Shown here in pieces: positions 1 to 64,000 of a stretch of DNA of 64,000 nt; positions within the stretch are counted from its first letter, which is position 1, and each line of letters begins with the position of its first letter. The stretch is from Hymenobacter caeli (GTDB taxonomy: Bacteria > Bacteroidota > Bacteroidia > Cytophagales > Hymenobacteraceae), in contig NZ_JABSNP010000004.1 in assembly GCF_013294115.1 (NCBI RefSeq), positions 1 through 64,000 of the forward strand, in the 5' to 3' direction. The position numbers and the translations under genes were made by a program. The notes below the pieces were generated by a model. It made no database searches. It was given only the letters and a program-made list of their open reading frames with translations, and was not told the origin of the DNA.

Positions 1-2
1 GC

Positions 3-86
3 TCGTTCAGCAAGTGCCGCGCGAGCCATTATAACCGAATTAAAATTGCTATTGACCAGCATAATTTGGAAATCACCCTGCTTTAA
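3..86 (+). CDS. C-terminal end of an unidentified protein (cut by window start)
   Basis: A frame open from the window edge encodes 27 residues and ends with TAA at 84-86. The peptide (ending DQHNLEITLL) has an ordinary mixed composition and stops just before the convergent gene that ends at 91, which is the layout expected of a real gene tail. Too little is visible to name a family. The alternative is a chance open frame. Confidence 0.4.
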   Translation, partial: SFSKCRASHYNRIKIAIDQHNLEITLL

Positions 87-90
87 GCCA

Positions 91-474
91 CTACCCCTTC
101 TTAAAATAAGCGTCAAATGCTTCATTTGCAATGGTTCGCACAGGAATTGGAGTTAAAAATTTGTTTTCAAGCGTAATCTTAGTGGTGTCACGGCTGAAAT
201 AATTATTTAAGGCGTTCACACTTGCTGAATCGAACTGATATTCATGCGAGATGCTAGCCAATGTGCTGAGATCGTTGCTGCTTAGCGCCGAAGCAACGAT
301 TTTAGAATCTTGTTCATTCACCAACTCATTAACTACAACAACAACTGTAGTTGATGCTACTAACTCAGTTCGGATTATATCGGAATAAACCTCGTAATCA
401 CCAGTAGGGATTTGCTGGCTAAACCCACTTATCCCTTTTAGGGTTAAAGTAAAAATAAAACACAAGATTCTCAT
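91..474 (-). CDS. Small secreted protein of unknown function
   Basis: This encodes about 127 residues. The start chosen is the ATG at 474; a TTG two codons upstream is less likely. The N-terminus is a hydrophobic signal peptide (roughly residues 1-19, ending near GFSQQ), so the product is probably exported to the periplasm or outer membrane. The mature part has no motif I recognise. The gene is clearly lower in GC than its neighbours, with many A/T-ending codons, suggesting foreign origin or relaxed selection. It lies just downstream of bshC on the same strand, 33 bp away, but no functional link is evident. Confidence 0.6.
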   Translation of the reverse strand: MRILCFIFTLTLKGISGFSQQIPTGDYEVYSDIIRTELVASTTVVVVVNELVNEQDSKIVASALSSNDLSTLASISHEYQFDSASVNALNNYFSRDTTKITLENKFLTPIPVRTIANEAFDAYFKKG

Positions 475-507
475 AGTCAAACGATATTCTAATTGACCAA
501 ACTAAAT

Positions 508-2097
508 CTACTCCTCCTCAATTACCGCAAAGTCCAGCGCCAGCGGCTCCAGGGCCCCCAGCAGCTGATCGATAAAGCCGGGGTTATTAATTAACACGTT
601 CAGCACGTTGTCGGTGCGCTCTTGCAGGCCGCCGCCGGGGAAGAGTTTTTCCTTGATGGCGGCGAGCTGGGCGTAGGCGGTTTCGTGCTTGGTTTCGGCG
701 GCTTTGCTGAGGCGCTTTTCGAGGCCGGCGAGGCCCGCGGCGGCTTTTTGGGCTTCGGCGGCCACGGTGCGCACCAGCGAGGCATCGAGGCGCTGGGCCA
801 GATCCTGCACTTGCTGGAAGGTGGCGGCCAGGGCTTCCTGCTGCTCCTTCAGGCTGATTTCTTCCTGGCCCAGGGCGGCGCCGACTTGCTTCTTCAGCTC
901 GGGCAGCGACCGGAAAATATCGGTGGTGCTAAGGCCTAATTTCTTCAGTTTGCCGCCGTTGGCGCGGCTCACGTACAGGGCCGAGTTGCGGGGCAGCACG
1001 ATGGGAAACGGCACCCCGAAAGCGGCAAATACGTCCTTCAGCTGGAACCAGTACGCCACCTCCGCGCCCCCACCGATGTAAGCCAGGTTGGGCAGCAATA
1101 TTTCCTGGTACAGCGGGCGCAGCACCACGTTGGGGCTGAAACGCTCGGGCTGCTCGCGGGCCAGCTCCAGCAGCTCGGCCTGGCTGTGGCAGCGGGCGGT
1201 GTTGCGCACGGTCACCTCCACGCAGTCGGCGCCGTTGGCGTCGGGCTCCAGCCGCTCGCGCAAGCCGTTGTCGGTGATAAAGAATAGGTTGAGGGGCCGC
1301 GAATACACCTGCGGCTTGTAGCCGGCGGCGGTGAGGCGGGCGTTGGTGGCCTGCACGGCGGCGTTGGAGGTTTGGTGCTGGATTTCCTGCTCCAGCACTG
1401 GTACCAGCGCCTGCTTCAAGTTGGGCCGGTCGGCGTCGAGCGTCACCAAGCCGTACTGGCCAAACAGGCCATCGGCCAGGCGCTGGGTGGCGGCGGCCAG
1501 GGTGGGGGCCCCCAGGTAGGCCTCGCGGAACAGAGCCGGTACCTCAGGCGGCAGCTGGCTCAGCAGCTGCTCTTCCAGGCCGGCCAGGGGCAGACGGCCC
1601 ACGGGGCCCCCGGTGCCTTCGGCGTCCCACTGGTAGGTTTTGCCGAAGAGCGAAAAGTGGTTGATTTCGGCAAAGTCGTGGTCTTCGGTGGCCATCCAGT
1701 ACACGGGCACGAAGTCGTACTGCGGGTACTGGGCCTTCAATTCGCGGCTCAACTTGATGGCCGACACGATTTTATACACGAAGTACAGGGGCCCCGTGAG
1801 CAGGTTGAGCTGGTGGCCGGTGGTGATGGTGAAGGTGGTATCCTTCGCCAGCAGCTCAATATTGGCGGCCACGGTGGCGGGCACCTCACCGGCCGCGTAC
1901 TGGGCGCGCAGGGCCCCCACCAGCCGCTGCCGCGCCTCGGGCGAGTAGGTGGCTTGCTTCTCCTCGATTTGGGCGGTGAAATTTTCCAGCGCCGGCCAGC
2001 GGTGGTAGAAGGGCGCCAGCGCGGGCTTTTGGGCCAGGTAATCGGTGAGAAGGCCGGAGAAAGCGCCGGTGTCGGCGTAGGAAAGTGTCTGAACCAC
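508..2097 (-). CDS. bshC: Bacillithiol biosynthesis cysteine-adding enzyme BshC
   Basis: BshC performs the last step of bacillithiol synthesis, adding cysteine to glucosaminyl malate in the cytoplasm. The protein shows family blocks such as TTGHQLNLLTGPLYFVYK and VYWMATEDHDFAEIN, and a C-terminal coiled-coil region rich in K, E and Q. The frame stays open to a TTG at 2322, but the extra 75 N-terminal residues are read through an inverted-repeat element. The in-frame GTG at 2095-2097 gives 529 residues, the usual BshC length, so I chose it. The start codon therefore lies inside the left arm of the repeat at 2086-2149. A YtxJ-like bacilliredoxin at 24912 supports bacillithiol use in this organism. 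Confidence 0.93.
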   Translation of the reverse strand: MVQTLSYADTGAFSGLLTDYLAQKPALAPFYHRWPALENFTAQIEEKQATYSPEARQRLVGALRAQYAAGEVPATVAANIELLAKDTTFTITTGHQLNLLTGPLYFVYKIVSAIKLSRELKAQYPQYDFVPVYWMATEDHDFAEINHFSLFGKTYQWDAEGTGGPVGRLPLAGLEEQLLSQLPPEVPALFREAYLGAPTLAAATQRLADGLFGQYGLVTLDADRPNLKQALVPVLEQEIQHQTSNAAVQATNARLTAAGYKPQVYSRPLNLFFITDNGLRERLEPDANGADCVEVTVRNTARCHSQAELLELAREQPERFSPNVVLRPLYQEILLPNLAYIGGGAEVAYWFQLKDVFAAFGVPFPIVLPRNSALYVSRANGGKLKKLGLSTTDIFRSLPELKKQVGAALGQEEISLKEQQEALAATFQQVQDLAQRLDASLVRTVAAEAQKAAAGLAGLEKRLSKAAETKHETAYAQLAAIKEKLFPGGGLQERTDNVLNVLINNPGFIDQLLGALEPLALDFAVIEEE

Positions 2098-2321
2098 GGA
2101 TTTATCGGATTGAGCGGATTCGTCGGATTTTGGGGACGATTGGAGGCGGTGCGGCGGTGCCGCGCCGTAAAGGTCGGGACTAAACAAAAAAGGCAGCCGT
2201 TTGGCTGCCTTTTGTAAACTGGATATGCAATGGGGCCCCAGGGCAAAGCGCGCAACGCCGCCTCCAATCGTCCCCAAAATCCGACGAATCCGCTCAATCC
2301 GATAAATCCGTGGTTCAGACA
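2086..2321. repeat. Perfect 64-nt inverted repeat between rimO and bshC
   Basis: Arms 2086-2149 and 2258-2321 are exact reverse complements, with a 108-nt centre holding a terminator-like hairpin. The arms are built from short GGATT-type units (CGGATT, GCGGATT, TCGGATT). One arm takes in the rimO stop codon and the other the probable GTG start of bshC. Perfect identity suggests recent mobility or ongoing homogenisation. No transposase is present. Confidence 0.9.
2188..2213 (-). terminator. Intrinsic terminator downstream of rimO
   Basis: An 11-bp stem (AAAAGGCAGCC pairing with GGCTGCCTTTT, loop GTTT) is flanked by A on one side and T on the other, so it could work in both directions. It lies in the centre of the large inverted repeat and would separate rimO from bshC transcription. 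Confidence 0.65.
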
Positions 2322-3628
2322 AGTACGCCGTACAGGTCGAAATCCGTGGCCGAGGTGATTTTCACGTTCGCAAAATCGCCGAGGCGCACGAACGTATCCT
2401 TTTCTACCGGCACCAGCACCTCGTTGTCCACCTCGGGCGAGTCGAACTCGGTGCGGCCCACGAAATGGCCGCTCTCCTTGCGGTCGAATAGCACCTTGTA
2501 GGTCTGGCCCACGCGCTCCTCGTTCAGCTCCAGCGAAATGCCCTGCTGCAGTTCCATGATGGCGTCGGCGCGCTCCTGCTTAAGCTCGGCGGGCACGGTG
2601 TCTTCCAGGGTGTAGGAGTGCGTATTATCCTCGTGCGAGTACGTGAAAATGCCCAGCCGCTCGAACCGCGTCTGGCGTACAAACTCGTACATTTCCTCGA
2701 AGTCGGCCTCGGTTTCGCCGGGGTGGCCGCTGATGAGCGTGGTGCGCAGCGCAATGCCCGGCACCCGCTGCCGAATGGTGTCCACGAGCTCCGAGGTGCG
2801 GCGGCGGGTGATGCCGCGGCGCATGGTTTTCAGCATGTTATCCGAGCCGTGCTGCAAGGGCATGTCGAGGTACTTGCAGATGTTGGCGCGCTCGGCCATC
2901 ACGTCCAGCGCCTCCAGCGGAAACTGCGACGGGTAGGCGTACTGCATCCGAATCCAGTCGATGCCGTTCACGTCGGAGAGGCGGCGCAGCAGCTCGGGCA
3001 GCTTGCGCTCGCCGTAGGCTTGCAGGCCGTAGTAGGTCAGGTCCTGGGCAATGAGGATCAGCTCCTTGGTACCCTGGGCGGCCAGGCGGCTGGCGTCGCG
3101 CACGAGGTCGTCCATGGTGCGGTCCACGTGCTTGCCGCGCATCAGCGGGATGGCGCAGAACGAGCAGGGGCGGTTGCAGCCCTCGGCAATTTTGAAGTAG
3201 GCGTAGTGGCGCGGCGTGGTGAGCAGGCGCTCGCCCACCAGCTCGTGCTTGTAGTCGGCGTTCAGCACCTTCAGCATCTGGGGCAGCTCCAGGGTGCCGA
3301 AGTAGGCGTCCACCTGCGGGATTTCCACCTCCAGCTCGTCCTTGTAGCGCTGCGAGAGGCAGCCCGTCACGTAGAGCTTCTCCAGGCGGCCGGCCTCCTT
3401 CTCGTCGGCGTAGCGCAGAATGGTGTCGATGCTCTCCTGCTTGGCGTTGTCGATGAAGCCGCAGGTGTTGATAATGACGATGTTGGCGTCGCTTTTCGTC
3501 GCCTCGTGCGTCACGTCAAAGTCGTTGGCCTGGAGCTGGCCCATCAGCACCTCGCTGTCCACAATGTTCTTCGAGCAGCCCAGCGTGATGACGTTGACCT
3601 TGTTTTGGTTTTGATTTCTAACTTTCAC
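2315..3628 (-). CDS. rimO: Ribosomal protein S12 methylthiotransferase RimO
   Basis: RimO is a radical-SAM enzyme that methylthiolates an aspartate of ribosomal protein S12. The 437-residue length is normal. The N-terminal UPF0004 domain has the three expected cysteines (C18 in LGCSKN, C56 in NTCGF, C90 in VTGC) for the auxiliary cluster. The radical-SAM C-x3-C-x2-C is at C151, C155 and C158 (GCNRPCSFC), and a C-terminal TRAM domain follows. The start is a GTG at 3626-3628; no ATG precedes the conserved VNVITLGCSK segment. The final codons touch the inverted repeat shared with bshC. Confidence 0.96.
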   Translation of the reverse strand: MKVRNQNQNKVNVITLGCSKNIVDSEVLMGQLQANDFDVTHEATKSDANIVIINTCGFIDNAKQESIDTILRYADEKEAGRLEKLYVTGCLSQRYKDELEVEIPQVDAYFGTLELPQMLKVLNADYKHELVGERLLTTPRHYAYFKIAEGCNRPCSFCAIPLMRGKHVDRTMDDLVRDASRLAAQGTKELILIAQDLTYYGLQAYGERKLPELLRRLSDVNGIDWIRMQYAYPSQFPLEALDVMAERANICKYLDMPLQHGSDNMLKTMRRGITRRRTSELVDTIRQRVPGIALRTTLISGHPGETEADFEEMYEFVRQTRFERLGIFTYSHEDNTHSYTLEDTVPAELKQERADAIMELQQGISLELNEERVGQTYKVLFDRKESGHFVGRTEFDSPEVDNEVLVPVEKDTFVRLGDFANVKITSATDFDLYGVLV

Positions 3629-3757
3629 TATCGCTGATTTTTACTGATTAACCGTGATTTCGCTGATTTTTATTTTCAGAAACTGCCGAATTAACACCTC
3701 CTGAATCTTGGCAAAATCCGGATTCTATTAATTATTTATGCTTGATTTTTAATTTAA

Positions 3758-4378
3758 TTAACGCAGGGTAGCCAAGGCAAACTGGAAGCCGGGTAGCACG
3801 TCCTCGCCGCTTAAAGTATCGGCGAAGGATTTTACCTCTACGCTGCCATCGGCGCGGAAAACGCGGGCGGTTTCCGTCTTGGGGTCGATGAGCCAGCCCA
3901 GGCGCAGGCCGTTGTTGAGGTATTCCTGCATTTTGATGATTGTGTCGGAAATGCTGTCGGTTTCGCTGAGTAGCTCCACCGCGAAATCGGGGCACAGGGG
4001 CAGGTGCTTGCGGCGCTGCTCGTCGCTGAGCGCTTCCCAGACTGCCTGGCTCACCCAAGCTGCATCGGGCGAGCGCACGGTCCCGTTGGGCAGTCGGAAA
4101 CCGGTGGAGGAATCGAATACCTGGCCCAGCCGATGCTGCCGGTTCCAGATGGTCAGGTCAGTAGTTATTTCACTGCTGCGGCGACCCGATTCGCCTCCGG
4201 TTAACGGCATAAGCTCAATGGTCCCGTCGGCGCGGCGCTCAAATTTTTGCGCGCGGTTTTGTTGGCAGAAGGCGTAGAATTCGTCTTCACTGAGGCGTTG
4301 CAGGTATTCGGCCAGGGTCTGACGGCCGGCCGGAACGGCTTCCGTGGCCGGCAGCGGAACGGGGTGCATAACAGTCAT
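3758..4378 (-). CDS. Uma2 family PD-(D/E)XK endonuclease-like protein
   Basis: This 206-residue protein matches the Uma2 pattern: an N-terminal helical lead (LAEYLQRLSEDEFYAFC), then SPDAAWV, then AVELLSETDS, then a Y/W-rich LRLGWLIDP strand. These are the positions of the PD-(D/E)XK nuclease-like core (D near SPDA, E in VELLSE). Uma2 proteins are abundant in cyanobacteria and some Bacteroidota and have no settled physiological role. A second, divergent member lies at 37941-38558. It is transcribed with pheS upstream (46-bp gap) and rimO downstream, but a functional link is not evident. Confidence 0.85.
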   Translation of the reverse strand: MTVMHPVPLPATEAVPAGRQTLAEYLQRLSEDEFYAFCQQNRAQKFERRADGTIELMPLTGGESGRRSSEITTDLTIWNRQHRLGQVFDSSTGFRLPNGTVRSPDAAWVSQAVWEALSDEQRRKHLPLCPDFAVELLSETDSISDTIIKMQEYLNNGLRLGWLIDPKTETARVFRADGSVEVKSFADTLSGEDVLPGFQFALATLR

Positions 4379-4424
4379 GGCGTAGACAACAAAGGCCTGA
4401 TTATAAATGATTCACCCCGGGGCC

Positions 4425-5498
4425 CTACACGGCCTCGAACTGCCGCAAAAAGCGCAGGTCGTTTTCCGTGAACAGGCGCAAATCCTTGATTTGGTACTTG
4501 AGCATGGCGATGCGCTCGATGCCCATGCCCCAGGCGTAGCCGGAGTATTTCTCGGGGTCGATGCCGCTGTTTTCGAGCACGTTGGGGTCCACCATGCCGC
4601 AGCCGCCGATTTCCACCCAGCCCGAGTACTTGCAGATGTTGCAGCCCTTGCCCTTGCAAATGAGGCAGGTAATGTCAATCTCGGCGCTGGGCTCGGTGAA
4701 GGGGAAGAAGCTGGGCCGGAACCGGATGTTGATGTCAGAGCCAAACATCTCACTCACAAAGTAATACACCGTCTGCTTGAGGTCGGCGAAGCTCACGCCC
4801 TCGTCCACGAACAGGCCTTCTACCTGGTGGAACATCATGTGGGCGCGGGCCGAAATGGCCTCGTTGCGGTACACGCGCCCCGGCATCACGGACCGGATGG
4901 GCGGGGCCTGGGTTTCCATCACCCGCACCTGCACGTTGCTGGTGTGGGTGCGCAGTAGTAGCGGCACGTCGGGGGCCCCGGAGTCGGCGGCATGAATCGG
5001 GCTTTTGGGGGCGGGCGGGGCGATGAAAAAGGTGTCCTGCATGTCGCGCGCCGGGTGGTTTTCGGGGAAGTTGAGGGCCGTGAAGTTGTGCCAGTCGTCC
5101 TCAATTTCGGGGCCCTCGGCCACCGAGAAGCCGATGCGGCCGAAGATGCGCAGCATCTCCTCGCGCACCAGGCTCAGGGGGTGGCGGGTGCCCAGGGCGT
5201 TGGGCACGGGCGGCAGGGTGTAGTCGTAGCTGGCGTCGGCGGGCTGGTTGGCGGTGGCGGCCTCCAGGGCCCCCAGGGCTTCGTCGTGGCGGGCCTGGGC
5301 GGCTTGCTTGAGCTGGTTGAGCTGCTGGCCCACGGCGCGCTTCTCGTCGGCGGGCACGGTTTTGAGCTGGTCGAACAAGTCGGCCAGGCGGCCCTTGCGG
5401 CCGAGGTAGGCAATGCGGAAAGCGTCGAGCTGGGCCGCGCTGGCCAGCTCCTGGGCGCTGATTTCGGCCTCGAGGCCGGCAATGGAATCCTGTAGCAT
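4425..5498 (-). CDS. pheS: Phenylalanine--tRNA ligase alpha subunit
   Basis: PheS charges tRNA-Phe as part of the alpha2-beta2 synthetase. The N-terminal coiled coil is followed by the class II core: GRVYRNEAISARAHMMFHQ is motif 2 and GMGIERIAML is motif 3. Between them is a four-cysteine knuckle, C-x2-C-x4-C-x2-C (CLICKGKGCNICK), which may bind zinc and which I recall from other Bacteroidota PheS. The ATG at 5498 (MLQDSIAGLE) gives 357 residues. An upstream in-frame start at 5525 would add nine residues but lies upstream of a likely -7 box. pheT is not in the window. Confidence 0.95.
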   Translation of the reverse strand: MLQDSIAGLEAEISAQELASAAQLDAFRIAYLGRKGRLADLFDQLKTVPADEKRAVGQQLNQLKQAAQARHDEALGALEAATANQPADASYDYTLPPVPNALGTRHPLSLVREEMLRIFGRIGFSVAEGPEIEDDWHNFTALNFPENHPARDMQDTFFIAPPAPKSPIHAADSGAPDVPLLLRTHTSNVQVRVMETQAPPIRSVMPGRVYRNEAISARAHMMFHQVEGLFVDEGVSFADLKQTVYYFVSEMFGSDINIRFRPSFFPFTEPSAEIDITCLICKGKGCNICKYSGWVEIGGCGMVDPNVLENSGIDPEKYSGYAWGMGIERIAMLKYQIKDLRLFTENDLRFLRQFEAV

Positions 5499-5503
5499 AG
5501 GCA

Positions 5504-5511
5504 CAAAGTTA
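5504..5511 (-). promoter_or_regulatory. Putative -7 box of pheS
   Basis: On the minus strand this reads TAACTTTG, a match to the Bacteroidetes -7 consensus TAnnTTTG. It ends 5 bp before the pheS ATG, implying a very short or absent leader. No TTG -33 element is visible. Confidence 0.35.
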
Positions 5512-5612
5512 CGGCCGGGCGGCACCCCGGCGGGCGGTTTCGCGTAGGCACCCCGTTGGGCGGCCGGAAGGCGGGGCCAACGGCTTCTTTTTCATCCTTG
5601 TTCCTCGTTTAT

Positions 5613-5948
5613 ATGCTCCGTTCCCTGCTCGCTGTGTTGCTGGCCGCCTCTGCCCTCGCCGCCACCGCCCAAACGGCCCCGCGCCGCGCCGCCAAGCCCG
5701 CTACCACCACGGCCAAAACCAAGCCCGTACCAGCCGCCACTTCCGACGCCACTGCCACCGACGGCGGCTTCGGCAACGGGGCCCCCAGCTCGTCGGCCAA
5801 CGACGGCGGCAAGGGCCAGGGCGTGTACGCCGCGCCCGGCATGCCCGTGGACGTGACGTCAGGCAAAGAAGTGGGCTCCTACAAAGGCACCACCGACAAG
5901 GCCACGCCCGCCAGGCGCACCGGCACCACCACGCTCTCGCCGAAGTAA
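5613..5948 (+). CDS. Small secreted protein, first of three tandem paralogues
   Basis: This 111-residue protein has a signal peptide (MLRSLLAVLLAASALAATAQ) and a low-complexity A/T/K/P-rich middle. The C-terminal half contains VYAAPGMPVDV, a glycine-tyrosine stretch (VGSYKG) and the end TTLSPK. The same order of motifs occurs in the genes at 6152 and 6635, so the three form a small family. The ATG at 5613 is preferred because it opens the signal peptide directly. The function is unknown; a periplasmic or surface location is inferred from the signal peptide. Confidence 0.7.
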   Translation: MLRSLLAVLLAASALAATAQTAPRRAAKPATTTAKTKPVPAATSDATATDGGFGNGAPSSSANDGGKGQGVYAAPGMPVDVTSGKEVGSYKGTTDKATPARRTGTTTLSPK

Positions 5949-5984
5949 GCGCCGGGGCCCCCGCGCTGTTCGTCTTTTCCAAAG

Positions 5985-6021
5985 CGCCCCGCTTGGCTTG
6001 CACAGCCGGGCGGGGCGTTTT
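5985..6021 (+). terminator. Terminator after first secreted paralogue
   Basis: A GC stem (5985-5992 with 6010-6017) is followed by a T run. Confidence 0.5.
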
Positions 6022-6151
6022 TGGTTGAATTTGGGCGTGGGGCCCCGGATGGTTTTAGCGACGGACCAAGGCCCCAAGCAGCAAAAAAGAAGTTTGGCAC
6101 GGTCTTCGATTTTGGGTACGCAACTCCCCACTCCTCAAACCCGCTTCGCCC

Positions 6152-6544
6152 ATGTTCCGCTCCATCGTTACCCTCGCCTTGTCGGTGTTCTTAATCGCCG
6201 AAGCCAGCGCCCAAACCACGCCGGCCGTCACCAAAAAAACCACCCGCACCACCCGCCGCGTGGCCAAAAAAACGCAGCGCACCGTGCGCAAAACCACCCG
6301 CCAAGCCGCGGCCGCCTGGCCCGCTCCCGACCCCGCCACGCCGGTAATGGCCGCCGTAACCGAGCCCACCGGCTGGGAGGCCTACGACGACGCGCAGGCC
6401 CGCCAGGGCCGCGACGCGGTGTACGCTGCCCCGGGCATGAGCGTGCACATCCGCACGGGCCACGAAATGGACAATTACGACGGTACGCCCCGCAAAGCCC
6501 CGGTCAGCACGAAGCAGACCACGCTCTCGCCCAGCCCCCGCTAG
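6152..6544 (+). CDS. Small secreted protein, second of three tandem paralogues
   Basis: This encodes 130 residues. The signal peptide is about residues 1-21 (MFRSIVTLALSVFLIAEASA). It is followed by a strongly basic K/R/T-rich segment (residues 26-50) and then the family block VYAAPGMSVHI, MDNYDG and the C-terminal TTLSPSPR. The basic segment is much more pronounced than in the first paralogue and resembles that of the third. The family signature is in the C-terminal 50 residues, so the N-terminal linker is free to diverge. The function is unknown. Confidence 0.72.
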   Translation: MFRSIVTLALSVFLIAEASAQTTPAVTKKTTRTTRRVAKKTQRTVRKTTRQAAAAWPAPDPATPVMAAVTEPTGWEAYDDAQARQGRDAVYAAPGMSVHIRTGHEMDNYDGTPRKAPVSTKQTTLSPSPR

Positions 6545-6577
6545 GCCGGGCTAATCCACGGCTGACGATTACACGTA

Positions 6578-6617
6578 AAGTGGGCCCTGGCTAACGGCTG
6601 GGGCCCACTTCTTTATT
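6578..6617 (+). terminator. Terminator after second secreted paralogue
   Basis: A 10-bp stem (AAGTGGGCCC with GGGCCCACTT) is followed by CTTTATT. Confidence 0.6.
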
Positions 6618-6634
6618 CTAACTTACTGTACCAT

Positions 6635-6976
6635 ATGCTGCGTTCTTTCCTCGCCGGGGCCCTCGTGCTCGCCGTATTACTGGGGGCCCAGGCCCAAACC
6701 GGTACCAAAAACTATAAGCGCTCGGTGCGTCAAACGAGCCGTAAAAAAGGCAAGTACTACCGCGCTGGCACCCTCAAGGCCACCGGCGCCGGCAAGCGCA
6801 AGCTGGAGGTGTCGCGCGGCGACTATTACCTGGCCCCCGGCATGCCCATGCCCCAAACCGACCACCGGCACATCGACAGCTACATGGGCGACGTGCCCCC
6901 GCGCAAGCACTACGCCAAGAAACCCGTCCCCGGGGCCCCCGGCGGCAACAGCACCCTCAGCCCGGCAAGGAAGTAG
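6635..6976 (+). CDS. Small secreted protein, third of three tandem paralogues
   Basis: This 113-residue protein has a signal peptide (MLRSFLAGALVLAVLLGAQAQ), nearly the same opening as the first paralogue. A lysine/arginine-rich stretch follows (KRSVRQTSRKKGKYYR), then the family block YYLAPGMPM, IDSYMGD and the C-terminal STLSPARK. Three consecutive genes sharing signal peptide, APGM motif, Y-x-G motif and TLSP tail indicate local gene duplication followed by divergence. The first two are each followed by their own terminator-like hairpin, so expression may be independent. Confidence 0.72.
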   Translation: MLRSFLAGALVLAVLLGAQAQTGTKNYKRSVRQTSRKKGKYYRAGTLKATGAGKRKLEVSRGDYYLAPGMPMPQTDHRHIDSYMGDVPPRKHYAKKPVPGAPGGNSTLSPARK

Positions 6977-7003
6977 GTGGTAGCGGCGTAGTAGACAAGA
7001 ATA

Positions 7004-7106
7004 GGCCGTCATGCTGAGCGCAGCCGAAGCATCTCTACCGCTGACTAACCAAATAGATTGAGTTAGTCAGCGGTAGAGATGCCTCGGCTGCGCTCAGCAT
7101 GACGGC
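7004..7106. repeat. Palindromic repeat, GTCATGCTGAGCGCAGC family (copy 1)
   Basis: Two 45-nt arms (7004-7048 and 7062-7106), with a single-position mismatch, flank a 13-nt loop. The outer part, GTCATGCTGAGCGCAGC, recurs in the repeat at 8482-8599. It sits between the last secreted paralogue and the convergent M16 gene and could also act as a transcription terminator. Confidence 0.85.
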
Positions 7107-7141
7107 CTGTTGTGCATCACTGCCCGCCTGTTGCGGCCGTT

Positions 7142-8416
7142 TTATTCGGTTTCCATTTCCACTTCTTCAGCTACGAATTCGCCCACGGCTTCGTAGTAGA
7201 GGGTGTTGCAATTTTCAGGGCGGAGCACCTGGGCGGCGGCGGCGCGCACGGCGGCCACGTCCACGGCCTGGATGCGGCGGCTTTCGTCGTTCACCAGGTT
7301 GGCGTCGCCGATGAGCTTGCTGTAGGCCAGGCTAAGGGCCCGGTGCAGCAGGTCGATTTCGCCGAACACCAGGTGGCTTTCGGCCTGGTTTTTTACCTTT
7401 TCCAGCTCGCGGGCGTCCACGTCGGCGGCCACGAACTCGGCCACCACGGCTTCCACGGCGGCGTTGGCTTCGTGCAGGTCCACGCCGGCGTTCAGCTTGC
7501 CGCTCACCACGAGCAGGCCCGCGTCGAGGGCCCCGGTGAGGGAGGCCGAGATGTTGTTGAACAGCGCCAGCTCTTTCACCAGGCGCTGGTGCAGGCGGCT
7601 CGACTTGCCGCGGCCCAGCATGTCGGCCAGCAGGTCGGCGGCGTAGTAGTTATCGTCGCGGCGGGCGGGGGCGTGGTAGGCCTTGTAGAGGGCCGAAAGT
7701 GGCACCGGGGCCTGCACGGTCTGGGTGCGGGCCTGGGTTTGGACGGGCTCCTGGGGCAGGTCGCGCACGTAGGCGGGGCCCCCGGCAATGGGCCCGAACC
7801 ACTTCTCGGCCAGGCGCTGGGCTTCGTCGAAGCTCACGGCCCCGGCCAGCACCAGAATGGCGTTCTGGGGCGCGTAGTGCTTGTTGAAGAAGCCGCGCAC
7901 GTCGTCCATCACCGCGTTTTCGATGTGCGCAATTTCCTTGCCGATGGTGTTCCACTGGTAGGGGTGCACCTGGTAGGCCAGCGGCAGCACCTTCAGCCAC
8001 ACGTCGCCGTAGGGCTGGTTGAGGTAGCTCTGCTTGAACTCCTCGACCACCACTTTGCGCTGCACCTCCAGGCCGTTTTCCGAAAACGCCAGGCTCAGCA
8101 TCCGGTCCGATTCGAGCCAAAAGCCGGTTTCGAGGTTGGCGGCGGGCAGCGAGAGGTAGTAGTTGGTGACGTCCTGCGAGGTGAAGGCGTTGTTTTCGCC
8201 GCCCACGCGCTGCAAGGGCTCGTCGTAGCTGGGGATGTTTATGGAGCCCGAAAACATCAGGTGCTCAAACAGGTGCGCGAAGCCGGTGTGGTCGGGGTCT
8301 TCGTCGCGGGCCCCCACGTCGTACATCACGTTCAGCACGGCCATCGGGGTGCTGAAATCTTCGTGCACGATGCAGCGCAGGCCGTTGGCAAGGGTAAATT
8401 CCTGGAAATTAATCAT
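7142..8416 (-). CDS. M16 family zinc metallopeptidase
   Basis: This 424-residue protein has the inverted zinc motif HxxEH at residues 48-52 (HLFEHLMFSGS), the first-domain signature NGLRCIVHED, and the R/Y-containing second-domain region expected of a single-unit pitrilysin-type peptidase. There is no signal peptide, so it is probably cytoplasmic. The C-terminal tail is very acidic. M16 proteins of this size often pair with a second, inactive subunit; no such partner is adjacent. A palindromic repeat lies on each side of the gene. Confidence 0.9.
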   Translation of the reverse strand: MINFQEFTLANGLRCIVHEDFSTPMAVLNVMYDVGARDEDPDHTGFAHLFEHLMFSGSINIPSYDEPLQRVGGENNAFTSQDVTNYYLSLPAANLETGFWLESDRMLSLAFSENGLEVQRKVVVEEFKQSYLNQPYGDVWLKVLPLAYQVHPYQWNTIGKEIAHIENAVMDDVRGFFNKHYAPQNAILVLAGAVSFDEAQRLAEKWFGPIAGGPAYVRDLPQEPVQTQARTQTVQAPVPLSALYKAYHAPARRDDNYYAADLLADMLGRGKSSRLHQRLVKELALFNNISASLTGALDAGLLVVSGKLNAGVDLHEANAAVEAVVAEFVAADVDARELEKVKNQAESHLVFGEIDLLHRALSLAYSKLIGDANLVNDESRRIQAVDVAAVRAAAAQVLRPENCNTLYYEAVGEFVAEEVEMETE

Positions 8417-8481
8417 TATAACGCTAAGAGGGGGACTTGCTACTGTGGGGATGTTTTAGAACTTTCAAACTCATTTAGGCC

Positions 8482-8599
8482 GTCATGCTGAGCGCAGCGG
8501 AGCGGAGTCGAAGCATCTCCACCGCGGCAGTAATCCGCTCGATTGGGTTAGTTACGCAGTAGAGATGCTTCGACTCCGCTCCGCTGCGCTCAGCATGAC
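8482..8599. repeat. Palindromic repeat, GTCATGCTGAGCGCAGC family (copy 2)
   Basis: Arms 8482-8519 and 8562-8599 are perfect 38-nt inverted copies around a 42-nt centre. The tips match the repeat at 7004-7106. Both copies contain an AGCATCTC/GAGATGC segment. Confidence 0.88.
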
Positions 8600-8700
8600 C
8601 GTTTTTAGAATCGGCAAACAACGACGGCAGCGCAAATTTACGGGTAGCGGCTTTCACCGGCCCGGTAACAACCCGGAAGGCAAAATAGTGTACGATAAAA

Positions 8701-8718
8701 TAGTCGGCATGCCGACTA
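8701..8718. promoter_or_regulatory. 18-bp perfect palindrome, candidate operator
   Basis: TAGTCGGCATGCCGACTA is an exact palindrome ending 9 bp before the flavin dehydrogenase ATG at 8728. Its position overlaps the region where RNA polymerase or a ribosome would bind, as expected of a repressor site. No matching regulator gene is adjacent. Confidence 0.45.
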
Positions 8719-8727
8719 CCTTGCGGC

Positions 8728-10386
8728 ATGCAAAGTCCCACCGCTGCTGACGTTCTCATCATTGGGGCCGGCCTCTCCGGCCTCGTGGCCGCCGCCGAAG
8801 CTACCGCCGCCGGCAAAAAAGTGCTCGTGCTCGACCAGGAGGCGGAGCAAAACCTGGGCGGCCAGGCCTTTTGGTCGTTCGGCGGCATCTTCCTGGTGAA
8901 CTCGCCCGAGCAGCGGCGGTTGGGCATCCGCGACGGCTTCGACCTGGCCTGGCACGACTGGCTGGCCACGGCCGGCTTCGACCGCGCCGAGGACGCCTGG
9001 CCGCGCCGCTGGGCCGAGGCCTACGTGCAGTGGGCGGCCACCGAAAAGCGCGGCTGGCTGCGCGAGCGGGGCGTGCGGTTCTTCCCGGTGGTGGGCTGGG
9101 CCGAGCGCGGCGGGGCCGGGGCCAGCGGGCCCGGCAACTCGGTGCCGCGCTTCCACGTGACCTGGGGCACGGGCCCCGGCGTGGTGGCCCCGTTCATCCA
9201 CCAGGCCCGCGCCGCCGAGGCCAAGGGCTTGCTAACCTTCGCGTTCCGCCACCGGGTGAACGAGCTGGTGCTGACCAACGGGGCCGTGACCGGCGTGCGC
9301 GGCGAGGTGCTGGTGGCCAGCAGTGCGCCCCGGGGCCAGTCGAGCAGCCGCGAGAAAGCCGCCGACTTCGAGCTGAGCGCCGGGGCCGTCATCGTCACGG
9401 CCGGCGGCATTGGGGGCAACCACGAAATGGTGCGCAAGAACTGGCCCGCCCGCCTGGGCACGGCCCCCAAAAACATGATTTCGGGCGTGCCGGCGCACGT
9501 CGATGGCCGGATGCTGGGCATCACGGAAGCGGCGGGCGGCCAGCTGATTAACTCCGACCGGATGTGGCACTACACCGAGGGCGTGCAAAACTGGGACCCC
9601 ATCTGGCCCATGCACGGCATCCGCATTCTGCCGGGGCCCTCGTCGCTGTGGTTCGACGCCCGGGGGCGGCGGCTGCCGGGGCCCCTGTACCCGGGCTTCG
9701 ACACGCTGGGCACGCTGGCCCACATCCAAACCACGGGCTACGACTACACCTGGTTCATCCTCACCCAGAAGATTATCGAGAAGGAATTTGCCCTCTCGGG
9801 CTCGGAGCAAAACCCCGACCTGACCAACAAAAGCATCTTCCAGACGCTGGGCCGGGTGCGCGGCGGGGGTACGCCGCCGCTGCGGGCCTTCCTGGAAAAG
9901 GGCATCGATTTCGTAGTGAAGGACAACCTGCCCGACCTCGTGCGCGGCATGAACGCCCTCACCCCCGAGCCGCTGCTGGACCTGGCCGCCATCCAGGCCG
10001 AAATCGAAAACCGCGACCGCCAGCTCACCAACCCCTTCGGCAAAGACGAGCAGCTGACGGCCGTGCGCGGGGCCCGCAAGTACCTCGGCGACCGCCTCAT
10101 CCGCACCGCCAAGCCCCACGCCCTGCTCGACCCCGCCAACGGCCCGCTCATCGCCGTGCGCCTGAACATCATCACCCGCAAAACCCTCGGCGGCCTGCTC
10201 ACCGACCTGCAAGGCCGGGTGCTGGGCGCGGACGGCCAGCCCATTGCCGGCCTGTACGCGGCGGGCGAAGTGGCCGGCTTCGGCGGCGGCGGCATGCACG
10301 GGTATAGGGCCCTGGAAGGCACGTTTCTGGGCGGCTGCATCTTCTCGGGCCGGGCGGCGGGCCGGGCCGCGGCGGGCGTTAGCTAG
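8728..10386 (+). CDS. FAD-binding dehydrogenase (COG3573-type flavoprotein)
   Basis: This 552-residue protein starts with a dinucleotide-binding motif (IIGAGLSGLVAAAEA, residues about 10-24) and LVLDQEAEQNLGGQAFWS, which is typical of predicted FAD-dependent oxidoreductases related to 3-ketosteroid dehydrogenases and fumarate reductase flavoproteins. The C-terminal FAD motif LYAAGEVAGFGGGGMHGY closes the fold. The substrate cannot be read from sequence. An 18-bp palindrome just upstream may regulate it. It is convergent with the receptor gene ending at 10388. Confidence 0.88.
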   Translation: MQSPTAADVLIIGAGLSGLVAAAEATAAGKKVLVLDQEAEQNLGGQAFWSFGGIFLVNSPEQRRLGIRDGFDLAWHDWLATAGFDRAEDAWPRRWAEAYVQWAATEKRGWLRERGVRFFPVVGWAERGGAGASGPGNSVPRFHVTWGTGPGVVAPFIHQARAAEAKGLLTFAFRHRVNELVLTNGAVTGVRGEVLVASSAPRGQSSSREKAADFELSAGAVIVTAGGIGGNHEMVRKNWPARLGTAPKNMISGVPAHVDGRMLGITEAAGGQLINSDRMWHYTEGVQNWDPIWPMHGIRILPGPSSLWFDARGRRLPGPLYPGFDTLGTLAHIQTTGYDYTWFILTQKIIEKEFALSGSEQNPDLTNKSIFQTLGRVRGGGTPPLRAFLEKGIDFVVKDNLPDLVRGMNALTPEPLLDLAAIQAEIENRDRQLTNPFGKDEQLTAVRGARKYLGDRLIRTAKPHALLDPANGPLIAVRLNIITRKTLGGLLTDLQGRVLGADGQPIAGLYAAGEVAGFGGGGMHGYRALEGTFLGGCIFSGRAAGRAAAGVS

Positions 10387-10387
10387 C

Positions 10388-13078
10388 TCAGAAGGAGCCG
10401 CGCACGCCCACTTGCCACACGCGGGCCACCGGGTACACGCTGGCGTCCTGGCCGGCAAATAGCTGGGCGCTGCCGCCGCTGCTCACGTTGGGATCGAAGC
10501 CCCGGTAGTGGCCGGTTACGAACAGGTTTTGGCCACCCACCCACACGCTGGCCCGCCGGGGCCCCGTAGTCAGCACCTCGTAGGCCAGGGTGAGCTGGGT
10601 GAGGCGCACGTGGTTGCCGCTTTCCAGGGCCTGGCTGCTGGTGAGGTACGACTGCCGGACCCCGGGCCGGGGCACCGAGGTATCCTGGTGGGAGGGGGTC
10701 CAATAGTCGAGGGCCCGCGGCGAGCTGTTGGTAAATCCCGTGGGCGTGTCCAGGGTACCGAGCGTGGGGTTGAGCAGCTGGTAGCCGAAAAGGCCGTCGA
10801 GCTGGGCATCCAGCTGGAACCGGCGCAGATGCAGCTGCTGGTAGAAGTCGAGGGTGTAGCGGGGCAGGCCGCTGCCCTGGTAGCGGCCGTCGCGCGCGTC
10901 CACTTGGCCGTCGTTGTTCACGTCGCGGTAGCGCAGCTGCCCGGCGTTGGGCGAGCCGGCGGGGTAAGTACCATCGGGTTCGTACACGAAGAAGCGGGCC
11001 AGGGGCTGGCCCGCTTCCAGTCCAAAGAAGGATGCGTTAGTCGCGAATGAATTCACGGTTTCCACCTGGTTGTGGTTGGTGGCAGCGGCCAGGCTAGTGG
11101 TGCCGGCCAGGGGCCCCAGCTGCCAGGTGCCGCTCAGCGTCAGCTCCAGGCCCTGGTTGAGTAGCGTCACGTCGGGAAATAAGTAATAGAAATTCTGACC
11201 GGAGCCAGACTGGAAAAATGTCGAGAAAACCAGCAGGGTTTGGGCGTGGCGGGTGCGGCGCTGGTAGGCTTCGGCATCGAGCGTGAGCCGGCCGCCGAGC
11301 ACGCCCAGGCGCAGGCCCGCGTCGTAGTGGGTGGTGAGGTCGGGGGCGAAATACGTCCCGGTTTTGCCCACGCCGGCCCACAGCGTCAGGTCGCTCAGGC
11401 CCGTGGCCGCGGCCAGGAAGGCTTCCTTGTTGGCGTGCCAGCTCAGCTGGGCCCCCGGGAACCATTGGTATTGGCTCCGGCTATAAGCTTCATTGTAAAC
11501 CGCCTCGGTGCGCAGCGAGCCCTGCACTTCGTAGCGTCCGTCGTAGGTGTAGCCCACGCCCACCGTCGGGCTGTGCACGCCGTTGCCCCGCAACGTTTCC
11601 TGGTAGTAGCTGCGCGAAGCCGATGGGCCGGAACCGCTGTATTGGCTGTTTTCTAACTGGCGCTGGCGTTGCTGGAGCAGGTAAGTAAGCGACGCCGTGA
11701 GGGCGTGCCGGTCGGCAAACGTGCGCCGGTAGCGCAGGACCGCATCGGCCACCCAGTTGTGTGCAGTGGTGGTGAAGGTGCTGGATTCGACCAGGTTCGG
11801 GGCCGGGGCCATGATGTCGTCGGGCGCGTAGCCCAGCTCCCGGGCGTTTGCCTGCTCGTAGCCGCCGCGCACGCTCAGGCTCAGCGCGTCGCTGAACTGA
11901 TAGGTGGCGCTCAGCTGCATGAGCAGGCGGCGGGTGCGCGGGGCGCGGGCAAAAAATTTGAACTCGCGCAACGGGTCGCTGTAATACGGGCTGCCGCCCG
12001 TGCGGCCGGATTGCGCGAGGGGCGGGGCCAGCAGGGCCCCCTGCAACAGGGGCCCCGCGTCGGGCTCGGTGCCGGCGTAGTGCGCGTCCGTCTGGCCCAC
12101 GCTGGCCTTCAGCCCCAGGCTGAGCTTGGGGGTTAGCTGCTGGTCGAGGTTGAGGCGCAGGTGGTAGCGGCTCAGGTCGGAGCCGTCCACCACGCCGGCC
12201 TGGCGCAGGTAGTCGGCCGAGGCGTAGTAGCGGGTGTTGCCGTGGAGGCCGTCCACGCTCAGGTGGTGGTTCTGGACGCCCGCCACCCGCAGCACCTGGT
12301 CTTGCTGGTCCACTTCGCCCAGGTTGTTGAGGGCCGCGGCCGAGTACGCCGGGGGTTGGCCGTTGTTGGCCGCCGCCACGTTGGCCAGCTCGGCGTAGGG
12401 GCGGGCCCCGAGCACTTCGTAGCGCTGGCGCACCTGCTGCACGCCGCCCCAGCCGGCGTAGCGCACCCGCAGCGGCTGGGGCCCGGCCTGCCCGTCGGCC
12501 CCGCGCCGGGTGCTGATGAGCACGACGCCGTTGGCCCCCTGCATCCCGTAGCGGGCGGTGGCCGCCGCGCCCTTTAATATTTCCACCTGCGCTACGTCTT
12601 CCACCGGCACGTCCAGCAGCGGGTTGGCGGCCGGCGTGTGGGGCGTGGTGCCGGCGTAGAAGCTGCCGTTGGTGGAAGACGGATACTGGTTGCGGAAAAA
12701 GGCCTCCGCGCCGCTCCAGTCCTCCGGCGTTATTTCGGTGTTGTACACCGGCACGCCGTCCACCACGTACAGCGGCTGGCTGTTGCCGGTCACGTTGCTG
12801 CTGCCCCGGATGCGTACCGCCGCCCACGCCCCCGGGGCCCCCGAATTGGGCGTGTATTGCACCCCCGCCACCCGGCTCAGCGCCGGCTGGATGGTGGTGA
12901 AGGGAGGAATTTTTATTTCAAGTTTAGTAATGACAGGAGACTCGTCAAGATTATTAACTCTCTGCGTGGTGGTTACTGTCTGAAGTGGTGGCATGGGTTG
13001 CCGGGGCCTCAGTGTATCTATCTGCTGCGCTTGAGTGGCTGTTGTTAGGAGAAAAAAGATGGGTAGAAACCGGGACAT
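10388..13078 (-). CDS. SusC/RagA-like TonB-dependent outer membrane receptor
   Basis: The start at 13078 (MSRFLPIFFLLTTATQAQQ) gives a signal peptide and 896 residues. The plug domain is recognisable by YVVDGVPVYN and EILKGAAATARYGMQGANG, the SusC-type plug signature. The rest is a beta-barrel ending in a terminal aromatic (VGVRGSF). SusC proteins usually start with a carboxypeptidase-regulatory-like domain; this one goes straight from a short linker into the plug. No susD partner lies on either side. The transported ligand is unknown. Confidence 0.88.
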   Translation of the reverse strand: MSRFLPIFFLLTTATQAQQIDTLRPRQPMPPLQTVTTTQRVNNLDESPVITKLEIKIPPFTTIQPALSRVAGVQYTPNSGAPGAWAAVRIRGSSNVTGNSQPLYVVDGVPVYNTEITPEDWSGAEAFFRNQYPSSTNGSFYAGTTPHTPAANPLLDVPVEDVAQVEILKGAAATARYGMQGANGVVLISTRRGADGQAGPQPLRVRYAGWGGVQQVRQRYEVLGARPYAELANVAAANNGQPPAYSAAALNNLGEVDQQDQVLRVAGVQNHHLSVDGLHGNTRYYASADYLRQAGVVDGSDLSRYHLRLNLDQQLTPKLSLGLKASVGQTDAHYAGTEPDAGPLLQGALLAPPLAQSGRTGGSPYYSDPLREFKFFARAPRTRRLLMQLSATYQFSDALSLSVRGGYEQANARELGYAPDDIMAPAPNLVESSTFTTTAHNWVADAVLRYRRTFADRHALTASLTYLLQQRQRQLENSQYSGSGPSASRSYYQETLRGNGVHSPTVGVGYTYDGRYEVQGSLRTEAVYNEAYSRSQYQWFPGAQLSWHANKEAFLAAATGLSDLTLWAGVGKTGTYFAPDLTTHYDAGLRLGVLGGRLTLDAEAYQRRTRHAQTLLVFSTFFQSGSGQNFYYLFPDVTLLNQGLELTLSGTWQLGPLAGTTSLAAATNHNQVETVNSFATNASFFGLEAGQPLARFFVYEPDGTYPAGSPNAGQLRYRDVNNDGQVDARDGRYQGSGLPRYTLDFYQQLHLRRFQLDAQLDGLFGYQLLNPTLGTLDTPTGFTNSSPRALDYWTPSHQDTSVPRPGVRQSYLTSSQALESGNHVRLTQLTLAYEVLTTGPRRASVWVGGQNLFVTGHYRGFDPNVSSGGSAQLFAGQDASVYPVARVWQVGVRGSF

Positions 13079-13232
13079 GGTGAGGGAATAAATGTGGAAG
13101 GAAAGGGACACGAAGGTAGATGCCGCCGCAAGCCATATTCCACAGCCAGGGCCCCCAAGCCTCATAATTTATTCACCTTATTCGAGGAAACGGCCACCGC
13201 TATTTTGGCCCTCGTCCGCCCACCCCGCCTTC

Positions 13233-13381
13233 CCATGACCTTTGACCGCCGCGCCTACGCCAACGAGACCCTGCTGCACCTGTACCGCGAGCTGCTCAAG
13301 CCGCGCCTGATTGAGGAGAAAATGCTGATCCTGCTGCGCCAGGGTAAGGTTGTCGGGTGCTGCTTGCCCTACCTCAATTAA
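13233..13381 (+). pseudogene. Duplicated 5' fragment of the fused E1 dehydrogenase gene
   Basis: Positions 13233-13350 repeat 14261-14378, the start of the intact gene, with three mismatches in 118 nt. The fragment still opens with ATG at 13235 and encodes the same first 38 residues before diverging and stopping at 13381. It is separated from the intact copy by a HEPN/MNT gene pair. It is most likely a remnant of the event that inserted the pair. Confidence 0.85.
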
Positions 13382-13520
13382 ATTCCGGCGCACAGCAGTA
13401 GTTGCCACCGCTGCCGAGTGCCTTAGGTGAGGCCGGTTGCGAACGACGCCTTGCAGGCGGCTTTGGCCGGAAGTTGGGGCCCTGGGACTTCGGTGATGGG
13501 GATGGCAGTAGGTGCCGCCG

Positions 13521-13832
13521 CTACACCACCCGGATGCCCGTGCGCAGGATTTCCGCCACGAACGGGTTCCAGTCGGTGAAGTCCTCGGGTCGGAAGGAAT
13601 GCGGTTCGATGTCTGCGTGCTTCCACAAGGCTGGCGACATACGCCCCGAGTTTTCAGGCCGGAAGCTACTGAACTCTTCCGCTACGATGGCCACGTCAAT
13701 ATCCGACCATTCGCGCTGCTCGTTGCGGGCAAACGAGCCAAATAAGATAACCTGCTGCGGGTGAATGCCTAGTTCGTGCAGGTCGTCCACAAAGGCCCTG
13801 ACTTCTTCTAGGGCAAACTGCTGAGTAGCCAT
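13521..13832 (-). CDS. MNT-type minimal nucleotidyltransferase (antitoxin of HEPN/MNT pair)
   Basis: This 103-residue protein has the nucleotidyltransferase motif GSFAR at residues 32-36 followed by SDIDVAIV, giving the metal-binding D44/D46. MNT proteins act as antitoxins to HEPN ribonucleases, in studied cases by AMPylating or otherwise modifying the HEPN partner. The C-terminal DIEPHSFRPEDFTDWNPF recurs in a decayed copy at 59170-59278. It overlaps the HEPN gene by 25 bp, indicating translational coupling. Confidence 0.9.
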   Translation of the reverse strand: MATQQFALEEVRAFVDDLHELGIHPQQVILFGSFARNEQREWSDIDVAIVAEEFSSFRPENSGRMSPALWKHADIEPHSFRPEDFTDWNPFVAEILRTGIRVV

Positions 13833-14200
13833 GTGCGGAGGGCGGTTATGTCGGTGAGAAGCTGGCGGGCGAGAACAGCCGTAGTAGCTGCGTACAGCTG
13901 CTGCGCGTAATCTGGGTAACGCCCTTCCAGTTGGTAGTCGTTCAGCTCAGTAGCAATCCTTACATGGTCGGGCGTAGGGGCCAACTGCGTGGCCTGCCAC
14001 AGCCGCAGAATGTTGTGGGTGCGGGGCGGAATATCATCGGCATTGTCCTGCACCCAGTGCGCCTTGCTGAGCTTTTCGATGACCAGGTGCGCGAAAAACA
14101 GGCCATGCACGAAGTCGCCGGCCGCCATCATGCGCTGCACGGCCGGCCAGTCGAAGGCCGCAGTGTCCTTCCAGTAGGCGATGTGGTCGGCCTTGGTCAT
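13808..14200 (-). CDS. HEPN domain protein (toxin-like partner of MNT)
   Basis: This 130-residue all-helical protein starts at the ATG at 14200; a GTG at 14206 is possible. FAHLVIEKLSKAHW and RTHNILRL are the HEPN helix 2 and the R-x-x-x-H type active-site region. HEPN proteins of this class are ribonucleases neutralised by their MNT partner. The gene order on the minus strand is HEPN then MNT, with a 25-bp overlap. The pair lies between two copies of the 5' end of the E1 gene, on the opposite strand to it. Confidence 0.88.
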   Translation of the reverse strand: MTKADHIAYWKDTAAFDWPAVQRMMAAGDFVHGLFFAHLVIEKLSKAHWVQDNADDIPPRTHNILRLWQATQLAPTPDHVRIATELNDYQLEGRYPDYAQQLYAATTAVLARQLLTDITALRTWLLSSLP

Positions 14201-14228
14201 GGCCACAAGGTAAGGCAGAACCTTAAAT

Positions 14229-14236
14229 TACCTTTG
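14229..14236 (+). promoter_or_regulatory. Putative -7 box of the fused E1 gene
   Basis: TACCTTTG matches TAnnTTTG and lies 26 bp before the ATG at 14263. It is also just upstream of the HEPN start on the other strand, so the insertion did not remove a usable promoter. No clear -33 TTG is present. Confidence 0.4.
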
Positions 14237-14262
14237 CCCGGTATCCTGCCTTTCCCTCCCCC

Positions 14263-16296
14263 ATGACCTTCGACCGCCGCGCCTACGCCAACGACACCCT
14301 GCTGCACCTGTACCGCGAGCTGCTCAAGCCGCGCCTGATTGAGGAGAAAATGCTGATTCTGCTGCGCCAGGGTAAGGTCAGCAAGTGGTTTTCGGGCATC
14401 GGGCAGGAAGCCATTTCGGTGGGCAGCACCCTGGCCCTGGAGGCCGACGAGTACATTCTGCCGCTGCACCGCAACCTGGGGGTGTTCACGGCCCGGCAGG
14501 TGCCGCTGGCCCGGCTCTTTGCGCAGTGGCAGGGCAAGCCGGCGGGCTTCACGAAGGGGCGCGACCGCAGCTTCCACTTCGGCACCAACGACTACCACAT
14601 CGTGGGCATGATTTCGCACCTGGGGCCCCAGCTGGCCATGGCCGACGGCATTGCCCTGGCCGACGTGCTCGACGAGAAGCCGCGCGTCACGCTCACGTAT
14701 TCCGGCGACGGCGGGGCTTCGGAAGGCGACTTCCACGAGGCCCTGAACGTGGCCGCGGTATGGCAGCTGCCGGTTATTTTCCTAATCGAAAACAACGGCT
14801 ACGGCCTCAGCACGCCCTCCAACGAGCAGTTCCGGTTTAAGTCGTTCGTGGACAAGGGCCCCGCCTACGGCATGGAGGCCGTGCAGGTGGACGGCAACAA
14901 CGTGCTCGACGTGTTCGACACCATCCACCGCCTGGCCGTGGACCTGCGCCAAAACCCGCGCCCCGTGCTGGTGGAGGCCCTCACCTTTCGTATGCGCGGC
15001 CACGAGGAAGCCAGCGGCACCAAGTACGTGCCTGCCGAGCTGCTCCAGGAGTGGGCCCAGAAAGACCCCGTGGACTGCTACGAAAGGTGGCTGCTGGCCG
15101 AGGGCATCCTCACCGAAACCGCCCGCCACAGCCTGCGCGAACAGTTCAAAAAGGAAATCGAAGAGGCCCTGGCCGAAGCCGATGGGGCCCCCATGCCCAC
15201 CGCCGACACCGCCCACGAGCTGGCCGACGTGTACGCGCCCCTTCGGGAAGTTATGAGTTATGAGTTAGGAGTTATGAGTTCGCCGGATGCTTCCGATGAT
15301 TCCCAACCCATAACTCATAACTCAGAACCCATAACCAAAACCCTGCGCTTCATCGACGCCATTTCCGACGGGCTGCGCCAGAGCATGGTGCGCCACCCCG
15401 ATCTGGTGCTCATGGGCCAGGACATTGCCGAATACGGCGGCGTGTTCAAGATTACCGAGGGCTTCGTGGCCGAGTTTGGCAAGGGGCGCGTGCGCAACAC
15501 GCCGCTGTGCGAATCGGCCATTGTGGGGGCCGGGCTGGGGCTGAGCGTGCGCGGCAAGAAGTCGATGGTGGAAATGCAGTTTGCCGACTTCGTGACCTGC
15601 GGCTTCAACCAGATCGTGAACAACCTGGCCAAGAGCCACTACCGCTGGGGCCAGGCCGCCGACGTGGTCATCCGCATGCCCACCGGCGCGGGCACCGCCG
15701 CGGGGCCTTTCCACTCGCAAAGCAACGAGGCGTGGTTCACCCACGTGCCCGGCCTGAAGGTGGTGTACCCCAGCAACCCGCACGACGCCAAGGGCTTGCT
15801 CTGCGCCGCCTTCGACGACCCCAACCCCGTCCTGTACTTCGAGCACAAGCTGCTCTACCGCAGCCTCAGCGGCCCCGTGCCCGAGGCCTTCTACACCACG
15901 CCCATCGGCGAGGCGGCCCTGGTGCGCGAGGGCTCCGAGCTGAGCATCGTCACCTACGGCATGGGCGTGCACTGGGCCCTGGCGGCCTGCGACGAGCTAA
16001 AAATCAGCGCCGACATCCTCGACCTGCGCACCCTGCTGCCCTGGGACACCGAAGCCGTGCGCCGCACCGTGGCCAAAAACGGCCGCCTGCTGGTGCTGCA
16101 CGAAGACACCCTCACCGGGGGCCTGGGCGGCGAAATCGTGGCCTGGGTGGCCGAGCACTGCTTCCAGCACCTCGACGCCCCCGTGCAGCGCGTAGCAGGA
16201 CTCGACACGCCCATCCCCTTCGCCCCGCCCCTCGAAGCCGGCTTCCTGCCCCAGCAGCGGCTGAAGGAGCGGCTGATGTGGCTGCAAGGGTATTGA
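14263..16296 (+). CDS. Fused 2-oxoacid dehydrogenase E1 alpha/beta subunit
   Basis: This 677-residue protein joins an E1 alpha domain (residues 1-325) to an E1 beta domain (from about 357). The thiamine-diphosphate motif is GDGGASEGDF ... IENNGYG in the alpha half. The beta half has FADFVTCGFNQIVN and the transketolase C-terminal domain. Fused E1 proteins in Bacteroidota serve branched-chain 2-oxoacid or pyruvate complexes; the substrate cannot be assigned. The linker at residues 329-357 is encoded by a repeat element inserted in frame. Toxin-antitoxin-type genes flank it on both sides. Confidence 0.92.
   Translation: MTFDRRAYANDTLLHLYRELLKPRLIEEKMLILLRQGKVSKWFSGIGQEAISVGSTLALEADEYILPLHRNLGVFTARQVPLARLFAQWQGKPAGFTKGRDRSFHFGTNDYHIVGMISHLGPQLAMADGIALADVLDEKPRVTLTYSGDGGASEGDFHEALNVAAVWQLPVIFLIENNGYGLSTPSNEQFRFKSFVDKGPAYGMEAVQVDGNNVLDVFDTIHRLAVDLRQNPRPVLVEALTFRMRGHEEASGTKYVPAELLQEWAQKDPVDCYERWLLAEGILTETARHSLREQFKKEIEEALAEADGAPMPTADTAHELADVYAPLREVMSYELGVMSSPDASDDSQPITHNSEPITKTLRFIDAISDGLRQSMVRHPDLVLMGQDIAEYGGVFKITEGFVAEFGKGRVRNTPLCESAIVGAGLGLSVRGKKSMVEMQFADFVTCGFNQIVNNLAKSHYRWGQAADVVIRMPTGAGTAAGPFHSQSNEAWFTHVPGLKVVYPSNPHDAKGLLCAAFDDPNPVLYFEHKLLYRSLSGPVPEAFYTTPIGEAALVREGSELSIVTYGMGVHWALAACDELKISADILDLRTLLPWDTEAVRRTVAKNGRLLVLHEDTLTGGLGGEIVAWVAEHCFQHLDAPVQRVAGLDTPIPFAPPLEAGFLPQQRLKERLMWLQGY
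15250..15335. repeat. Inverted repeat inserted in frame within the E1 coding sequence
   Basis: Arms 15250-15280 and 15305-15335 are 31-nt imperfect inverted copies made of GTTATGAGTT units. They encode the linker MSYELGVMSSPDAS...ITHNSEPIT between the alpha and beta domains. GTTATGAGTT-type repeats are normally intergenic in these genomes. Confidence 0.85.
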
Positions 16297-16299
16297 GGT

Positions 16300-16716
16300 T
16301 TACAGCGCTTCCGTTACCGCCTCGGCGGGCGTGAGTACGCGCAGCGAGCTGCCGCGAAAGCCCTTCGGGTCGCGGGTGACGATGGCTTCGATAGCGGGAA
16401 CTGAAGCCGCTGCGAAACTTTGCAGTGCGTCCTCAAAATCCGTGAAGCCGGCGGCCAAGGATTGTCGAATTGTGTTGCTATCTACCGCGATGATTTGCAC
16501 CAATGCTGATAATTTGACCAATTTATCAGTGCGTTCAGCCGGCGTGTTGTCCTTGCGCAGGGTATAATAAATGTGGCTGAATGACAGGCTAGCTACATAA
16601 AGAATAACCCGGCCCTCAACCGACGCCTGAAACAATTCAGCGGCGGCTACTGCAAAAACTCCCCGATGGGTTAGGAAGTCGATTATTACGTTGGTATCAA
16701 GGAAAAAATGCCTCAT
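16300..16716 (-). CDS. PIN domain ribonuclease, VapC-like toxin
   Basis: This 138-residue protein begins MRHFFLDTNVIIDFLTHR, the PIN opening strand with catalytic D7, and has a second acidic cluster TDFEDALQ at residues 92-99. PIN toxins cleave RNA and are held inactive by a DNA-binding antitoxin. The start codon overlaps the stop of the antitoxin gene by 4 bp (ATGA). It ends 4 bp after the fused E1 gene, convergent with it. Confidence 0.88.
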   Translation of the reverse strand: MRHFFLDTNVIIDFLTHRGVFAVAAAELFQASVEGRVILYVASLSFSHIYYTLRKDNTPAERTDKLVKLSALVQIIAVDSNTIRQSLAAGFTDFEDALQSFAAASVPAIEAIVTRDPKGFRGSSLRVLTPAEAVTEAL

Positions 16717-16961
16717 TTGCTGTAACGTTCCAGCAAAGCTTCTGTCAGACTTTCCTTATAATCGAAGTCGTTAGGCACTTTCAAAGAACCAAACAATGCC
16801 TGTACAGCCGGCGAAAGAGTTGGCGTTGTAGCTGCTGGCGAAATGCTAGCTCTAAGCATAGCCTCGATTAGCTCATCTAAGCTTCTGCCTGTCGCTTGGG
16901 CATAGGCCTGAGCTTGTTCCACAACCTGGGAATCAAGCGTGAGGGTGAGGTTAGTAGACAT
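16713..16961 (-). CDS. VapB-like antitoxin (DUF6364-type, ribbon-helix-helix)
   Basis: The start at 16961 gives 82 residues beginning MSTNLTLTLDSQVVEQAQAY. This is a short beta strand followed by a helix, as in ribbon-helix-helix antitoxins that bind their own promoter. The C-terminal half is flexible and acidic and would wrap the PIN partner. A further upstream start at 17009 would add 16 residues of unlike composition. It is the first gene of the two-gene unit with the PIN protein. Confidence 0.75.
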   Translation of the reverse strand: MSTNLTLTLDSQVVEQAQAYAQATGRSLDELIEAMLRASISPAATTPTLSPAVQALFGSLKVPNDFDYKESLTEALLERYSK

Positions 16962-17030
16962 GGCGGTGAGAATTTTAGCTAAGGAAGATACGAAGAACAA
17001 CGACTGCAAGGGTATTAGGGCCCCCAGCCC

Positions 17031-17297
17031 CTATTCTTCCAGCACTAGCTGCTTGCCCGGTACCTCGTGGTGGTAGTCAGCAATGACTTGACGCAGAATC
17101 TGCATGTCTTTGGGGCAGGCTTGGGCGAACGTTTCCCAGTTTCGCAAAACCACGCAATTCGGCATTTTGACCACGGCGATAATGGCATCCCAAAAGGCGT
17201 CCCAACTCACGCCGTACCAGTCCGGAAATCCCAGCTCGCGCTTCATCGTCATGTGAAAACCCGCTTTGGTATTGATATTGGTAAGGTCGATGGTCAT
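17031..17297 (-). CDS. Barstar-like ribonuclease inhibitor
   Basis: This 88-residue protein contains LGFPDWYGVSWDAFWDAI, the hallmark barstar segment that plugs the active site of barnase-type RNases. No barnase or polymorphic toxin gene is adjacent, so this is an orphan immunity-type protein, as is common in accessory regions. It sits beside the VapBC-like pair on the same strand (69-bp gap). Confidence 0.85.
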   Translation of the reverse strand: MTIDLTNINTKAGFHMTMKRELGFPDWYGVSWDAFWDAIIAVVKMPNCVVLRNWETFAQACPKDMQILRQVIADYHHEVPGKQLVLEE

Positions 17298-17393
17298 TTG
17301 CTGGTTATAAATGGCGTTTGCCGCGTCGCGACAGTAGGATCGCCGCCCCGCTCGTCACGAGTTGTATTGTGTTAAACTCGCGCTGGATTATAA

Positions 17394-17921
17394 ATGACTC
17401 CCAACACAATCCCAATTTTATATCAATTGAATAATTTATTGACCCGCACTGCACTTCCGCCCAGTTTCTTCGCTATTCCAGTTGGTTTATTTTGCTTTTT
17501 GACGGTATTTGGCGTCGATGCCCTACTCAGCGCTGGAATTAGTTTATGCGGTTGTTTGCTCGTTTTTCTTGGCCGCTCAGGGCTAGAAGTCAGTCAAGAC
17601 TTGCATTTCTTCCGCCAATACTATTGCCTATTTAGTTGGCGAGTTGGCACCTGGAAGCAATTACCGAACATAGCTGGCATAACGCTGAAATATTTTTCGC
17701 AAGTAACTCCGTTCACGCCAACGAGGGACAGTTGGGGTATTTGGAATAATGCCTCAACACGTTCCGAAGAATTAGTTATCATGTTTTCCGTGCAAAATTC
17801 CTTCACTGGGATTATTATCACGCGATTTTCTGCTGATAAGGAACAGGAAGCCACTCAATTTGCAAATGACGTCGCTAACATTTTTGATGTACCTGTCAAA
17901 ATATATCTGCCAAATAATTAA
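17394..17921 (+). CDS. Hypothetical membrane protein, low GC
   Basis: This 175-residue protein has two adjacent hydrophobic segments (about residues 22-42 and 44-62). A predominantly beta-type soluble region follows (GITLKYFSQVTPF, SEELVIMFSVQ, TGIIITRFSAD). I recognise no family; the layout resembles small membrane-anchored PH-like proteins, but that is only a resemblance. GC content is far below the neighbours, consistent with transfer. It is convergent with the ABC transporter gene. Confidence 0.6.
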   Translation: MTPNTIPILYQLNNLLTRTALPPSFFAIPVGLFCFLTVFGVDALLSAGISLCGCLLVFLGRSGLEVSQDLHFFRQYYCLFSWRVGTWKQLPNIAGITLKYFSQVTPFTPTRDSWGIWNNASTRSEELVIMFSVQNSFTGIIITRFSADKEQEATQFANDVANIFDVPVKIYLPNN

Positions 17922-17930
17922 TTCTATTAA

Positions 17931-19742
17931 TCACCCCGCCGTATCGGCCACGTCATCCCCATCGTCTACCATTACACGGGCTAGTTTTTCGATATTTAAA
18001 CTCCTCGCCGAGGCGTCGAAGATTTCGCGGTAGGTGCCGCGCTGGTCGTAGAGTTCTTCGTGGGTGCCGCTTTCCACGGCGCGGCCTTGCTGCATGACGT
18101 AGATACAGTCGGAATCGACGATTTGGGCGAGGCTGTGGGAGATGATGACCACGGTGCGGCCCTGCTTGATGGCTTCGAGCGAGTTCTTGATTTGCTCGGT
18201 GGCGATGGCGTCGAGCGAGGCGGTGGGCTCGTCGAGGAAGATGATGGGCGGGTTTTTGAGGAACAGCCGGGCAATGGCAATGCGCTGCTGCTGGCCGCCG
18301 GAAAGCTGCTGGGCATCGCTCTGGTACTGCTTGGGCAGCTGCATGATTTGGTCGTGCAGGTAGGCCTGGCGGGCGGCGGCCTGGATTTGCGCCAAGTCGG
18401 CGTTCATCACGCCGTAGCGGATGTTCTCCTCGATGGTGCCCTTGAAAATGTGGTTTTTTTGGAGCACCAGGCCAATTTGCTGGCGCAGGGCGTGGGTGTT
18501 GTAGTCGGCCAGGGGCTGGCCGTCGAGCAACAGGGCCCCGCGGTCGGGAGCGTAGAACTTGCAGAGCAGGTTGATGATGGTGCTTTTGCCGGCCCCGCTG
18601 AGGCCCACCAGGGCGGTGGTTTTGCCGGCTTCGATGGTCAGGCTCACGTCGTGCAGGGCCTGGGTGCCGCCGGGGTAGGTGAAATCGACGTGGCGCAGCT
18701 CGAAGGTGCCGCGCAGGTGGTCGGGCAGCCGGGGCCCCGTGGGCTCGGTGGCGTCGGCGGCGTCGAGGATGTCGAAGAAGCCCTCGGAGTAAGTGAGGGC
18801 GTCGTTCATCTCGTCGTAGATGCGGTGGAGCTGCCGGATGGGGGCCGACACGTTGTTGAACAGCAGGATGTGGAACATGATGGCGCCGATGGAAATCTGC
18901 CGGTCGAGCACCAGGTAGGCCGTGAGCACGATGATGAGCACCACGCCGATGGATTCGGTGAAGGTTTTCAGGCCGTCGTAGCGGAAGTTGACCTTGCGGG
19001 TTTCGAGCTGGGCGTCCTGCAATTCCTGCTGCAAGCGGGTTTGCTTTTCTTCCTCGTAGGCCTCGCGCACGAAGCTTTTGATGACCACCGCCGAGTCGAT
19101 GAGGTTGACCAGGCCCTGGCTTTTGGCCTCGCGCAGGGTGCGCAGGGACCGGCGCGAGCCGTTGAGGCGGTCGGCCTGCCGGTAGCTCAGCCAGAAGTAC
19201 ACGGGCAGCACCGCTACGGCCACCAGGCCCACGTACACATTAGCAAAAAACATGACTACCAGGGCGACCAGGGCATTGGCAAAGAGCGGCAGGATGTCGA
19301 TGAAGAAGTTTTGCACCAGCTTCATCAGGCTCTCCACGCCGCGGTCAATGCGGGTTTGGAGTTTGCCGGTCTGGTTGCCGTTGTCGGCGTAAAACCCTAG
19401 CTGGTAGCCCAGTACCTTGTGCACCGCGTCTTCCGAGAGTTGGGTGGAGACGTTGATGCGGATTTTCTCGCCGTAGTATTTCTGCCCGAACTGGATGCCG
19501 GTGTTGATGATTTCCTTGCCCAGCAGCAGCGCGCTCACCGACAGCAGCAGCGGTAGGCCCTGCCCGAGGCCCTGGTTGCGGTTGAGCATGCCCTGCACCG
19601 CATCCACGGTGTAGCGCAGCACGAACGGGTTTACCTGGGCGGCCAGCGAGCCCACCAGCGTCAGCAGCAGCGTGCCGATGACGAGCTTCCGGTGCGGCCG
19701 CACGTAGGGGTATAGGCGGCGAATTATCTCCCAAAGGCTCAT
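17931..19742 (-). CDS. ABC exporter, fused permease and ATPase (MsbA/LmrA type)
   Basis: This 603-residue half-transporter has an N-terminal six-helix permease (residues about 1-310) and a C-terminal ATPase. The ATPase shows Walker [10 protein letters not shown], signature LSGGQQQR, Walker B IIFLDEP and an H-loop in VVIISHS. It should form a homodimer in the inner membrane and export lipid, drug or peptide substrates; the substrate is not deducible. The start used is the ATG at 19742; a TTG lies two codons upstream. Confidence 0.93.
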
Positions 19743-19803
19743 AAGCAAGCAACTACAGTGTGGCGGTAGCTGCGTTAGACGCGGGCGGGAGTGTTGGGGT
19801 TAT

Positions 19804-20262
19804 TTATTTTAAAGTTCGTGAATCCTGCCACTTGGCAATTGCCTCTTCAAAAAAGAGCTTGACATCTCTATGTTTTCCCCCAGCAAAAACTTTAAACTTG
19901 GTGCTATCAATTTTAGTGACTTCCATGTAAGGGGAGTACGTAAAAGAGTTTCTCATGTAATTGGTATCAATAGCCATAATATCTTTATAGTAAGTGAAAT
20001 GAATTGACGTTTTCTTAGGTTTGTCTTTATCAAGCCAGTACGAAGCCATTCTTCTATTTGTAAAGAAACTGCCAGCAATATCTTTTTTATACACAGAATA
20101 AAATTTTATAATTTTCTCATTTCGTTCTATTAAACCAATCTTCTTTAATCTTTTCGTATCGCTTTCAGAAAGTTGATTACCGTTCTGAATTCCACTACAT
20201 GCTGAAATAAGAAATAAGCAGTAAAATCCAAAGCATTTGCTTTTTAAAGATGCAAATCTCAT
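19804..20262 (-). CDS. Small lipoprotein of unknown function, low GC
   Basis: This 152-residue protein has a signal peptide ending in the lipobox LISAC (cysteine at about residue 22). The mature part has an alternating pattern typical of a small beta-rich fold (KKTSIHFTYYKD, FTYSPYMEVTKID). No known family is recognised. The gene is AT-rich compared with its neighbours, like those at 91 and 17394. Confidence 0.65.
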   Translation of the reverse strand: MRFASLKSKCFGFYCLFLISACSGIQNGNQLSESDTKRLKKIGLIERNEKIIKFYSVYKKDIAGSFFTNRRMASYWLDKDKPKKTSIHFTYYKDIMAIDTNYMRNSFTYSPYMEVTKIDSTKFKVFAGGKHRDVKLFFEEAIAKWQDSRTLK

Positions 20263-20314
20263 TTGTATTCTTATTTTGTAATTAATTATTGCCGATAGGT
20301 TTTACTCACTATAT

Positions 20315-21277
20315 TTATCGATGTTCCTTCAGAAACGCCAGCAGCGCGGGGAAATAATGCTGGGGGTCGTCCCACATGGCGAAGTGGGAGCCGTTGGGGC
20401 AGATATAAACTTGGCTGTGGGGCATTTGCTGGTGCATGTATGCGTAGGCCGAAGGGGGAATAAAATCGTATTGGGCCCCCAGTAATAGGGTGGGCGTGCG
20501 GATGGTGGCCAGGCGGGCGGTGAAATCCCAGGTGGCCATGAAGGGGAAGATGGGGGCCCTGTCGGCTTTGTTGATATGGGCGAGGTTGCGGGCGTAGGGC
20601 CCCGGTTCCTGGCCTGGGGGGAGGCGCAGCATGTGCTGGTGGAAGAATTCGTCCTGCACGGGCTTGGTTATCAGCGGCATCATTTTGCTGTCGCCTTGCA
20701 GGCTGTCGGGGGCGGCGGGGCGGCCGTGGCGCTGCTCGCGGATGATGTCGGCGTAGAGGCCGAAGCGGTATTTGTTGTAGATGGGGGCGCTGTAGCCCAT
20801 GTTCGAGACGATGAGGCCGCCCAGGTGCTTGGGGTAGCGGGCGGCGTACTCCAGGGCCAGCAGGCCGCCCCAGGAGTGGCCCAGTAGGTAGAAGTGCTTG
20901 AGCCTGAGGGCCCGGCGCACCTGCTCCACCTCAGCCACGAAGCGGCTGATGCGCCAGATAGCGGTATCCTTGGGCTGGTCGGAGTGGTAGGAGCCGAGCT
21001 GGTCGTAGAAGTAGATTTCGACGCCTTCCTTGCCCAGGTACTCGGGGAAATTCTCGAAGTACTCGTGGGTATTGGCGGGGCCCCCGTGCAGCAGCAGGAG
21101 CTTGATTTTGCCCTTGCCTACCCGCTGCGTCCACACCCGGTACTTGCCGTCCACGGTAATCATTTTGACGCCCGGGGCCCGCATTTTGGCCGCGTAGCTG
21201 CTGTCTTTGGCCTGGGCCCGGGCCAGCAGCGGGAGGAGCAGGAATAGCAGGAGGGAAAGGGTGGCGCGGATGGGCAT
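20315..21277 (-). CDS. Secreted alpha/beta hydrolase, proline iminopeptidase-like (S33)
   Basis: This 320-residue protein has a signal peptide (MPIRATLSLLLFLLLPLLARAQ). The alpha/beta-hydrolase core includes the oxyanion region LLLHGGPANTHEYF, the nucleophile elbow GHSWGG, the acid in LLLGAQYDFIPP and the histidine in NGSHFAMWDDP. HGGPG-type loops and this spacing are characteristic of prolyl aminopeptidases, which release N-terminal proline. A periplasmic location is inferred from the signal. Confidence 0.87.
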   Translation of the reverse strand: MPIRATLSLLLFLLLPLLARAQAKDSSYAAKMRAPGVKMITVDGKYRVWTQRVGKGKIKLLLLHGGPANTHEYFENFPEYLGKEGVEIYFYDQLGSYHSDQPKDTAIWRISRFVAEVEQVRRALRLKHFYLLGHSWGGLLALEYAARYPKHLGGLIVSNMGYSAPIYNKYRFGLYADIIREQRHGRPAAPDSLQGDSKMMPLITKPVQDEFFHQHMLRLPPGQEPGPYARNLAHINKADRAPIFPFMATWDFTARLATIRTPTLLLGAQYDFIPPSAYAYMHQQMPHSQVYICPNGSHFAMWDDPQHYFPALLAFLKEHR

Positions 21278-21314
21278 GGGGCGGTGGGGGATAGGGGGCC
21301 TTTAGGGCCCGGGC

Positions 21315-21465
21315 GGGGGAACCTCACGAGACCCCTGCGGGGCGGGCCCCTCTCCTGCGGAGAGGGGTGCGTTCAATTTGCTTGTTCAGTTAATAACGTT
21401 CAGGTACTGGCACCCCTCTCCGCAGGAGAGGGGCCCGCCCCGCAGGGGTCTCGTGAGGTTCCCCC
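21315..21465. repeat. Perfect 56-nt inverted repeat
   Basis: Arms 21315-21370 and 21410-21465 are exact inverted copies around a 39-nt AT-richer centre. Each arm contains its own small hairpin (CCCCTCTCCTGCGGAGAGGGG-like). It lies between the M28 gene and the S33 hydrolase gene and is unrelated in sequence to the other palindromes in the window. Confidence 0.9.
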
Positions 21466-21487
21466 GTTGCCTTGGCATGTCTAAAAC

Positions 21488-23827
21488 TCACAACTCAAAC
21501 CGCTTCATAACCTGCGTGGTGAAGCTGTTGTAGCCGGGCGCGGCAACCGTTTCGGCGGGGAGGGGCTGCGCTTTAGCGGCGGCGGGTAGGCCCAGGCTGC
21601 GGTCGGTGAGGGTAAACTCGATGGGCTGTGTGGTACCAGTTTCTAATTCCACTGTAACGCCGGCCGCGCCAGGAGCGAAAAAAGTAAGGACTTTGTAACG
21701 GGCAACAAGGCTAGTTGAATCTACAGCGTGCCCGGCTACACGCAAGCTGCGCGACGGTATTCCAACCCATACCAAGCGCAGGCTTACCACGCCGGGCCGC
21801 CCCGGGCGCACTTGCAGGCGCAGGCGGCGGCCGGTGGGCAAGGTAGTATCGGCCAGCACGGTGATGATGGGCGGAGCCAGCGGTAGGCGCGGGGCTTCCT
21901 GGTGCAGCACGGGCAGCGCCGAGCCGGGGAATAGCGCGGGCAGGGGCCCCAGGGTAGGCGCGGAGAAAAACTGCCGCGTCCAGGCGTCGGGCTGGGCCAG
22001 GCTGCTGAGCCAGTAGGCTTGCCCGTGATTGGCGTCGAGGGTGTAAAAGACGTGCGTTTGCTGCGGGTGCTCGGCGGTGGGGCGGCTGGCGGCGTGGGCG
22101 GCGGCCAGGGCCCCCAGGGCCCCGGCGGCGGCCAGCAGCGGCAGGCCCCAGCGGGCGCGGGTGGTTTCGGTGCGGCCCAGGGCGGGCAGCAGCGCCGGCA
22201 GCAGCAGGCCCAGCAGCACCGCCAGAAAAAACAGGCCGGCCAGCAGCAGGGGCCCCAGGCCGGCCAGCGTGAGCAGCGCGCGCAGGTTGGGGGCCAGCAG
22301 TGCCACGGCCGGCACGGCCAGCAGCGCGCCCACGGGGCCCAGGGGCAGCGAATACACCTCGCGCCGGCCCCGGGGCCCAATGAACGGCCGCTGGGTGGTC
22401 ACCGTCTGCCAGAGCCAGGCCAGGGCCCCGCACACGATGGGAATGCCCAGCAGGAAGCCCAACGTGGGCGCTTTCATTTGCAAAAAGGCTTGCAGCCCGG
22501 CCAGCACCAGCAGCACGCCGCCCGTTAGCGAATCGGGCCGTAGCCACTGGCGCAGGGCCCCGCAGTAGGCCGCGAACACGGCCGTGCCCAGGGCCACCAG
22601 CGCCAGGTGGTACCAGCCCACGTTGTAAAAGGCGTGGTCGTAGAACGCCGCGTACTGCGGGTAGGCGGCTACCACGGCGCGCGCCAGGTACCAGCCCGCG
22701 GCCAGCACCAGCGCCGTGCCCACGGCCCAGGCCAGGGCCCCGCCCAGCAGGCCCGCCAGGCGCAGGCGGCCCCGCCGCCGGGCCTGCGCAATGGCCGCCA
22801 GCAGCAGCAGCCCGCCGATGATGTTCAGCCCCCAGTTCCAGCCGGCGGGGTACACCACTAGCCAGGTGCCCAGCGGGTTGAAGAACGAGCTGTCGGCCGT
22901 GGGCGCGTGGGTGAGCGAAATGCTGGCGAAGTGCCGCACCAGGGGCAGCAGGTAGTCGCCCTGGTGCTGGAGCGAGGCCAAATTGAGGTGCGCGGGCGTG
23001 TCGGCCGGGCTGTGGTAGTAGGCGTAGCCGCCGGTGAAGGCGAAATTCAGCCCCGGCAGGCCCGCGGCGCGGAAGGCGGTAAAATCGGTGCCGTTGGGCA
23101 GGTAGCGGTAGATTTCGTAGGCCAGCGACGAACCCAGCGGTGCCGGAGGCGCGGCCTTGGCAAATTCTTCCAATACCCAGGTATTGCCGCTGCTTACTTC
23201 GAACAACAGGCTGGGTCCCCCGTTGCCCCGCGCCTCAAAGTTCAGCACCACGCCCACTTCACGCCGCAGCCGGGCGGTGTCGGCGGTGTAGGCCAGGGCC
23301 CCCAGCAGGCCCACTTCCTCGCCGTCGGTGAATACCCAGCGCACGTCGTGGGCCAGGGGCGGGCCGGCGCGCAGGGCCCGCAGGGTTTCGAGGGCGGCGG
23401 CCACGCCCGCGCCGTCGTCGCTGGCCCCGGGCGTGTGGGGCTGCGAGTCGTAGTGCGTGAGCACCAGCACGGCGGGGCCCCCGGGCACGCGGCCGGGCAG
23501 GCGGGCCACCACGTTCTGCACCCGCGCCCCGGTGAGGGACCCGGGGCCCCCGGCCACCACCACGGTGGTGTCCTGCACGGTGGCGCGCAGGCCCAGGGCC
23601 CGGCAGCGGCGCAGCAGGTAGTCGCGCACCGCCCCGTTGGCCGGCGTGCCGATGCTGTGGGGCACCCGGGCCATCACGGCCACCTCGCGCAGCGCCCGCT
23701 CGGCCGAAAACGCGGTGGCCGGGGCCCCGGCCGGCACCGGCCGCGGCGCCCGCGCCAGGTACAGGGCCAGCGCGGCAAACAGCAGCAGCCCGAGCAACGG
23801 CAGCCAGCGGCGTAGAAATGGGGGCAT
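21488..23827 (-). CDS. M28 family aminopeptidase with multi-helix membrane domain
   Basis: The ATG at 23827 gives 779 residues starting MPPFLRRWLPLLGLLLFAALAL, a membrane anchor. The peptidase domain (about 50-310) carries the zinc-binding sequence LTHYDSQPHTPGASDDGAG and TDGEEVGLLGALAY, as in M28 di-zinc aminopeptidases. It is followed by about eight hydrophobic segments (340-600) and a C-terminal periplasmic domain. This is the architecture of the ER/vacuolar Fxna-like M28 group and its bacterial relatives. The upstream start at 23944 would add 39 residues of poor quality. Confidence 0.9.
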   Translation of the reverse strand: MPPFLRRWLPLLGLLLFAALALYLARAPRPVPAGAPATAFSAERALREVAVMARVPHSIGTPANGAVRDYLLRRCRALGLRATVQDTTVVVAGGPGSLTGARVQNVVARLPGRVPGGPAVLVLTHYDSQPHTPGASDDGAGVAAALETLRALRAGPPLAHDVRWVFTDGEEVGLLGALAYTADTARLRREVGVVLNFEARGNGGPSLLFEVSSGNTWVLEEFAKAAPPAPLGSSLAYEIYRYLPNGTDFTAFRAAGLPGLNFAFTGGYAYYHSPADTPAHLNLASLQHQGDYLLPLVRHFASISLTHAPTADSSFFNPLGTWLVVYPAGWNWGLNIIGGLLLLAAIAQARRRGRLRLAGLLGGALAWAVGTALVLAAGWYLARAVVAAYPQYAAFYDHAFYNVGWYHLALVALGTAVFAAYCGALRQWLRPDSLTGGVLLVLAGLQAFLQMKAPTLGFLLGIPIVCGALAWLWQTVTTQRPFIGPRGRREVYSLPLGPVGALLAVPAVALLAPNLRALLTLAGLGPLLLAGLFFLAVLLGLLLPALLPALGRTETTRARWGLPLLAAAGALGALAAAHAASRPTAEHPQQTHVFYTLDANHGQAYWLSSLAQPDAWTRQFFSAPTLGPLPALFPGSALPVLHQEAPRLPLAPPIITVLADTTLPTGRRLRLQVRPGRPGVVSLRLVWVGIPSRSLRVAGHAVDSTSLVARYKVLTFFAPGAAGVTVELETGTTQPIEFTLTDRSLGLPAAAKAQPLPAETVAAPGYNSFTTQVMKRFEL

Positions 23828-24038
23828 AAGCAAAGCGTTCGGAATGAGCACCAAAGCAACGCACTGGCCCCCAGCAATCCAAAGCCGCCCGCCCGCCGCC
23901 GGCCGGGGCCCCCGCGCCCGGCCGGCGGCGGGGCGGAATAGCAAGGTGGCAAGATGGAATAGGGAGCCGCCAAGATGGGCCGCGGCAGGGCACGGCCGCG
24001 GCGGGGCCGTGCTTATCTTCCGGCCCTTATCCTATGCT

Positions 24039-24491
24039 ATGCCCCCCGTGAACCGCTTATTTATTCTCCTGCTGCTAAGCTTGCTGCTGGGCGCGTGTAC
24101 CCTCCTGCACCCCTACCGGCTGCCCACGCCGCCCGTGTCGCCCGAGCTGAAGGCGCAGCGCAAGGCCGCCGAGCGGGCCCGCCAGCAAAGCGCCCGGGCC
24201 GCGGGCAAGCACCGCAAGCAAAAGGAAGAAGCCGCTGCTGCCCCGCCCCCCGGGGCCGCCCCCGCCGCGGCCGACGCCGCCCCCGCCAAAGAGCCGTCGG
24301 CGGCCAACAAGGTGAAGTACGACAAGAAAACCGGGCTCGTGAAAAAGCCCAAGCTGATGCGCCGCCGCGTGCACAAAGCGCCCAAAAAGCCGTTCAAGCC
24401 CTTCGAGGCCATCGGCAACCTCTTCCACCCCAAATCCCACCCCCATGCCAACCCCAAACCCAGTTCGCCGCGCCCCGCCCCGGCTCCTTAG
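24039..24491 (+). CDS. Basic lipoprotein of unknown function
   Basis: The start at 24039 gives 150 residues: a signal peptide with lipobox LLGAC (cysteine about residue 19), then an A/K/P-rich, strongly basic chain (KRKAAERARQQSARAAG-like and KKPKLMRRRVHKAPKK). It looks unstructured. The end overlaps the next gene by 47 bp in another frame, indicating coupled expression. The function is unknown. Confidence 0.6.
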   Translation: MPPVNRLFILLLLSLLLGACTLLHPYRLPTPPVSPELKAQRKAAERARQQSARAAGKHRKQKEEAAAAPPPGAAPAAADAAPAKEPSAANKVKYDKKTGLVKKPKLMRRRVHKAPKKPFKPFEAIGNLFHPKSHPHANPKPSSPRPAPAP

Positions 24492-24789
24492 CGCCGGCCG
24501 CTGGCTGCTGGGCCTGGTGCTGACCGGCGCGGCCCTGCCCGCCCCCGCCCAAATTGTGCCCGAAACCCCGCGCCAACTCGACGCCGACAGCCGCCGCGCC
24601 CAGCGCGAGGCCCGCCGCACCCCCGCGCCTTACAAAGACAGCCACCTCGACGTGGCCCGCACCCGCCTGCAGCGCGGCGACGGCGACCAGCCCCGCCCCG
24701 ACGGGGCCGACGCCCTGCGCTACCGCCACGGGGCCCCCGTGGTGGCCCGCAAAAAGAAATTTCTGAGCCGGGGCCGCAAGCAAAAATGA
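24445..24789 (+). CDS. Small secreted basic protein
   Basis: This 114-residue protein has an N-terminal signal (RWLLGLVLTGAALPAPAQ). A charged chain rich in R and D follows (LDADSRRAQREARRTP) and the C-terminus is lysine-rich (KKKFLSRGRKQK). It overlaps the preceding lipoprotein gene, so the two are probably co-expressed. Unlike the family at 5.6-7 kb it lacks the APGM motif. No family is recognised. Confidence 0.55.
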   Translation: MPTPNPVRRAPPRLLSAGRWLLGLVLTGAALPAPAQIVPETPRQLDADSRRAQREARRTPAPYKDSHLDVARTRLQRGDGDQPRPDGADALRYRHGAPVVARKKKFLSRGRKQK

Positions 24790-24911
24790 GCGCCAACTTG
24801 TTGCGCCGGGGAATGATTGGCCGCGGCCGGTGTTGTAGCCCGCGCCCCGGGGCCAACTGTGGCTCGTTTCTTGGCTCATTCTCACTCAACCAGTAACTTA
24901 AACGCCTGCCC

Positions 24912-25259
24912 ATGTCCACTCCCTGGCTCCCCCTGACCGATGCCGCCCAAGTAACCGCCCTGGCCGATGAATCGCGCCAGCACCCGGTCATCGTTTTCAA
25001 GCACAGCACGACCTGCTCCATCAGCGCGGCGGCCAAGGCCAAAATTGAGCGCCAGTGGGCCGCCAGCGGCCTCGACGGCGTGCCGATTTACTACCTCGAC
25101 CTGCTGCGCTTCCGTCCCCTCTCGGCTCAAATCACCGAGCAGTTTGGCGTGGAGCACCAGTCGCCGCAGCTGCTGCTCATCCAGAACGGCGAGGCCACCT
25201 TCAACGCCTCGCACATGGGCATCCGGCTGGACGCCGTGAAGGCGGCGGTAGCCGGCTAG
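24912..25259 (+). CDS. ytxJ: Bacilliredoxin-like protein YtxJ
   Basis: This 115-residue protein has a thioredoxin-like fold with the single-cysteine active site HSTTCSIS (C35), the DUF2847/YtxJ signature. YtxJ-type proteins remove bacillithiol from mixed disulfides in the cytoplasm. The presence of bshC at 508-2097 makes this role consistent. A strong terminator follows directly. Confidence 0.88.
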   Translation: MSTPWLPLTDAAQVTALADESRQHPVIVFKHSTTCSISAAAKAKIERQWAASGLDGVPIYYLDLLRFRPLSAQITEQFGVEHQSPQLLLIQNGEATFNASHMGIRLDAVKAAVAG

Positions 25260-25280
25260 TTCGGCCGCGCCCCAACAGCA

Positions 25281-25315
25281 GCGGGCCCCCGGCGCAACTT
25301 GCGCCGGGGGCCCGC
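25281..25315 (+). terminator. Terminator after ytxJ
   Basis: A perfect 15-bp stem (25281-25295 with 25301-25315) has a 5-nt loop, followed by a short T-rich stretch. Confidence 0.75.
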
Positions 25316-25374
25316 TCATTTCTGAAGGAAGCTACCTAAACGGGCCTGCTGGGCCGTTTTCATGCCTTTGCTAA

Positions 25375-25438
25375 GAAGCTGAGTTAGCTAGAAAGTGTCG
25401 TAGATGGGCATGACCACTTTATTAACTCAAACAGCTTC
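25375..25438. mobile_element. Short MITE-like element with GAAGCTG ends
   Basis: The 64-bp segment has terminal inverted repeats GAAGCTGAGTTA / TAACTCAAACAGCTTC. The tips match those of the better-defined element at 28267-28406. The flanks are TAA and TAG, so a 3-bp target duplication is not exact. Confidence 0.45.
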
Positions 25439-25452
25439 TAGGGGATGGAACG

Positions 25453-25863
25453 CTACAGCGCGTAGTCGAACACGATGTGCTTGTCCACGTCGGGGTGCAG
25501 GCTCAGGGCCACGGGGCAGGTGCGGGCGGTGCGCTCCATCAGGGCCCGGTCGGCGGGGGCGAGGGCGGCGGGCAGCCGCAGCGCCACTTCGATGCGGGCA
25601 ATGCGGCGCGGCGGCGCGGTGCTCATGTGCTTGGTGGTGGCGTAGGTGCTGCCGGCCAGGTCCACGTGGTGGCGCTCGGCCACGATGCCCATCGTGGTGA
25701 CGATGCACGAGGCGAGGGCCACGCACACCAGGTCGGTGGGCGAAAAGGCCTCGCCCTTGCCGTGGTTGTCCACGGGGGCGTCGGTTTGGATAACGGTGCC
25801 CGAGGCCACGTGGGTGGCTTCGGTGCGGAGCTGGCCCAAATACTGGGCGGTGGCGGTGGGCAT
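25453..25863 (-). CDS. OsmC family peroxiredoxin-like protein
   Basis: This 136-residue protein has the two conserved cysteines of OsmC-type hydroperoxide reductases: the first in LASCIVTTMG and the second in RTCPVALSL. The fold and length match. OsmC/Ohr proteins detoxify organic peroxides using lipoyl or thiol donors. It is divergent from the outer membrane protein at 25994; each has its own TACCTTTG -7 box in the shared intergenic region. Confidence 0.9.
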   Translation of the reverse strand: MPTATAQYLGQLRTEATHVASGTVIQTDAPVDNHGKGEAFSPTDLVCVALASCIVTTMGIVAERHHVDLAGSTYATTKHMSTAPPRRIARIEVALRLPAALAPADRALMERTARTCPVALSLHPDVDKHIVFDYAL

Positions 25864-25901
25864 TGCGCGTATCTTTACTAGGGGTGGAGCCGGGGGCAGC
25901 G

Positions 25902-25909
25902 CAAAGGTA
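25902..25909 (-). promoter_or_regulatory. Putative -7 box of the OsmC gene
   Basis: The minus strand reads TACCTTTG, matching TAnnTTTG, 38 bp upstream of the OsmC ATG. Confidence 0.45.
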
Positions 25910-25957
25910 GCCGAACGGCCGAACCCAACGGGCCGCGCGCGGGTTTCGCAGGCAGCC

Positions 25958-25965
25958 TACCTTTG
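25958..25965 (+). promoter_or_regulatory. Putative -7 box of the gene at 25994
   Basis: TACCTTTG matches TAnnTTTG and is 28 bp upstream of the ATG. It is identical to the divergent OsmC box. Confidence 0.45.
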
Positions 25966-25993
25966 TTCCGTCCCGCGCCTAACTTCGTTGCCC

Positions 25994-26872
25994 ATGCCGT
26001 CTTTTTGCCGCCTACTGTCCGGCCTGCTGCTGGCCGGGGCCCTGCCCCTGGCCGCCCGGGCCCAAACCCCCGCCGATACCGCGGCCCGCGCCGCGCCGGT
26101 GGCGCCCGCCCGCGCCCGGGTGCCGGCCCCGGCCCCGGTGCGTCCACCGGTGGTCACGGCGGCTCCGTCCGACGAGCAGTCGTACCGCAAGGAGTTCGTG
26201 TACGGCATCAACTTCAACACCCAGGGCGGCCTCATCGGGGGCCTGTCCATCCGCTCGACGCGGGTAATTGACGACCGGTGGCTGCGGTTCTGGAGCCTGG
26301 AGGGCGTATCGCTGAAAAACCAAAAGGAAGAGCGCGTCACCAACAGCGCCACCGGCGGCAGCTTTATCTACCACAAGACCAACTACGCTTTCGCGCTGCG
26401 GCCCTCGGTGGGCGTGCAGCGCATCCTGTTCCGCAAAGCCGCCGACGCGGGGGTGCAGGTGAACGCGCTGCTCAGCGCGGGCCCTTCCATTGGGCTGCTG
26501 ATGCCCTACTACATCAGCTACGACTACACCGCCGCCAACACCGGGCGCTTCGGCAACGGCGACGACATCCGCGACGAGCAGTACGACCCCAGCATCCACG
26601 TGCAGGAGGGGGCCATTATTGACCACGCGCCGTTTTTTAGCGGCATCGGCAAGCTGCAGTTCGTGCCCGGGCTGCACCTGCGCGGGGCCCTTAGCTTCGA
26701 GTACGGCCGCTACCGCGACGCCGTGGCGGGCATCGAGGCCGGCTTCCTGGTGGAGGCCTACACCAAGCGCCTGCTCGTGCTCAGCCCCGGCACGCTCGGC
26801 GACCCGGCGCTCGTCAACAACCGGTTTTTCCCCTCGGTGTACCTCACGCTCTACATCGGCCACCGCTCGTAG
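25994..26872 (+). CDS. Outer membrane beta-barrel-like secreted protein
   Basis: The start at 25994 gives 292 residues: signal peptide (MPSFCRLLSGLLLAGALPLAARAQ), a proline/alanine-rich linker (residues 25-60), then a domain of alternating strands (NFNTQGGLIGGLSIRSTRV, PGLHLRGALSFEYGRYRD, FPSVYLTLYIGHRS). The last residues resemble an outer membrane barrel end. No specific family is recognised; an integral outer membrane location is inferred. Confidence 0.7.
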   Translation: MPSFCRLLSGLLLAGALPLAARAQTPADTAARAAPVAPARARVPAPAPVRPPVVTAAPSDEQSYRKEFVYGINFNTQGGLIGGLSIRSTRVIDDRWLRFWSLEGVSLKNQKEERVTNSATGGSFIYHKTNYAFALRPSVGVQRILFRKAADAGVQVNALLSAGPSIGLLMPYYISYDYTAANTGRFGNGDDIRDEQYDPSIHVQEGAIIDHAPFFSGIGKLQFVPGLHLRGALSFEYGRYRDAVAGIEAGFLVEAYTKRLLVLSPGTLGDPALVNNRFFPSVYLTLYIGHRS

Positions 26873-26883
26873 GGCAGTAGCCA

Positions 26884-26968
26884 TTAGCTGCTGGCTGTTA
26901 GCCGTTAGCTTTTTTTAGAATGAAATTACCCCATCAAGCTAATAGCCAACAGCTAGTAGCCAACAGCT
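26884..26968. repeat. Inverted repeat with TAGCTGTTGGCTATTAGC-type units
   Basis: Imperfect inverted copies of TTAGCTGCTGGCTGTTAGC (from 26884) and GCTAATAGCCAACAGCTAG (to 26968) surround a T run. It lies directly upstream of lipA and may function as a terminator for the preceding gene. Confidence 0.7.
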
Positions 26969-26974
26969 GATATA

Positions 26975-27871
26975 ATGATTGACCTGCCCATCCTCAACCA
27001 GCCCGAAACGGCCGCCCCGGCCCGCCCCCGCAAGCCCGACTGGCTGCGCGTGAAGCTGCCCGTGGGCCCCGAGTACGCCGCCGTGCGCAAGCTCGTGGAC
27101 GAGCACAAGCTGCACACCATCTGCGAGAGCGGCAACTGCCCCAACATGGGCGAGTGCTGGGGCGCGGGCACGGCCACGTTCATGATTTTGGGCAACATCT
27201 GCACCCGCTCGTGCTCGTTTTGCGCCGTGGCCACCGGCCGCCCCACCGAGCTCGACCTCGACGAGCCCCGCCGCGTGGCCGAGGCCATTGCCCTGATGAA
27301 GGTGAAGCACGCCGTGCTGACCAGCGTGAACCGCGACGAGCTGAAGGACCGCGGCGCCGCCGTGTGGCACGAAACCGTGGTGCTCACCAAGCAGCTCTCG
27401 CCCACCACCACCATCGAAACCCTCATCCCCGACGTGAAAGCCAACTGGGCAGCCCTGGAAACCATGATTTCGGGCGGCCAGGAGGTGATTTCGCACAACA
27501 TGGAAACCGTGGGCAGCCTCTACCGCCTCGTGCGCCCGCAGGGCCGCTACGACCGCAGCCTGGAGCAAATCCGCCGCACGAAGCTGGCCGGCCACCGCAC
27601 CAAGTCGGGCATCATGCTGGGCCTGGGCGAGCAGCCCGACGAGCTGTACCAAGCCATGGACGACCTCGTAGCCAACGGCCTCGACATCCTCACCCTGGGC
27701 CAGTACCTCCAGCCCACCAAGCGCCACCTGGCCGTGGCCGAGTTCATCACCCCCGACCAGTTTGCCCACTACCGCGAGGAAGGCCTGCGCCGGGGCCTGA
27801 AATACGTGGAAAGCGGCCCCCTGGTGCGCAGCTCCTACCACGCCGAGCGCCACGTGAACGTGCCGGTTTAG
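26975..27871 (+). CDS. lipA: Lipoyl synthase
   Basis: LipA is a radical-SAM enzyme that inserts sulfur into protein-bound octanoate to make lipoate, the cofactor of the 2-oxoacid dehydrogenase and glycine cleavage complexes. The auxiliary cluster cysteines C50, C55 and C61 ([14 protein letters not shown]) and the radical-SAM C76-x3-C80-x2-C83 (CTRSCSFC) are present. The 298-residue length is typical. Many lipoylated-complex genes lie elsewhere in this window: odhB, lpd, sucA, gcvP and the fused E1. Confidence 0.96.
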
Positions 27872-27882
27872 CCAAGCAGCGG

Positions 27883-28278
27883 ATGGCGTTCTTTACCGCG
27901 CGGGGCCGCCTGCGGCGGCGGCACTACTTTGGGCGCATCGCGCTGCTGTACGCCGCGGGCATCGGGTGCTACGCGCTGCCCACGCTGCTGCCGCAGATAC
28001 CAACCATCGAACCCGTGGCCGTGGGAGGTTTGGTGGCCGTGGGCTACCTGCTCATCATTCAAATGTTGCAGCGCCTGCACGACCTGGACCTGCGGGCCTG
28101 GTGGGCCCTCACGAGCTTATTGCCCGTGGTGAGCTATGTGCTAGGGGCCGGGCTGCAGCTGGTGCCGGGCACCGTGGGCCCCAACCGCTTCGGGCCCGAC
28201 CCTAAGCGGCCCGGGCTGCGTCCGGCGGCCCCCGCACCGCCAGCCCTCGGCGAGGACCTTGCCTCAGAAGCTGTTTGA
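27883..28278 (+). CDS. DUF805 family membrane protein
   Basis: This 131-residue protein opens with MAFFTARGRLRRRHYFGRIAL, the typical DUF805 F-x-x-x-GR-x-RR-x-x-Y-x-R motif, followed by three hydrophobic segments. The family is small inner-membrane proteins of unknown function. The final residues SEAV and the stop codon are supplied by the end of the MITE-like element at 28267. It follows lipA by 11 bp and may be co-transcribed. Confidence 0.85.
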   Translation: MAFFTARGRLRRRHYFGRIALLYAAGIGCYALPTLLPQIPTIEPVAVGGLVAVGYLLIIQMLQRLHDLDLRAWWALTSLLPVVSYVLGAGLQLVPGTVGPNRFGPDPKRPGLRPAAPAPPALGEDLASEAV

Positions 28279-28406
28279 ATTAATTTGTGGGGCCCCGCAC
28301 GCGCGGTAAAGAATCCTCTTGGTGTCTCCTCGCTGCCCGGTTTCGGCCTAACAGCAGACGCCAAGCGGCGTCGCTGAACGCAGCGGGTGCTAACTTAAAC
28401 AGCTTC
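28267..28406. mobile_element. MITE-like 140-bp element
   Basis: The termini are inverted repeats GAAGCTGTTTGAATTA (from 28267) and TAACTTAAACAGCTTC (to 28406). The element is flanked by a 3-bp duplication TCA (28264-28266 and 28407-28409), fitting the TNA-type target of IS5/IS427-like transposases. It encodes no transposase, so it is presumably non-autonomous. It provides the stop codon of the DUF805 gene, and its right flank is the stop of the next gene. Confidence 0.65.
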
Positions 28407-31319
28407 TCAGGCCCGTTGTAGGGATTTTTGCCGCAGCTTCCAGTAGCCGGCCCATAGGCCCAGCAGCAGCAGCCACCCGGCGTAGTCGTCGAGCGGCACG
28501 GCGGTGGGCGCATCGAGCGGGGTTTCCTGGGCGTCGAGGCTGGCGTTGGCGGCGAGGGTCTGGGCCTGCTTGCGGCGGAGGGCGGCCTTTTGCGCTTCGT
28601 TTTCGAGCGCCAGGAAGGAGGTCAGCGGCGTCAGCAATTGGTTTTGGAAGCTGGCCTGGATGAAAGCCAGGCGCTGGGCATCGGCCGCGGCGGGGTGCAG
28701 GGCCTGCCACTGGCCGTAGCCGCTCAGCCACAGGCCCGCCAGCCAGCGCGTGGCCGGGCCGGGGCCGGGGCCCAGCGACAGCGCGGCCTGCGGCTGGGCC
28801 AGCACCACGGCGGGGCGGCCGTCGTCGGGCAGGTAGGCGCGGGGGCGGGCCGCGGTGGGCCAGGCCCGCACGCCCCGGGCCCCGGCCGCCGCGGCACCCA
28901 GCGGCTGGGGCACCAGGGCCCGGTGCAGCGAGCGGGTTTCGGCGCGGCGGCCGGGGCTCAGCACCAGAAATTCGTCGCTTTCCGGGTAGGCCGCCGCCAG
29001 CTCGTCGAAGTCGGGGGCCAGTACCGTGGCGGCTACCGCGTCGGTCACCACCACCAGCACCGGGTAGCCGGGGCCCGGGTGCAGCTGGGCGTCGGCCAGC
29101 ACGCGCTGCACGGCCCCGGTGAGGTAGCAGCCGCCCGCGTTGGGAAACGCGTCGAGCTGCTGTTGCCAGTCGGCCCCGGCCGGCACGGGGTGGGCGTAGG
29201 TGTTCACCAGCGTGAAGCGGGGCGGGCCCAGGCCCGGGGCCCCGTTGCGCAGACCCTCGGTCCCGCTGCGCAGAAAATCGGCCACCCGCTGCTCATACGC
29301 CGCTTTCAGCCCGCCCTTGCCCGCCGATGCGTCGATGAGGAAATGGTAGTACGGCTGGCGCTGCACCAGCGGCAACCGCTGTTTGGCCGCCGCGCTCAGG
29401 TACACCACTGCGCCGCCGGCGGTGGCCACGGGCCCGGCGGGCGCGGGGGCCCCGGCCACGGTGCCCAGCGCCACGGTTTGGCCGTCGATGGCCAGCGCCA
29501 GCGGTTCTTTGTGCAGCAGCTGGAAGCCCGTGCGGCGCACGGCGGCCCCCACTACCGGGTACACGCTGAGCCGCAGGCGGCCGGGCCCGGCGTAGGCCAG
29601 CAGGCCCGGGTCGCGGCGGTCTTGCTGGTGCAAAATCTGGGCGTACACCCAATCGGCGGCCTTTTGCTCGGCCAGGAGGCCGGACTCGCGGCGGCCGTTG
29701 ATGTCGAGGTAATAGCCGCCGACCCAGCAGCCGGCCGGCAGCGCAAACGCGGTGCGGTACTCGCCCGGGACCGGGCCCCCGTCGGCGTTGGCTACCTCCA
29801 AATCCACCCAGCTCACCCAGGCCTGCTGGCGGGCATCGTAGCGGCTGCGGGCCGTGAGCCGGCGCAACACCGCCGGGGCCGGTGCGGGCCCCGGGCGAGG
29901 AAAGACGCTGCCGCCGGGGCCCTCTTCCGCCGCCGCCGTACGCTGCGCGAACACGGCTTCCAGGTGCGCCATCTTACTGTCCGACAAAGTCAGGTTGTCC
30001 AGCACCAGCCAGTTGTAATAGGCCGACAGGTAGGGCTGCTGCGAACCCATGAAAAGGTCGCGGGTGCCGGCTTTGTGCTGCCGCACCACGGCCAGCGTGC
30101 GGGCCAGCGCGGGCGCGTTGAGGGCGTAGGCCCGGGCGTAGTCGGGCCGGTACACGTAGGCCAGCGCCGCGTGCAGCACCTGGCGGTCGTGCCAGTAGCT
30201 GGCCGTGACGAGCAGCGGCAGCAGGGCCGCGCCGCCCGCCAGCGCGGCACGGCCCACCCAGCGGGCAAAACGGGGCCGCAGTGCTTCCAGGTCGTCGCTC
30301 AGCACCTGCACGTGCAGCACGAGCAGCACCAGCGGCGCAAGCATCAAAAAGCCCGTGCCGACGGCAATAACCGCCAGCACCGACAACGGCAGAAACGGCA
30401 GGAACACCAGGAAAAAATAGAATGTGTAGCCCAACAGGGCGCTGCGCCCCGCCAGCAGGGCCAGCCGCCACCCGGGCCGCTGCGGGTTTGGGCAGCACAG
30501 CAGCGCCCCGTTCAGCACCGCCAGGCCGTAGAACCACGGGCTGCAAAAGTTGCCGAAAATCCCCGCCTCGTGTCCCAGGCCTCCCCAAAAGGCTCCCGCG
30601 TTTACGGCCAGGCCCAGCACGGGCAGCACGAGCGAAACCACCACTTTCCAAGCAATCCCCAGCGCGGCGTCCGGGCGGTTCAGGCCGATGATGTACGCCC
30701 CGCGCACCAGGAAGAAGAGGAAAGCACAGGGCCCCAGCGCCAGCGCGGCCACGAGCAACGCCCCGCTAAGCAGATCTTGGCCCGGCAACATCCCATCCCA
30801 TCTATCAAAAAAGCGGAGCGAAGACAGCAACAATCCCAGCAGCCACGCGGCCAGGGGCACCGCCGCGGCCAGCCCAAAGCTCGGCAGGGCCCGGTGCGGG
30901 CGGTCGGCGGGTGTGGCGTGCACCACCAGCAGCAACAGCGCGTGGGCCAGGGTGGGCATCACAAACGTCCAGGCGTACACCAGAACATCGGTGGGCACCA
31001 TCCAGCGCGGCACGCTGCGGGGCAGCAGCTCGTCGCCGCAGGCCGTGCAGAGCCACAGAAATGCGCCGCCGGCCACCAGCGCGGCCCCGGCGTACCGGGC
31101 CCCGAGTCGCCGCCCGGTGGCCCAGCTCCAGCCCGCATAGCCCAGCGTGAAGCCCGCCAAAACGGCCCAGCCCAGCCCGCACTGCTGCCACCGCAACAGG
31201 CTCGCCGGCGGCAGTAGCGACTGGATGACGCCGTACTCCCCGCCGCACAGCAGCGCCAGCAACACAAGCGGGCCGGTGCTGACGACGAGTAGCCACCGGG
31301 GGTTTTGCAGGGTACGCAT
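28407..31319 (-). CDS. MSEP-CTERM sorting domain-type membrane protein
   Basis: This 970-residue protein starts MRTLQNPRWLLVVSTGPL and has about ten transmembrane segments in residues 1-400. A large extracytoplasmic region (400-930) follows. The C-terminal tail, VPLDDYAGWLLLLGLWAGYW and then a basic KLRQKSLQR, has the motif/helix/basic layout of exosortase substrates. The opening and topology match what I recall of TIGR04286 MSEP-CTERM proteins, which accompany exosortase K in Bacteroidota. The MSEP motif itself is degenerate here. No exosortase gene is in the window. A TTG/TACATTTG promoter lies upstream. Confidence 0.7.
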   Translation of the reverse strand: MRTLQNPRWLLVVSTGPLVLLALLCGGEYGVIQSLLPPASLLRWQQCGLGWAVLAGFTLGYAGWSWATGRRLGARYAGAALVAGGAFLWLCTACGDELLPRSVPRWMVPTDVLVYAWTFVMPTLAHALLLLVVHATPADRPHRALPSFGLAAAVPLAAWLLGLLLSSLRFFDRWDGMLPGQDLLSGALLVAALALGPCAFLFFLVRGAYIIGLNRPDAALGIAWKVVVSLVLPVLGLAVNAGAFWGGLGHEAGIFGNFCSPWFYGLAVLNGALLCCPNPQRPGWRLALLAGRSALLGYTFYFFLVFLPFLPLSVLAVIAVGTGFLMLAPLVLLVLHVQVLSDDLEALRPRFARWVGRAALAGGAALLPLLVTASYWHDRQVLHAALAYVYRPDYARAYALNAPALARTLAVVRQHKAGTRDLFMGSQQPYLSAYYNWLVLDNLTLSDSKMAHLEAVFAQRTAAAEEGPGGSVFPRPGPAPAPAVLRRLTARSRYDARQQAWVSWVDLEVANADGGPVPGEYRTAFALPAGCWVGGYYLDINGRRESGLLAEQKAADWVYAQILHQQDRRDPGLLAYAGPGRLRLSVYPVVGAAVRRTGFQLLHKEPLALAIDGQTVALGTVAGAPAPAGPVATAGGAVVYLSAAAKQRLPLVQRQPYYHFLIDASAGKGGLKAAYEQRVADFLRSGTEGLRNGAPGLGPPRFTLVNTYAHPVPAGADWQQQLDAFPNAGGCYLTGAVQRVLADAQLHPGPGYPVLVVVTDAVAATVLAPDFDELAAAYPESDEFLVLSPGRRAETRSLHRALVPQPLGAAAAGARGVRAWPTAARPRAYLPDDGRPAVVLAQPQAALSLGPGPGPATRWLAGLWLSGYGQWQALHPAAADAQRLAFIQASFQNQLLTPLTSFLALENEAQKAALRRKQAQTLAANASLDAQETPLDAPTAVPLDDYAGWLLLLGLWAGYWKLRQKSLQRA

Positions 31320-31393
31320 AAGGAAAAATGCCGGTCGCGGATAGAAGGAAAAATTGCCTGCTGCGGCCAGCGACGGCTATCCTGGCAGCATGA

Positions 31394-31425
31394 CAAATGT
31401 ATTATAAAGAACTTTGAATTTCAAA
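31394..31425 (-). promoter_or_regulatory. Putative promoter of the MSEP-CTERM gene
   Basis: On the minus strand a CTTTG -33 element (31422-31425) is followed 20 bp later by TACATTTG (31394-31401), a close fit to the Bacteroidetes TTG-N17-23-TAnnTTTG consensus. The predicted start site is about 70 bp before the ATG at 31319. Confidence 0.55.
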
Positions 31426-31514
31426 GTAAATGTGCCCAAATAAGATTTTTTCCCCGTGTTACGAGCAATATTCAACGACCAGCCGCTTCTAAATCGAAGA
31501 TTTCTTCAAACAAA

Positions 31515-31545
31515 AAAGGCCCTTTCCAAGTCGGAAAGGGCCTTT
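31515..31545 (-). terminator. Terminator downstream of the DUF4136 gene
   Basis: A perfect 13-bp stem (AAAGGCCCTTTCC) is preceded on the plus strand by an A run, which is a U tract in minus-strand transcripts. Confidence 0.75.
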
Positions 31546-31568
31546 CTGGTAATAAGCAGCAACGCGGC

Positions 31569-32174
31569 CTAGCGGCGCACCTGGTTGTCGGTGGGCGGGT
31601 AGGTCTCGAGGATGCCGGTCACGATGCGGGTGGCTTCCTCCTGGGTGATGTTGTTCTGGTTGAGCTGGGCCATGCCCGTGCCGCGCCAAGCCAACTCCTT
31701 GCGGCGGGCGTCCACGATGTCGATGATGACCGTGCCGGCTTTGTACTGCGAAACGCCGCCGTAGCCGCGGCCAAAGCCGCCGTAACCGTAGCCGTAGCCA
31801 CCGTAGGGGTAGCCCCCGTAGTACGGAGACACCTCTTGCTTGTTCTCCACGCGGGCGGTGTAGGCGATGAACACGTCGGGGGCCTGGCCCGGGGCGGCTT
31901 CGGTCAGGCCTTTGTTGGCCAGGTCGGCCGATACCGCGGCGCGAATGCGTTGGTCAACGAACGACTCGTAGCCCTTGGCGGGGCCGCCCTGGGTGTCGCC
32001 GGATTGGCGGGGGTACCAGGACCAGGTTTTGTAGGCGCGGAAGTTGACGGCGTGGTCAAAATCGTTGGATACGCCCACGTGCGACGTGGTGCAGCCAACG
32101 GCCCCCAGCAGCAGGGCCAGGCCCGTGGCTACCAGCGCGGTAGGACGGGTAAGATAACGGGAAATAGGGTTCAT
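31569..32174 (-). CDS. DUF4136 family lipoprotein
   Basis: The start at 32174 (MNPISRYLTRPTALVATGLAL) gives 201 residues with a lipobox LLGAVGC. The DUF4136 domain follows (DFDHAVNFRAYKTWSWYP at its start, conserved near RRKELAWRG...). It includes a glycine/tyrosine-rich insert (YGGYPYGGYGYGYGGFGRGY). DUF4136 proteins are small periplasmic or outer-membrane-anchored lipoproteins with no settled role. Confidence 0.85.
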   Translation of the reverse strand: MNPISRYLTRPTALVATGLALLLGAVGCTTSHVGVSNDFDHAVNFRAYKTWSWYPRQSGDTQGGPAKGYESFVDQRIRAAVSADLANKGLTEAAPGQAPDVFIAYTARVENKQEVSPYYGGYPYGGYGYGYGGFGRGYGGVSQYKAGTVIIDIVDARRKELAWRGTGMAQLNQNNITQEEATRIVTGILETYPPTDNQVRR

Positions 32175-32348
32175 GGCGGAATAAAAAGGACGAGAAAATA
32201 GCCTGGCGGCTCCGGGGGTACAACGGCGGCCGGCGGTCATTATTTCAACGAAAAACTACCGGTCCGCGTTCCGGCGCAACAAGAATGCTACTGGATAATC
32301 CAGCAATCTTTCTATCTTACCGCGCTGTTCTCCTCCTCTCTCATTCCA

Positions 32349-32657
32349 ATGACTCGAATTGCATTGCTCTTATTGGTCGCCGCCGGGCTGGGTTCCTGCA
32401 CCGCCGCCCGCGACGAACGCCTGCGCACGGCCAACGCCAACCGCACCCCGCAGCCCCACACCACCATCGTGGATTGCCCCGTGTACGACGGCATGACCAA
32501 AACCTCGACCGTGCTGGCGCAGTCGCCCACCGGCACCGAGGTACAGGTCACCGACACCATCAACGCCTATTTCGTGAAGGTGCGCCTCGACAAAGACGGC
32601 AAAACCACCACCGGCTACATGGACCGCCGCTGCTTCGGCGTGCGGGGCGATAAGTAA
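32349..32657 (+). CDS. Small lipoprotein, SH3-like
   Basis: This 102-residue protein has a signal peptide with lipobox LGSC (C17). The mature part (residues 40-100) has short strands around TGTEVQVTDTINAYFVKVRL and a GYMDRRCFG ending, a pattern that resembles bacterial SH3-type domains. The ATG at 32349 opens the signal peptide. The family assignment is tentative. Confidence 0.6.
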   Translation: MTRIALLLLVAAGLGSCTAARDERLRTANANRTPQPHTTIVDCPVYDGMTKTSTVLAQSPTGTEVQVTDTINAYFVKVRLDKDGKTTTGYMDRRCFGVRGDK

Positions 32658-32677
32658 GTTAAAAGAGAGTTAAAAGG

Positions 32678-32713
32678 TAAGAGGCCCGTCCGGTAATTCA
32701 GACGGGCCTCTTA
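32678..32713. terminator. Bidirectional terminator between convergent genes
   Basis: A perfect 13-bp stem (TAAGAGGCCCGTC / GACGGGCCTCTTA) with a 10-nt loop is flanked by A/T runs. It serves the lipoprotein gene (+) and gcvP (-). Confidence 0.75.
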
Positions 32714-32738
32714 ATTTTTAACCCCCAACTTTTAACTC

Positions 32739-35654
<2,916 letters not shown>

Positions 35655-35699
35655 CGGCAGGGGTATGAAGTGGGGGTGGCGGGGTGTGAAACCCTACAA

Positions 35700-35707
35700 C
35701 AAAGGTA
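35700..35707 (-). promoter_or_regulatory. Putative -7 box of gcvP
   Basis: The minus strand reads TACCTTTG, 45 bp upstream of the ATG. No -33 TTG is visible at the usual distance. Confidence 0.35.
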
Positions 35708-35782
35708 CGGTCTAAACGTCCCGGCCGGGGCCCTAATCGGTAGCTTTGTCCAACGTTTCCACTCAGTGCACGGGCCCAGCAC

Positions 35783-35913
35783 GGGGTGGTCCGGCGACTT
35801 TTTCAGTCGTCGGGCCACGCTGGCTACTGCCCGGGGCCACTCTAGCTACTGCCCGGGGCCGCTGTTCAATGGTAAGAGTGGTCCGACGACAGAAAAAGTC
35901 GCCGGACCACCCC
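35783..35913. repeat. Imperfect inverted repeat upstream of the saccharopine dehydrogenase-like gene
   Basis: 36-nt arms (35783-35818 and 35878-35913) with two mismatches flank a centre that holds a direct repeat CTACTGCCCGGGGCC. The right arm ends 36 bp before the next ATG. Confidence 0.85.
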
Positions 35914-35949
35914 AAACCTCGTTCTCCCTACTCACTTTCCCACCGCTTT

Positions 35950-37158
35950 ATGCTCACCATTGGCCTGCTCCGCGAAGGCAAAACGCCCCCCGACCGCCGC
36001 GTGCCCCTCACGCCCAAGAAGTGTGTGGAGGCCCAAAGCACCTTCCCCGGCCTGCAAATTGCGGTGCAGAGCAGCCCGCACCGGAGCTACGCCGACCAGG
36101 AGTACCGCGACCTGGGCATAGAGGTGCGCGACGACGTGGCCGGCTGCGACGTGCTGCTGGGCGTGAAGGAGGTGCCCGTGGCCCAACTGCTGCCGCACCA
36201 AACGTACCTGTTTTTCTCGCACACCATCAAGGCGCAGCCCGCCAACCAGCCGCTGCTACGCGCGGTGCTGGACCACCACATTAAGCTCATTGACTACGAG
36301 CTGATTACCAACGGGCGCGGCGAGCGGGTAGTGGCCTTCGGGCGCTACGCCGGCATCGTGGGGGCCTACAACGGCCTGCTCACCTACGGCCGCAAGCACG
36401 GCCTGTTTGCCCTCAAGCCGGCCTACCAGTGCGTGGACATGGACGACATGCAGGAGGAATACTTCAAAGTCAAAGCGCTGCCGCCCATCAAGATAGCCGT
36501 GACCGGCACGGGCCGCGTGGCCCAGGGGGCCCTGGAGGTGCTCGACCGCGTGGGCATCCGGCGGGTGAGCGTGTACGACTACCTCTACCACGATTTCCGC
36601 GAGCCGGTGTACACCCAGCTGGGCTCGGCCGACTACAACAGCCGCCGCGACGGCCGCGTCTGGGACACGCCCGACTTCCACCGCCACCCGGAGGCCTACG
36701 AATCCACGTTCGGCCTGTTCGCGCCCGTCACTGACCTGCTGATTGCCTGCGCGTTCTGGCACCCGGCGGCCCCGCGCCTGTTCGCGCTGGCCGACGTTGG
36801 GGGCCCCAACTTCCGCATCAACACCATCGCCGACGTGACCTGCGACGTGAACGGCTCCATCCCCGTCACGCAGCGCAGCAGCACCATTCCCGCCCCGGCC
36901 TTCGACTACGACCCCGCCACCGGGGCCCTGGCGCCGCCCTACTCGGGGCCCCAAACCATCACGGTGATGGCCGTGGACAACCTGCCCTGCGAGCTGCCCC
37001 GCAATGCCAGCCGCGACTTCGGCCGCCAGCTGCTCGACCACGTGTTCCCCCAGTTTTTCAACGGCGACGCGGGCGGCGTGCTGGCCCGCGCCACCATCGC
37101 GCAGGATGGGGAATTGACGGAGCGGTTTGGGTATTTGGCGGGATACGCAGGTGTTTAA
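35950..37158 (+). CDS. Saccharopine dehydrogenase-like NAD(P)-dependent oxidoreductase
   Basis: The start at 35950 gives 402 residues. The N-terminal domain (TIGLLREGKTPPDRRVPLTP) is of the alanine dehydrogenase/PNT type. IDYELITNGRGERVVAFGRYAGIVGA resembles the LYS1 signature, and VTGTGRVAQGALEVL is the dinucleotide-binding loop of the Rossmann domain. This architecture fits saccharopine dehydrogenase (lysine-forming) and related enzymes. The true substrate is not certain. The inverted repeat upstream sets the start: earlier in-frame codons run through it. Confidence 0.82.
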   Translation: MLTIGLLREGKTPPDRRVPLTPKKCVEAQSTFPGLQIAVQSSPHRSYADQEYRDLGIEVRDDVAGCDVLLGVKEVPVAQLLPHQTYLFFSHTIKAQPANQPLLRAVLDHHIKLIDYELITNGRGERVVAFGRYAGIVGAYNGLLTYGRKHGLFALKPAYQCVDMDDMQEEYFKVKALPPIKIAVTGTGRVAQGALEVLDRVGIRRVSVYDYLYHDFREPVYTQLGSADYNSRRDGRVWDTPDFHRHPEAYESTFGLFAPVTDLLIACAFWHPAAPRLFALADVGGPNFRINTIADVTCDVNGSIPVTQRSSTIPAPAFDYDPATGALAPPYSGPQTITVMAVDNLPCELPRNASRDFGRQLLDHVFPQFFNGDAGGVLARATIAQDGELTERFGYLAGYAGV

Positions 37159-37272
37159 CTACAGAGGCTTTGGGGCCTTGTGCGAAGACGATTTTTCTGA
37201 TTATTTCATACAATCAATTAGACGACTACCTATTTCATTTGCGCCGATTAATATAATTCCCCCGCTATAATC

Positions 37273-37821
37273 ATGAAGATTTATGAGCACATGGAGGCCC
37301 ACTTAGGGCACATTACGCGAGGCTGGGGACCCCCGTCAGGAAATGCTTTTGGGATTGAAGTTTCCTTGTTCGAGAATATCCCAGAAGTAGGAATGAATAC
37401 TTTCTCTACGCTCGGCCTAAGCAATCATATCCTTGCCATTGGCAACAAGCAAGTACGTCAGGAGCTTCTGTTTGGGGTTTCCAACACCTATCCTATAGAT
37501 GACGTTGCCTCTTTTTTGATAACATTCGCAGAGGGCATAGCTGTTGGAGGCCGTGGCCTGCTGCGAGGAGAGGTCATAGCGGAAAAGCCGTTAATACAGG
37601 ATGTGATGACAACCGGTGTATACGCTTCAATACCAGTTTTGTGGCCCGAAGAATTACATGTTTTCGAAGGTTCTTCCCCCAAAACAGTTTTTGTTTGGTT
37701 ACTGCCGATTTGCAGAGCGGAAATCGAAGTAATTACTGCAAAAGGGTGGAATTATTTTGAGGATTATCTAGAAGATGTGGAAGTCGATTTCTGGGATTTA
37801 AATAGACCTTCTCTCTTCTAA
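37273..37821 (+). CDS. Suppressor-of-fused (SUFU) domain protein
   Basis: This 182-residue protein matches the SUFU domain: TFSTLGLSNHIL..RQELLF near the start and VFVWLLPICRAEIEVITAKG with a VDFWDLNRPSLF end. In bacteria such proteins are usually immunity proteins of polymorphic toxin systems. No toxin is adjacent, so it is an orphan. Its AT-rich codon use differs from the neighbouring genes. A 17-bp tandem repeat follows immediately after its stop. Confidence 0.85.
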   Translation: MKIYEHMEAHLGHITRGWGPPSGNAFGIEVSLFENIPEVGMNTFSTLGLSNHILAIGNKQVRQELLFGVSNTYPIDDVASFLITFAEGIAVGGRGLLRGEVIAEKPLIQDVMTTGVYASIPVLWPEELHVFEGSSPKTVFVWLLPICRAEIEVITAKGWNYFEDYLEDVEVDFWDLNRPSLF

Positions 37822-37822
37822 T

Positions 37823-37856
37823 TAGGGCCCCTACCGTACTAGGGCCCCTACCGTAC
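37823..37856. repeat. Tandem 17-bp direct repeat
   Basis: Two perfect adjacent copies of TAGGGCCCCTACCGTAC (37823-37839 and 37840-37856) lie just after the SUFU stop codon. Confidence 0.85.
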
Positions 37857-37940
37857 CCGGTACAGCCTAATGCCGGCTGGGGGGGCGTGCTGGCCCTCAA
37901 CGCCAAGCTTTACCTTCGCCGAGCACCCAGAATTTCGATA

Positions 37941-38558
37941 ATGGCCACCATTACCCAGCTTTCGCAGCTCGACCTGAGTGGCTTCTACAATTACGCCGAC
38001 TACCTGAGCTGGAAGTTTCCGCAGTACGTGGAGCTGGTGGGCGGGCGGGTGCTGCCACCGATGCCGGGGCGCAGCCCGCAGCACCAGCACTACCTGCTCA
38101 ACCTCATGGTGGCGGTAAATGCGTTCCTGAAAGGACGGCCCGGCGCGATGGTCCAGATTCCATTTGACGTGTGCCCAACGTACCGTCCCGGCCAGGCCGA
38201 CGACCAGATTTTGACGGTGGTACAGCCCGACTTGATAGTAGTGCACGACCCGGCCAAGCTGGCCGAACGCGGCTGTTTTGGGGCCCCCGACTGGGTGATT
38301 GAAATCCTCTCGCCCGGTTTCGTAAATCGCGACATCAAAACCAAGTTCGACCTCTACCAGGAAAGCGGGGTGCGCGAGTACTGGATTGTGTTCCCCGGCA
38401 TTAACTCGGTGACGACCTACGTGCTCGAAAACGAGCAGTATATCCTGGCGGCCGAGTACGCCGCGCCGGGCCCTATGCCCGTGGCAACCCTGCCCGGCCT
38501 GGCCGTGGAGTGGGCCGACGTGTTCGACGATTTCCAGGAGTCTGAACCTCGCCTCTAG
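37941..38558 (+). CDS. Uma2 family PD-(D/E)XK endonuclease-like protein
   Basis: The start at 37941 gives 205 residues. The order of conserved blocks is Uma2-like: VELVGGRVL, PMPGRSPQHQ, QPDLIVVHD, VIEILSP and KFDLYQESGVREYWIV, which form the PD-(D/E)XK-like core (D in PDLIV, E in VIEILSP, K in the KFDLY helix). It is clearly divergent from the other Uma2 protein at 3758-4378. The physiological role of the family is unknown. Confidence 0.88.
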   Translation: MATITQLSQLDLSGFYNYADYLSWKFPQYVELVGGRVLPPMPGRSPQHQHYLLNLMVAVNAFLKGRPGAMVQIPFDVCPTYRPGQADDQILTVVQPDLIVVHDPAKLAERGCFGAPDWVIEILSPGFVNRDIKTKFDLYQESGVREYWIVFPGINSVTTYVLENEQYILAAEYAAPGPMPVATLPGLAVEWADVFDDFQESEPRL

Positions 38559-39757
38559 TCCACCGGCCGGGTGGCCACGGCAATCTTAGAATCGGCGGTG
38601 CCATAGTATAGAAACCAGGTGGACTTGAAACGCGCCAGCCCTTCCAAAAATACCACCTGGTTAACTTGGCCGGTGCGCTCGTAAAGCTTGTCGGGGCGCA
38701 TGAAGTAGGTGTCGGTGCGCTGGAGCAGCTTGCTGGGGTCGTTCTTGTCGAACAGTGCTTGAGCCGCCGTGTAGATGCCTTCTGGCAGCGACTTGTCGCC
38801 GATGGCGGGCACGTTGCGGCTGTTGTAAATCAGGCAGATGCCCTGGTCGGTGAGCATGGCCGGGGGGCCTGATTCCACCAGGTCGCTGTCGAACTTGCCG
38901 GCGCGGGTGGGCAGCACCACCTTCAGGTGGGGCAGGGTGAGGGCCTGGGCGCGCAGCGGCACGGGCGGCTGCTCGCCGGGGCCCATTTCCAGCGGTGTCC
39001 AGTGGATGAGGTCGTCGGAGGTGGCCAGCCAGATTTGGGCGTCGCCCCAGTACATCCAGTACTTGCCCTTGATTTTGGTGGCCACAATGCGCCCGTCGGG
39101 CTCGTACGTGGACACGATGGCGCCCGATTTGCTCCACTTGCCCAGGTACTTGCCGCCGGCGGCCCGGGCGAAGGCGTTGCCGTACTTCGTCCAGTGCCGC
39201 AGGTCGGGCGAGGAGGCCACGTGCAGGCGGGCCAGCTTGCCGTCGTAGGCCGTGTAGGTCATGTAGTAGGTGCCGCTGGCATCCTCCACCACCCGCGGGT
39301 CCTCGGTGCCGCCGGTTTCGTACGGCTGCTGGGCGTCGTGGGCGGGGTAGAGCACCGGCGCTGGTTCGCGCACGAAGTGGATGCCGTCGGTGCTGCTGGC
39401 CAGGCCGATGCGGGAAGCCTTGCCGAAGGTGGTAACCTTGTTTTCGGCCCGGTACAGCATGTACACCTTGCCGCCGCGCACCACCACGGCGGGGTTGAAC
39501 ACGTCCTTTTCTTCCCACAGCACGATCCTCTTCAGTACGGGGTCGGTGAACTTGCCCACCGGGCTGGGGCCCATAATGGGGTTGGCGCTGTCCACTTTCG
39601 TGAAGTTCAGCAGGGCCCAGCGGTTGGCCTGGGCCGGCTGGGCGGTGGCCACCGGCGCCGTGGCCACGGTGGCGGCGTTGGGCGTGCCGTTGCAGCCGGC
39701 CAGCAACAGCAGCGCGGGGCCCCAGGCGCGGCGGGCGTACTCATCGAAAGAACTCAT
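38555..39757 (-). CDS. GH130-like glycosidase/phosphorylase lipoprotein
   Basis: This 400-residue protein has a signal peptide with lipobox LLAGC. The five-bladed propeller signature of GH130 appears as FNPAVVVRGGKVYMLYRAEN, SRIGLASSTDGIHF, GTEDPRVVEDASGTYYMTYTAYDG and KYWMYWGDAQIWLATSDDL. GH130 enzymes act on beta-mannosides by phosphorolysis or hydrolysis; which one applies cannot be told. It would sit on the periplasmic face or outer membrane. The 3' end overlaps the convergent Uma2 gene by 4 bp. No polysaccharide-utilisation genes surround it. Confidence 0.8.
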   Translation of the reverse strand: MSSFDEYARRAWGPALLLLAGCNGTPNAATVATAPVATAQPAQANRWALLNFTKVDSANPIMGPSPVGKFTDPVLKRIVLWEEKDVFNPAVVVRGGKVYMLYRAENKVTTFGKASRIGLASSTDGIHFVREPAPVLYPAHDAQQPYETGGTEDPRVVEDASGTYYMTYTAYDGKLARLHVASSPDLRHWTKYGNAFARAAGGKYLGKWSKSGAIVSTYEPDGRIVATKIKGKYWMYWGDAQIWLATSDDLIHWTPLEMGPGEQPPVPLRAQALTLPHLKVVLPTRAGKFDSDLVESGPPAMLTDQGICLIYNSRNVPAIGDKSLPEGIYTAAQALFDKNDPSKLLQRTDTYFMRPDKLYERTGQVNQVVFLEGLARFKSTWFLYYGTADSKIAVATRPVD

Positions 39758-39829
39758 TCGTTCGCGGGGTTAAAAACGGCGGCGGTACGCCGCTGCAAGT
39801 AGCGCATTTCAGAGCCGCCCACCGGGGCC

Positions 39830-40441
39830 CTACTCTTCGCCCCGCACCCGCTTGTACACCGCAAACTCATAGAACGGACGCAACAGGCGCACCACGTCGA
39901 GGGCGTCGGCCAGGGCTTCGTGGGCCACGGTGGTATCCTCAAATTGGGCACGAACCTTGGCAATAGCCATACTGGGCAAGCGGCTGTCCTTGCGCCAGTT
40001 GAGGTAGAGCAGGGCGGGGTCGATGGTGGCGGGCTCCGACTTGACGATGGTGCCCCAGCCGGGCAGCTGCTGCAAAAAGAGCAGGTCGAACACGGCCACG
40101 TTCTTGCCCGCCAGAATGAAGCGCACCCGGTCCCTGGGGTCGGGCCGGAAGCCCTCGGCCACCAGAAACGCACGCAGCTGCGGCAGCACCTCGGCGGGGG
40201 TACAGCGCTCGGCCGGGGGCCCCAGGGCGGGGTCGGCCAGCTCGGCCAGCAGGCGGGCGTTCAGCACCAGGGCCCCGGGCGTGCCCACAATTTCGGGGTG
40301 CACCAGCAGCCGGCGGAAGGCGGGTAGCTCCGCCAGCGGGCGCGGGCGCTTGGTGTCTTCCACCACGGCGGCCAGCTCTAATACCTGGTGGCGGGCGGGG
40401 TCGGAGCCGCTGGTTTCGAGGTCGAGGGAAACGTAGCGCAT
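39830..40441 (-). CDS. DnaQ-like 3'-5' exonuclease
   Basis: This 203-residue protein starts MRYVSLDLETSGSDPARHQVLELAAVV. The DLET motif is Exo I of the DEDD exonuclease superfamily; NVAVFDLLFLQ (Exo II) and HEALADALDVV (Exo III, with H before the final D) complete it. The substrate could be DNA or RNA. It stands alone between the GH130 and CsbD genes and has its own start. Confidence 0.85.
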   Translation of the reverse strand: MRYVSLDLETSGSDPARHQVLELAAVVEDTKRPRPLAELPAFRRLLVHPEIVGTPGALVLNARLLAELADPALGPPAERCTPAEVLPQLRAFLVAEGFRPDPRDRVRFILAGKNVAVFDLLFLQQLPGWGTIVKSEPATIDPALLYLNWRKDSRLPSMAIAKVRAQFEDTTVAHEALADALDVVRLLRPFYEFAVYKRVRGEE

Positions 40442-40502
40442 AGCAAAAAACGGCGAGGAACAGCAGGCTGGCTAACGGGCCGGGGCCGCCGTATGAACAA
40501 AA

Positions 40503-40531
40503 GAAGCCCCTTTCGCTCGGAAAGGGGCTTC
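40503..40531 (-). terminator. Terminator downstream of the CsbD gene
   Basis: A 12-bp stem (GAAGCCCCTTTC / GAAAGGGGCTTC) has an A-rich 5' side that gives a T run in the minus direction. Confidence 0.7.
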
Positions 40532-40562
40532 TCGCAAATCTGGTGACTTAGCTAAGCGGGGC

Positions 40563-40997
40563 TTAGAACGTCTTCTGGAACCAGCCTTTGATGTCGTCGA
40601 TGGCGTGGCCGGTCTTCTCCTGCAGCTGGCCGAACCACTCGTCCTGCTGGCCTTCCTTATACGTTAGGTCGTCGTCGGTGAGGTTGCCCCACTTCTGCTT
40701 GGCCTGGCCTTTGATTTGGTTCCAGTCGCCGCGGGCCTGGTACTCGGTGCTTTTCACGTCGGCCTGGGTGCTGGCGTCGCTGGTTTTGCTGTTGAACCAG
40801 CTCTTGATTTCGTCAATCGTGCTGCCGGTTTTCTCTTGCAGCTTGCCGTACCACTCGTCCTGCTTGCCGTTGGCGTAGGTCAGGTCGTCGTCGGTCAGGC
40901 CGGCCCATTTCTGTTTGGCTTCGCCTTTGAGCTGGTTCCAGTTGCCCCGGGCTTGCAGCTCGGTGTTGTCGCTAATGTTGTTCTGATTAACGTCCAT
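40563..40997 (-). CDS. CsbD-like stress protein with two CsbD repeats
   Basis: This 144-residue protein consists of two tandem CsbD domains (about residues 13-67 and 85-142). Each carries the pattern ARGxWNQxKGxAKQKW...LTDDDLTY...GxQDEWxGxLQEKTG followed by an IDxIKxWF helix. CsbD is a small hydrophilic protein induced by general stress. The usual form has one domain; here it is duplicated within one gene. No signal peptide is present, so it is cytoplasmic. Confidence 0.88.
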   Translation of the reverse strand: MDVNQNNISDNTELQARGNWNQLKGEAKQKWAGLTDDDLTYANGKQDEWYGKLQEKTGSTIDEIKSWFNSKTSDASTQADVKSTEYQARGDWNQIKGQAKQKWGNLTDDDLTYKEGQQDEWFGQLQEKTGHAIDDIKGWFQKTF

Positions 40998-41141
40998 GAC
41001 GGGGAATGTTTAAGTTGAAAAAGGAATGATGGGGGTGGGAAAGAAGCACTGTGCACCCTTGTACGGCGGCGTTTGAGGTTGGGTTAAGGCCCGGCGGGGC
41101 CAACCCTAAATTTTGTTGTTCCCGCCCGGGGCGGGCCGCGG

Positions 41142-41786
41142 CTAATTCGCTAGGCTGCCCACCAGCACGGCAAACAGCACCACAAATACGCCCACGCCGG
41201 TACCGTAGCCGCCCCAGCTGCGCTGGCGCTTGCGGCGGTTGGCCTGCTCCTGGTAGCCGCGCCGGTAGTCGGGGTCGGCGAGCAGGGCCGGGGTGGGGGG
41301 CCGAAGGTTTTCGGCCTTCACCGCCTTGCCGCTGATGATGGCCGGCGCGACGACGCCGAACAGCGGGCCCGCGTAGAGCGTGGCCCCCAGCGTGGCCCAG
41401 TACGGGCCGTGGTCGGTGTAGTGGCCCAGGGCGTCGCGCCGGCCGTAGGCCAGCCGCTGCCCGGGCGTGAGGCCCGGCAGCAAATCCGGGGGGCCGTCGG
41501 GGGCCGGGGCCCCGGCCGCGGGGTGCAGCAGCTCGCGGGTGCCGTTGGCGTAGCGCACCAGAAACACCTCGGCCACGGGTAGCGTCAGGGTATCGGGGGC
41601 GGCCGGGGCGGCGGGCAGGTAGCGCAGCGCGGTGGGCGTGAGCACGAGCACCCGGCCGCGGACTTCCTCGCCGTCGAGGCGCAAAATGGTGTCGAGGCAC
41701 GGGGCCGCCCCGGGGCGCACCGGGGCCTGGGCGCGGGCGGGCAGCAACGCGCAAAGCGCGGCGGCCAGGAGTAGAAATAAACGCAT
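41142..41786 (-). CDS. Secreted protein with EVFxxRYANG motif (paralogue 1)
   Basis: The start at 41786 (MRLFLLLAAALCALLPARAQ) gives 214 residues with a signal peptide. The mature N-terminal part (DTILRLDGEEVRGRVLVLTPTAL...EVFLVRYANGTRELL) is shared in layout with the gene at 41839: a small beta-type domain ending in EVFLVRYANG. The C-terminal part has one hydrophobic segment (GGYGTGVGVFVVLFAVLVG), suggesting membrane association. Two adjacent genes with a common domain but different tails imply duplication. No function can be assigned. Confidence 0.65.
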   Translation of the reverse strand: MRLFLLLAAALCALLPARAQAPVRPGAAPCLDTILRLDGEEVRGRVLVLTPTALRYLPAAPAAPDTLTLPVAEVFLVRYANGTRELLHPAAGAPAPDGPPDLLPGLTPGQRLAYGRRDALGHYTDHGPYWATLGATLYAGPLFGVVAPAIISGKAVKAENLRPPTPALLADPDYRRGYQEQANRRKRQRSWGGYGTGVGVFVVLFAVLVGSLAN

Positions 41787-41838
41787 GGTAGAAAACAATA
41801 AACCGTTGATTGTCTTGGTATTGGTATAATGCGCGGCC

Positions 41839-42627
41839 TTAGCGGTGCCGCGAATTGAAGCCGAACAGCAGGCTGATGCGGGCCCCGCCGTTGCCGGGCA
41901 CCACGGCCAGGTTCACGGGGAAGTTGAGGCCGCTGCTGGTGCGAAACGACGTGCCCAGCGCCAGCACCACGTTGGCCCCCAGCGGCGTCAGGTTGGGGCC
42001 CAGCCCGAACTCGAATCCCTTGGGCCCCCGCACGCCCAGGATGCCGCTCACGCTCGGCACGAACTTGCCCTGCTCCAGGCCGCCCACCAGGGGCACGAAC
42101 TCGGCCAGGCCGCTCACGCCGTTGGGCAGCCGGAACAGGCGCGTTTCAAACTGCCACCCGAACTGCGTGAGAAACGGGTTGAGGTTGCCGTAGCCCGCCT
42201 CCTGGCGGCCCCGGTTCAGGGGCCCGTCGGTGAGCACGGTGAAGCCCAGGCGCGGCCCGCTGAGGTGGATTTCCTCGTCGGGCAGCACCACGTCGCCGGG
42301 CACCACGGGGCCGGGCGGCACCGCCGCGGCGGTCGGGGCCGGGGTGGGGGACACCCGGGGCACGGCCGGGTACAGGACCGGGGTGGGGGCCGCCCCGAAC
42401 ACGTCCTTCGCGCCGTTGGCGTAGCGAATCATGAACACTTCGCTCTTATACACGCTGATGAGCGGGCCGTCGGGGTTGTCGGTGCGGCGATACTTCACCT
42501 CCAGCGGGGTGATTTCTAGCACCTTTACCGCCAGCTTGTCGCCGTTGCGCTTGGTGAGCAGGTCTTGGGCGTGGGCGCGGCCGGCGGCCAGCAGGGCGAG
42601 GGCCAAAATGAGTAAGCGGGGGGCCAT
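41839..42627 (-). CDS. Secreted beta-barrel-like protein with EVFxIRYANG motif (paralogue 2)
   Basis: The start at 42627 gives 262 residues with a signal peptide (MAPRLLILALALLAAGRAHAQ). The N-terminal domain, DLLTKRNGDKLAVKVLEI...EVFMIRYANGAKDVFG, matches paralogue 1. The C-terminal half is beta-rich (RLGFTVLTD, GWQFETRLF, RISLLFGFNSRHR) and may form a small outer membrane barrel. The two genes are 52 bp apart on the same strand and are probably co-transcribed. Confidence 0.68.
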   Translation of the reverse strand: MAPRLLILALALLAAGRAHAQDLLTKRNGDKLAVKVLEITPLEVKYRRTDNPDGPLISVYKSEVFMIRYANGAKDVFGAAPTPVLYPAVPRVSPTPAPTAAAVPPGPVVPGDVVLPDEEIHLSGPRLGFTVLTDGPLNRGRQEAGYGNLNPFLTQFGWQFETRLFRLPNGVSGLAEFVPLVGGLEQGKFVPSVSGILGVRGPKGFEFGLGPNLTPLGANVVLALGTSFRTSSGLNFPVNLAVVPGNGGARISLLFGFNSRHR

Positions 42628-42837
42628 GGCAAATGGGGTTTTGGTGAAGGGGTGGCCCAAAGGTGCGGGTACCCATTCGGCCCGTGCTAATCAAAAAACG
42701 GGATAGTCCGACCCTGGAAAATACCTGTTTAGATAAAATTATGCTTGATAGCCAAGGAGATAATTAAATAATATGGGACATTGTTATTTCCTGCTAACTT
42801 GCTCAGGCGTTGCCAGAACGGCCCCGCTTCTGCCCCG

Positions 42838-44502
42838 ATGGACGACCTGCGCACCACCCTGCTCACCCTTGGCCCCGACGACCGGCGCGACTTCGACGTG
42901 TTTTTGCTGCGGCAGCGCCGCAAAACCGTGGGCCGGCTCGACTCGCAGCTCTTCGCGCTGCTCACCCAGCCCGGGGCCCTGACGCCGGCCCAGCTCATCG
43001 CCCGGCTCTACCCCGCCCGGGCCAACGCCGTGGCCTACTACGCCCTGCGCAAGCGCCTGCTGCGCCACCTCACCGATTTTTTGCTGCTGCGCCAGCGCCA
43101 GCTCGACACCACGGCCGCCGCCTCGGTGCGCGGGCAGCTCACCCTGGCCCAGTACCTGTTCGAGGCCGGCATCCCGCGCCTGGCCTGGAGCGTGCTGGCC
43201 AAGGCCGAAAAAGTGGCCCGCGCCAACGAGCAGTACGAGCCGCTCAACGCCGTGTACAACCTCCAGATTCAGCACGCCGACGCGGCCCACGCCCCCGACC
43301 TGGCCGCCGTCATCGCCCGCCGCCACGCCAACAAAAAGGCCGCCGACGAGGAGGAGCGGGCCAACATCGCCGACAGCCTGCTGCGCCTGCGCCTGCGCGA
43401 AGCCCGGGTGCGGGGCCGGGCGGCGGCCTCGTTCGACGCCATCATGCACGAAATCCTGGCCGAGTACGACTTGCAGGAAGCCTTCGCCCGCTCGCCCTCG
43501 CTGCTGTGCCGGCTCATGTCCATTGCCCGCAGCGCCATGCTGGTGCGGCGCGACTTTGCCACCTTCGCGCCCTTCATCGAGCGCTGCTACCAGCTGATGG
43601 CCCGCCGCCACGGCTTCGCGCCCGCCCAGCGCGGCTACCAGCTCCGGCTGCTCTACATGCTGGCCCACGCCCTGTACCGCTCGCGGCAATTTGCCGCGTC
43701 GGTGGCCTACCTCGAGCAGGGGCGGGCCCTGCTGGCGGCGGGCCCCAGCCGGCAGCACGGCGAGTTCGGGCCCCGCTTCACGATGCTGCTGGCGGCCAAC
43801 TACGCCTTCCTGCACCGCAACGCCGACAGCATCGGGCTGCTGGAAAATACCCTGCGGGCCGCCCCGCCGCTGCCCGTGCCCGACGACCTCACGGCCCGCC
43901 TGCAGCTCACCTTCCACTACTTCGCCGAGGGGGCGTTTGCCAAGGCCAACCACGCGCTGATGGGCATCGCCCGCACCGACCACTGGCTCGAACAGCACCT
44001 GGGCCTGGAGTGGCTGCTGAACCGCAACCTCGGCGAGATGCTCATCCAACTCGAGCTGGGCAACACCGACCTGGCCCAGAACCGCCTCCAGGCCATCGAG
44101 CGCACGCTGCGCGAGCAGTTCCCGGCCACCTACGCCCCCGAGCCCGAACCTGTGCCCGAGCCCGAAGAAGCAGCCGTTGAAAGCGTCGCGCCCAGCGGCG
44201 ACGGCGCGGCAGAAACCGCCGATGCCGCCGCGGCCACTGCCCCCGCACCGCCGGCCGTGGAGCTAACCCCCGCCGGGGGGCCCTACCGCTACGTGCTGGG
44301 CTACCTGGCCCTGGTGCGCAAAATTCTCGACGACCCGCTCGCCGCCCGCCGCCCCGAATTTGCCGAAAAAGTGGCCCAGCTGCCCGATTTCGTGCCCCTG
44401 CAACGCGAAGACCTGCAAGCCCGCAGCTTCTACGCCTGGCTGCACGCCCGCATGCTGGGCCGTCCTTACTACGAAGTGCTGCTGGAAATAGCCGCCGGCT
44501 AG
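42838..44502 (+). CDS. Large helical-repeat protein of unknown function
   Basis: The start at 42838 gives 554 residues. The protein is almost entirely helical with repeated A/L-rich amphipathic stretches reminiscent of TPR-type repeats (for example AQYLFEAGIPRLAWSVLAKA and AHALYRSRQFAASVAYLEQG). An acidic P/E-rich linker occurs near residues 435-480 before a short conserved C-terminal helix pair. I recall similar unnamed proteins in Bacteroidota. No catalytic motif or signal is visible, so it is probably a cytoplasmic scaffold. Confidence 0.65.
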   Translation: MDDLRTTLLTLGPDDRRDFDVFLLRQRRKTVGRLDSQLFALLTQPGALTPAQLIARLYPARANAVAYYALRKRLLRHLTDFLLLRQRQLDTTAAASVRGQLTLAQYLFEAGIPRLAWSVLAKAEKVARANEQYEPLNAVYNLQIQHADAAHAPDLAAVIARRHANKKAADEEERANIADSLLRLRLREARVRGRAAASFDAIMHEILAEYDLQEAFARSPSLLCRLMSIARSAMLVRRDFATFAPFIERCYQLMARRHGFAPAQRGYQLRLLYMLAHALYRSRQFAASVAYLEQGRALLAAGPSRQHGEFGPRFTMLLAANYAFLHRNADSIGLLENTLRAAPPLPVPDDLTARLQLTFHYFAEGAFAKANHALMGIARTDHWLEQHLGLEWLLNRNLGEMLIQLELGNTDLAQNRLQAIERTLREQFPATYAPEPEPVPEPEEAAVESVAPSGDGAAETADAAAATAPAPPAVELTPAGGPYRYVLGYLALVRKILDDPLAARRPEFAEKVAQLPDFVPLQREDLQARSFYAWLHARMLGRPYYEVLLEIAAG

Positions 44503-44525
44503 GGCCCTGGCTCCAAACCCAAAAA

Positions 44526-44556
44526 AAGCCCGAACCCTGTGAGGGGGTTCGGGCTT
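44526..44556 (-). terminator. Terminator-like hairpin
   Basis: A 12-bp stem (AAGCCCGAACCC / GGGTTCGGGCTT) has an A7 run on its left side, giving a U tract in the minus direction; it would end transcripts from the gene at 44706. Confidence 0.6.
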
Positions 44557-44705
44557 CGGGGCAGCGCTAATACTTAGGCTTGTCAACTATAGGCCAATAG
44601 GTTAGCTAAAAAATATAAACTTTGCGCTGTATCTGAGCGCAGCCCGAGCATTTCTTCGGCTGCGCCGAACGGCTCTGACGCGCAGCTGACAACGCGCGCG
44701 GCTAC

Positions 44706-45191
44706 TTAGTTCTTCATGCCTTGTTTGAGGTTGGCTTTGGTTTCGGCGGCCGACTTGGCAGCGGCGTCGCCCAGGGCGTCCATGCGGTGGCCGGCTTTGT
44801 CGGCGGCCGCCTTGGCGTTGGCTTTAGCTTCGGCGGCTTGGGCGTCCATCTTGGCTCCGGCGGCGTCCATTTTTGCGCCCATTTTATCCCCAGCGGCGTC
44901 CATCTTAGCTCCGGCCTCGTCCATCTTGGCGTCCATCTTGGCCCCGGCGGCGTCCATTTTGGCTCCGGCTTCGGCTCCGGCCGCGTTCATTTTCGCCCCG
45001 GCCTCGTCCATTTTTGCCCCGGCCTGGTCGGCGGCGGCGTTTGCGTCGGCCGAAGGCTCCACGGTGGTGGTTTTGGTCGTCGTGGTGCCGTCGGCCGTTT
45101 GCTCGGTAGCTTTTTCGGTGTTGCTGGTGCAGGCAGTGGCGGCCAGGGCTACGGCGGCGGCGGCAACGAGGGTTTTGAAGGAAATTTGCAT
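44706..45191 (-). CDS. Lipoprotein with repeated AGAKMDA units (LEA-like)
   Basis: The start at 45191 (MQISFKTLVAAAAVALAATAC) gives 161 residues with a lipobox ATAC. The mature chain is a run of degenerate repeats of the form AGAKMDA or AGAKMDE (residues about 55-125), giving a hydrophilic, periodically charged helix resembling late-embryogenesis-abundant-type stress proteins. Short repeats in the DNA suggest expansion by slippage. The function is unproven. Confidence 0.7.
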   Translation of the reverse strand: MQISFKTLVAAAAVALAATACTSNTEKATEQTADGTTTTKTTTVEPSADANAAADQAGAKMDEAGAKMNAAGAEAGAKMDAAGAKMDAKMDEAGAKMDAAGDKMGAKMDAAGAKMDAQAAEAKANAKAAADKAGHRMDALGDAAAKSAAETKANLKQGMKN

Positions 45192-45345
45192 GACTGGGAA
45201 TTTAAGAAGTGAAGGGAGAATACGACCGTTAATGGGCCGCGGGGCCAAAAGGTAACCCGGCCGCGGGCGGGCGATAGGGCGGGGGTTTCAACTTTTTCGG
45301 CGGCGGGCAAGTATAGCCCGGGTACCTTTTCCAAACCGCCTACTC

Positions 45346-45747
45346 ATGGATTCCACCGCCGCCACCCCGTCCAACGCCGCTCAGCCCGCCGTGCCCCTCA
45401 CCGTGAGCGACCAGCAAACCAGCGCCTTGCTCGACGACACCCTCGCCTTGCTCGGCCACGGCCTGCCCGACAAGGCCGCCGGCCAGGGCACCGCCGAAAT
45501 TGAGCGCTGGGCCGCCGTGCTGGCCGCCTCCGACCGCCCCGGCCTGGCCAAAATTACCCAGGAGTTGAGTCAACTCGGCGAGCTGCTGGCCAGCCCCCAG
45601 GCCGCCGCCCACGAAGTCGCCGAGTTGCTGGCCAGCCTCAGTGCCGAAACCATCAAGGTGGCCGAAACGGCCCCCGGCGACTATTCCGGCCCCCTCGGCA
45701 ACCTGGGCACGCTGCTGCGCAAAGCCGCCAACTCGCTGTCGCGCTAA
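45346..45747 (+). CDS. Hypothetical helical protein
   Basis: This 133-residue protein is alanine- and leucine-rich and predicted helical, with three or four amphipathic helices (SALLDDTLALLGHGLPDKAA, EIERWAAVLAASDRPGLAK, AHEVAELLASLSAETIKVAE). No signal peptide, cysteine or histidine cluster is seen. No family is recognised. It precedes the gene at 45886 with a 138-bp gap. Confidence 0.55.
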   Translation: MDSTAATPSNAAQPAVPLTVSDQQTSALLDDTLALLGHGLPDKAAGQGTAEIERWAAVLAASDRPGLAKITQELSQLGELLASPQAAAHEVAELLASLSAETIKVAETAPGDYSGPLGNLGTLLRKAANSLSR

Positions 45748-45885
45748 TCTTCTGGTTGCTGGTCATCGGTTGTGAGCTGTCGTAAAATGGCCCGATTACT
45801 GGCAACGAACAACTGGAAATGAACAACTCAAAACGCGGGGCGCGACCTTTGCCGCTGGTTGCGGCAAGGGCCGCGCCCCTTATTT

Positions 45886-46899
45886 ATGCCCGTCTTAACC
45901 CCCGCCGACCTCACGCCCTACGACCCGTTTGAGGGCATGCGCTTCGGTCCCGCCACCTGTTTTCTCAGCGGCCAGCCCGTGGGGCCCGCCGACACCGTGC
46001 CCGTGTTTGCCGACTGGCTGCAAGCCCGCTACGGGCTGGCCGACCGGCCCATCCAGCTGCTCGACCAAAGCACTGTGGCCTTCCGCGACCTGCGCCTGCC
46101 CGCCAGCCCCGCCGTGCGCCAACGCCTTGATGCGCTGGAGGCTACTGTGGCCGCGGCGGCCGCGCAGGGCCCCGGGGCCCTGCGGGCCCTCGGCGACGAC
46201 ACGCTATTTCTGTGGCTGGGCAAGATGTTCTACGGCATCTTCATCACCGAGCTGCTCAACGAGTTCGAGCCGCTCATCAAGTCCCGCTACCCGCTGGCCG
46301 AAAACGCGGCGCTGCTGCGCAAGTTTCAGGTGTTTTTCCAGCTCTTGCAGGGGCTGCGGGTGCCCACCGAATACGCCGACTTCGTGCCCGCTTCGGTGTT
46401 TGTGCTGGAAGTGGACCCGGCCGAAGACGTGGTGCCGTTCGAGTACGACGACGACCTCAATACCCTGGTGTTCAGCATAAAGCTGGACCGGGCCGTGCTG
46501 GTGGCCTGCCTCGCCGACATCGGCCTGATTGGCCAGGCCATGCGCCAGGTGTACGCCGACGCCCAGCGCCCGCTGCACCCGGTGCAGGTGGCCGAGTTCA
46601 AGGCGCGGGTGTACTACGGGGCCCACCTGCTGCACATGGTGCCCGACCTCTACCCGCGCCACCCGCGCCCCGGCGACACGCATTTGGTGTTCGACGCCCT
46701 GATTGACGACGTGGGCGCGGCCATCTTCAACCCCTGGGAAAACGCCGCCTACGCCCAGGCCCTGGCCGAAATGTGGCACCGCTGGGGCATCACGCCCGCC
46801 GAAATTGCCCGCGACCCCGCCCAGCCGCTGAGCCTGCTCTACACCGCCGACGGGGCCCCCCGGCAGCTGCCGCGCTGGCCCGCGCCCGCCGGTAGCTAG
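45886..46899 (+). CDS. Conserved hypothetical protein with CFLSG motif
   Basis: The start at 45886 gives 337 residues beginning MPVLTPADLTPYDPFEGMRF. A CFLSGQPVGP segment near the start resembles a CxxSG-type motif that I recall in unnamed Bacteroidota proteins of this size. No zinc partner cysteines follow, so it need not bind metal. It contains two acidic segments (EVDPAEDVVPFEYDDDL). The function is not known. Confidence 0.65.
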   Translation: MPVLTPADLTPYDPFEGMRFGPATCFLSGQPVGPADTVPVFADWLQARYGLADRPIQLLDQSTVAFRDLRLPASPAVRQRLDALEATVAAAAAQGPGALRALGDDTLFLWLGKMFYGIFITELLNEFEPLIKSRYPLAENAALLRKFQVFFQLLQGLRVPTEYADFVPASVFVLEVDPAEDVVPFEYDDDLNTLVFSIKLDRAVLVACLADIGLIGQAMRQVYADAQRPLHPVQVAEFKARVYYGAHLLHMVPDLYPRHPRPGDTHLVFDALIDDVGAAIFNPWENAAYAQALAEMWHRWGITPAEIARDPAQPLSLLYTADGAPRQLPRWPAPAGS

Positions 46900-47055
46900 T
46901 TGAAGGCCAGCGCAAACCATTTCCAAACATTTTAGGCAACCAGCGCGGCCCGTGGCCGTTTTGTTGATAGCTTGCCAGTGCGAACCCTTCGGTTTTGCGA
47001 TAACACTTCGCGCATAGCGCTGATTGACAAGTTTATTTGTAAATCCGTTTGTGGG

Positions 47056-47087
47056 TTTGCGCCTTGCTGCCAGCGCTTTTAATTTTG
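47056..47087 (+). promoter_or_regulatory. Putative promoter of sucA
   Basis: A TTTG -33 element (47056-47059) is followed 20 bp later by TAATTTTG (47080-47087), both fitting the Bacteroidetes consensus. The predicted start is about 20 bp before the ATG at 47114, which rules out the longer reading frame that begins upstream of the promoter. Confidence 0.55.
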
Positions 47088-47113
47088 CGCCTCCCAACCC
47101 AGCACCCTCGCTC

Positions 47114-50047
47114 ATGGACGCTTACTCCTATATTGCCAACGCCGATGCGGTAGCCATCGAAACCTTGTACCGCTCGTACCAGCAGGATCCCGAATCGGTG
47201 GACTTTGGCTGGCGCAAGTTCTTCGAGGGGTTCGATTTTTCGCAGCAGTTCCCGCCGGAGGGGGCCCCCGCCGCCCCCGGCAGCAACGGCAACGGCGCGG
47301 CCTACGCTCCAGCGGCCCCCGTGGCTGCCCCCGCCGCGCCCGGGCTGCCCCAGGCCGACGACTATGGTGTACTGAACACCGCTGCCTCGACCAACAATGC
47401 CCCGGACAGCCTGGCCACCGGCGACGACGCGCCCGGCGACAAGGAAACGGCCGTGCGCAACCTCATCCACGCCTACCGCAGCCGGGGCCACCTGCGGGCC
47501 AAAACCAACCCCGTGCGCGAGCGCAAGGACCGCCACGCCCGCCTCGACCTGCCCGATTTTGGCCTGAGCGACGCCGACCTGGACACGGCGTTCCGCAACG
47601 GCGAAACCTTGGGCCTGGGCCCCAAGGCCACGCTGCGCGACATCGTGGCGGCGCTGGAAAAGATTTACACCGGCACGGTGGGCTTCGAGTACATGTACAT
47701 CCGCGACCCGCAGATTCTCGACTGGTTCCGCGAGAAGGTGGAGCGCGAGGCCCTGGCCTTCAACCCCGGCGTGGAGTACAAGAAGCGTATCCTGAAGAAG
47801 TTGAACGAGGCGGTGGTGTTCGAGAACTTCCTGCACACCAAGTTCTTGGGGCAGAAGCGGTTTTCGCTTGAGGGCGGCGAGACGACCATTCCGGCCCTGG
47901 ACGCCATCATCGGCAAAGGGGCCGATTTGGGGGTGCAGGAAGTGATGATTGGCATGGCCCACCGCGGCCGCCTGAACGTGCTGGCCAACATCATGGGCAA
48001 AACCTACGAGCAGATTTTCTCGGAGTTTGAGGGCACCGCCGTGCCCGACCTCACGATGGGCGACGGCGACGTGAAGTACCACATGGGCTACTCGTCGGAG
48101 GTGAAAACGGCCAACGGCAAGAAAGTCAACCTCAAGCTGGCCCCCAACCCCTCGCACCTGGAGGCGGTGAACCCGGTGGTGGAAGGCTTCGTGCGGGCCA
48201 AAATCGAGCACCAGTACGCCGGCGACTACCACAAAATCCTGCCCATCCTCATCCACGGCGACGCGGCCCTGGCCGGCCAGGGCATCGGCTACGAGCTGAC
48301 CCAGATGTCGCTGCTGGAAGGCTACAAAACCGGCGGCACGGTGCACTTCGTCATCAACAACCAGGTGGGCTTTACTACTGATTTTGAGGACGCCCGCTCG
48401 TCCATTTACTGCACCGACCTGGCCAAGATGATCGACGCGCCGGTGGTGCACGTGAACGGCGACGACCCCGAAGCCGTGGTGTTCGCCGCGCAGCTGGCCG
48501 TCGAGTACCGCCAGCAGTTCCACGCCGACATCTTCATCGACATGGTGTGCTACCGCCGCCACGGCCACAACGAGTCCGACGAGCCCAAGTTTACCCAGCC
48601 CACGCTCTACAACCTCATCTCGAAGCACCAGAACCCGCGCGAGGTGTACAACGCCACGCTGGTGCAGCGCGGCGACGTGGACGCCGCCCTGGCCAGCCAG
48701 ATGGACAAGGAGTTCCGCGATACCCTCCAGGCCCGCCTCGACATGGTGAAGCAGAAGCCCCTGCCCTACAAGTACCAGGCCCTGGAAAACGAGTGGCGCA
48801 GCCTGCGCCGCAGCACGCCCGACGACTTCCACCAGTCGCCCGAAACCGGCATCCCGGCCGAAACCGTGGAACGCGTGGCCAAGGCCCTGACCACCATCCC
48901 CGACGGCTTCAAGCCCATCAAGCAGATTGACAACCTGCTGAAGGAGCGCCGCAAGATGTTTTACGAAACCCGCGTGCTGAACTGGGCCGCCGGCGAGCTG
49001 CTGGCCTACGGCTCGCTGCTGGCCGAAAACCACATCGTGCGCGTGAGCGGCCAGGACGTGCAGCGCGGCACGTTCTCGCACCGCCACGCCGTGCTGCACG
49101 ACGCCGAAACGAGCGCCCCGTACAACTCGCTCAACCACCTGGAAGGTGAGCACCAGCAGCTGAGCATCTTCAACTCGCTGCTGAGCGAGTACGCGGTGCT
49201 GGGCTTTGAATTTGGCTACGGCATGGCCAACCCCACGGCCCTGGTGGTCTGGGAGGCCCAGTTCGGCGACTTCGCCAACGGGGCCCAGACGATGATTGAC
49301 CAGTTTGTGGTGAGCAGCGAGAGCAAGTGGCAACGCATGAACGGCCTGGTGATGCTGCTGCCCCACGGCTACGAGGGCCAGGGCCCCGAGCACTCCAACG
49401 CCCGCCCCGAGCGCTTCCTCCAGCTGGCCGCCGAAAACAACATCGTGGTGGCCAACCTGACCACGCCGGCCAACTTCTTCCACGCCCTGCGCCGGCAGCT
49501 GACGTGGAGCTTCCGCAAGCCGCTGGTGGTGATGTCGCCCAAAAGCATGCTGCGCCACCCGCTGTGCGTGTCGCCGGTGGAGGAGTTCATCAGCGGCCGG
49601 TTCCGCGAGGTGCTGGGCGACGACTTTGCCGACGCTAAAAAGGTGAAGCGCGTGCTGCTGTGCTCGGGCAAGGTGTACTACGACCTGCTGGACGAGCAGC
49701 GCACCGCCGACCGCCGCGACGTGGCCATTGTGCGCCTGGAGCAGCTGCACCCCTTCCCGCAGCAGCAGTTGCAGGCCGAGCTGGCCAAGTACCCCAAGGC
49801 CAAGCCGTACTGGGTGCAAGAAGAGCCCGAAAACATGGGCTATTGGAACTACCTGCTGCGCTTCATGCGCCGCGAGCTGGAAGACGTGGTGGCCCGCAAG
49901 CCCTCGGCCTCGCCGGCCACCGGCTACAACAAAATCCACGTAAAGGAGCAAAAAGACCTGGTGGCCCGCGCCTTCGACAAGCCCCAAAACGACGTGGCCG
50001 CCGCCAACATCAAGGAAACCGTCGAAATCGCCAAGAAGCAAGACTAG
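47114..50047 (+). CDS. sucA: 2-oxoglutarate dehydrogenase E1 component
   Basis: This 977-residue thiamine enzyme decarboxylates 2-oxoglutarate in the TCA cycle. The N-terminal segment (DAYSYIANADAVAIETLYRSY) is the typical E2-binding lead. The core shows GMAHRGRLNVLANIMGK and the TPP motif around HGDAALAGQG, and the C-terminal transketolase-like half is intact. The ATG at 47114 is chosen over upstream codons because a good promoter lies between. In most genomes sucB follows directly; here a MNT/HEPN pair is inserted between the two genes. Confidence 0.96.
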   Translation: MDAYSYIANADAVAIETLYRSYQQDPESVDFGWRKFFEGFDFSQQFPPEGAPAAPGSNGNGAAYAPAAPVAAPAAPGLPQADDYGVLNTAASTNNAPDSLATGDDAPGDKETAVRNLIHAYRSRGHLRAKTNPVRERKDRHARLDLPDFGLSDADLDTAFRNGETLGLGPKATLRDIVAALEKIYTGTVGFEYMYIRDPQILDWFREKVEREALAFNPGVEYKKRILKKLNEAVVFENFLHTKFLGQKRFSLEGGETTIPALDAIIGKGADLGVQEVMIGMAHRGRLNVLANIMGKTYEQIFSEFEGTAVPDLTMGDGDVKYHMGYSSEVKTANGKKVNLKLAPNPSHLEAVNPVVEGFVRAKIEHQYAGDYHKILPILIHGDAALAGQGIGYELTQMSLLEGYKTGGTVHFVINNQVGFTTDFEDARSSIYCTDLAKMIDAPVVHVNGDDPEAVVFAAQLAVEYRQQFHADIFIDMVCYRRHGHNESDEPKFTQPTLYNLISKHQNPREVYNATLVQRGDVDAALASQMDKEFRDTLQARLDMVKQKPLPYKYQALENEWRSLRRSTPDDFHQSPETGIPAETVERVAKALTTIPDGFKPIKQIDNLLKERRKMFYETRVLNWAAGELLAYGSLLAENHIVRVSGQDVQRGTFSHRHAVLHDAETSAPYNSLNHLEGEHQQLSIFNSLLSEYAVLGFEFGYGMANPTALVVWEAQFGDFANGAQTMIDQFVVSSESKWQRMNGLVMLLPHGYEGQGPEHSNARPERFLQLAAENNIVVANLTTPANFFHALRRQLTWSFRKPLVVMSPKSMLRHPLCVSPVEEFISGRFREVLGDDFADAKKVKRVLLCSGKVYYDLLDEQRTADRRDVAIVRLEQLHPFPQQQLQAELAKYPKAKPYWVQEEPENMGYWNYLLRFMRRELEDVVARKPSASPATGYNKIHVKEQKDLVARAFDKPQNDVAAANIKETVEIAKKQD

Positions 50048-50109
50048 CGGGGAGCAACTGGGGCCCCCGGGCCGCCGCTTCCCATTTTTCCATCCCAAGC
50101 CGCCCGCCG

Positions 50110-50430
50110 ATGATAACCGAAGCGCAAATCCAGGCCGTGGTGGCCCGCATCGTGGCGGGCTATGCGCCCGACCGGATTATTCTGTTCGGTTCCTACGCCT
50201 ACGGTACGCCCACCGACGACTCGGACCTGGACTTGCTGATTATTAAGCAAAATGCTGAAGCCAAGCGTACCGAGCGTGCCGTGGCCGTCTGGCGGCATTT
50301 GTGGGATGCCAGCTTGCCAGCAATGGATATTTTGGTTCGGACCCCAGCCGAAATGACTGAGGCGGCCGACGTGGCCTATTCGGTAGAAAATACGGCGCTA
50401 CAACAAGGACGACTTTTGTATGCAGCCTAA
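50110..50430 (+). CDS. MNT-type minimal nucleotidyltransferase (second pair)
   Basis: This 106-residue protein has the motif GSYAYGTPTDDSDLDLLII, with GS at residues 27-28 and catalytic D39 and D41. It overlaps the downstream HEPN gene by 11 bp. Unlike the pair at 13521-14200, here the MNT gene comes first. It lies between sucA and odhB on the same strand and is likely part of their transcript. Confidence 0.9.
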   Translation: MITEAQIQAVVARIVAGYAPDRIILFGSYAYGTPTDDSDLDLLIIKQNAEAKRTERAVAVWRHLWDASLPAMDILVRTPAEMTEAADVAYSVENTALQQGRLLYAA

Positions 50431-50830
50431 ATCAGCCGACCAAACCCGCGTGGAAGTGCTGTTGCGAGCCGCTGACCGCGACACGGAAACTGCCGAAACA
50501 TTGGTCAGATATTCGCCCCACCTCTACGAAAGCGTAGGATTCAGCTGCCAGCAATTGGTCGAAAAGTACGCGAAAGCAGTGCTAGTCGCCAACGGCCTAC
50601 CCGCGCCATTCATCCATGTTCTGGTTAAGCTGCTGGTGCCCTTAGTGCAAGCCTCCATCATCACCCTTGGCGGAGCAGAAATGGACTCAGCGGCTATTTT
50701 GCAAAGTTTTGCGGTGGAATGGCGCTACGAAACCGACGATGCACCCAGCTACACCTCTACTGAACTGCTCGTCATGGCGCACCGTTTTCGCGACAAGCTC
50801 CGGCCGCTGGCCGTGGCTTTTTTACCTTAA
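50420..50830 (+). CDS. HEPN domain protein (second pair)
   Basis: This 136-residue helical protein has the HEPN helix pair (ESVGFSCQQLVEKYAKAVLV) and a conserved FIHVLVKLL segment where the active-site R/K-x-x-x-H motif of the family lies; the basic residue is not obvious, so activity is uncertain. Its partner is the overlapping MNT gene. The end is 31 bp before the odhB ATG. Confidence 0.82.
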   Translation: MQPKSADQTRVEVLLRAADRDTETAETLVRYSPHLYESVGFSCQQLVEKYAKAVLVANGLPAPFIHVLVKLLVPLVQASIITLGGAEMDSAAILQSFAVEWRYETDDAPSYTSTELLVMAHRFRDKLRPLAVAFLP

Positions 50831-50861
50831 TTATTCTTCACGTTTTTGCGCCTAGCTTCCC

Positions 50862-52571
50862 ATGCCCACCGAAATCAAAATTCCCGCCGTTGGTGAGTCC
50901 ATCACGGAAGTAACCATTGCCAAATGGCTGAAAAAAGACGGCGAGGCCGTGCGGCGCGACGAAGTAATTGCCGAGCTGGAGTCCGACAAAGCCACGTTTG
51001 AGCTGCCCGCCGAAGCCGACGGCGTGCTAAAGATTCGGGTGGCCGAGGGCGAAACCATCGGCATCGGCACCGTGATTGCCGACCTCGACGGCGACGGTAG
51101 CGGCGCGGCTCCGGCTGCGCCCACTGCGGGTGCGTCCCCGGCAGCCTCCGCCGCGGCTCCTGCCCCAGTCCCGGCTCCGGCGGCCGACCCGCTGGCCAAA
51201 GGCGAAGAAAACCCCCGGGCCAGCGACCAGGCCGGTTACGGCGGGACCCCCGCCGACCGGCCCGGGGGGAGCCCTGCATCCCCGGCCCCGGCGGTGGCAA
51301 CTGCTGGCGGCGGCACGATTGAAATGACCATTCCCGCCGTGGGCGAGTCCATCACCGAGGTGACCATTGCCAAGTGGCTGAAGCCGGACGGTGCCGCCGT
51401 GAAGCGCGACGAAGTCATTGCCGAGCTGGAATCGGACAAGGCCACGTTTGAGCTGCCCGCCGACGCGGAAGGCATTCTGCGCCACGCCGCTCAGGAAGGC
51501 GAAACCATCGGCATCGGGGCCCTCATTGCCCGCATCGAAAGCGGCGGCGGAGTCGCGGCGGGCGCGGCGGCTCCGGCCGCGGCGGCCGCGCCCGCCGCCG
51601 CCGTGCCGCTGGCCCAGGCCCCCGCCCCGCCCGCGGCCGCCACGGCTACCGCCGCCACTTACGCCACGGGCGTGCCCTCGCCGGCCGCCGGCAAAATCCT
51701 GGATGAAAAGGGCGTAGCCGCGGCCGACGTGGCGGGCTCGGGCCGCGACGGCCGCATCACCAAGGAGGACGCGCAGAACGCCCAGGCCAGGCCCGCCGCC
51801 CCCGCGCCGGCAGTAGCCTCGGCCCCCGTGGCCGCCCCGGCTGCCCCAGCGGCGCTGGCCCCGGCTGGCGGCCGCGGCCAGCGCCGCGAGCGGATGAGCA
51901 ACCTGCGCAAAACAGTGGCCCGCCGCTTGGTGGCCGTGAAGAACGAAACGGCCATGCTCACCACCTTCAACGAGGTGAATATGCAGCCCATCATGGACTT
52001 GCGCACCAAATTCAAGGACAAGTTCAAGGAGAAGAACGGCGTGGGCCTGGGCTTTATGTCGTTCTTCACCAAGGCCGTGTGCGTGGCCCTGAAGGAGTGG
52101 CCGTCGGTGAACGCGCAGATTGACGGGACCGACATCGTGTTCAACGACTTCTGCGACATCAGCATCGCCGTGTCGGCCCCCAAGGGCCTGGTGGTGCCGG
52201 TGATTCGCAATGCCGAACAGCTTTCGTTCGACGGCATCGAAAAGGAAGTAGTGCGCCTGGCCGGCCTGGCCCGCGACAACAAGCTCACCATCGAGCAGAT
52301 GACGGGCGGCACGTTCACCCTCACCAACGGCGGCATTTTCGGCTCCATGCTGAGCACGCCGATTATTAATGCGCCGCAGTCGGCCATCCTCGGGATGCAC
52401 AACATCATCCAGCGCCCGGTGGCCGAGAACGGGCAGGTCGTAATTCGCCCCATGATGTACCTGGCCCTGAGCTACGACCACCGCATCATCGACGGCCGCG
52501 AATCCGTCAGCTTCCTGGTGCGGGTGAAGGAGCTGCTCGAAGACCCCACGCGCCTGCTGCTGGGCGTGTAA
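50862..52571 (+). CDS. odhB: 2-oxoglutarate dehydrogenase E2 (dihydrolipoyl succinyltransferase)
   Basis: This 569-residue protein has two N-terminal lipoyl domains (lysines at K43 and about K193 in ESDKATFEL), a subunit-binding domain ([26 protein letters not shown]) and a C-terminal catalytic domain with the CoA transferase motif [15 protein letters not shown]. The linkers are alanine/proline-rich. Two lipoyl domains is unusual for a succinyltransferase E2, which normally has one. The E1 gene sucA lies upstream across an inserted MNT/HEPN pair. A strong terminator follows. Confidence 0.95.
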
Positions 52572-52611
52572 GGCGGTAAAAAAACCTGGCCTTTGAGCAG
52601 TGTTTTTCGTT

Positions 52612-52651
52612 AAGGCCAGGAGCCGGGCGCACGTGCCCGGCTCCTGGCCTT
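52612..52651 (+). terminator. Terminator after odhB
   Basis: A perfect 17-bp GC-rich stem (52612-52628 with 52635-52651) is followed by TTCCATTTT. Confidence 0.78.
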
Positions 52652-52660
52652 TTCCATTTT

Positions 52661-53215
52661 ATGAAAGATAAAAAAATCAAAGCCGAACGAGCAAAGTTGC
52701 GCAAAAACCCCGGGCCGCCGAAGCCCGCCAATACTTCCCGCTTCTGGCCCGTGCTGGGCCTGGCGGCCTTCACCGGCATGCGCACCACCAGCGGCCCTAC
52801 CTTTTTGAGCCACTACCTGAGCGGCCAGGCCCGCCCCAAGGGCTTGGCCCAATCGCCCCTGCGCTTCCTGCAAAACGCCACCGTGGCCAGCACCCTCAAA
52901 GGGCTGTTGGCCCTGGAACTGGTGGGCGACAAAAACCCGAAAGGCGGCAACCGCACCGAGCCCCAGCAAGTAGGGGCCCGGGCGGCCTCGGGGGCCCTTG
53001 TGGGCGCTGCGCTCTACAAGGCGCGGGGCGGCAGCGCGGGGGGCGGGGCCCTGGTGGGGGCCCTGGCGGCCGTTGCCGCCACGTTCGCCAGCTTCTGGCT
53101 GCGCAAAACCATCAGTGAGCGCACCGGGACGCATACTTCCATCGTGGGCTTAGGCGAGGACGCGCTGGTAGTGGCCGGGGGCATAGCCTGGGTAAAAACG
53201 CAAGCGGCGAGGTAA
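52661..53215 (+). CDS. DUF4126-like small membrane protein
   Basis: This 184-residue protein has the motif GLAAFTGMRTTSGPTFL and the glycine-rich segments SGALVGAALYKARGG and GALVGALAAVAATFASFWLR, consistent with the DUF4126 family of multi-pass membrane proteins. Four or five short hydrophobic segments are visible. The function is unknown. It starts 10 bp after the odhB terminator and is followed by a strong terminator, so it appears to be a single-gene unit. Confidence 0.7.
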   Translation: MKDKKIKAERAKLRKNPGPPKPANTSRFWPVLGLAAFTGMRTTSGPTFLSHYLSGQARPKGLAQSPLRFLQNATVASTLKGLLALELVGDKNPKGGNRTEPQQVGARAASGALVGAALYKARGGSAGGGALVGALAAVAATFASFWLRKTISERTGTHTSIVGLGEDALVVAGGIAWVKTQAAR

Positions 53216-53240
53216 AATATTTATTGAAAAAATATTATTT

Positions 53241-53285
53241 AAACAGAATACTCAACTTGCAATAAGCAAGTTGAGTATTCTGTTT
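53241..53285 (+). terminator. Strong intrinsic terminator
   Basis: A perfect 20-bp stem (53241-53260 with 53266-53285) with a 5-nt loop ends in a T run. Confidence 0.85.
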
Positions 53286-53345
53286 TTAGACGGTTAAAGC
53301 GGTAAAATAGAGTGTTGAATGGCTAATTTTACTGGTTAAATAAAT

Positions 53346-53381
53346 TTTGCGCTACTGCTATTTTATAAATCCGTAGATTTG
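53346..53381 (+). promoter_or_regulatory. Putative promoter of the Crp/Fnr gene
   Basis: TAGATTTG (53374-53381) matches TAnnTTTG, with TTTG at 53346-53349, 24 bp upstream (slightly longer than the usual 17-23). The predicted start is about 20 bp before the ATG at 53409. Confidence 0.4.
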
Positions 53382-53408
53382 TTATGTCATATTTTATTCA
53401 AGTGCCGA

Positions 53409-54116
53409 ATGAGTCGCTTCCAAAGCCCCATGTGCTCGGATTGCCCCCGCCGCAAGGGGCCGTTGATGGGGTGTTGCCAGCTGGAAGAACTCGGTAGGAT
53501 TGCCGGCAACAAGGTGGCGCACGCGTACCAGAAGGGGCAAGTCATTTTCAGCGAGGGCAGCGCCACGCTGGGCATGCACTGCGTGCACCACGGCCGCATC
53601 AAGGTGACGCGGGCCGGCGGCGACGGCAAAGAGCAGATTGTGGGCCTGGTGAAGGGCGGCGACAGCATGGGCATCCGCTCGCTGCTGACCGAAGCCCGTT
53701 ACTCGACGTCGGCCGTGGCCCTCGACGACTGCGTGGTGTGCGTGGTGCCGCGCACCGATTTTTTGCAGCTGGTGCAGTCCAACCTCCAGTTCTCGGTGGC
53801 GCTGATGCAGCAGCTGGCCCAAAGCCTGGGCGAGGCCGAGCAGCGGATGCTGCAACTGGCCTACAAGCCGGTGCGCGAACGGCTGGCCGAAGCGCTGCTG
53901 CTTTTGCAGCGCACGTTTGGGCAGGAGGACGGGGCCGAGCCGTTCAGCATCCTTTTCTCGCGCGACGACTTGGCCGCCCTCGTGGGCACAGCCAAAGAAA
54001 CGGCCACCCGCCTGCTGTCAGAGCTGCGCGAAGACGGCACCATCGACACGCGCGGCAGCCGCATCACCCTGCTGGCCCCCGAGCGCCTGGCGCGCATTTC
54101 CAGCCAGTACGACTAA
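53409..54116 (+). CDS. Crp/Fnr family transcription regulator
   Basis: The start at 53409 gives 235 residues. An N-terminal cyclic-nucleotide-binding-type beta roll (residues about 30-130) and a C-terminal helix-turn-helix (FSRDDLAALVGTAKETATRLLSELRED) are clear. The N-terminus carries a cysteine cluster (MCSDCPRRKGPLMGCC) and a further DDCVVCVVP at about residue 108, a layout reminiscent of Fnr-type iron-sulfur sensors. A 635-bp gene-free AT-rich region follows. Confidence 0.9.
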   Translation: MSRFQSPMCSDCPRRKGPLMGCCQLEELGRIAGNKVAHAYQKGQVIFSEGSATLGMHCVHHGRIKVTRAGGDGKEQIVGLVKGGDSMGIRSLLTEARYSTSAVALDDCVVCVVPRTDFLQLVQSNLQFSVALMQQLAQSLGEAEQRMLQLAYKPVRERLAEALLLLQRTFGQEDGAEPFSILFSRDDLAALVGTAKETATRLLSELREDGTIDTRGSRITLLAPERLARISSQYD

Positions 54117-54751
54117 CGGCGGGCCGGGCGCGGCGGCCCCCCGTGCTTCGCATGGCAGCGGCGCGGGCCCGGCTGGGCATACCGTCCGCCACGGGCCTTC
54201 CGCCAAAATCCGTGACGGAGCGCCCAGCACCCGGGGGAGCGCGGCCATCAACCCACCGGTAAAACGGATTAATACTATTTGGGCAACACGATTTTGCGCA
54301 GGCATGATATTGCTTTAATCATACTTTTGCCATGCAAATACGGCATTGCGGGGGTTAATCATTTTTGAAAGTGACGGATATCATTTTTAGATAATCCCAG
54401 GGAGCGAGATATTTGTAACACCAAAAAGGGGGTGAAAATACCGGTTGAAGGAGGTATTAAAGACGTTGAATGATTGGGATAGACGGATGAAATTTTTTAG
54501 ACCATTCTATAAAAATTCAAATTTTTCTAGTATGTTTGTCAGGCACTCTGCTATAAGTGCTAATTAGAACCAGCTAGGCGTCTTTCTATCACTAACCCTT
54601 TAACATTAATAAAATATAAAAATATCCTCATTAGAAGTCTCGTCAAAAAACCAGGTTCGTTTACCTAAATGAACAATGGGTTGGTCAGCGGCTGAAACCT
54701 CCGTATCACGTCATATTTATTCGTTTCCTTTTTTCAATACCCGTATTCCCA
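54117..54751. other. 635-bp gene-free region
   Basis: The first 150 bp are GC-rich and the rest is AT-rich with no credible coding frame. It contains a possible Crp/Fnr-type half-palindrome TGA-N6-TCA at 54372-54383 and a lone TAnnTTTG match (TATGTTTG, 54531-54538). It might hold regulatory sites or a small RNA; nothing more specific can be claimed. Confidence 0.5.
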
Positions 54752-55135
54752 ATGGCTTACTCTGCTAATTCCCCCGCCGGCCAGGCCGTGCAAAATATCC
54801 TCGCCGACTTGCCGCAGCTGATGGCGGTGGCCATCGTGGACGTGACCTCGGGCATGAGCCTGGCCTCGCACTCGAACTCGCCGGCCATCAACCCCGACAC
54901 GGCGGCCGCCTACAACACGGAGGTCGTCAAGCAAAAGCAAAAGGCGATGGCCGCCCTCAAGCTCCAGGGCGAGACGATCGAGGACATCCTCATCACGCTC
55001 ACCAACCAGCTGCACCTGATCAAGCTCAGCACCAGCGGCACCAAGTTCATCTACCTCGTCGTCAACATGCGCGACACCAACCTGGCCATCGCCCGCGAAG
55101 TCCTCCGCGCCAACGTGGAGCACATCAACAGCTAA
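54752..55135 (+). CDS. Roadblock/LC7-like domain protein (copy A)
   Basis: This 127-residue protein has the roadblock/MglB layout: a helix (VQNILADLPQL), a beta strand with VAIVDVTSGMSLASHS, a central helix (AAYNTEVVKQKQKAMAALKL), and a C-terminal strand-helix (FIYLVVNMRDTNLAIAREVL). Roadblock proteins bind Ras-like GTPases; none is in the window. Residues 12-121 are encoded by DNA that recurs perfectly at 56664-56995 (copy C). The ATG at 54752 is preferred. Confidence 0.75.
   Translation: MAYSANSPAGQAVQNILADLPQLMAVAIVDVTSGMSLASHSNSPAINPDTAAAYNTEVVKQKQKAMAALKLQGETIEDILITLTNQLHLIKLSTSGTKFIYLVVNMRDTNLAIAREVLRANVEHINS
54784..55115. repeat. 332-bp perfect direct repeat, left copy
   Basis: Positions 54784-55115 are identical to 56664-56995 (offset 1880 bp). 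Identity stops abruptly at both ends inside the coding sequences, so this is a gene-level duplication of the roadblock-like domain with recent sequence exchange. Confidence 0.97.
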
Positions 55136-55216
55136 AGCGGCCGTCGCAACGGGCCGCTGGCCACGCCTCGTGCGGTGGTGGCCAGCGGCCCCGGCGGCCG
55201 CGCCGGTTTGCAGGCC

Positions 55217-55678
55217 ATGAAAATCCCGTTTTTTCAACAGTTGCAAAACTGGGCCGGTCAACCCGTGCGGCAGCTGGTGGTGGCCGCCGCGGGCCCGGCC
55301 CGCGCCGGCATCGAGCGCGTGCTGCGCCGGGTGCTGGCCGAGTTGCCCGAGCTGCTGGCCACCGCCGTGGTGGACGTGGCCACGGGGCAGGTGCTGGCCG
55401 GCTACGCCGCCAGCCGCGAATTCCGCCCCGGCGCGGTGGCGGGCCCCAACGCCGAGGTGGTGCGCCAGCTGCACGCGCTGCTGGGGGCCCTGCCCGAACA
55501 GCAGGAACAGCTGGAAGAAGTAATGGTAACGCTGCGCTCGCAGGTGCACTTGCTGCGGTTGCTGCCTCAGAACCGACAGTTTTTGTACCTGGCCGTGGAT
55601 TGCCGGGATACCAACCTGGCCATTGCCCGGGAAGTGATGCGCAGCAGCCTGGAGCGGTTCGAAACGTTAATTGGCTAA
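55217..55678 (+). CDS. Roadblock/LC7-like domain protein (copy B, diverged)
   Basis: The start at 55217 gives 153 residues. It has the same layout as copy A: a helix, TAVVDVATGQVLAGYAASR, a central helix and a C-terminal DCRDTNLAIAREVMRSS. Sequence identity to A is moderate, so B is an older paralogue. The N-terminal extension (MKIPFFQQLQNWAG) is specific to this copy. It is followed 62 bp later by the gene at 55741 on the same strand. Confidence 0.72.
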   Translation: MKIPFFQQLQNWAGQPVRQLVVAAAGPARAGIERVLRRVLAELPELLATAVVDVATGQVLAGYAASREFRPGAVAGPNAEVVRQLHALLGALPEQQEQLEEVMVTLRSQVHLLRLLPQNRQFLYLAVDCRDTNLAIAREVMRSSLERFETLIG

Positions 55679-55740
55679 CCCTTCATTTGCTATTTATCGC
55701 CTTTTTTGTTTCACCTCTCACCCTTTTTCCTTTTGCTCCT

Positions 55741-56433
55741 ATGAACTTAACTGCTACTCCCTTCGACGCCCAGACCGGCGAATTGCTGCCGGTGTACCGG
55801 GACGCTTACTTGCGCGGCGACCTGGCCCGCTCGTCGGCCCGGGCCGTGGAAAAATACCTGAGCCAGGACGGCGACCGGGCCCACGCCACCCTCACCCGCT
55901 GGCACCAGCTGGGGGCCGGCTCCGACGCCACCGCTACCCCGACCTGGGTGCAGAAGCAGCTGCAGTTTGTGCGGGCCCAGCCGGTGCGCTTCCGCCACCG
56001 GGCCCTGGCCCTGGTGGCCGTGGGGGCCCTGGCCGCGGGGGCGTCGATGGCCGGCACCCGCCTGCCCGTGCACCAGCTGCGCCTGGCCGCCGCCCACGAC
56101 CTGCTGGCCGCGGCCCCCGCCGCCGTCCTTTCCCTCGAAGCCGCCGACCTGGCCGCCGCCCGCACCGTGCTGGTGCACGGCCGCATCCTGGACGAAGCCG
56201 GCCAGCCGCTGGTGGGGGCCACCGTGCTCCGCAAAGGCACCCACTTCGGGGCCAGCACCAACGCCACCGGCGACTACCTGCTGCCCGTGCCGGCGGGGGC
56301 GGCCACCACGCTGCAATACGGCTACGCCGGCTACGCCGAGCAAGACGTGGCCGTGCGCGGCAACGCCCCGGTGGCCGTAACGCTCCAGCCCAATGCCCCG
56401 GCCCCCAAGCGCCGGCACTGGCTGTTCTTTTAA
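55741..56433 (+). CDS. Membrane-anchored protein with carboxypeptidase-regulatory-like domain
   Basis: This 230-residue protein has a soluble N-terminal part (residues 1-85, with SARAVEKYLSQDGDRAHATL), a hydrophobic segment at about 88-105 (ALALVAVGALAAGASMAG), and a C-terminal beta domain (VLVHGRILDEAGQPLVGATVLRKGTHFGASTNATGDYLL) typical of CarboxypepD_reg-like folds. It lies between roadblock copies B and C on the same strand, so a shared role is suggested by position only. It may have the topology of an anti-sigma-like anchor, but no zinc-finger motif is present. Confidence 0.65.
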   Translation: MNLTATPFDAQTGELLPVYRDAYLRGDLARSSARAVEKYLSQDGDRAHATLTRWHQLGAGSDATATPTWVQKQLQFVRAQPVRFRHRALALVAVGALAAGASMAGTRLPVHQLRLAAAHDLLAAAPAAVLSLEAADLAAARTVLVHGRILDEAGQPLVGATVLRKGTHFGASTNATGDYLLPVPAGAATTLQYGYAGYAEQDVAVRGNAPVAVTLQPNAPAPKRRHWLFF

Positions 56434-56465
56434 ATCAGGCGGGCAATTGCTCGAAAATAAACAGG

Positions 56466-56533
56466 TTATCAGTTGCTCGTTGGGGGCCGTCCGTCAGATT
56501 TTTGGCGGCCGGTCCCCAACGAGCAACTGATAA
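56466..56533. repeat. Inverted repeat, possible terminator
   Basis: 20-nt perfect arms (56466-56485 and 56514-56533) flank a 28-nt centre. It lies between the gene ending at 56433 and roadblock copy C. Confidence 0.75.
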
Positions 56534-56559
56534 TTTAACCGGCCCCCCGGCTGCCCCGC

Positions 56560-57012
56560 GTGAAAGCCAGGACCTACCGCAAATTAGTCGAGAAGAAAAA
56601 CCAGGAACTCGCCCTCGCGTCCGCGGCGGCGGTGCCGGCCGGCCCCCACCCGGCCGCGGCGGGGGCCGTGCAAAATATCCTCGCCGACTTGCCGCAGCTG
56701 ATGGCGGTGGCCATCGTGGACGTGACCTCGGGCATGAGCCTGGCCTCGCACTCGAACTCGCCGGCCATCAACCCCGACACGGCGGCCGCCTACAACACGG
56801 AGGTCGTCAAGCAAAAGCAAAAGGCGATGGCCGCCCTCAAGCTCCAGGGCGAGACGATCGAGGACATCCTCATCACGCTCACCAACCAGCTGCACCTGAT
56901 CAAGCTCAGCACCAGCGGCACCAAGTTCATCTACCTCGTCGTCAACATGCGCGACACCAACCTGGCCATCGCCCGCGAAGTCCTCCGCGCCAACGCCAGC
57001 GGCTTGGACTGA
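56560..57012 (+). CDS. Roadblock/LC7-like domain protein (copy C)
   Basis: The start is a GTG at 56560 giving 150 residues. The first 35 are basic and lysine-rich (KARTYRKLVEKKNQE), unlike copy A. From residue 36 to 145 the coding DNA is the same as copy A with no differences over 332 bp (56664-56995). The C-terminus (ASGLD) differs. A strong terminator follows at 57032. Confidence 0.75.
   Translation: MKARTYRKLVEKKNQELALASAAAVPAGPHPAAAGAVQNILADLPQLMAVAIVDVTSGMSLASHSNSPAINPDTAAAYNTEVVKQKQKAMAALKLQGETIEDILITLTNQLHLIKLSTSGTKFIYLVVNMRDTNLAIAREVLRANASGLD
56664..56995. repeat. 332-bp perfect direct repeat, right copy
   Basis: It is identical to 54784-55115. The intervening 1.5 kb contains copy B and the membrane protein. 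Confidence 0.97.
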
Positions 57013-57031
57013 CGACCGGCGGCATCTTGAG

Positions 57032-57062
57032 AAGCTCATCCGGTTCCGGGTGAGCTTTTTTC
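57032..57062 (+). terminator. Terminator after roadblock copy C
   Basis: A 12-bp stem (AAGCTCATCCGG with CCGGGTGAGCTT, one G-T pair) is followed by a T run. Confidence 0.8.
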
Positions 57063-57152
57063 GTGTTTTCGGGCCGCGCCGGGGCCCGCCGCGGGCCCCG
57101 GCGCGGCGGGTTTCGCCGTACCTTTAGCCCTTTAACCGACTTATTCTCATTC

Positions 57153-58559
57153 ATGAACCAATACGACGTTACGGTAATCGGTAGCGGCCCGGGCGGCTAC
57201 GTGGCCGCCATTCGCTGCGCCCAGCTGGGCTTGAAAACGGCCCTGATTGAAAAATACCCCACCCTGGGCGGCACCTGCCTCAACGTGGGCTGCATCCCGA
57301 GCAAGGCGCTGCTCGACAGCACCGAGCACTACCACAACGCCCACACCACGTTCCGGGAGCACGGCATCGACTTGGAAAACCTGCGGGTGAACATGCCGCA
57401 GATGGTGGACCGCAAAGCCGGTGTGGTGAAGGCCAACGTGGACGGCATCGCCTACCTGATGAAGAAGAACAAAATCGAGGTGCTGCAAGGCCTCGGCTCG
57501 TTCGTCGACAAAACCCACATCAGCGTCGCGCCCACCGGCGGCGGCGCGGCCCAAACCATCGAAACCAAGAACGTCATCATCGCCACCGGCTCGAAGCCCA
57601 CGGTGCTGCCGTTCATTCAGCAGGACAAGCAGCGCATCATCACCAGCACCGAGGCCCTGAACATCCGCGAGGTGCCGGGCAGCATGGTGGTGGTGGGCGG
57701 CGGCGTCATCGGCCTGGAGCTGGCCTCGGTGTACGCCCGCCTGGGCACGAAGGTGTCCATCGTGGAGTACACCGACAGCATCATCCCGACCATGGATTTG
57801 TCGCTGGGCAAGGAGCTGAAGCGGGTGCTGGGCAAAATCGGCATCCAGTTCTACATGAGCCACAAGGTGACCGGGGCCGTCCGCGAGGGCGACACCGTGA
57901 CCGTGACGGCCACCTCGCCCAAGGGCGAGGAAATCAAGCTCGTGGGCGACTACTGCCTGGTGGCCGTGGGCCGCTCGGCCTACACCCAGGGCCTCAACCT
58001 GGAAGCCGCCGGCGTGCAGATGGAGGAGCGCGGCCGCGTGAACGTGGACGCCCACATGCAAACCAACGTGCCGGGCATCTACGCCATCGGCGACGTGGTG
58101 CGCGGGGCCATGCTGGCCCACAAGGCCGAGGAGGAAGGCACGTTCGTGGCCGAAACCATCGCCGGCCAGAAGCCGCACATCAACTACCTGCTCATCCCGG
58201 GCGTGGTGTACACCTGGCCCGAGGTGGCCGGCGTGGGCTACACCGAGGAGCAGCTAAAGGAGCAGGGCAAGGCCTACAAGGTGGGCTCGTTCCCCTTCAA
58301 GGCCAGCGGCCGCGCCCGCGCCAGCGGCGATACCGACGGCTTCGTGAAGGTGCTGGCCGACAAAACGACCGACGAAATCCTGGGCGTGCACATGATTGGG
58401 CCCCGCATCGCCGACCTCATCGCCGAGGCCGTGACGGCGATGGAGTTCCGCGCCTCCGCCGAGGACGTGGCCCGCATGAGCCACGCCCACCCCACCTACG
58501 CCGAGGCCATGAAGGAAGCCTGCCTCGCCGCCACCGAGAACCGGGCGCTGCACATGTAG
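57153..58559 (+). CDS. lpd: Dihydrolipoyl dehydrogenase (E3)
   Basis: The start at 57153 gives 468 residues. This flavoprotein reoxidises dihydrolipoyl groups in 2-oxoacid dehydrogenase and glycine cleavage complexes. The FAD motif GSGPGGYVAAIRCAQLG, the redox-active disulfide TCLNVGCIPSK (C42 and C47), the NAD motif GGGVIGLELASVYARLG and the C-terminal HAHPTYAEAMKEA are present. It can serve the E1/E2 components encoded elsewhere in the window. Confidence 0.97.
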   Translation: MNQYDVTVIGSGPGGYVAAIRCAQLGLKTALIEKYPTLGGTCLNVGCIPSKALLDSTEHYHNAHTTFREHGIDLENLRVNMPQMVDRKAGVVKANVDGIAYLMKKNKIEVLQGLGSFVDKTHISVAPTGGGAAQTIETKNVIIATGSKPTVLPFIQQDKQRIITSTEALNIREVPGSMVVVGGGVIGLELASVYARLGTKVSIVEYTDSIIPTMDLSLGKELKRVLGKIGIQFYMSHKVTGAVREGDTVTVTATSPKGEEIKLVGDYCLVAVGRSAYTQGLNLEAAGVQMEERGRVNVDAHMQTNVPGIYAIGDVVRGAMLAHKAEEEGTFVAETIAGQKPHINYLLIPGVVYTWPEVAGVGYTEEQLKEQGKAYKVGSFPFKASGRARASGDTDGFVKVLADKTTDEILGVHMIGPRIADLIAEAVTAMEFRASAEDVARMSHAHPTYAEAMKEACLAATENRALHM

Positions 58560-58607
58560 CGTTGGGGTTAACCTTGGCCTGTCCTACAAACTGTAACTAA
58601 CTAACCA

Positions 58608-58928
58608 ATGGAATTGCCCGTCTCTTTAGAAGTATTGCAGGAAGAGTTGCAACGTGCCCTGCCCGAATACAGCTACACTATCCAGAAACAGCTGTTCGGT
58701 AAAACCCTGATGGCGAAACAAACCGGGTTCCGGGGGGCTCGGATTGCGCTAACCAAAAAAGAGGTAACCGTAGGCTATGGCATTCCGTCGGTGTGGGGAA
58801 ATGCATTGGTTGCTAACTTGGGGCTGTTAGGAGCACTAGCAACGCGGGCAATTGTTAAAGACGCCATGGCTCCCCGCAATAATATTTTTGAGTATTTAAC
58901 AATGCATTACACCTCCAAAAAAGTATAG
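58608..58928 (+). CDS. Hypothetical protein
   Basis: This 106-residue protein has two strand-like regions (YSYTIQKQLFGKTLMAKQTG and GARIALTKKEVTVGYG) and a hydrophobic helix (LVANLGLLGALATRAIV). No family is recognised. It lies 48 bp after lpd and is followed by a terminator-like hairpin. Confidence 0.55.
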   Translation: MELPVSLEVLQEELQRALPEYSYTIQKQLFGKTLMAKQTGFRGARIALTKKEVTVGYGIPSVWGNALVANLGLLGALATRAIVKDAMAPRNNIFEYLTMHYTSKKV

Positions 58929-58948
58929 ATGAGCTGGTGAGGTACCGT

Positions 58949-58985
58949 AAAAGCGGCTGAGGATTCAAACGCTTCCGCCGCTTTT
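58949..58985 (+). terminator. Terminator-like hairpin
   Basis: A 9-bp stem (AAAAGCGGC / GCCGCTTTT) is followed by TT. Confidence 0.65.
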
Positions 58986-59069
58986 TTGTGCTCCGTATCA
59001 CCGTCGCTTTGGTAACGTAGTAGCCGTTTGCCCAAGAACTTGATGGCTTGTCGGTACAGTGCTGGCAGC

Positions 59070-59278
59070 TGCTATCTTCTCGTCCCACGCTGCTGAAATC
59101 AACGGGTCTGCAACTTGCTGCTGTTCTGGCCGGGCCGCCCACCGTTGCTCGGAAGTTGTTTGTCGACATCGAGCCGCAAACCTTCTCGCCCGCCCAGTTC
59201 ACGGATTGGAACCCCTTCGTGCGGGAAATCAAGCGCACCGGCATCGTCATCGGCGAGTGGAAGCCCACCGCCACCTAG
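59070..59278 (+). pseudogene. Decayed MNT nucleotidyltransferase remnant
   Basis: The frame ending at 59278 encodes DIEPQTFSPAQFTDWNPF followed by REIKRTGIVI, which aligns with the C-terminus of the MNT protein at 13521 (DIEPHSFRPEDFTDWNPF ... ILRTGIRVV). The N-terminal nucleotidyltransferase motif GSxxR..SDxD is missing, and no HEPN gene is adjacent. It is therefore a truncated relic of a third module, just downstream of lpd and its neighbour. Confidence 0.75.
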
Positions 59279-59316
59279 AACCGGACGATTCATGGGTAAT
59301 GGGGCCCCAGCGGCCA

Positions 59317-59363
59317 AAACGCAAAGAGGCTGGGGCCACGGGAGCTTCGGCCTCTTTGCGTTT
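59317..59363. terminator. Strong hairpin between convergent units
   Basis: A perfect 14-bp stem (59317-59330 with 59350-59363) has a 19-nt loop. It could end transcription from either side. Confidence 0.6.
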
Positions 59364-59514
59364 GAAGTTATTAATTGTACGGGCACTTACGGGCCGGGTA
59401 GATAATTATTTTATTTATCCATCCAATTATCTGCCCCGCACTTCGACCCGGCCCGCAACGCCTCTGCCAGCTTCCGGTATTTCTGCGCGGGGCTGGGGGC
59501 CCTGCGGTGGCCGG

Positions 59515-60201
59515 TTACTTCTTGAACCAGGCCAGCAAATCGGGCTTGTAGGAGCTGCCGATGGGCAGGGTGCTGCCGTCGGCCAGCACTACTTGCTCGG
59601 GCTGGAGCAGCTTGATGTGGGCCCCGGCCACGATGAACGAGCGGTGCACGCGCACGAACCGCCCGCCCAGGGTGTCTGCCATGTCCTTCATGGTTTCGTG
59701 CAGCAGGTGGGTTTTGGCGGCCGTCACCAGCTTCACGTAGTCCTTGCAGCCCTCCACGTAGAGGATGTCGCGGTGCGGCACCTTCAGCAGGCCGCGGGCG
59801 TCCTTCACCAGCACGTGGGCCTCCTCGGGGGCGGTGGGCGGGGCGGGCTGGGCGCGGGCCACGGCCTTCAGGAACCGCTCGTAGCTGAAGGGCTTGAGCA
59901 GGTAGTCGAGCACGGCCAGCTCGTAGCCTTCGTAGGCGTACTCGCGGTAGGCGGTGGTGAGGATGGTTTTGGGCGGGTGCTTGAGCGTGCGCAAAAAGCT
60001 CAGGCCGTTCATCAGCGGCATCTCAATGTCGAGAAACAGCAGGTCGACGGGGTGCTGCGTGAGGTGCTCGTGGGCCTCCATGGCGTGGCGGCAGGCCCCG
60101 GCCAGCGCCAGGCCGGGCGTTTGGCCGATGAACTGGGCAAGCACCTGGTGGGCCAGCGGCTCGTCGTCCACGACGAGGCAGCGAAGGGTGGGGGAGGTCA
60201 T
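59515..60201 (-). CDS. LytTR-type response regulator
   Basis: This 228-residue regulator has a receiver domain with phosphoacceptor D58 (LLFLDIEMPLMNG) and a C-terminal LytTR DNA-binding domain (residues about 125-228, including VEGCKDYVKL and RVHRSFIVAGAHIKLLQPEQVVL). LytTR proteins recognise two roughly 9-bp direct repeats spaced one face of the helix apart. It is the second gene after the kinase at 60337-61449. The four TTTCGACCA-type boxes upstream of the kinase are the obvious target. Confidence 0.94.
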   Translation of the reverse strand: MTSPTLRCLVVDDEPLAHQVLAQFIGQTPGLALAGACRHAMEAHEHLTQHPVDLLFLDIEMPLMNGLSFLRTLKHPPKTILTTAYREYAYEGYELAVLDYLLKPFSYERFLKAVARAQPAPPTAPEEAHVLVKDARGLLKVPHRDILYVEGCKDYVKLVTAAKTHLLHETMKDMADTLGGRFVRVHRSFIVAGAHIKLLQPEQVVLADGSTLPIGSSYKPDLLAWFKK

Positions 60202-60207
60202 GGCTGG

Positions 60208-60330
60208 TTATTCGTTGCTAATTGTCAGTTATTGGTCAACGGGTCGAAGCTGTTTAAAAAACTGTTAGAACGTCATGCTCATCCGGCGTCCGCGCAGCCT
60301 CCTGCACAACTGACAACTGACAACGAACAA
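60208..60330. repeat. Imperfect inverted repeat between regulator and kinase genes
   Basis: TTCGTTG-N4-TTGTCAGTT units (60211-60230) recur inverted at about 60309-60328. The centre carries a MITE-like tip GAAGCTGTTTAA at 60250. It separates the kinase stop from the regulator start. Confidence 0.6.
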
Positions 60331-60336
60331 CTAAAA

Positions 60337-61449
60337 TTACCGCGGGGGCAGGCGCAAAGTAAGCTCGGCCCGGTAGCGGCCGCCGTGCTCGGAGAGCAGC
60401 AGCTCGTGGGCCCCGGGGTAGTACAGGCGCAGGCGCTGGCGGATGTTGACCAGCCCGATGCCGCCGCTGCGGCGGGGCCCCGGGGCGGCGGGCGGGGCGG
60501 CGGGCAGCATGTCGTTTTCGATGACGAAGTGCAGCGTGTCGGGGCCCGCCACGAGGGTAGCCTCTACGCTGGCGCCATCGGCGAAGTGGTGGCGGCCGTG
60601 CTTGAAGCTGTTCTCCACCAGCGGCAGCAGCAGCAGCGGCGGCACGCGCAGCGCCGCCAGCCCGGGGCCCCCGGCGGCGAAGCGGATGCGGGCCCCGGCG
60701 TACTTGCGCTGCTCCATCTCGAAGTAGTTTTCGAGGAACGCCACCTCCTCCACCAGCGCAATGTCGTCCTTGCCGCTGTCATACAGCACGTAGCGCATCA
60801 GCTCCGAGAGCAGCAGGATGAAGCGCGGCGTTTCGGACGAGCCGGCCAGGCTCAGGCCGTAGATGCTGTTGAGCGTGTTGAACAGGAAGTGCGGCTGGAG
60901 CTGGGCCTTCAGCTGGTCCATCTGCAAGGCCAGGTGGTCGCGCTCGATGCGCCGGCGGTGGGCTTCATTCTCGAAGGCGTAGCGCACGAAGGCCACGCAG
61001 CTGAAGGCCAGGAAATCGGTAAGCAGCACCTTCATGTTGGGTTGCCCGATGGCGAGCACCCGCCCCCACGGGCCGGCGTACAGCCGGTAGAAATCGGCCA
61101 GCACCGGCGGCACGGCCAGGGGGCCAAACAGCTGCGCCGCCAGCCAAACGTTGAGCTTGACGCCCCACCACAAGTACACCACTCCGCCCACCACCAGCAG
61201 GGCGTAGCGCCGCCGCCGCAGCAGCCAGGGGATTAGGCCGCGGTAGTAGGGCACCGCGTACAGCGTGGCCGCCAGGGCAAAGAGGATGAGCTGCGGGTAC
61301 GGGAAGTTGGCGCGCTCGGCGAGCGGGTGCCGGCGAATCGCTTCCTCCATGTAGTAGTTGTACTTGTACAGCCCCACATACAGCGCCCACACCAGCAGCT
61401 CAAAAACGAGGGGGAAGCGGCTGGGCCGGTCGGCGGGGGTGGTTTGCAT
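60337..61449 (-). CDS. LytS/YehU-type sensor histidine kinase
   Basis: This 370-residue protein has four N-terminal transmembrane segments (about 12-28, 52-68, 80-97 and 140-156) with short loops. They are followed by the His_kinase domain with H187 in QPHFLFNTLN and a C-terminal ATPase domain (LLPLVENSFKHG and GIGLVNIRQRL). No large sensor domain is present, so the membrane segments probably do the sensing. It is the first gene of the kinase/LytTR pair. Confidence 0.92.
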   Translation of the reverse strand: MQTTPADRPSRFPLVFELLVWALYVGLYKYNYYMEEAIRRHPLAERANFPYPQLILFALAATLYAVPYYRGLIPWLLRRRRYALLVVGGVVYLWWGVKLNVWLAAQLFGPLAVPPVLADFYRLYAGPWGRVLAIGQPNMKVLLTDFLAFSCVAFVRYAFENEAHRRRIERDHLALQMDQLKAQLQPHFLFNTLNSIYGLSLAGSSETPRFILLLSELMRYVLYDSGKDDIALVEEVAFLENYFEMEQRKYAGARIRFAAGGPGLAALRVPPLLLLPLVENSFKHGRHHFADGASVEATLVAGPDTLHFVIENDMLPAAPPAAPGPRRSGGIGLVNIRQRLRLYYPGAHELLLSEHGGRYRAELTLRLPPR

Positions 61450-61500
61450 GGGGCGAAGGTGGCAGGTTTTAGGTCCCAGCGCGGCACCCGGGCAGGCGGT

Positions 61501-61579
61501 TTTCGACCAACCGGGGGATTTTTTCGACCAAAAAAGCCGGGGCCCCGCTTGGTCGAAACCGGGCCCGTAATGGTCGAAA
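61501..61579. promoter_or_regulatory. Four-box LytTR-type operator between kinase and TonB receptor genes
   Basis: TTTCGACCA occurs at 61501-61509 and 61522-61530, and its complement TGGTCGAAA at 61550-61558 and 61571-61579. Each pair is a direct repeat with exactly 21-bp periodicity, and the two pairs are mirror images about position 61540. 9-bp repeats 21 bp apart match the architecture known for LytTR sites. It lies between two divergent genes, with each pair facing one of them. Confidence 0.72.
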
Positions 61580-61676
61580 AACGCGAAAAAAGGGGGAAGG
61601 GCCGCCGTTGCTTTGTCCCACTCCCCGCCGCATGAGGCCGGGGCAACTCCTTCCGCAACCCCTCCACTCCCCCGCC

Positions 61677-64000
61677 ATGAAAAACGCTTCCGCCGCCCTG
61701 TTCCTCGCCGCTGCCCTGGCCGCCGCCGCCACTCCCGCCACCGCCCAAACCGCCGCCGGGGCCCCCGCCGCCGCCGGCCTCGGCAGCCTCACCGGCACCG
61801 CCACCGACAGCGTATCGGGCCAGCCGCTGGCCTTCGCCACCGCCGTGCTGACGCCCGCCACGGGCCCCCAAAACCCGCTGAGCACCATGGCCGACGAGCG
61901 CGGCGCCTTCCGCTTCGCCGGGGTGCCGGCCGGGTCCTACACGCTGGTGTTGCGCTACCTGGGCTACCGCACCGGGCCCCCCGTAGCCGTGCAAGTCGGC
62001 CCCGGGGCCCCCGCCGCCGTAGCCGTGGCGCTGGCCCCCGACCACCACGCCCTGGCCGAAGTGACGGTGACGGCCGCCAAGCCGTTCATTGAGCAGCAGG
62101 CTGGTAAGCTGGTACTGAACGTGGCCGCCAGCCCCATCGCCACCGGCGGCAGCGCGGCCGACGTGCTCAGTAGGGCCCCCGGCGTACTGGAGCAGGGCGG
62201 CGGCTACGCGCTGCGCGGCAAATCGGTGGAGGTGCTGCTCGACGGCAAGTACACCAACCTGAGCAGCGAGGAGCTGAAAAACATGCTCGCCTCGCTGCCC
62301 GCCAACTCGCTTGATAAGGTCGAAATCATCTCGAATCCTTCGGCCAAGTACGACGCCAAGGGCGGGGCCGTCATCAACCTGGTGACCACCAAAAGCCTGA
62401 AGCTGGGCACCAACGGCACTGCCACGCTGGGCGCCGGCGCCGGCCGCTACGGCCGCGCCACCGCCGGCCTCAGCCTCAACCACCGCACCGAGCCCCTGAA
62501 CGTGTACGGCAGCTACGACCGCCTCGACAACCAAACCTACACCGCCACCAGCGCCGTACGCGCCGCCACCCCGGAGGTGCAAATTGCCGAAAACGGCCTG
62601 GAGCTGCGCCGCAACCGCAACAACTCCGCCAAGCTGGGCCTCGACTACAACCTGAGCAAAACCGCCTCGGTGGGCGTGCTGGTGAAGGGCATGTACAACC
62701 AGCGCACCCGCACCGCCGACAACCTGGCCCTGCTCAACGGCCCCACCGGGGCACCGCAGTCGGGCGCGGCGGTGGCCACCGCGGGCGCGGCCCAGTTCTT
62801 CAGCCCCGCCGTGAGCGCCTACTACAAAACCACGCTCGGGGCCCCCACGAAAACGCTGCGCGTGAACGCCGACTACTTCGGCTACGCCAAGAACTGGCGC
62901 AATGACTACGCCACCACGGCCTTCGACGCCGCCGGGGCCCCCGCCGGCCCCGCCGACCTGCTGCGCGACAACTCGCCGGCCCGCAACTCGGTCAAATCCT
63001 TGTCGGCTGACTACGCCCAGCCGCTCTACAAAGGCACGCTCGAAGCCGGCCTGAAAACCGTTGCTACCACCACCGACAACGACATCCGCTGGGAGCAAGC
63101 CGCCGCCGCCGGCCAGCCCTGGGCCCCCGACCTGGGCAAAACCAACCACTTCATCTACCGCGAAAACATCAACGCCGCCTACGCCACCTTCAGCCGGACC
63201 CTGAAGAAAGTGGAAGCCCAGGTGGGCCTGCGCGCCGAGCAAACCAACACCACCGGCACCTCGCTCACGCTGGACCAAACCACCGCACGCAGCTACTTCA
63301 ACCTGTTTCCCAGCGCGTCGGTGCAGTACAACCAGTCCGAAAAAGTGCAGCTCGGCTTTGCCTACCGCCGCCAAATCGACCGCTTCCAGTTCGGCATCGT
63401 CAACCCCTTCGTCACCTACCTCAGCCCCTACCGCTACAGCCAAGGCAACCCCAACATCCGCCCCTCGTTCTCGCACAACTTCGAGCTGAGTCACACCTAC
63501 GGCAGCCTGCTCTCCACCGCCGTCAGCTACGGCTACCACACCGATGTGCTCATCGACACCTACACGAAGGACGACGCCACCCAAATCGTGGTCGACTCCC
63601 ACCAGAACTTCCGCAGTGCCCACGAGCTGAACGCCACGATGACGCTGATGAAGCCCTTGCTGAACGATAAGTGGCAGACCGTGACCACCTTGTTTGTGCT
63701 ATACGCCAAGGTGAACGCCGGCCCTGGGGCCCTCGGCCTGGGTGCCGCCCGTCCCGCCGCCTTCCTCTCCACCAACCACACCCTGTCGTTGCCCCACGGC
63801 TTCAAGGCCGAAGTATCGGCCATGTACATGTCGCCGATGACCTTTGGCGGCCTGGCCATCCGGGCCAGCTTCGTGAGCAGCGTCGGGGTATCCAAAACGG
63901 TGCTGCACGGCACCGGCACGCTCACGCTCAACGTCACCGACCTTTTCAACACCCAGCAAAACCGCTTCGACGTGCTCGCCGGCGGCGTCAATTCCACCAA
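61677..64000 (+). CDS. TonB-dependent-receptor-type outer membrane protein (incomplete)
   Basis: The start at 61677 (MKNASAALFLAAALAAAATP) opens a signal peptide; the frame runs off the window end after 774 codons. A carboxypeptidase-regulatory-like domain (residues about 35-115, GSLTGTATDSVSGQPLAFATAVL) is followed by a plug domain (DVLSRAPGVLEQGGGYALRGKSVEVLLDG) and beta-barrel strands of the outer membrane protein beta-barrel family 3. It is divergent from the LytS-type kinase and shares the intergenic operator with it, so regulation by the kinase/LytTR pair is likely. Confidence 0.88.
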   Translation, partial: MKNASAALFLAAALAAAATPATAQTAAGAPAAAGLGSLTGTATDSVSGQPLAFATAVLTPATGPQNPLSTMADERGAFRFAGVPAGSYTLVLRYLGYRTGPPVAVQVGPGAPAAVAVALAPDHHALAEVTVTAAKPFIEQQAGKLVLNVAASPIATGGSAADVLSRAPGVLEQGGGYALRGKSVEVLLDGKYTNLSSEELKNMLASLPANSLDKVEIISNPSAKYDAKGGAVINLVTTKSLKLGTNGTATLGAGAGRYGRATAGLSLNHRTEPLNVYGSYDRLDNQTYTATSAVRAATPEVQIAENGLELRRNRNNSAKLGLDYNLSKTASVGVLVKGMYNQRTRTADNLALLNGPTGAPQSGAAVATAGAAQFFSPAVSAYYKTTLGAPTKTLRVNADYFGYAKNWRNDYATTAFDAAGAPAGPADLLRDNSPARNSVKSLSADYAQPLYKGTLEAGLKTVATTTDNDIRWEQAAAAGQPWAPDLGKTNHFIYRENINAAYATFSRTLKKVEAQVGLRAEQTNTTGTSLTLDQTTARSYFNLFPSASVQYNQSEKVQLGFAYRRQIDRFQFGIVNPFVTYLSPYRYSQGNPNIRPSFSHNFELSHTYGSLLSTAVSYGYHTDVLIDTYTKDDATQIVVDSHQNFRSAHELNATMTLMKPLLNDKWQTVTTLFVLYAKVNAGPGALGLGAARPAAFLSTNHTLSLPHGFKAEVSAMYMSPMTFGGLAIRASFVSSVGVSKTVLHGTGTLTLNVTDLFNTQQNRFDVLAGGVNST

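Follow-up and report, generated by a model that had tools for sequence, protein, structure and literature searches.

In Hymenobacter caeli, four genes that lie in a row and in one direction, A, B, D and C, may encode a single roadblock scaffold module that works without a GTPase and in which gene conversion of a shared core keeps the cores of A and C interchangeable; we put the probability of this reading at about one half. What is known of roadblock proteins concerns mainly their part in regulating small GTPases; they act as dimers and platforms, as has been established for MglB, MglC and Ragulator. The cluster was analysed within a 64,000-nucleotide stretch of contig NZ_JABSNP010000004.1 (hereafter, the window), where its features are arranged as follows.

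53379 to 54116, plus strand: Crp/Fnr-type regulator, the conserved upstream neighbour (cNMP_binding E 1.2e-22, HTH_Crp_2 E 2.9e-16; synteny)
54117 to 54751, plus strand: AT-rich leader ahead of A (46% GC vs 64% in the window), presumed to be the control region and promoter of A
54752 to 55135, plus strand: gene A, 127 aa, roadblock/LC7 fold as modelled, no N-terminal tail (MAYSxNxPAG..), open reading frame
54784 to 55115, plus strand: 332-bp block, copy in A, by exact comparison
55217 to 55678, plus strand: gene B, 153 aa, a paralogue of the roadblock family that has diverged (42% identity to A), with N-terminal tail MKIPFF..; its start is taken as the ATG at 55217, nested in a longer GTG frame from 55175
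55741 to 56433, plus strand: gene D, 230 aa, membrane protein by Pfam, model and hydropathy
56560 to 57012, plus strand: gene C, 150 aa, GTG start, roadblock core after the basic tail VKARTYRKLVEKK.., open reading frame
56664 to 56995, plus strand: 332-bp block, copy in C, by exact comparison
57153 to 58559, plus strand: lpd (dihydrolipoyl dehydrogenase), downstream neighbour

B and D thus lie between A and C. Since the dN/dS values against Hymenobacter nivis (A 0.13, B 0.22, D 0.41, C 0.13) indicate purifying selection, all four cluster genes look functional. The gene downstream, like the sucA and sucB genes of the same locus, carries the name that we take it to have from its translation, and lpd probably does not belong to the system. 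The genome itself comprises 45 contigs and holds seven family members: A, B and C, two more on contig C12 and two on contig C8.

A roadblock family and its membrane protein

An AlphaFold2 model of A made with 88 sequences (pLDDT 94.7, pTM 0.88) has its secondary structural elements in the order H-E-E-H-E-E-E-H (helices at residues 8-19, 48-68 and 111-125; strands at 25-30, 36-41, 78-82, 86-92 and 98-105), that is, in the alpha-beta-beta-alpha-beta-beta-beta-alpha arrangement by which the roadblock/LC7 fold is recognised. The 50 PDB matches listed by Foldseek for this model, at E values from 1.3e-6 to 2.9e-5, are MglB, Asgard roadblock, Streptomyces roadblock, MglC and Ragulator entries, as identified by their titles except for 5x6u and 5x6v, which we take to be roadblock entries. 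When the model was aligned with VIA-align, an Asgard roadblock protein scored Z 16.6 and MglB 16.2, and profilins and Rag C-terminal domains scored lower, with Z near 11 to 12. At the level of the predicted structure, these comparisons show A to have the roadblock/LC7 fold; for B and C the same assignment, made by their homology to A, is right at the level of the fold. A common fold by itself demonstrates no function.

Profile models for known roadblock families are silent on these proteins. None of A, B and C hit a roadblock model when searched against Pfam, NCBIfam and PHROGs, Robl_LC7 (PF03259) was absent from the families matched by 30 scanned family members, and nothing in the H. caeli genome scored above the PF03259 cut-off. 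A match to PF03259 is, however, a rule of detection and not the definition of the roadblock/LC7 superfamily. When a profile of the A family was compared by hhalign with the classical roadblock proteins of two outgroup loci (L174 and L175, described below), the two aligned at E 1.9e-4 with a probability of 47%. Searched by sequence, the PDB yielded no match for A, and searched with a profile it yielded one at chance level (E 0.82). DUF6981 matched 7 of the 30 family members weakly (best E 0.0022). The roadblock/LC7 identity that an earlier note on this DNA had read from its letters is thus upheld by the fold of A, modelled as a single chain, and by the homology of B and C to it; of the profile searches that it had suggested as a check, those with Pfam and NCBIfam roadblock models came back empty and the hhalign comparison gave a remote link.

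D is the one membrane-anchored protein that had been recognised in the cluster, and hydropathy, Pfam and modelling agree on this. It consists of a helical N-terminal domain (residues 17-60), one membrane segment at about 83-106 and a transthyretin-like C-terminal domain (142-214), and carries the C-terminal motif (K/R)HWLFF. The hydropathy profile has a single, moderately hydrophobic segment at residues 88-106 (mean Kyte-Doolittle 1.76). CarbopepD_reg_2 matches D at E 2.6e-11 and was matched by all 38 of the D members scanned, and the 38 D relatives align over their full length. The model of D is weak overall (pLDDT 74.8, pTM 0.40) and contains N-terminal helices, a membrane helix near residues 83-104 and a C-terminal beta-sandwich, the last of which matches the N-terminal extension (NTE) domain of SusC in 9hfj (E 1.4e-7) as well as transthyretin-like domains. 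An arginine-rich stretch, RFRRRA, precedes the membrane segment in the D consensus, which suggests that the N-terminus of D lies inside.

The A-B-C family was found in 46 of the 61 Hymenobacter genomes searched, where a single genome can have as many as 10 copies. At the level of the taxonomic family, 59 of 150 genomes, from 2 of 6 genera, have it, and at the level of the order 34 of 291. Of these 34, 28 come from the same taxonomic family; the matches in the six others are strong in four (E 4.1e-21 or better) and weak in two. The nearest named relative found, H. nivis S9.2P, has an A protein that is 91% identical and is collinear with the window, in the order sucA, sucB, Crp-type gene, A, B, D, C, lpd. 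A check of relatives for the same layout, proposed at the outset, found the gene order to be conserved and not random, with Crp-type regulator - A - B - D - C as the recurring arrangement. Among the 39 genus loci first fetched, which were drawn from the best matches and not at random, 28 have the Crp-type gene followed by D and B. The synteny set proper contains 79 loci, the window and 78 from a contig scan, and in it D stands behind a Crp-type regulator at 47 distinct loci, accompanied by A in 38 (absent in 9) and by C in 45 (absent in L145 and L150), with an Lpd match present in 30 of the 47. D also adjoins roadblock pairs at unrelated places in the genome, in the order x1-A-D on contig C12 of H. 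caeli, and in the order D-B'-A' at the six loci that were read for it (L179-L183 and L187). Because D accompanies roadblock genes at several genome places, we read it as their membrane partner. At 23 of the 79 loci a family member occurs with no D found nearby, so that D is not required by every member of the family.

Gene conversion between A and C

The perfect repeat in A and C reported in the earlier note measures exactly 332 bp, without a difference, at an offset of 1880, and no 20-mer is shared between the block and any other place on the plus strand of the window. The identical core is flanked by different ends, as had been described, since both sides of the block diverge at once, and B has indeed diverged, as its protein identity to A given above bears out.

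To call conversion we used a strict rule, under which A-C identity must be higher than the best A-A identity and also higher than the best C-C identity, and applied it to 44 distinct genome pairs. Three passed: the window, H. rubidus (L101) and H. negativus (L108). Since by this rule conversion is invisible in 41 of the 44 pairs, it is not general. Counted in aligned positions, the longest identical A-C runs were 331 in the window, 260 in H. rubidus, 216 in H. negativus and 92 in H. armeniacus (L098), each with p at most 0.0005 against shuffled differences; those of the remaining 40 genome pairs ranged from 7 to 53. The tracts in which A equals C in H. rubidus (260 nt) and H. negativus (216 nt) have limits that differ from those of the window.

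Comparison with H. nivis indicates the direction of transfer. Over block positions 41-332, A and C of H. nivis are 92.1% identical, against 87.3% between the window and H. nivis for A and 86.0% for C, and in the window and H. nivis alike the paralogues within a species are therefore closer to each other than the orthologues are. Over the whole core, H. nivis falls short of the strict rule (A-C 0.859 vs A-A 0.879) because the tails and the 5' edge differ. At the 35 informative sites, where A and C of H. nivis are unlike, the window agrees with A in 22 cases and with C in 11, and in 2 it agrees with neither. Among the first ten informative sites, at the 5' edge of the block, eight follow H. nivis A, and six neighbouring ones, at 54996-55036, follow H. 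nivis C. The pattern points to a tract copied mainly from A onto C, and some of it hints at a mosaic history.

A simple tandem duplication was rejected as the source of the identity: in relatives A and C are found at the same places of the conserved gene order and have tails of their own, which, together with the separate A=C tracts in other species, argues for conversion and not duplication. At the level of sequence comparison, the identity of A and C is shown to be the product of gene conversion, the second of the two origins, recent duplication or gene conversion, that had been put forward for it.

The N-terminal ends outside the core differ among the three proteins: A, which starts MAYSxN, has no tail, B begins with MKIPF.. 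and C with VKARTYRK... The tail of B, as MKIPF.. or similar, was found at 37 of the 44 loci scorable by script and that of C, as VK(A/P)(K/R)(S/T)YRK.., at 36 of the 42 so scorable, the tail counts omitting L099, L106 and L107, where the C frame opens before the middle of the D frame. In many relatives the C tail runs on into MAYSxNxPAG, the start of A, so that the gene has the look of a C tail placed before a complete A gene; the MAYSxN behind the C tail may be the relic of an older A-onto-C conversion.

The search for a small GTPase

No GTPase gene was seen among the window neighbours of the cluster, which confirms the earlier observation that no MglA-type GTPase is adjacent, and, within the reach of the models applied, the finding extends genome-wide: no small GTPase of the MglA/Ras type was detected in the H. 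caeli genome. Up to E 1, PF00025 has nine matches there, in frames of 1024, 458, 465, 688, 369, 659, 223, 659 and 333 aa. The sole frame of small-GTPase size stands at E 0.465, and the large ones, judging by their length, are presumably housekeeping GTPases. Scans of the 61 genus genomes with PF08477 at 1e-5 and PF00025 at 1e-7 gave a match in one genome, in a 916-aa frame. These scans are weak, because the GTPase of locus L174 would itself miss both cut-offs (1.2e-5 with PF08477, 8.2e-5 with PF00025).

Loci L174 and L175 belong to two genera of another family in the same order, and at both of them a member of the A family shares its operon with three other genes, which encode a classical roadblock protein (PF03259 E 1.6e-12 in L174), a protein of 202 aa that matches nothing, and a small GTPase (ATP_bind_1 E 2.4e-15 and 2.8e-16); at L174 the operon is preceded by a HAMP-GAF-PAS sensor. 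At L177 and L178 the family member is instead found near a SpoIIE-type phosphatase. Given these GTPase operons in relatives outside the family, the lineage was probably GTPase-coupled once. When the L174 operon GTPase was used as a direct query, it matched 0 of the 150 family genomes; as a positive control, it matched both home genomes, and it did not match G000, G407 or G207. Since the Pfam scans are weak and the control passed, this direct query carries the argument. PF03029 matched 31 of the 150 family genomes; all 31 belong to genus g3, and most of the frames are of about 450 aa. The GTPase has likely been lost in this lineage, with the proviso that a very divergent one, or one of unknown type, could be missed.

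In helix 2, the motif AAAYN(A/T)EVVKxKxKA that is seen in the GTPase-coupled relatives is kept in A and not in B, which suggests that A still has a partner at helix 2. A search for a GTPase in related genomes, as the earlier note had advised, has thus, with the L174 query, come out negative within the family and positive in the two outgroup genera. Its two proposals, a GTPase-independent or a trans-acting module, are not separated by these results: no candidate GTPase was found, but relatives outside the family have a small GTPase in the operon.

A proposed scaffold module and the alternatives

In the module that we propose, the cores of A, B and C would most likely form homodimers and heterodimers, as is usual for roadblock proteins. 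A would provide the bare core, and B and C the core behind tails that may set where a dimer goes, whether to one partner or another or to the membrane. D would span the inner membrane, exposing its transthyretin/SusC-NTE-like domain on the outer side and keeping its helical domain on the inner, and might dock the roadblock dimers and report the state of the envelope to this cytoplasmic platform, the direction of the signal being itself part of the conjecture. No small GTPase would take part, having been lost in this lineage. Conversion of the shared core, mainly from A onto C and leaving the tails untouched, would keep the A and C cores interchangeable and may for this reason be adaptive.

The last step has a strong competitor. 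Conversion may be the neutral homogenisation of similar direct tracts 1.9 kb apart, with no functional reason, an explanation that we hold to be a little short of an even chance; indeed, a neutral origin is nearly as likely as a role in core compatibility. Direct repeats at a distance of 1.9 kb suffice in principle for recombination, the tracts vary between species and are absent from most genomes, and B, which is too diverged, is not converted. Against this, the tails in the window lie outside the tract and the C tail is widely retained, in keeping with selection that acts at least on the tails. That the identity is an artefact of assembly would be conceivable for a draft in 45 contigs, yet a single contig of 317,717 bp carries both copies, each set in unique flanks unlike those of the other, and the separately assembled genomes of H. 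rubidus and H. negativus show like tracts with other limits; we have rejected this explanation, which is scarcely credible.

Two further alternatives bear on the absence of a GTPase and on D. The roadblock proteins might regulate in trans a GTPase that is encoded elsewhere, an unusual small or housekeeping one missed by the models. The two outgroup members in an operon with a small GTPase, whose helix-2 motif A keeps, and the frequency of orphan MglB genes, which according to a 2014 survey made up 328 of 749 MglB homologues, none of them characterised by then (PMC4316618), are consistent with such a system. We nevertheless consider it unlikely, since the only own-genome PF00025 match of suitable size, among nine, is at E 0.465, PF03029 matches are confined to one genus and lie mostly in frames of about 450 aa, and the L174 query found nothing in 150 genomes with its control positive. 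It is more improbable still that D is an anti-sigma-like receptor with the roadblock proteins as cytoplasmic co-regulators acting on transcription: zf-HC2 matches 3 of the 38 D members, weakly (best E 0.0064), and the membrane layout of D is anti-sigma-like, but none of the 38 has a Cys in its first 82 residues, so that the zinc-binding His/Cys signature of anti-sigma factors is missing, and no sigma-factor gene was recognised among the window neighbours.

The proposed scaffold module has several points of contact with known systems. With MglB and MglC of the Myxococcus and Thermus MglA-MglB polarity system it shares the roadblock fold (TM about 0.75, VIA Z 15-16) and the presence of several roadblock paralogues in one system; it differs in that no MglA was found, in an identity of 10-18% in structural alignment and in having no Robl_LC7 match, and we know of no counterpart of D in the MglA-MglB system. 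MglC is described as binding MglB in a roadblock-roadblock complex (PMC7949163). Ragulator (LAMTOR1-5), in the account of PMC5696360, combines a membrane-anchored protein with roadblock heterodimers, and LAMTOR chains are among the best PDB matches of A, among the matches listed. Ragulator is, however, eukaryotic and serves Rag GTPases, whereas D is a transmembrane protein with a predicted periplasmic domain and, by the tests made, no homology to LAMTOR1. That the cluster is a GTPase-free bacterial counterpart of Ragulator, with one interchangeable core, tails as addresses, docking on a periplasm-reading D and conversion refreshing the core, is a tentative and rather doubtful extension of our reading. 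The conservons of Actinomycetota (CvnA-D), as outlined in PMC4316618, resemble the outgroup operon of L174 and L175, with a sensor, a roadblock protein, an unknown protein and a small GTPase; the window cluster, without sensor kinase or GTPase and with D in addition, does not make up a CvnA-D operon. Orphan MglB homologues resemble the cluster in being roadblock genes without a neighbouring GTPase, but the survey of them started from MglB and Robl_LC7 matches (PMC4316618), and the A-B-C family matches no Pfam or NCBIfam roadblock model.

The roadblock fold and orphan roadblock genes are thus already known; the A-B-C family, its partner D and the conversion are undescribed as far as our searches show, those of the open-access literature for Hymenobacter with roadblock and for Hymenobacter with MglB having returned nothing. 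The A/C pair is a clear example from nature of gene conversion that recurs and stays confined to a shared core. In the family a whole lineage has a conserved gene for a transmembrane partner and no GTPase that our searches could find, and a relative still coupled to one is available for comparison; this makes roadblock function without a GTPase a directly testable question. If the proposed module is real, a roadblock system would have outlived its GTPase and would now act as a scaffold alone.

Roadblock-family genes at further loci

Beyond the cluster of roadblock/LC7-type genes A, B and C with the membrane protein gene D, the H. caeli genome holds a further roadblock-family pair:

L038 9205-12321: roadblock-family pair with upstream bacteriorhodopsin and beta-carotene dioxygenase genes

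The pair lies directly downstream of these two genes, which were identified by their matches to PF01036 (bacteriorhodopsin, E 1.9e-35) and PF15461 (beta-carotene dioxygenase, E 2.4e-43). The D-B'-A' cassette, in which D adjoins a roadblock-family pair, occurs in genome G006 as two near-identical copies (L187 and L188) separated by ~273 kb, whose A' genes score equally in the family search. At another cassette locus, L180, a gene of DUF4126-like appearance adjoins the cassette.

Two operons from another family of the order each carry genes for a classical roadblock protein, a 202-aa protein that gave no match, a small GTPase and an A-family roadblock protein:

L174 4751-8979: conservon-like operon
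L175 10558-12647: conservon-like operon

Both resemble conservons in gene content (roadblock, small GTPase), as does L174 in its sensor, a HAMP-GAF-PAS protein encoded ahead of the roadblock/GTPase genes.

Other elements of the window

50182-50830: nucleotidyltransferase and HEPN gene pair, between sucA and sucB
52661-53215: gene whose product matches DUF4126 (E 7.2e-9), preceding the Crp-type gene
56466-56533: palindromic element in the D-C gap, 31-nt arms, 90% complementary

The gene pair matches PF01909 (E 5.2e-7) and PF05168 (E 1.3e-13), and its layout is that of an MNT-HEPN toxin-antitoxin pair. It recurs at the equivalent position in L039, L040 and L043, and was not found in L041, L042 or L044.

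The palindrome is absent from the 36-nt D-C gap of H. nivis. Half-sites akin to it (GTTGTCAGTTGCTCGTTG..) lie at several further places in the H. caeli genome, and together they constitute a REP-like dispersed repeat.

The DUF4126 gene is placed upstream of the Crp-type gene in the window, whereas in several relatives it lies downstream of C; its product is possibly an additional partner of the roadblock-D module.
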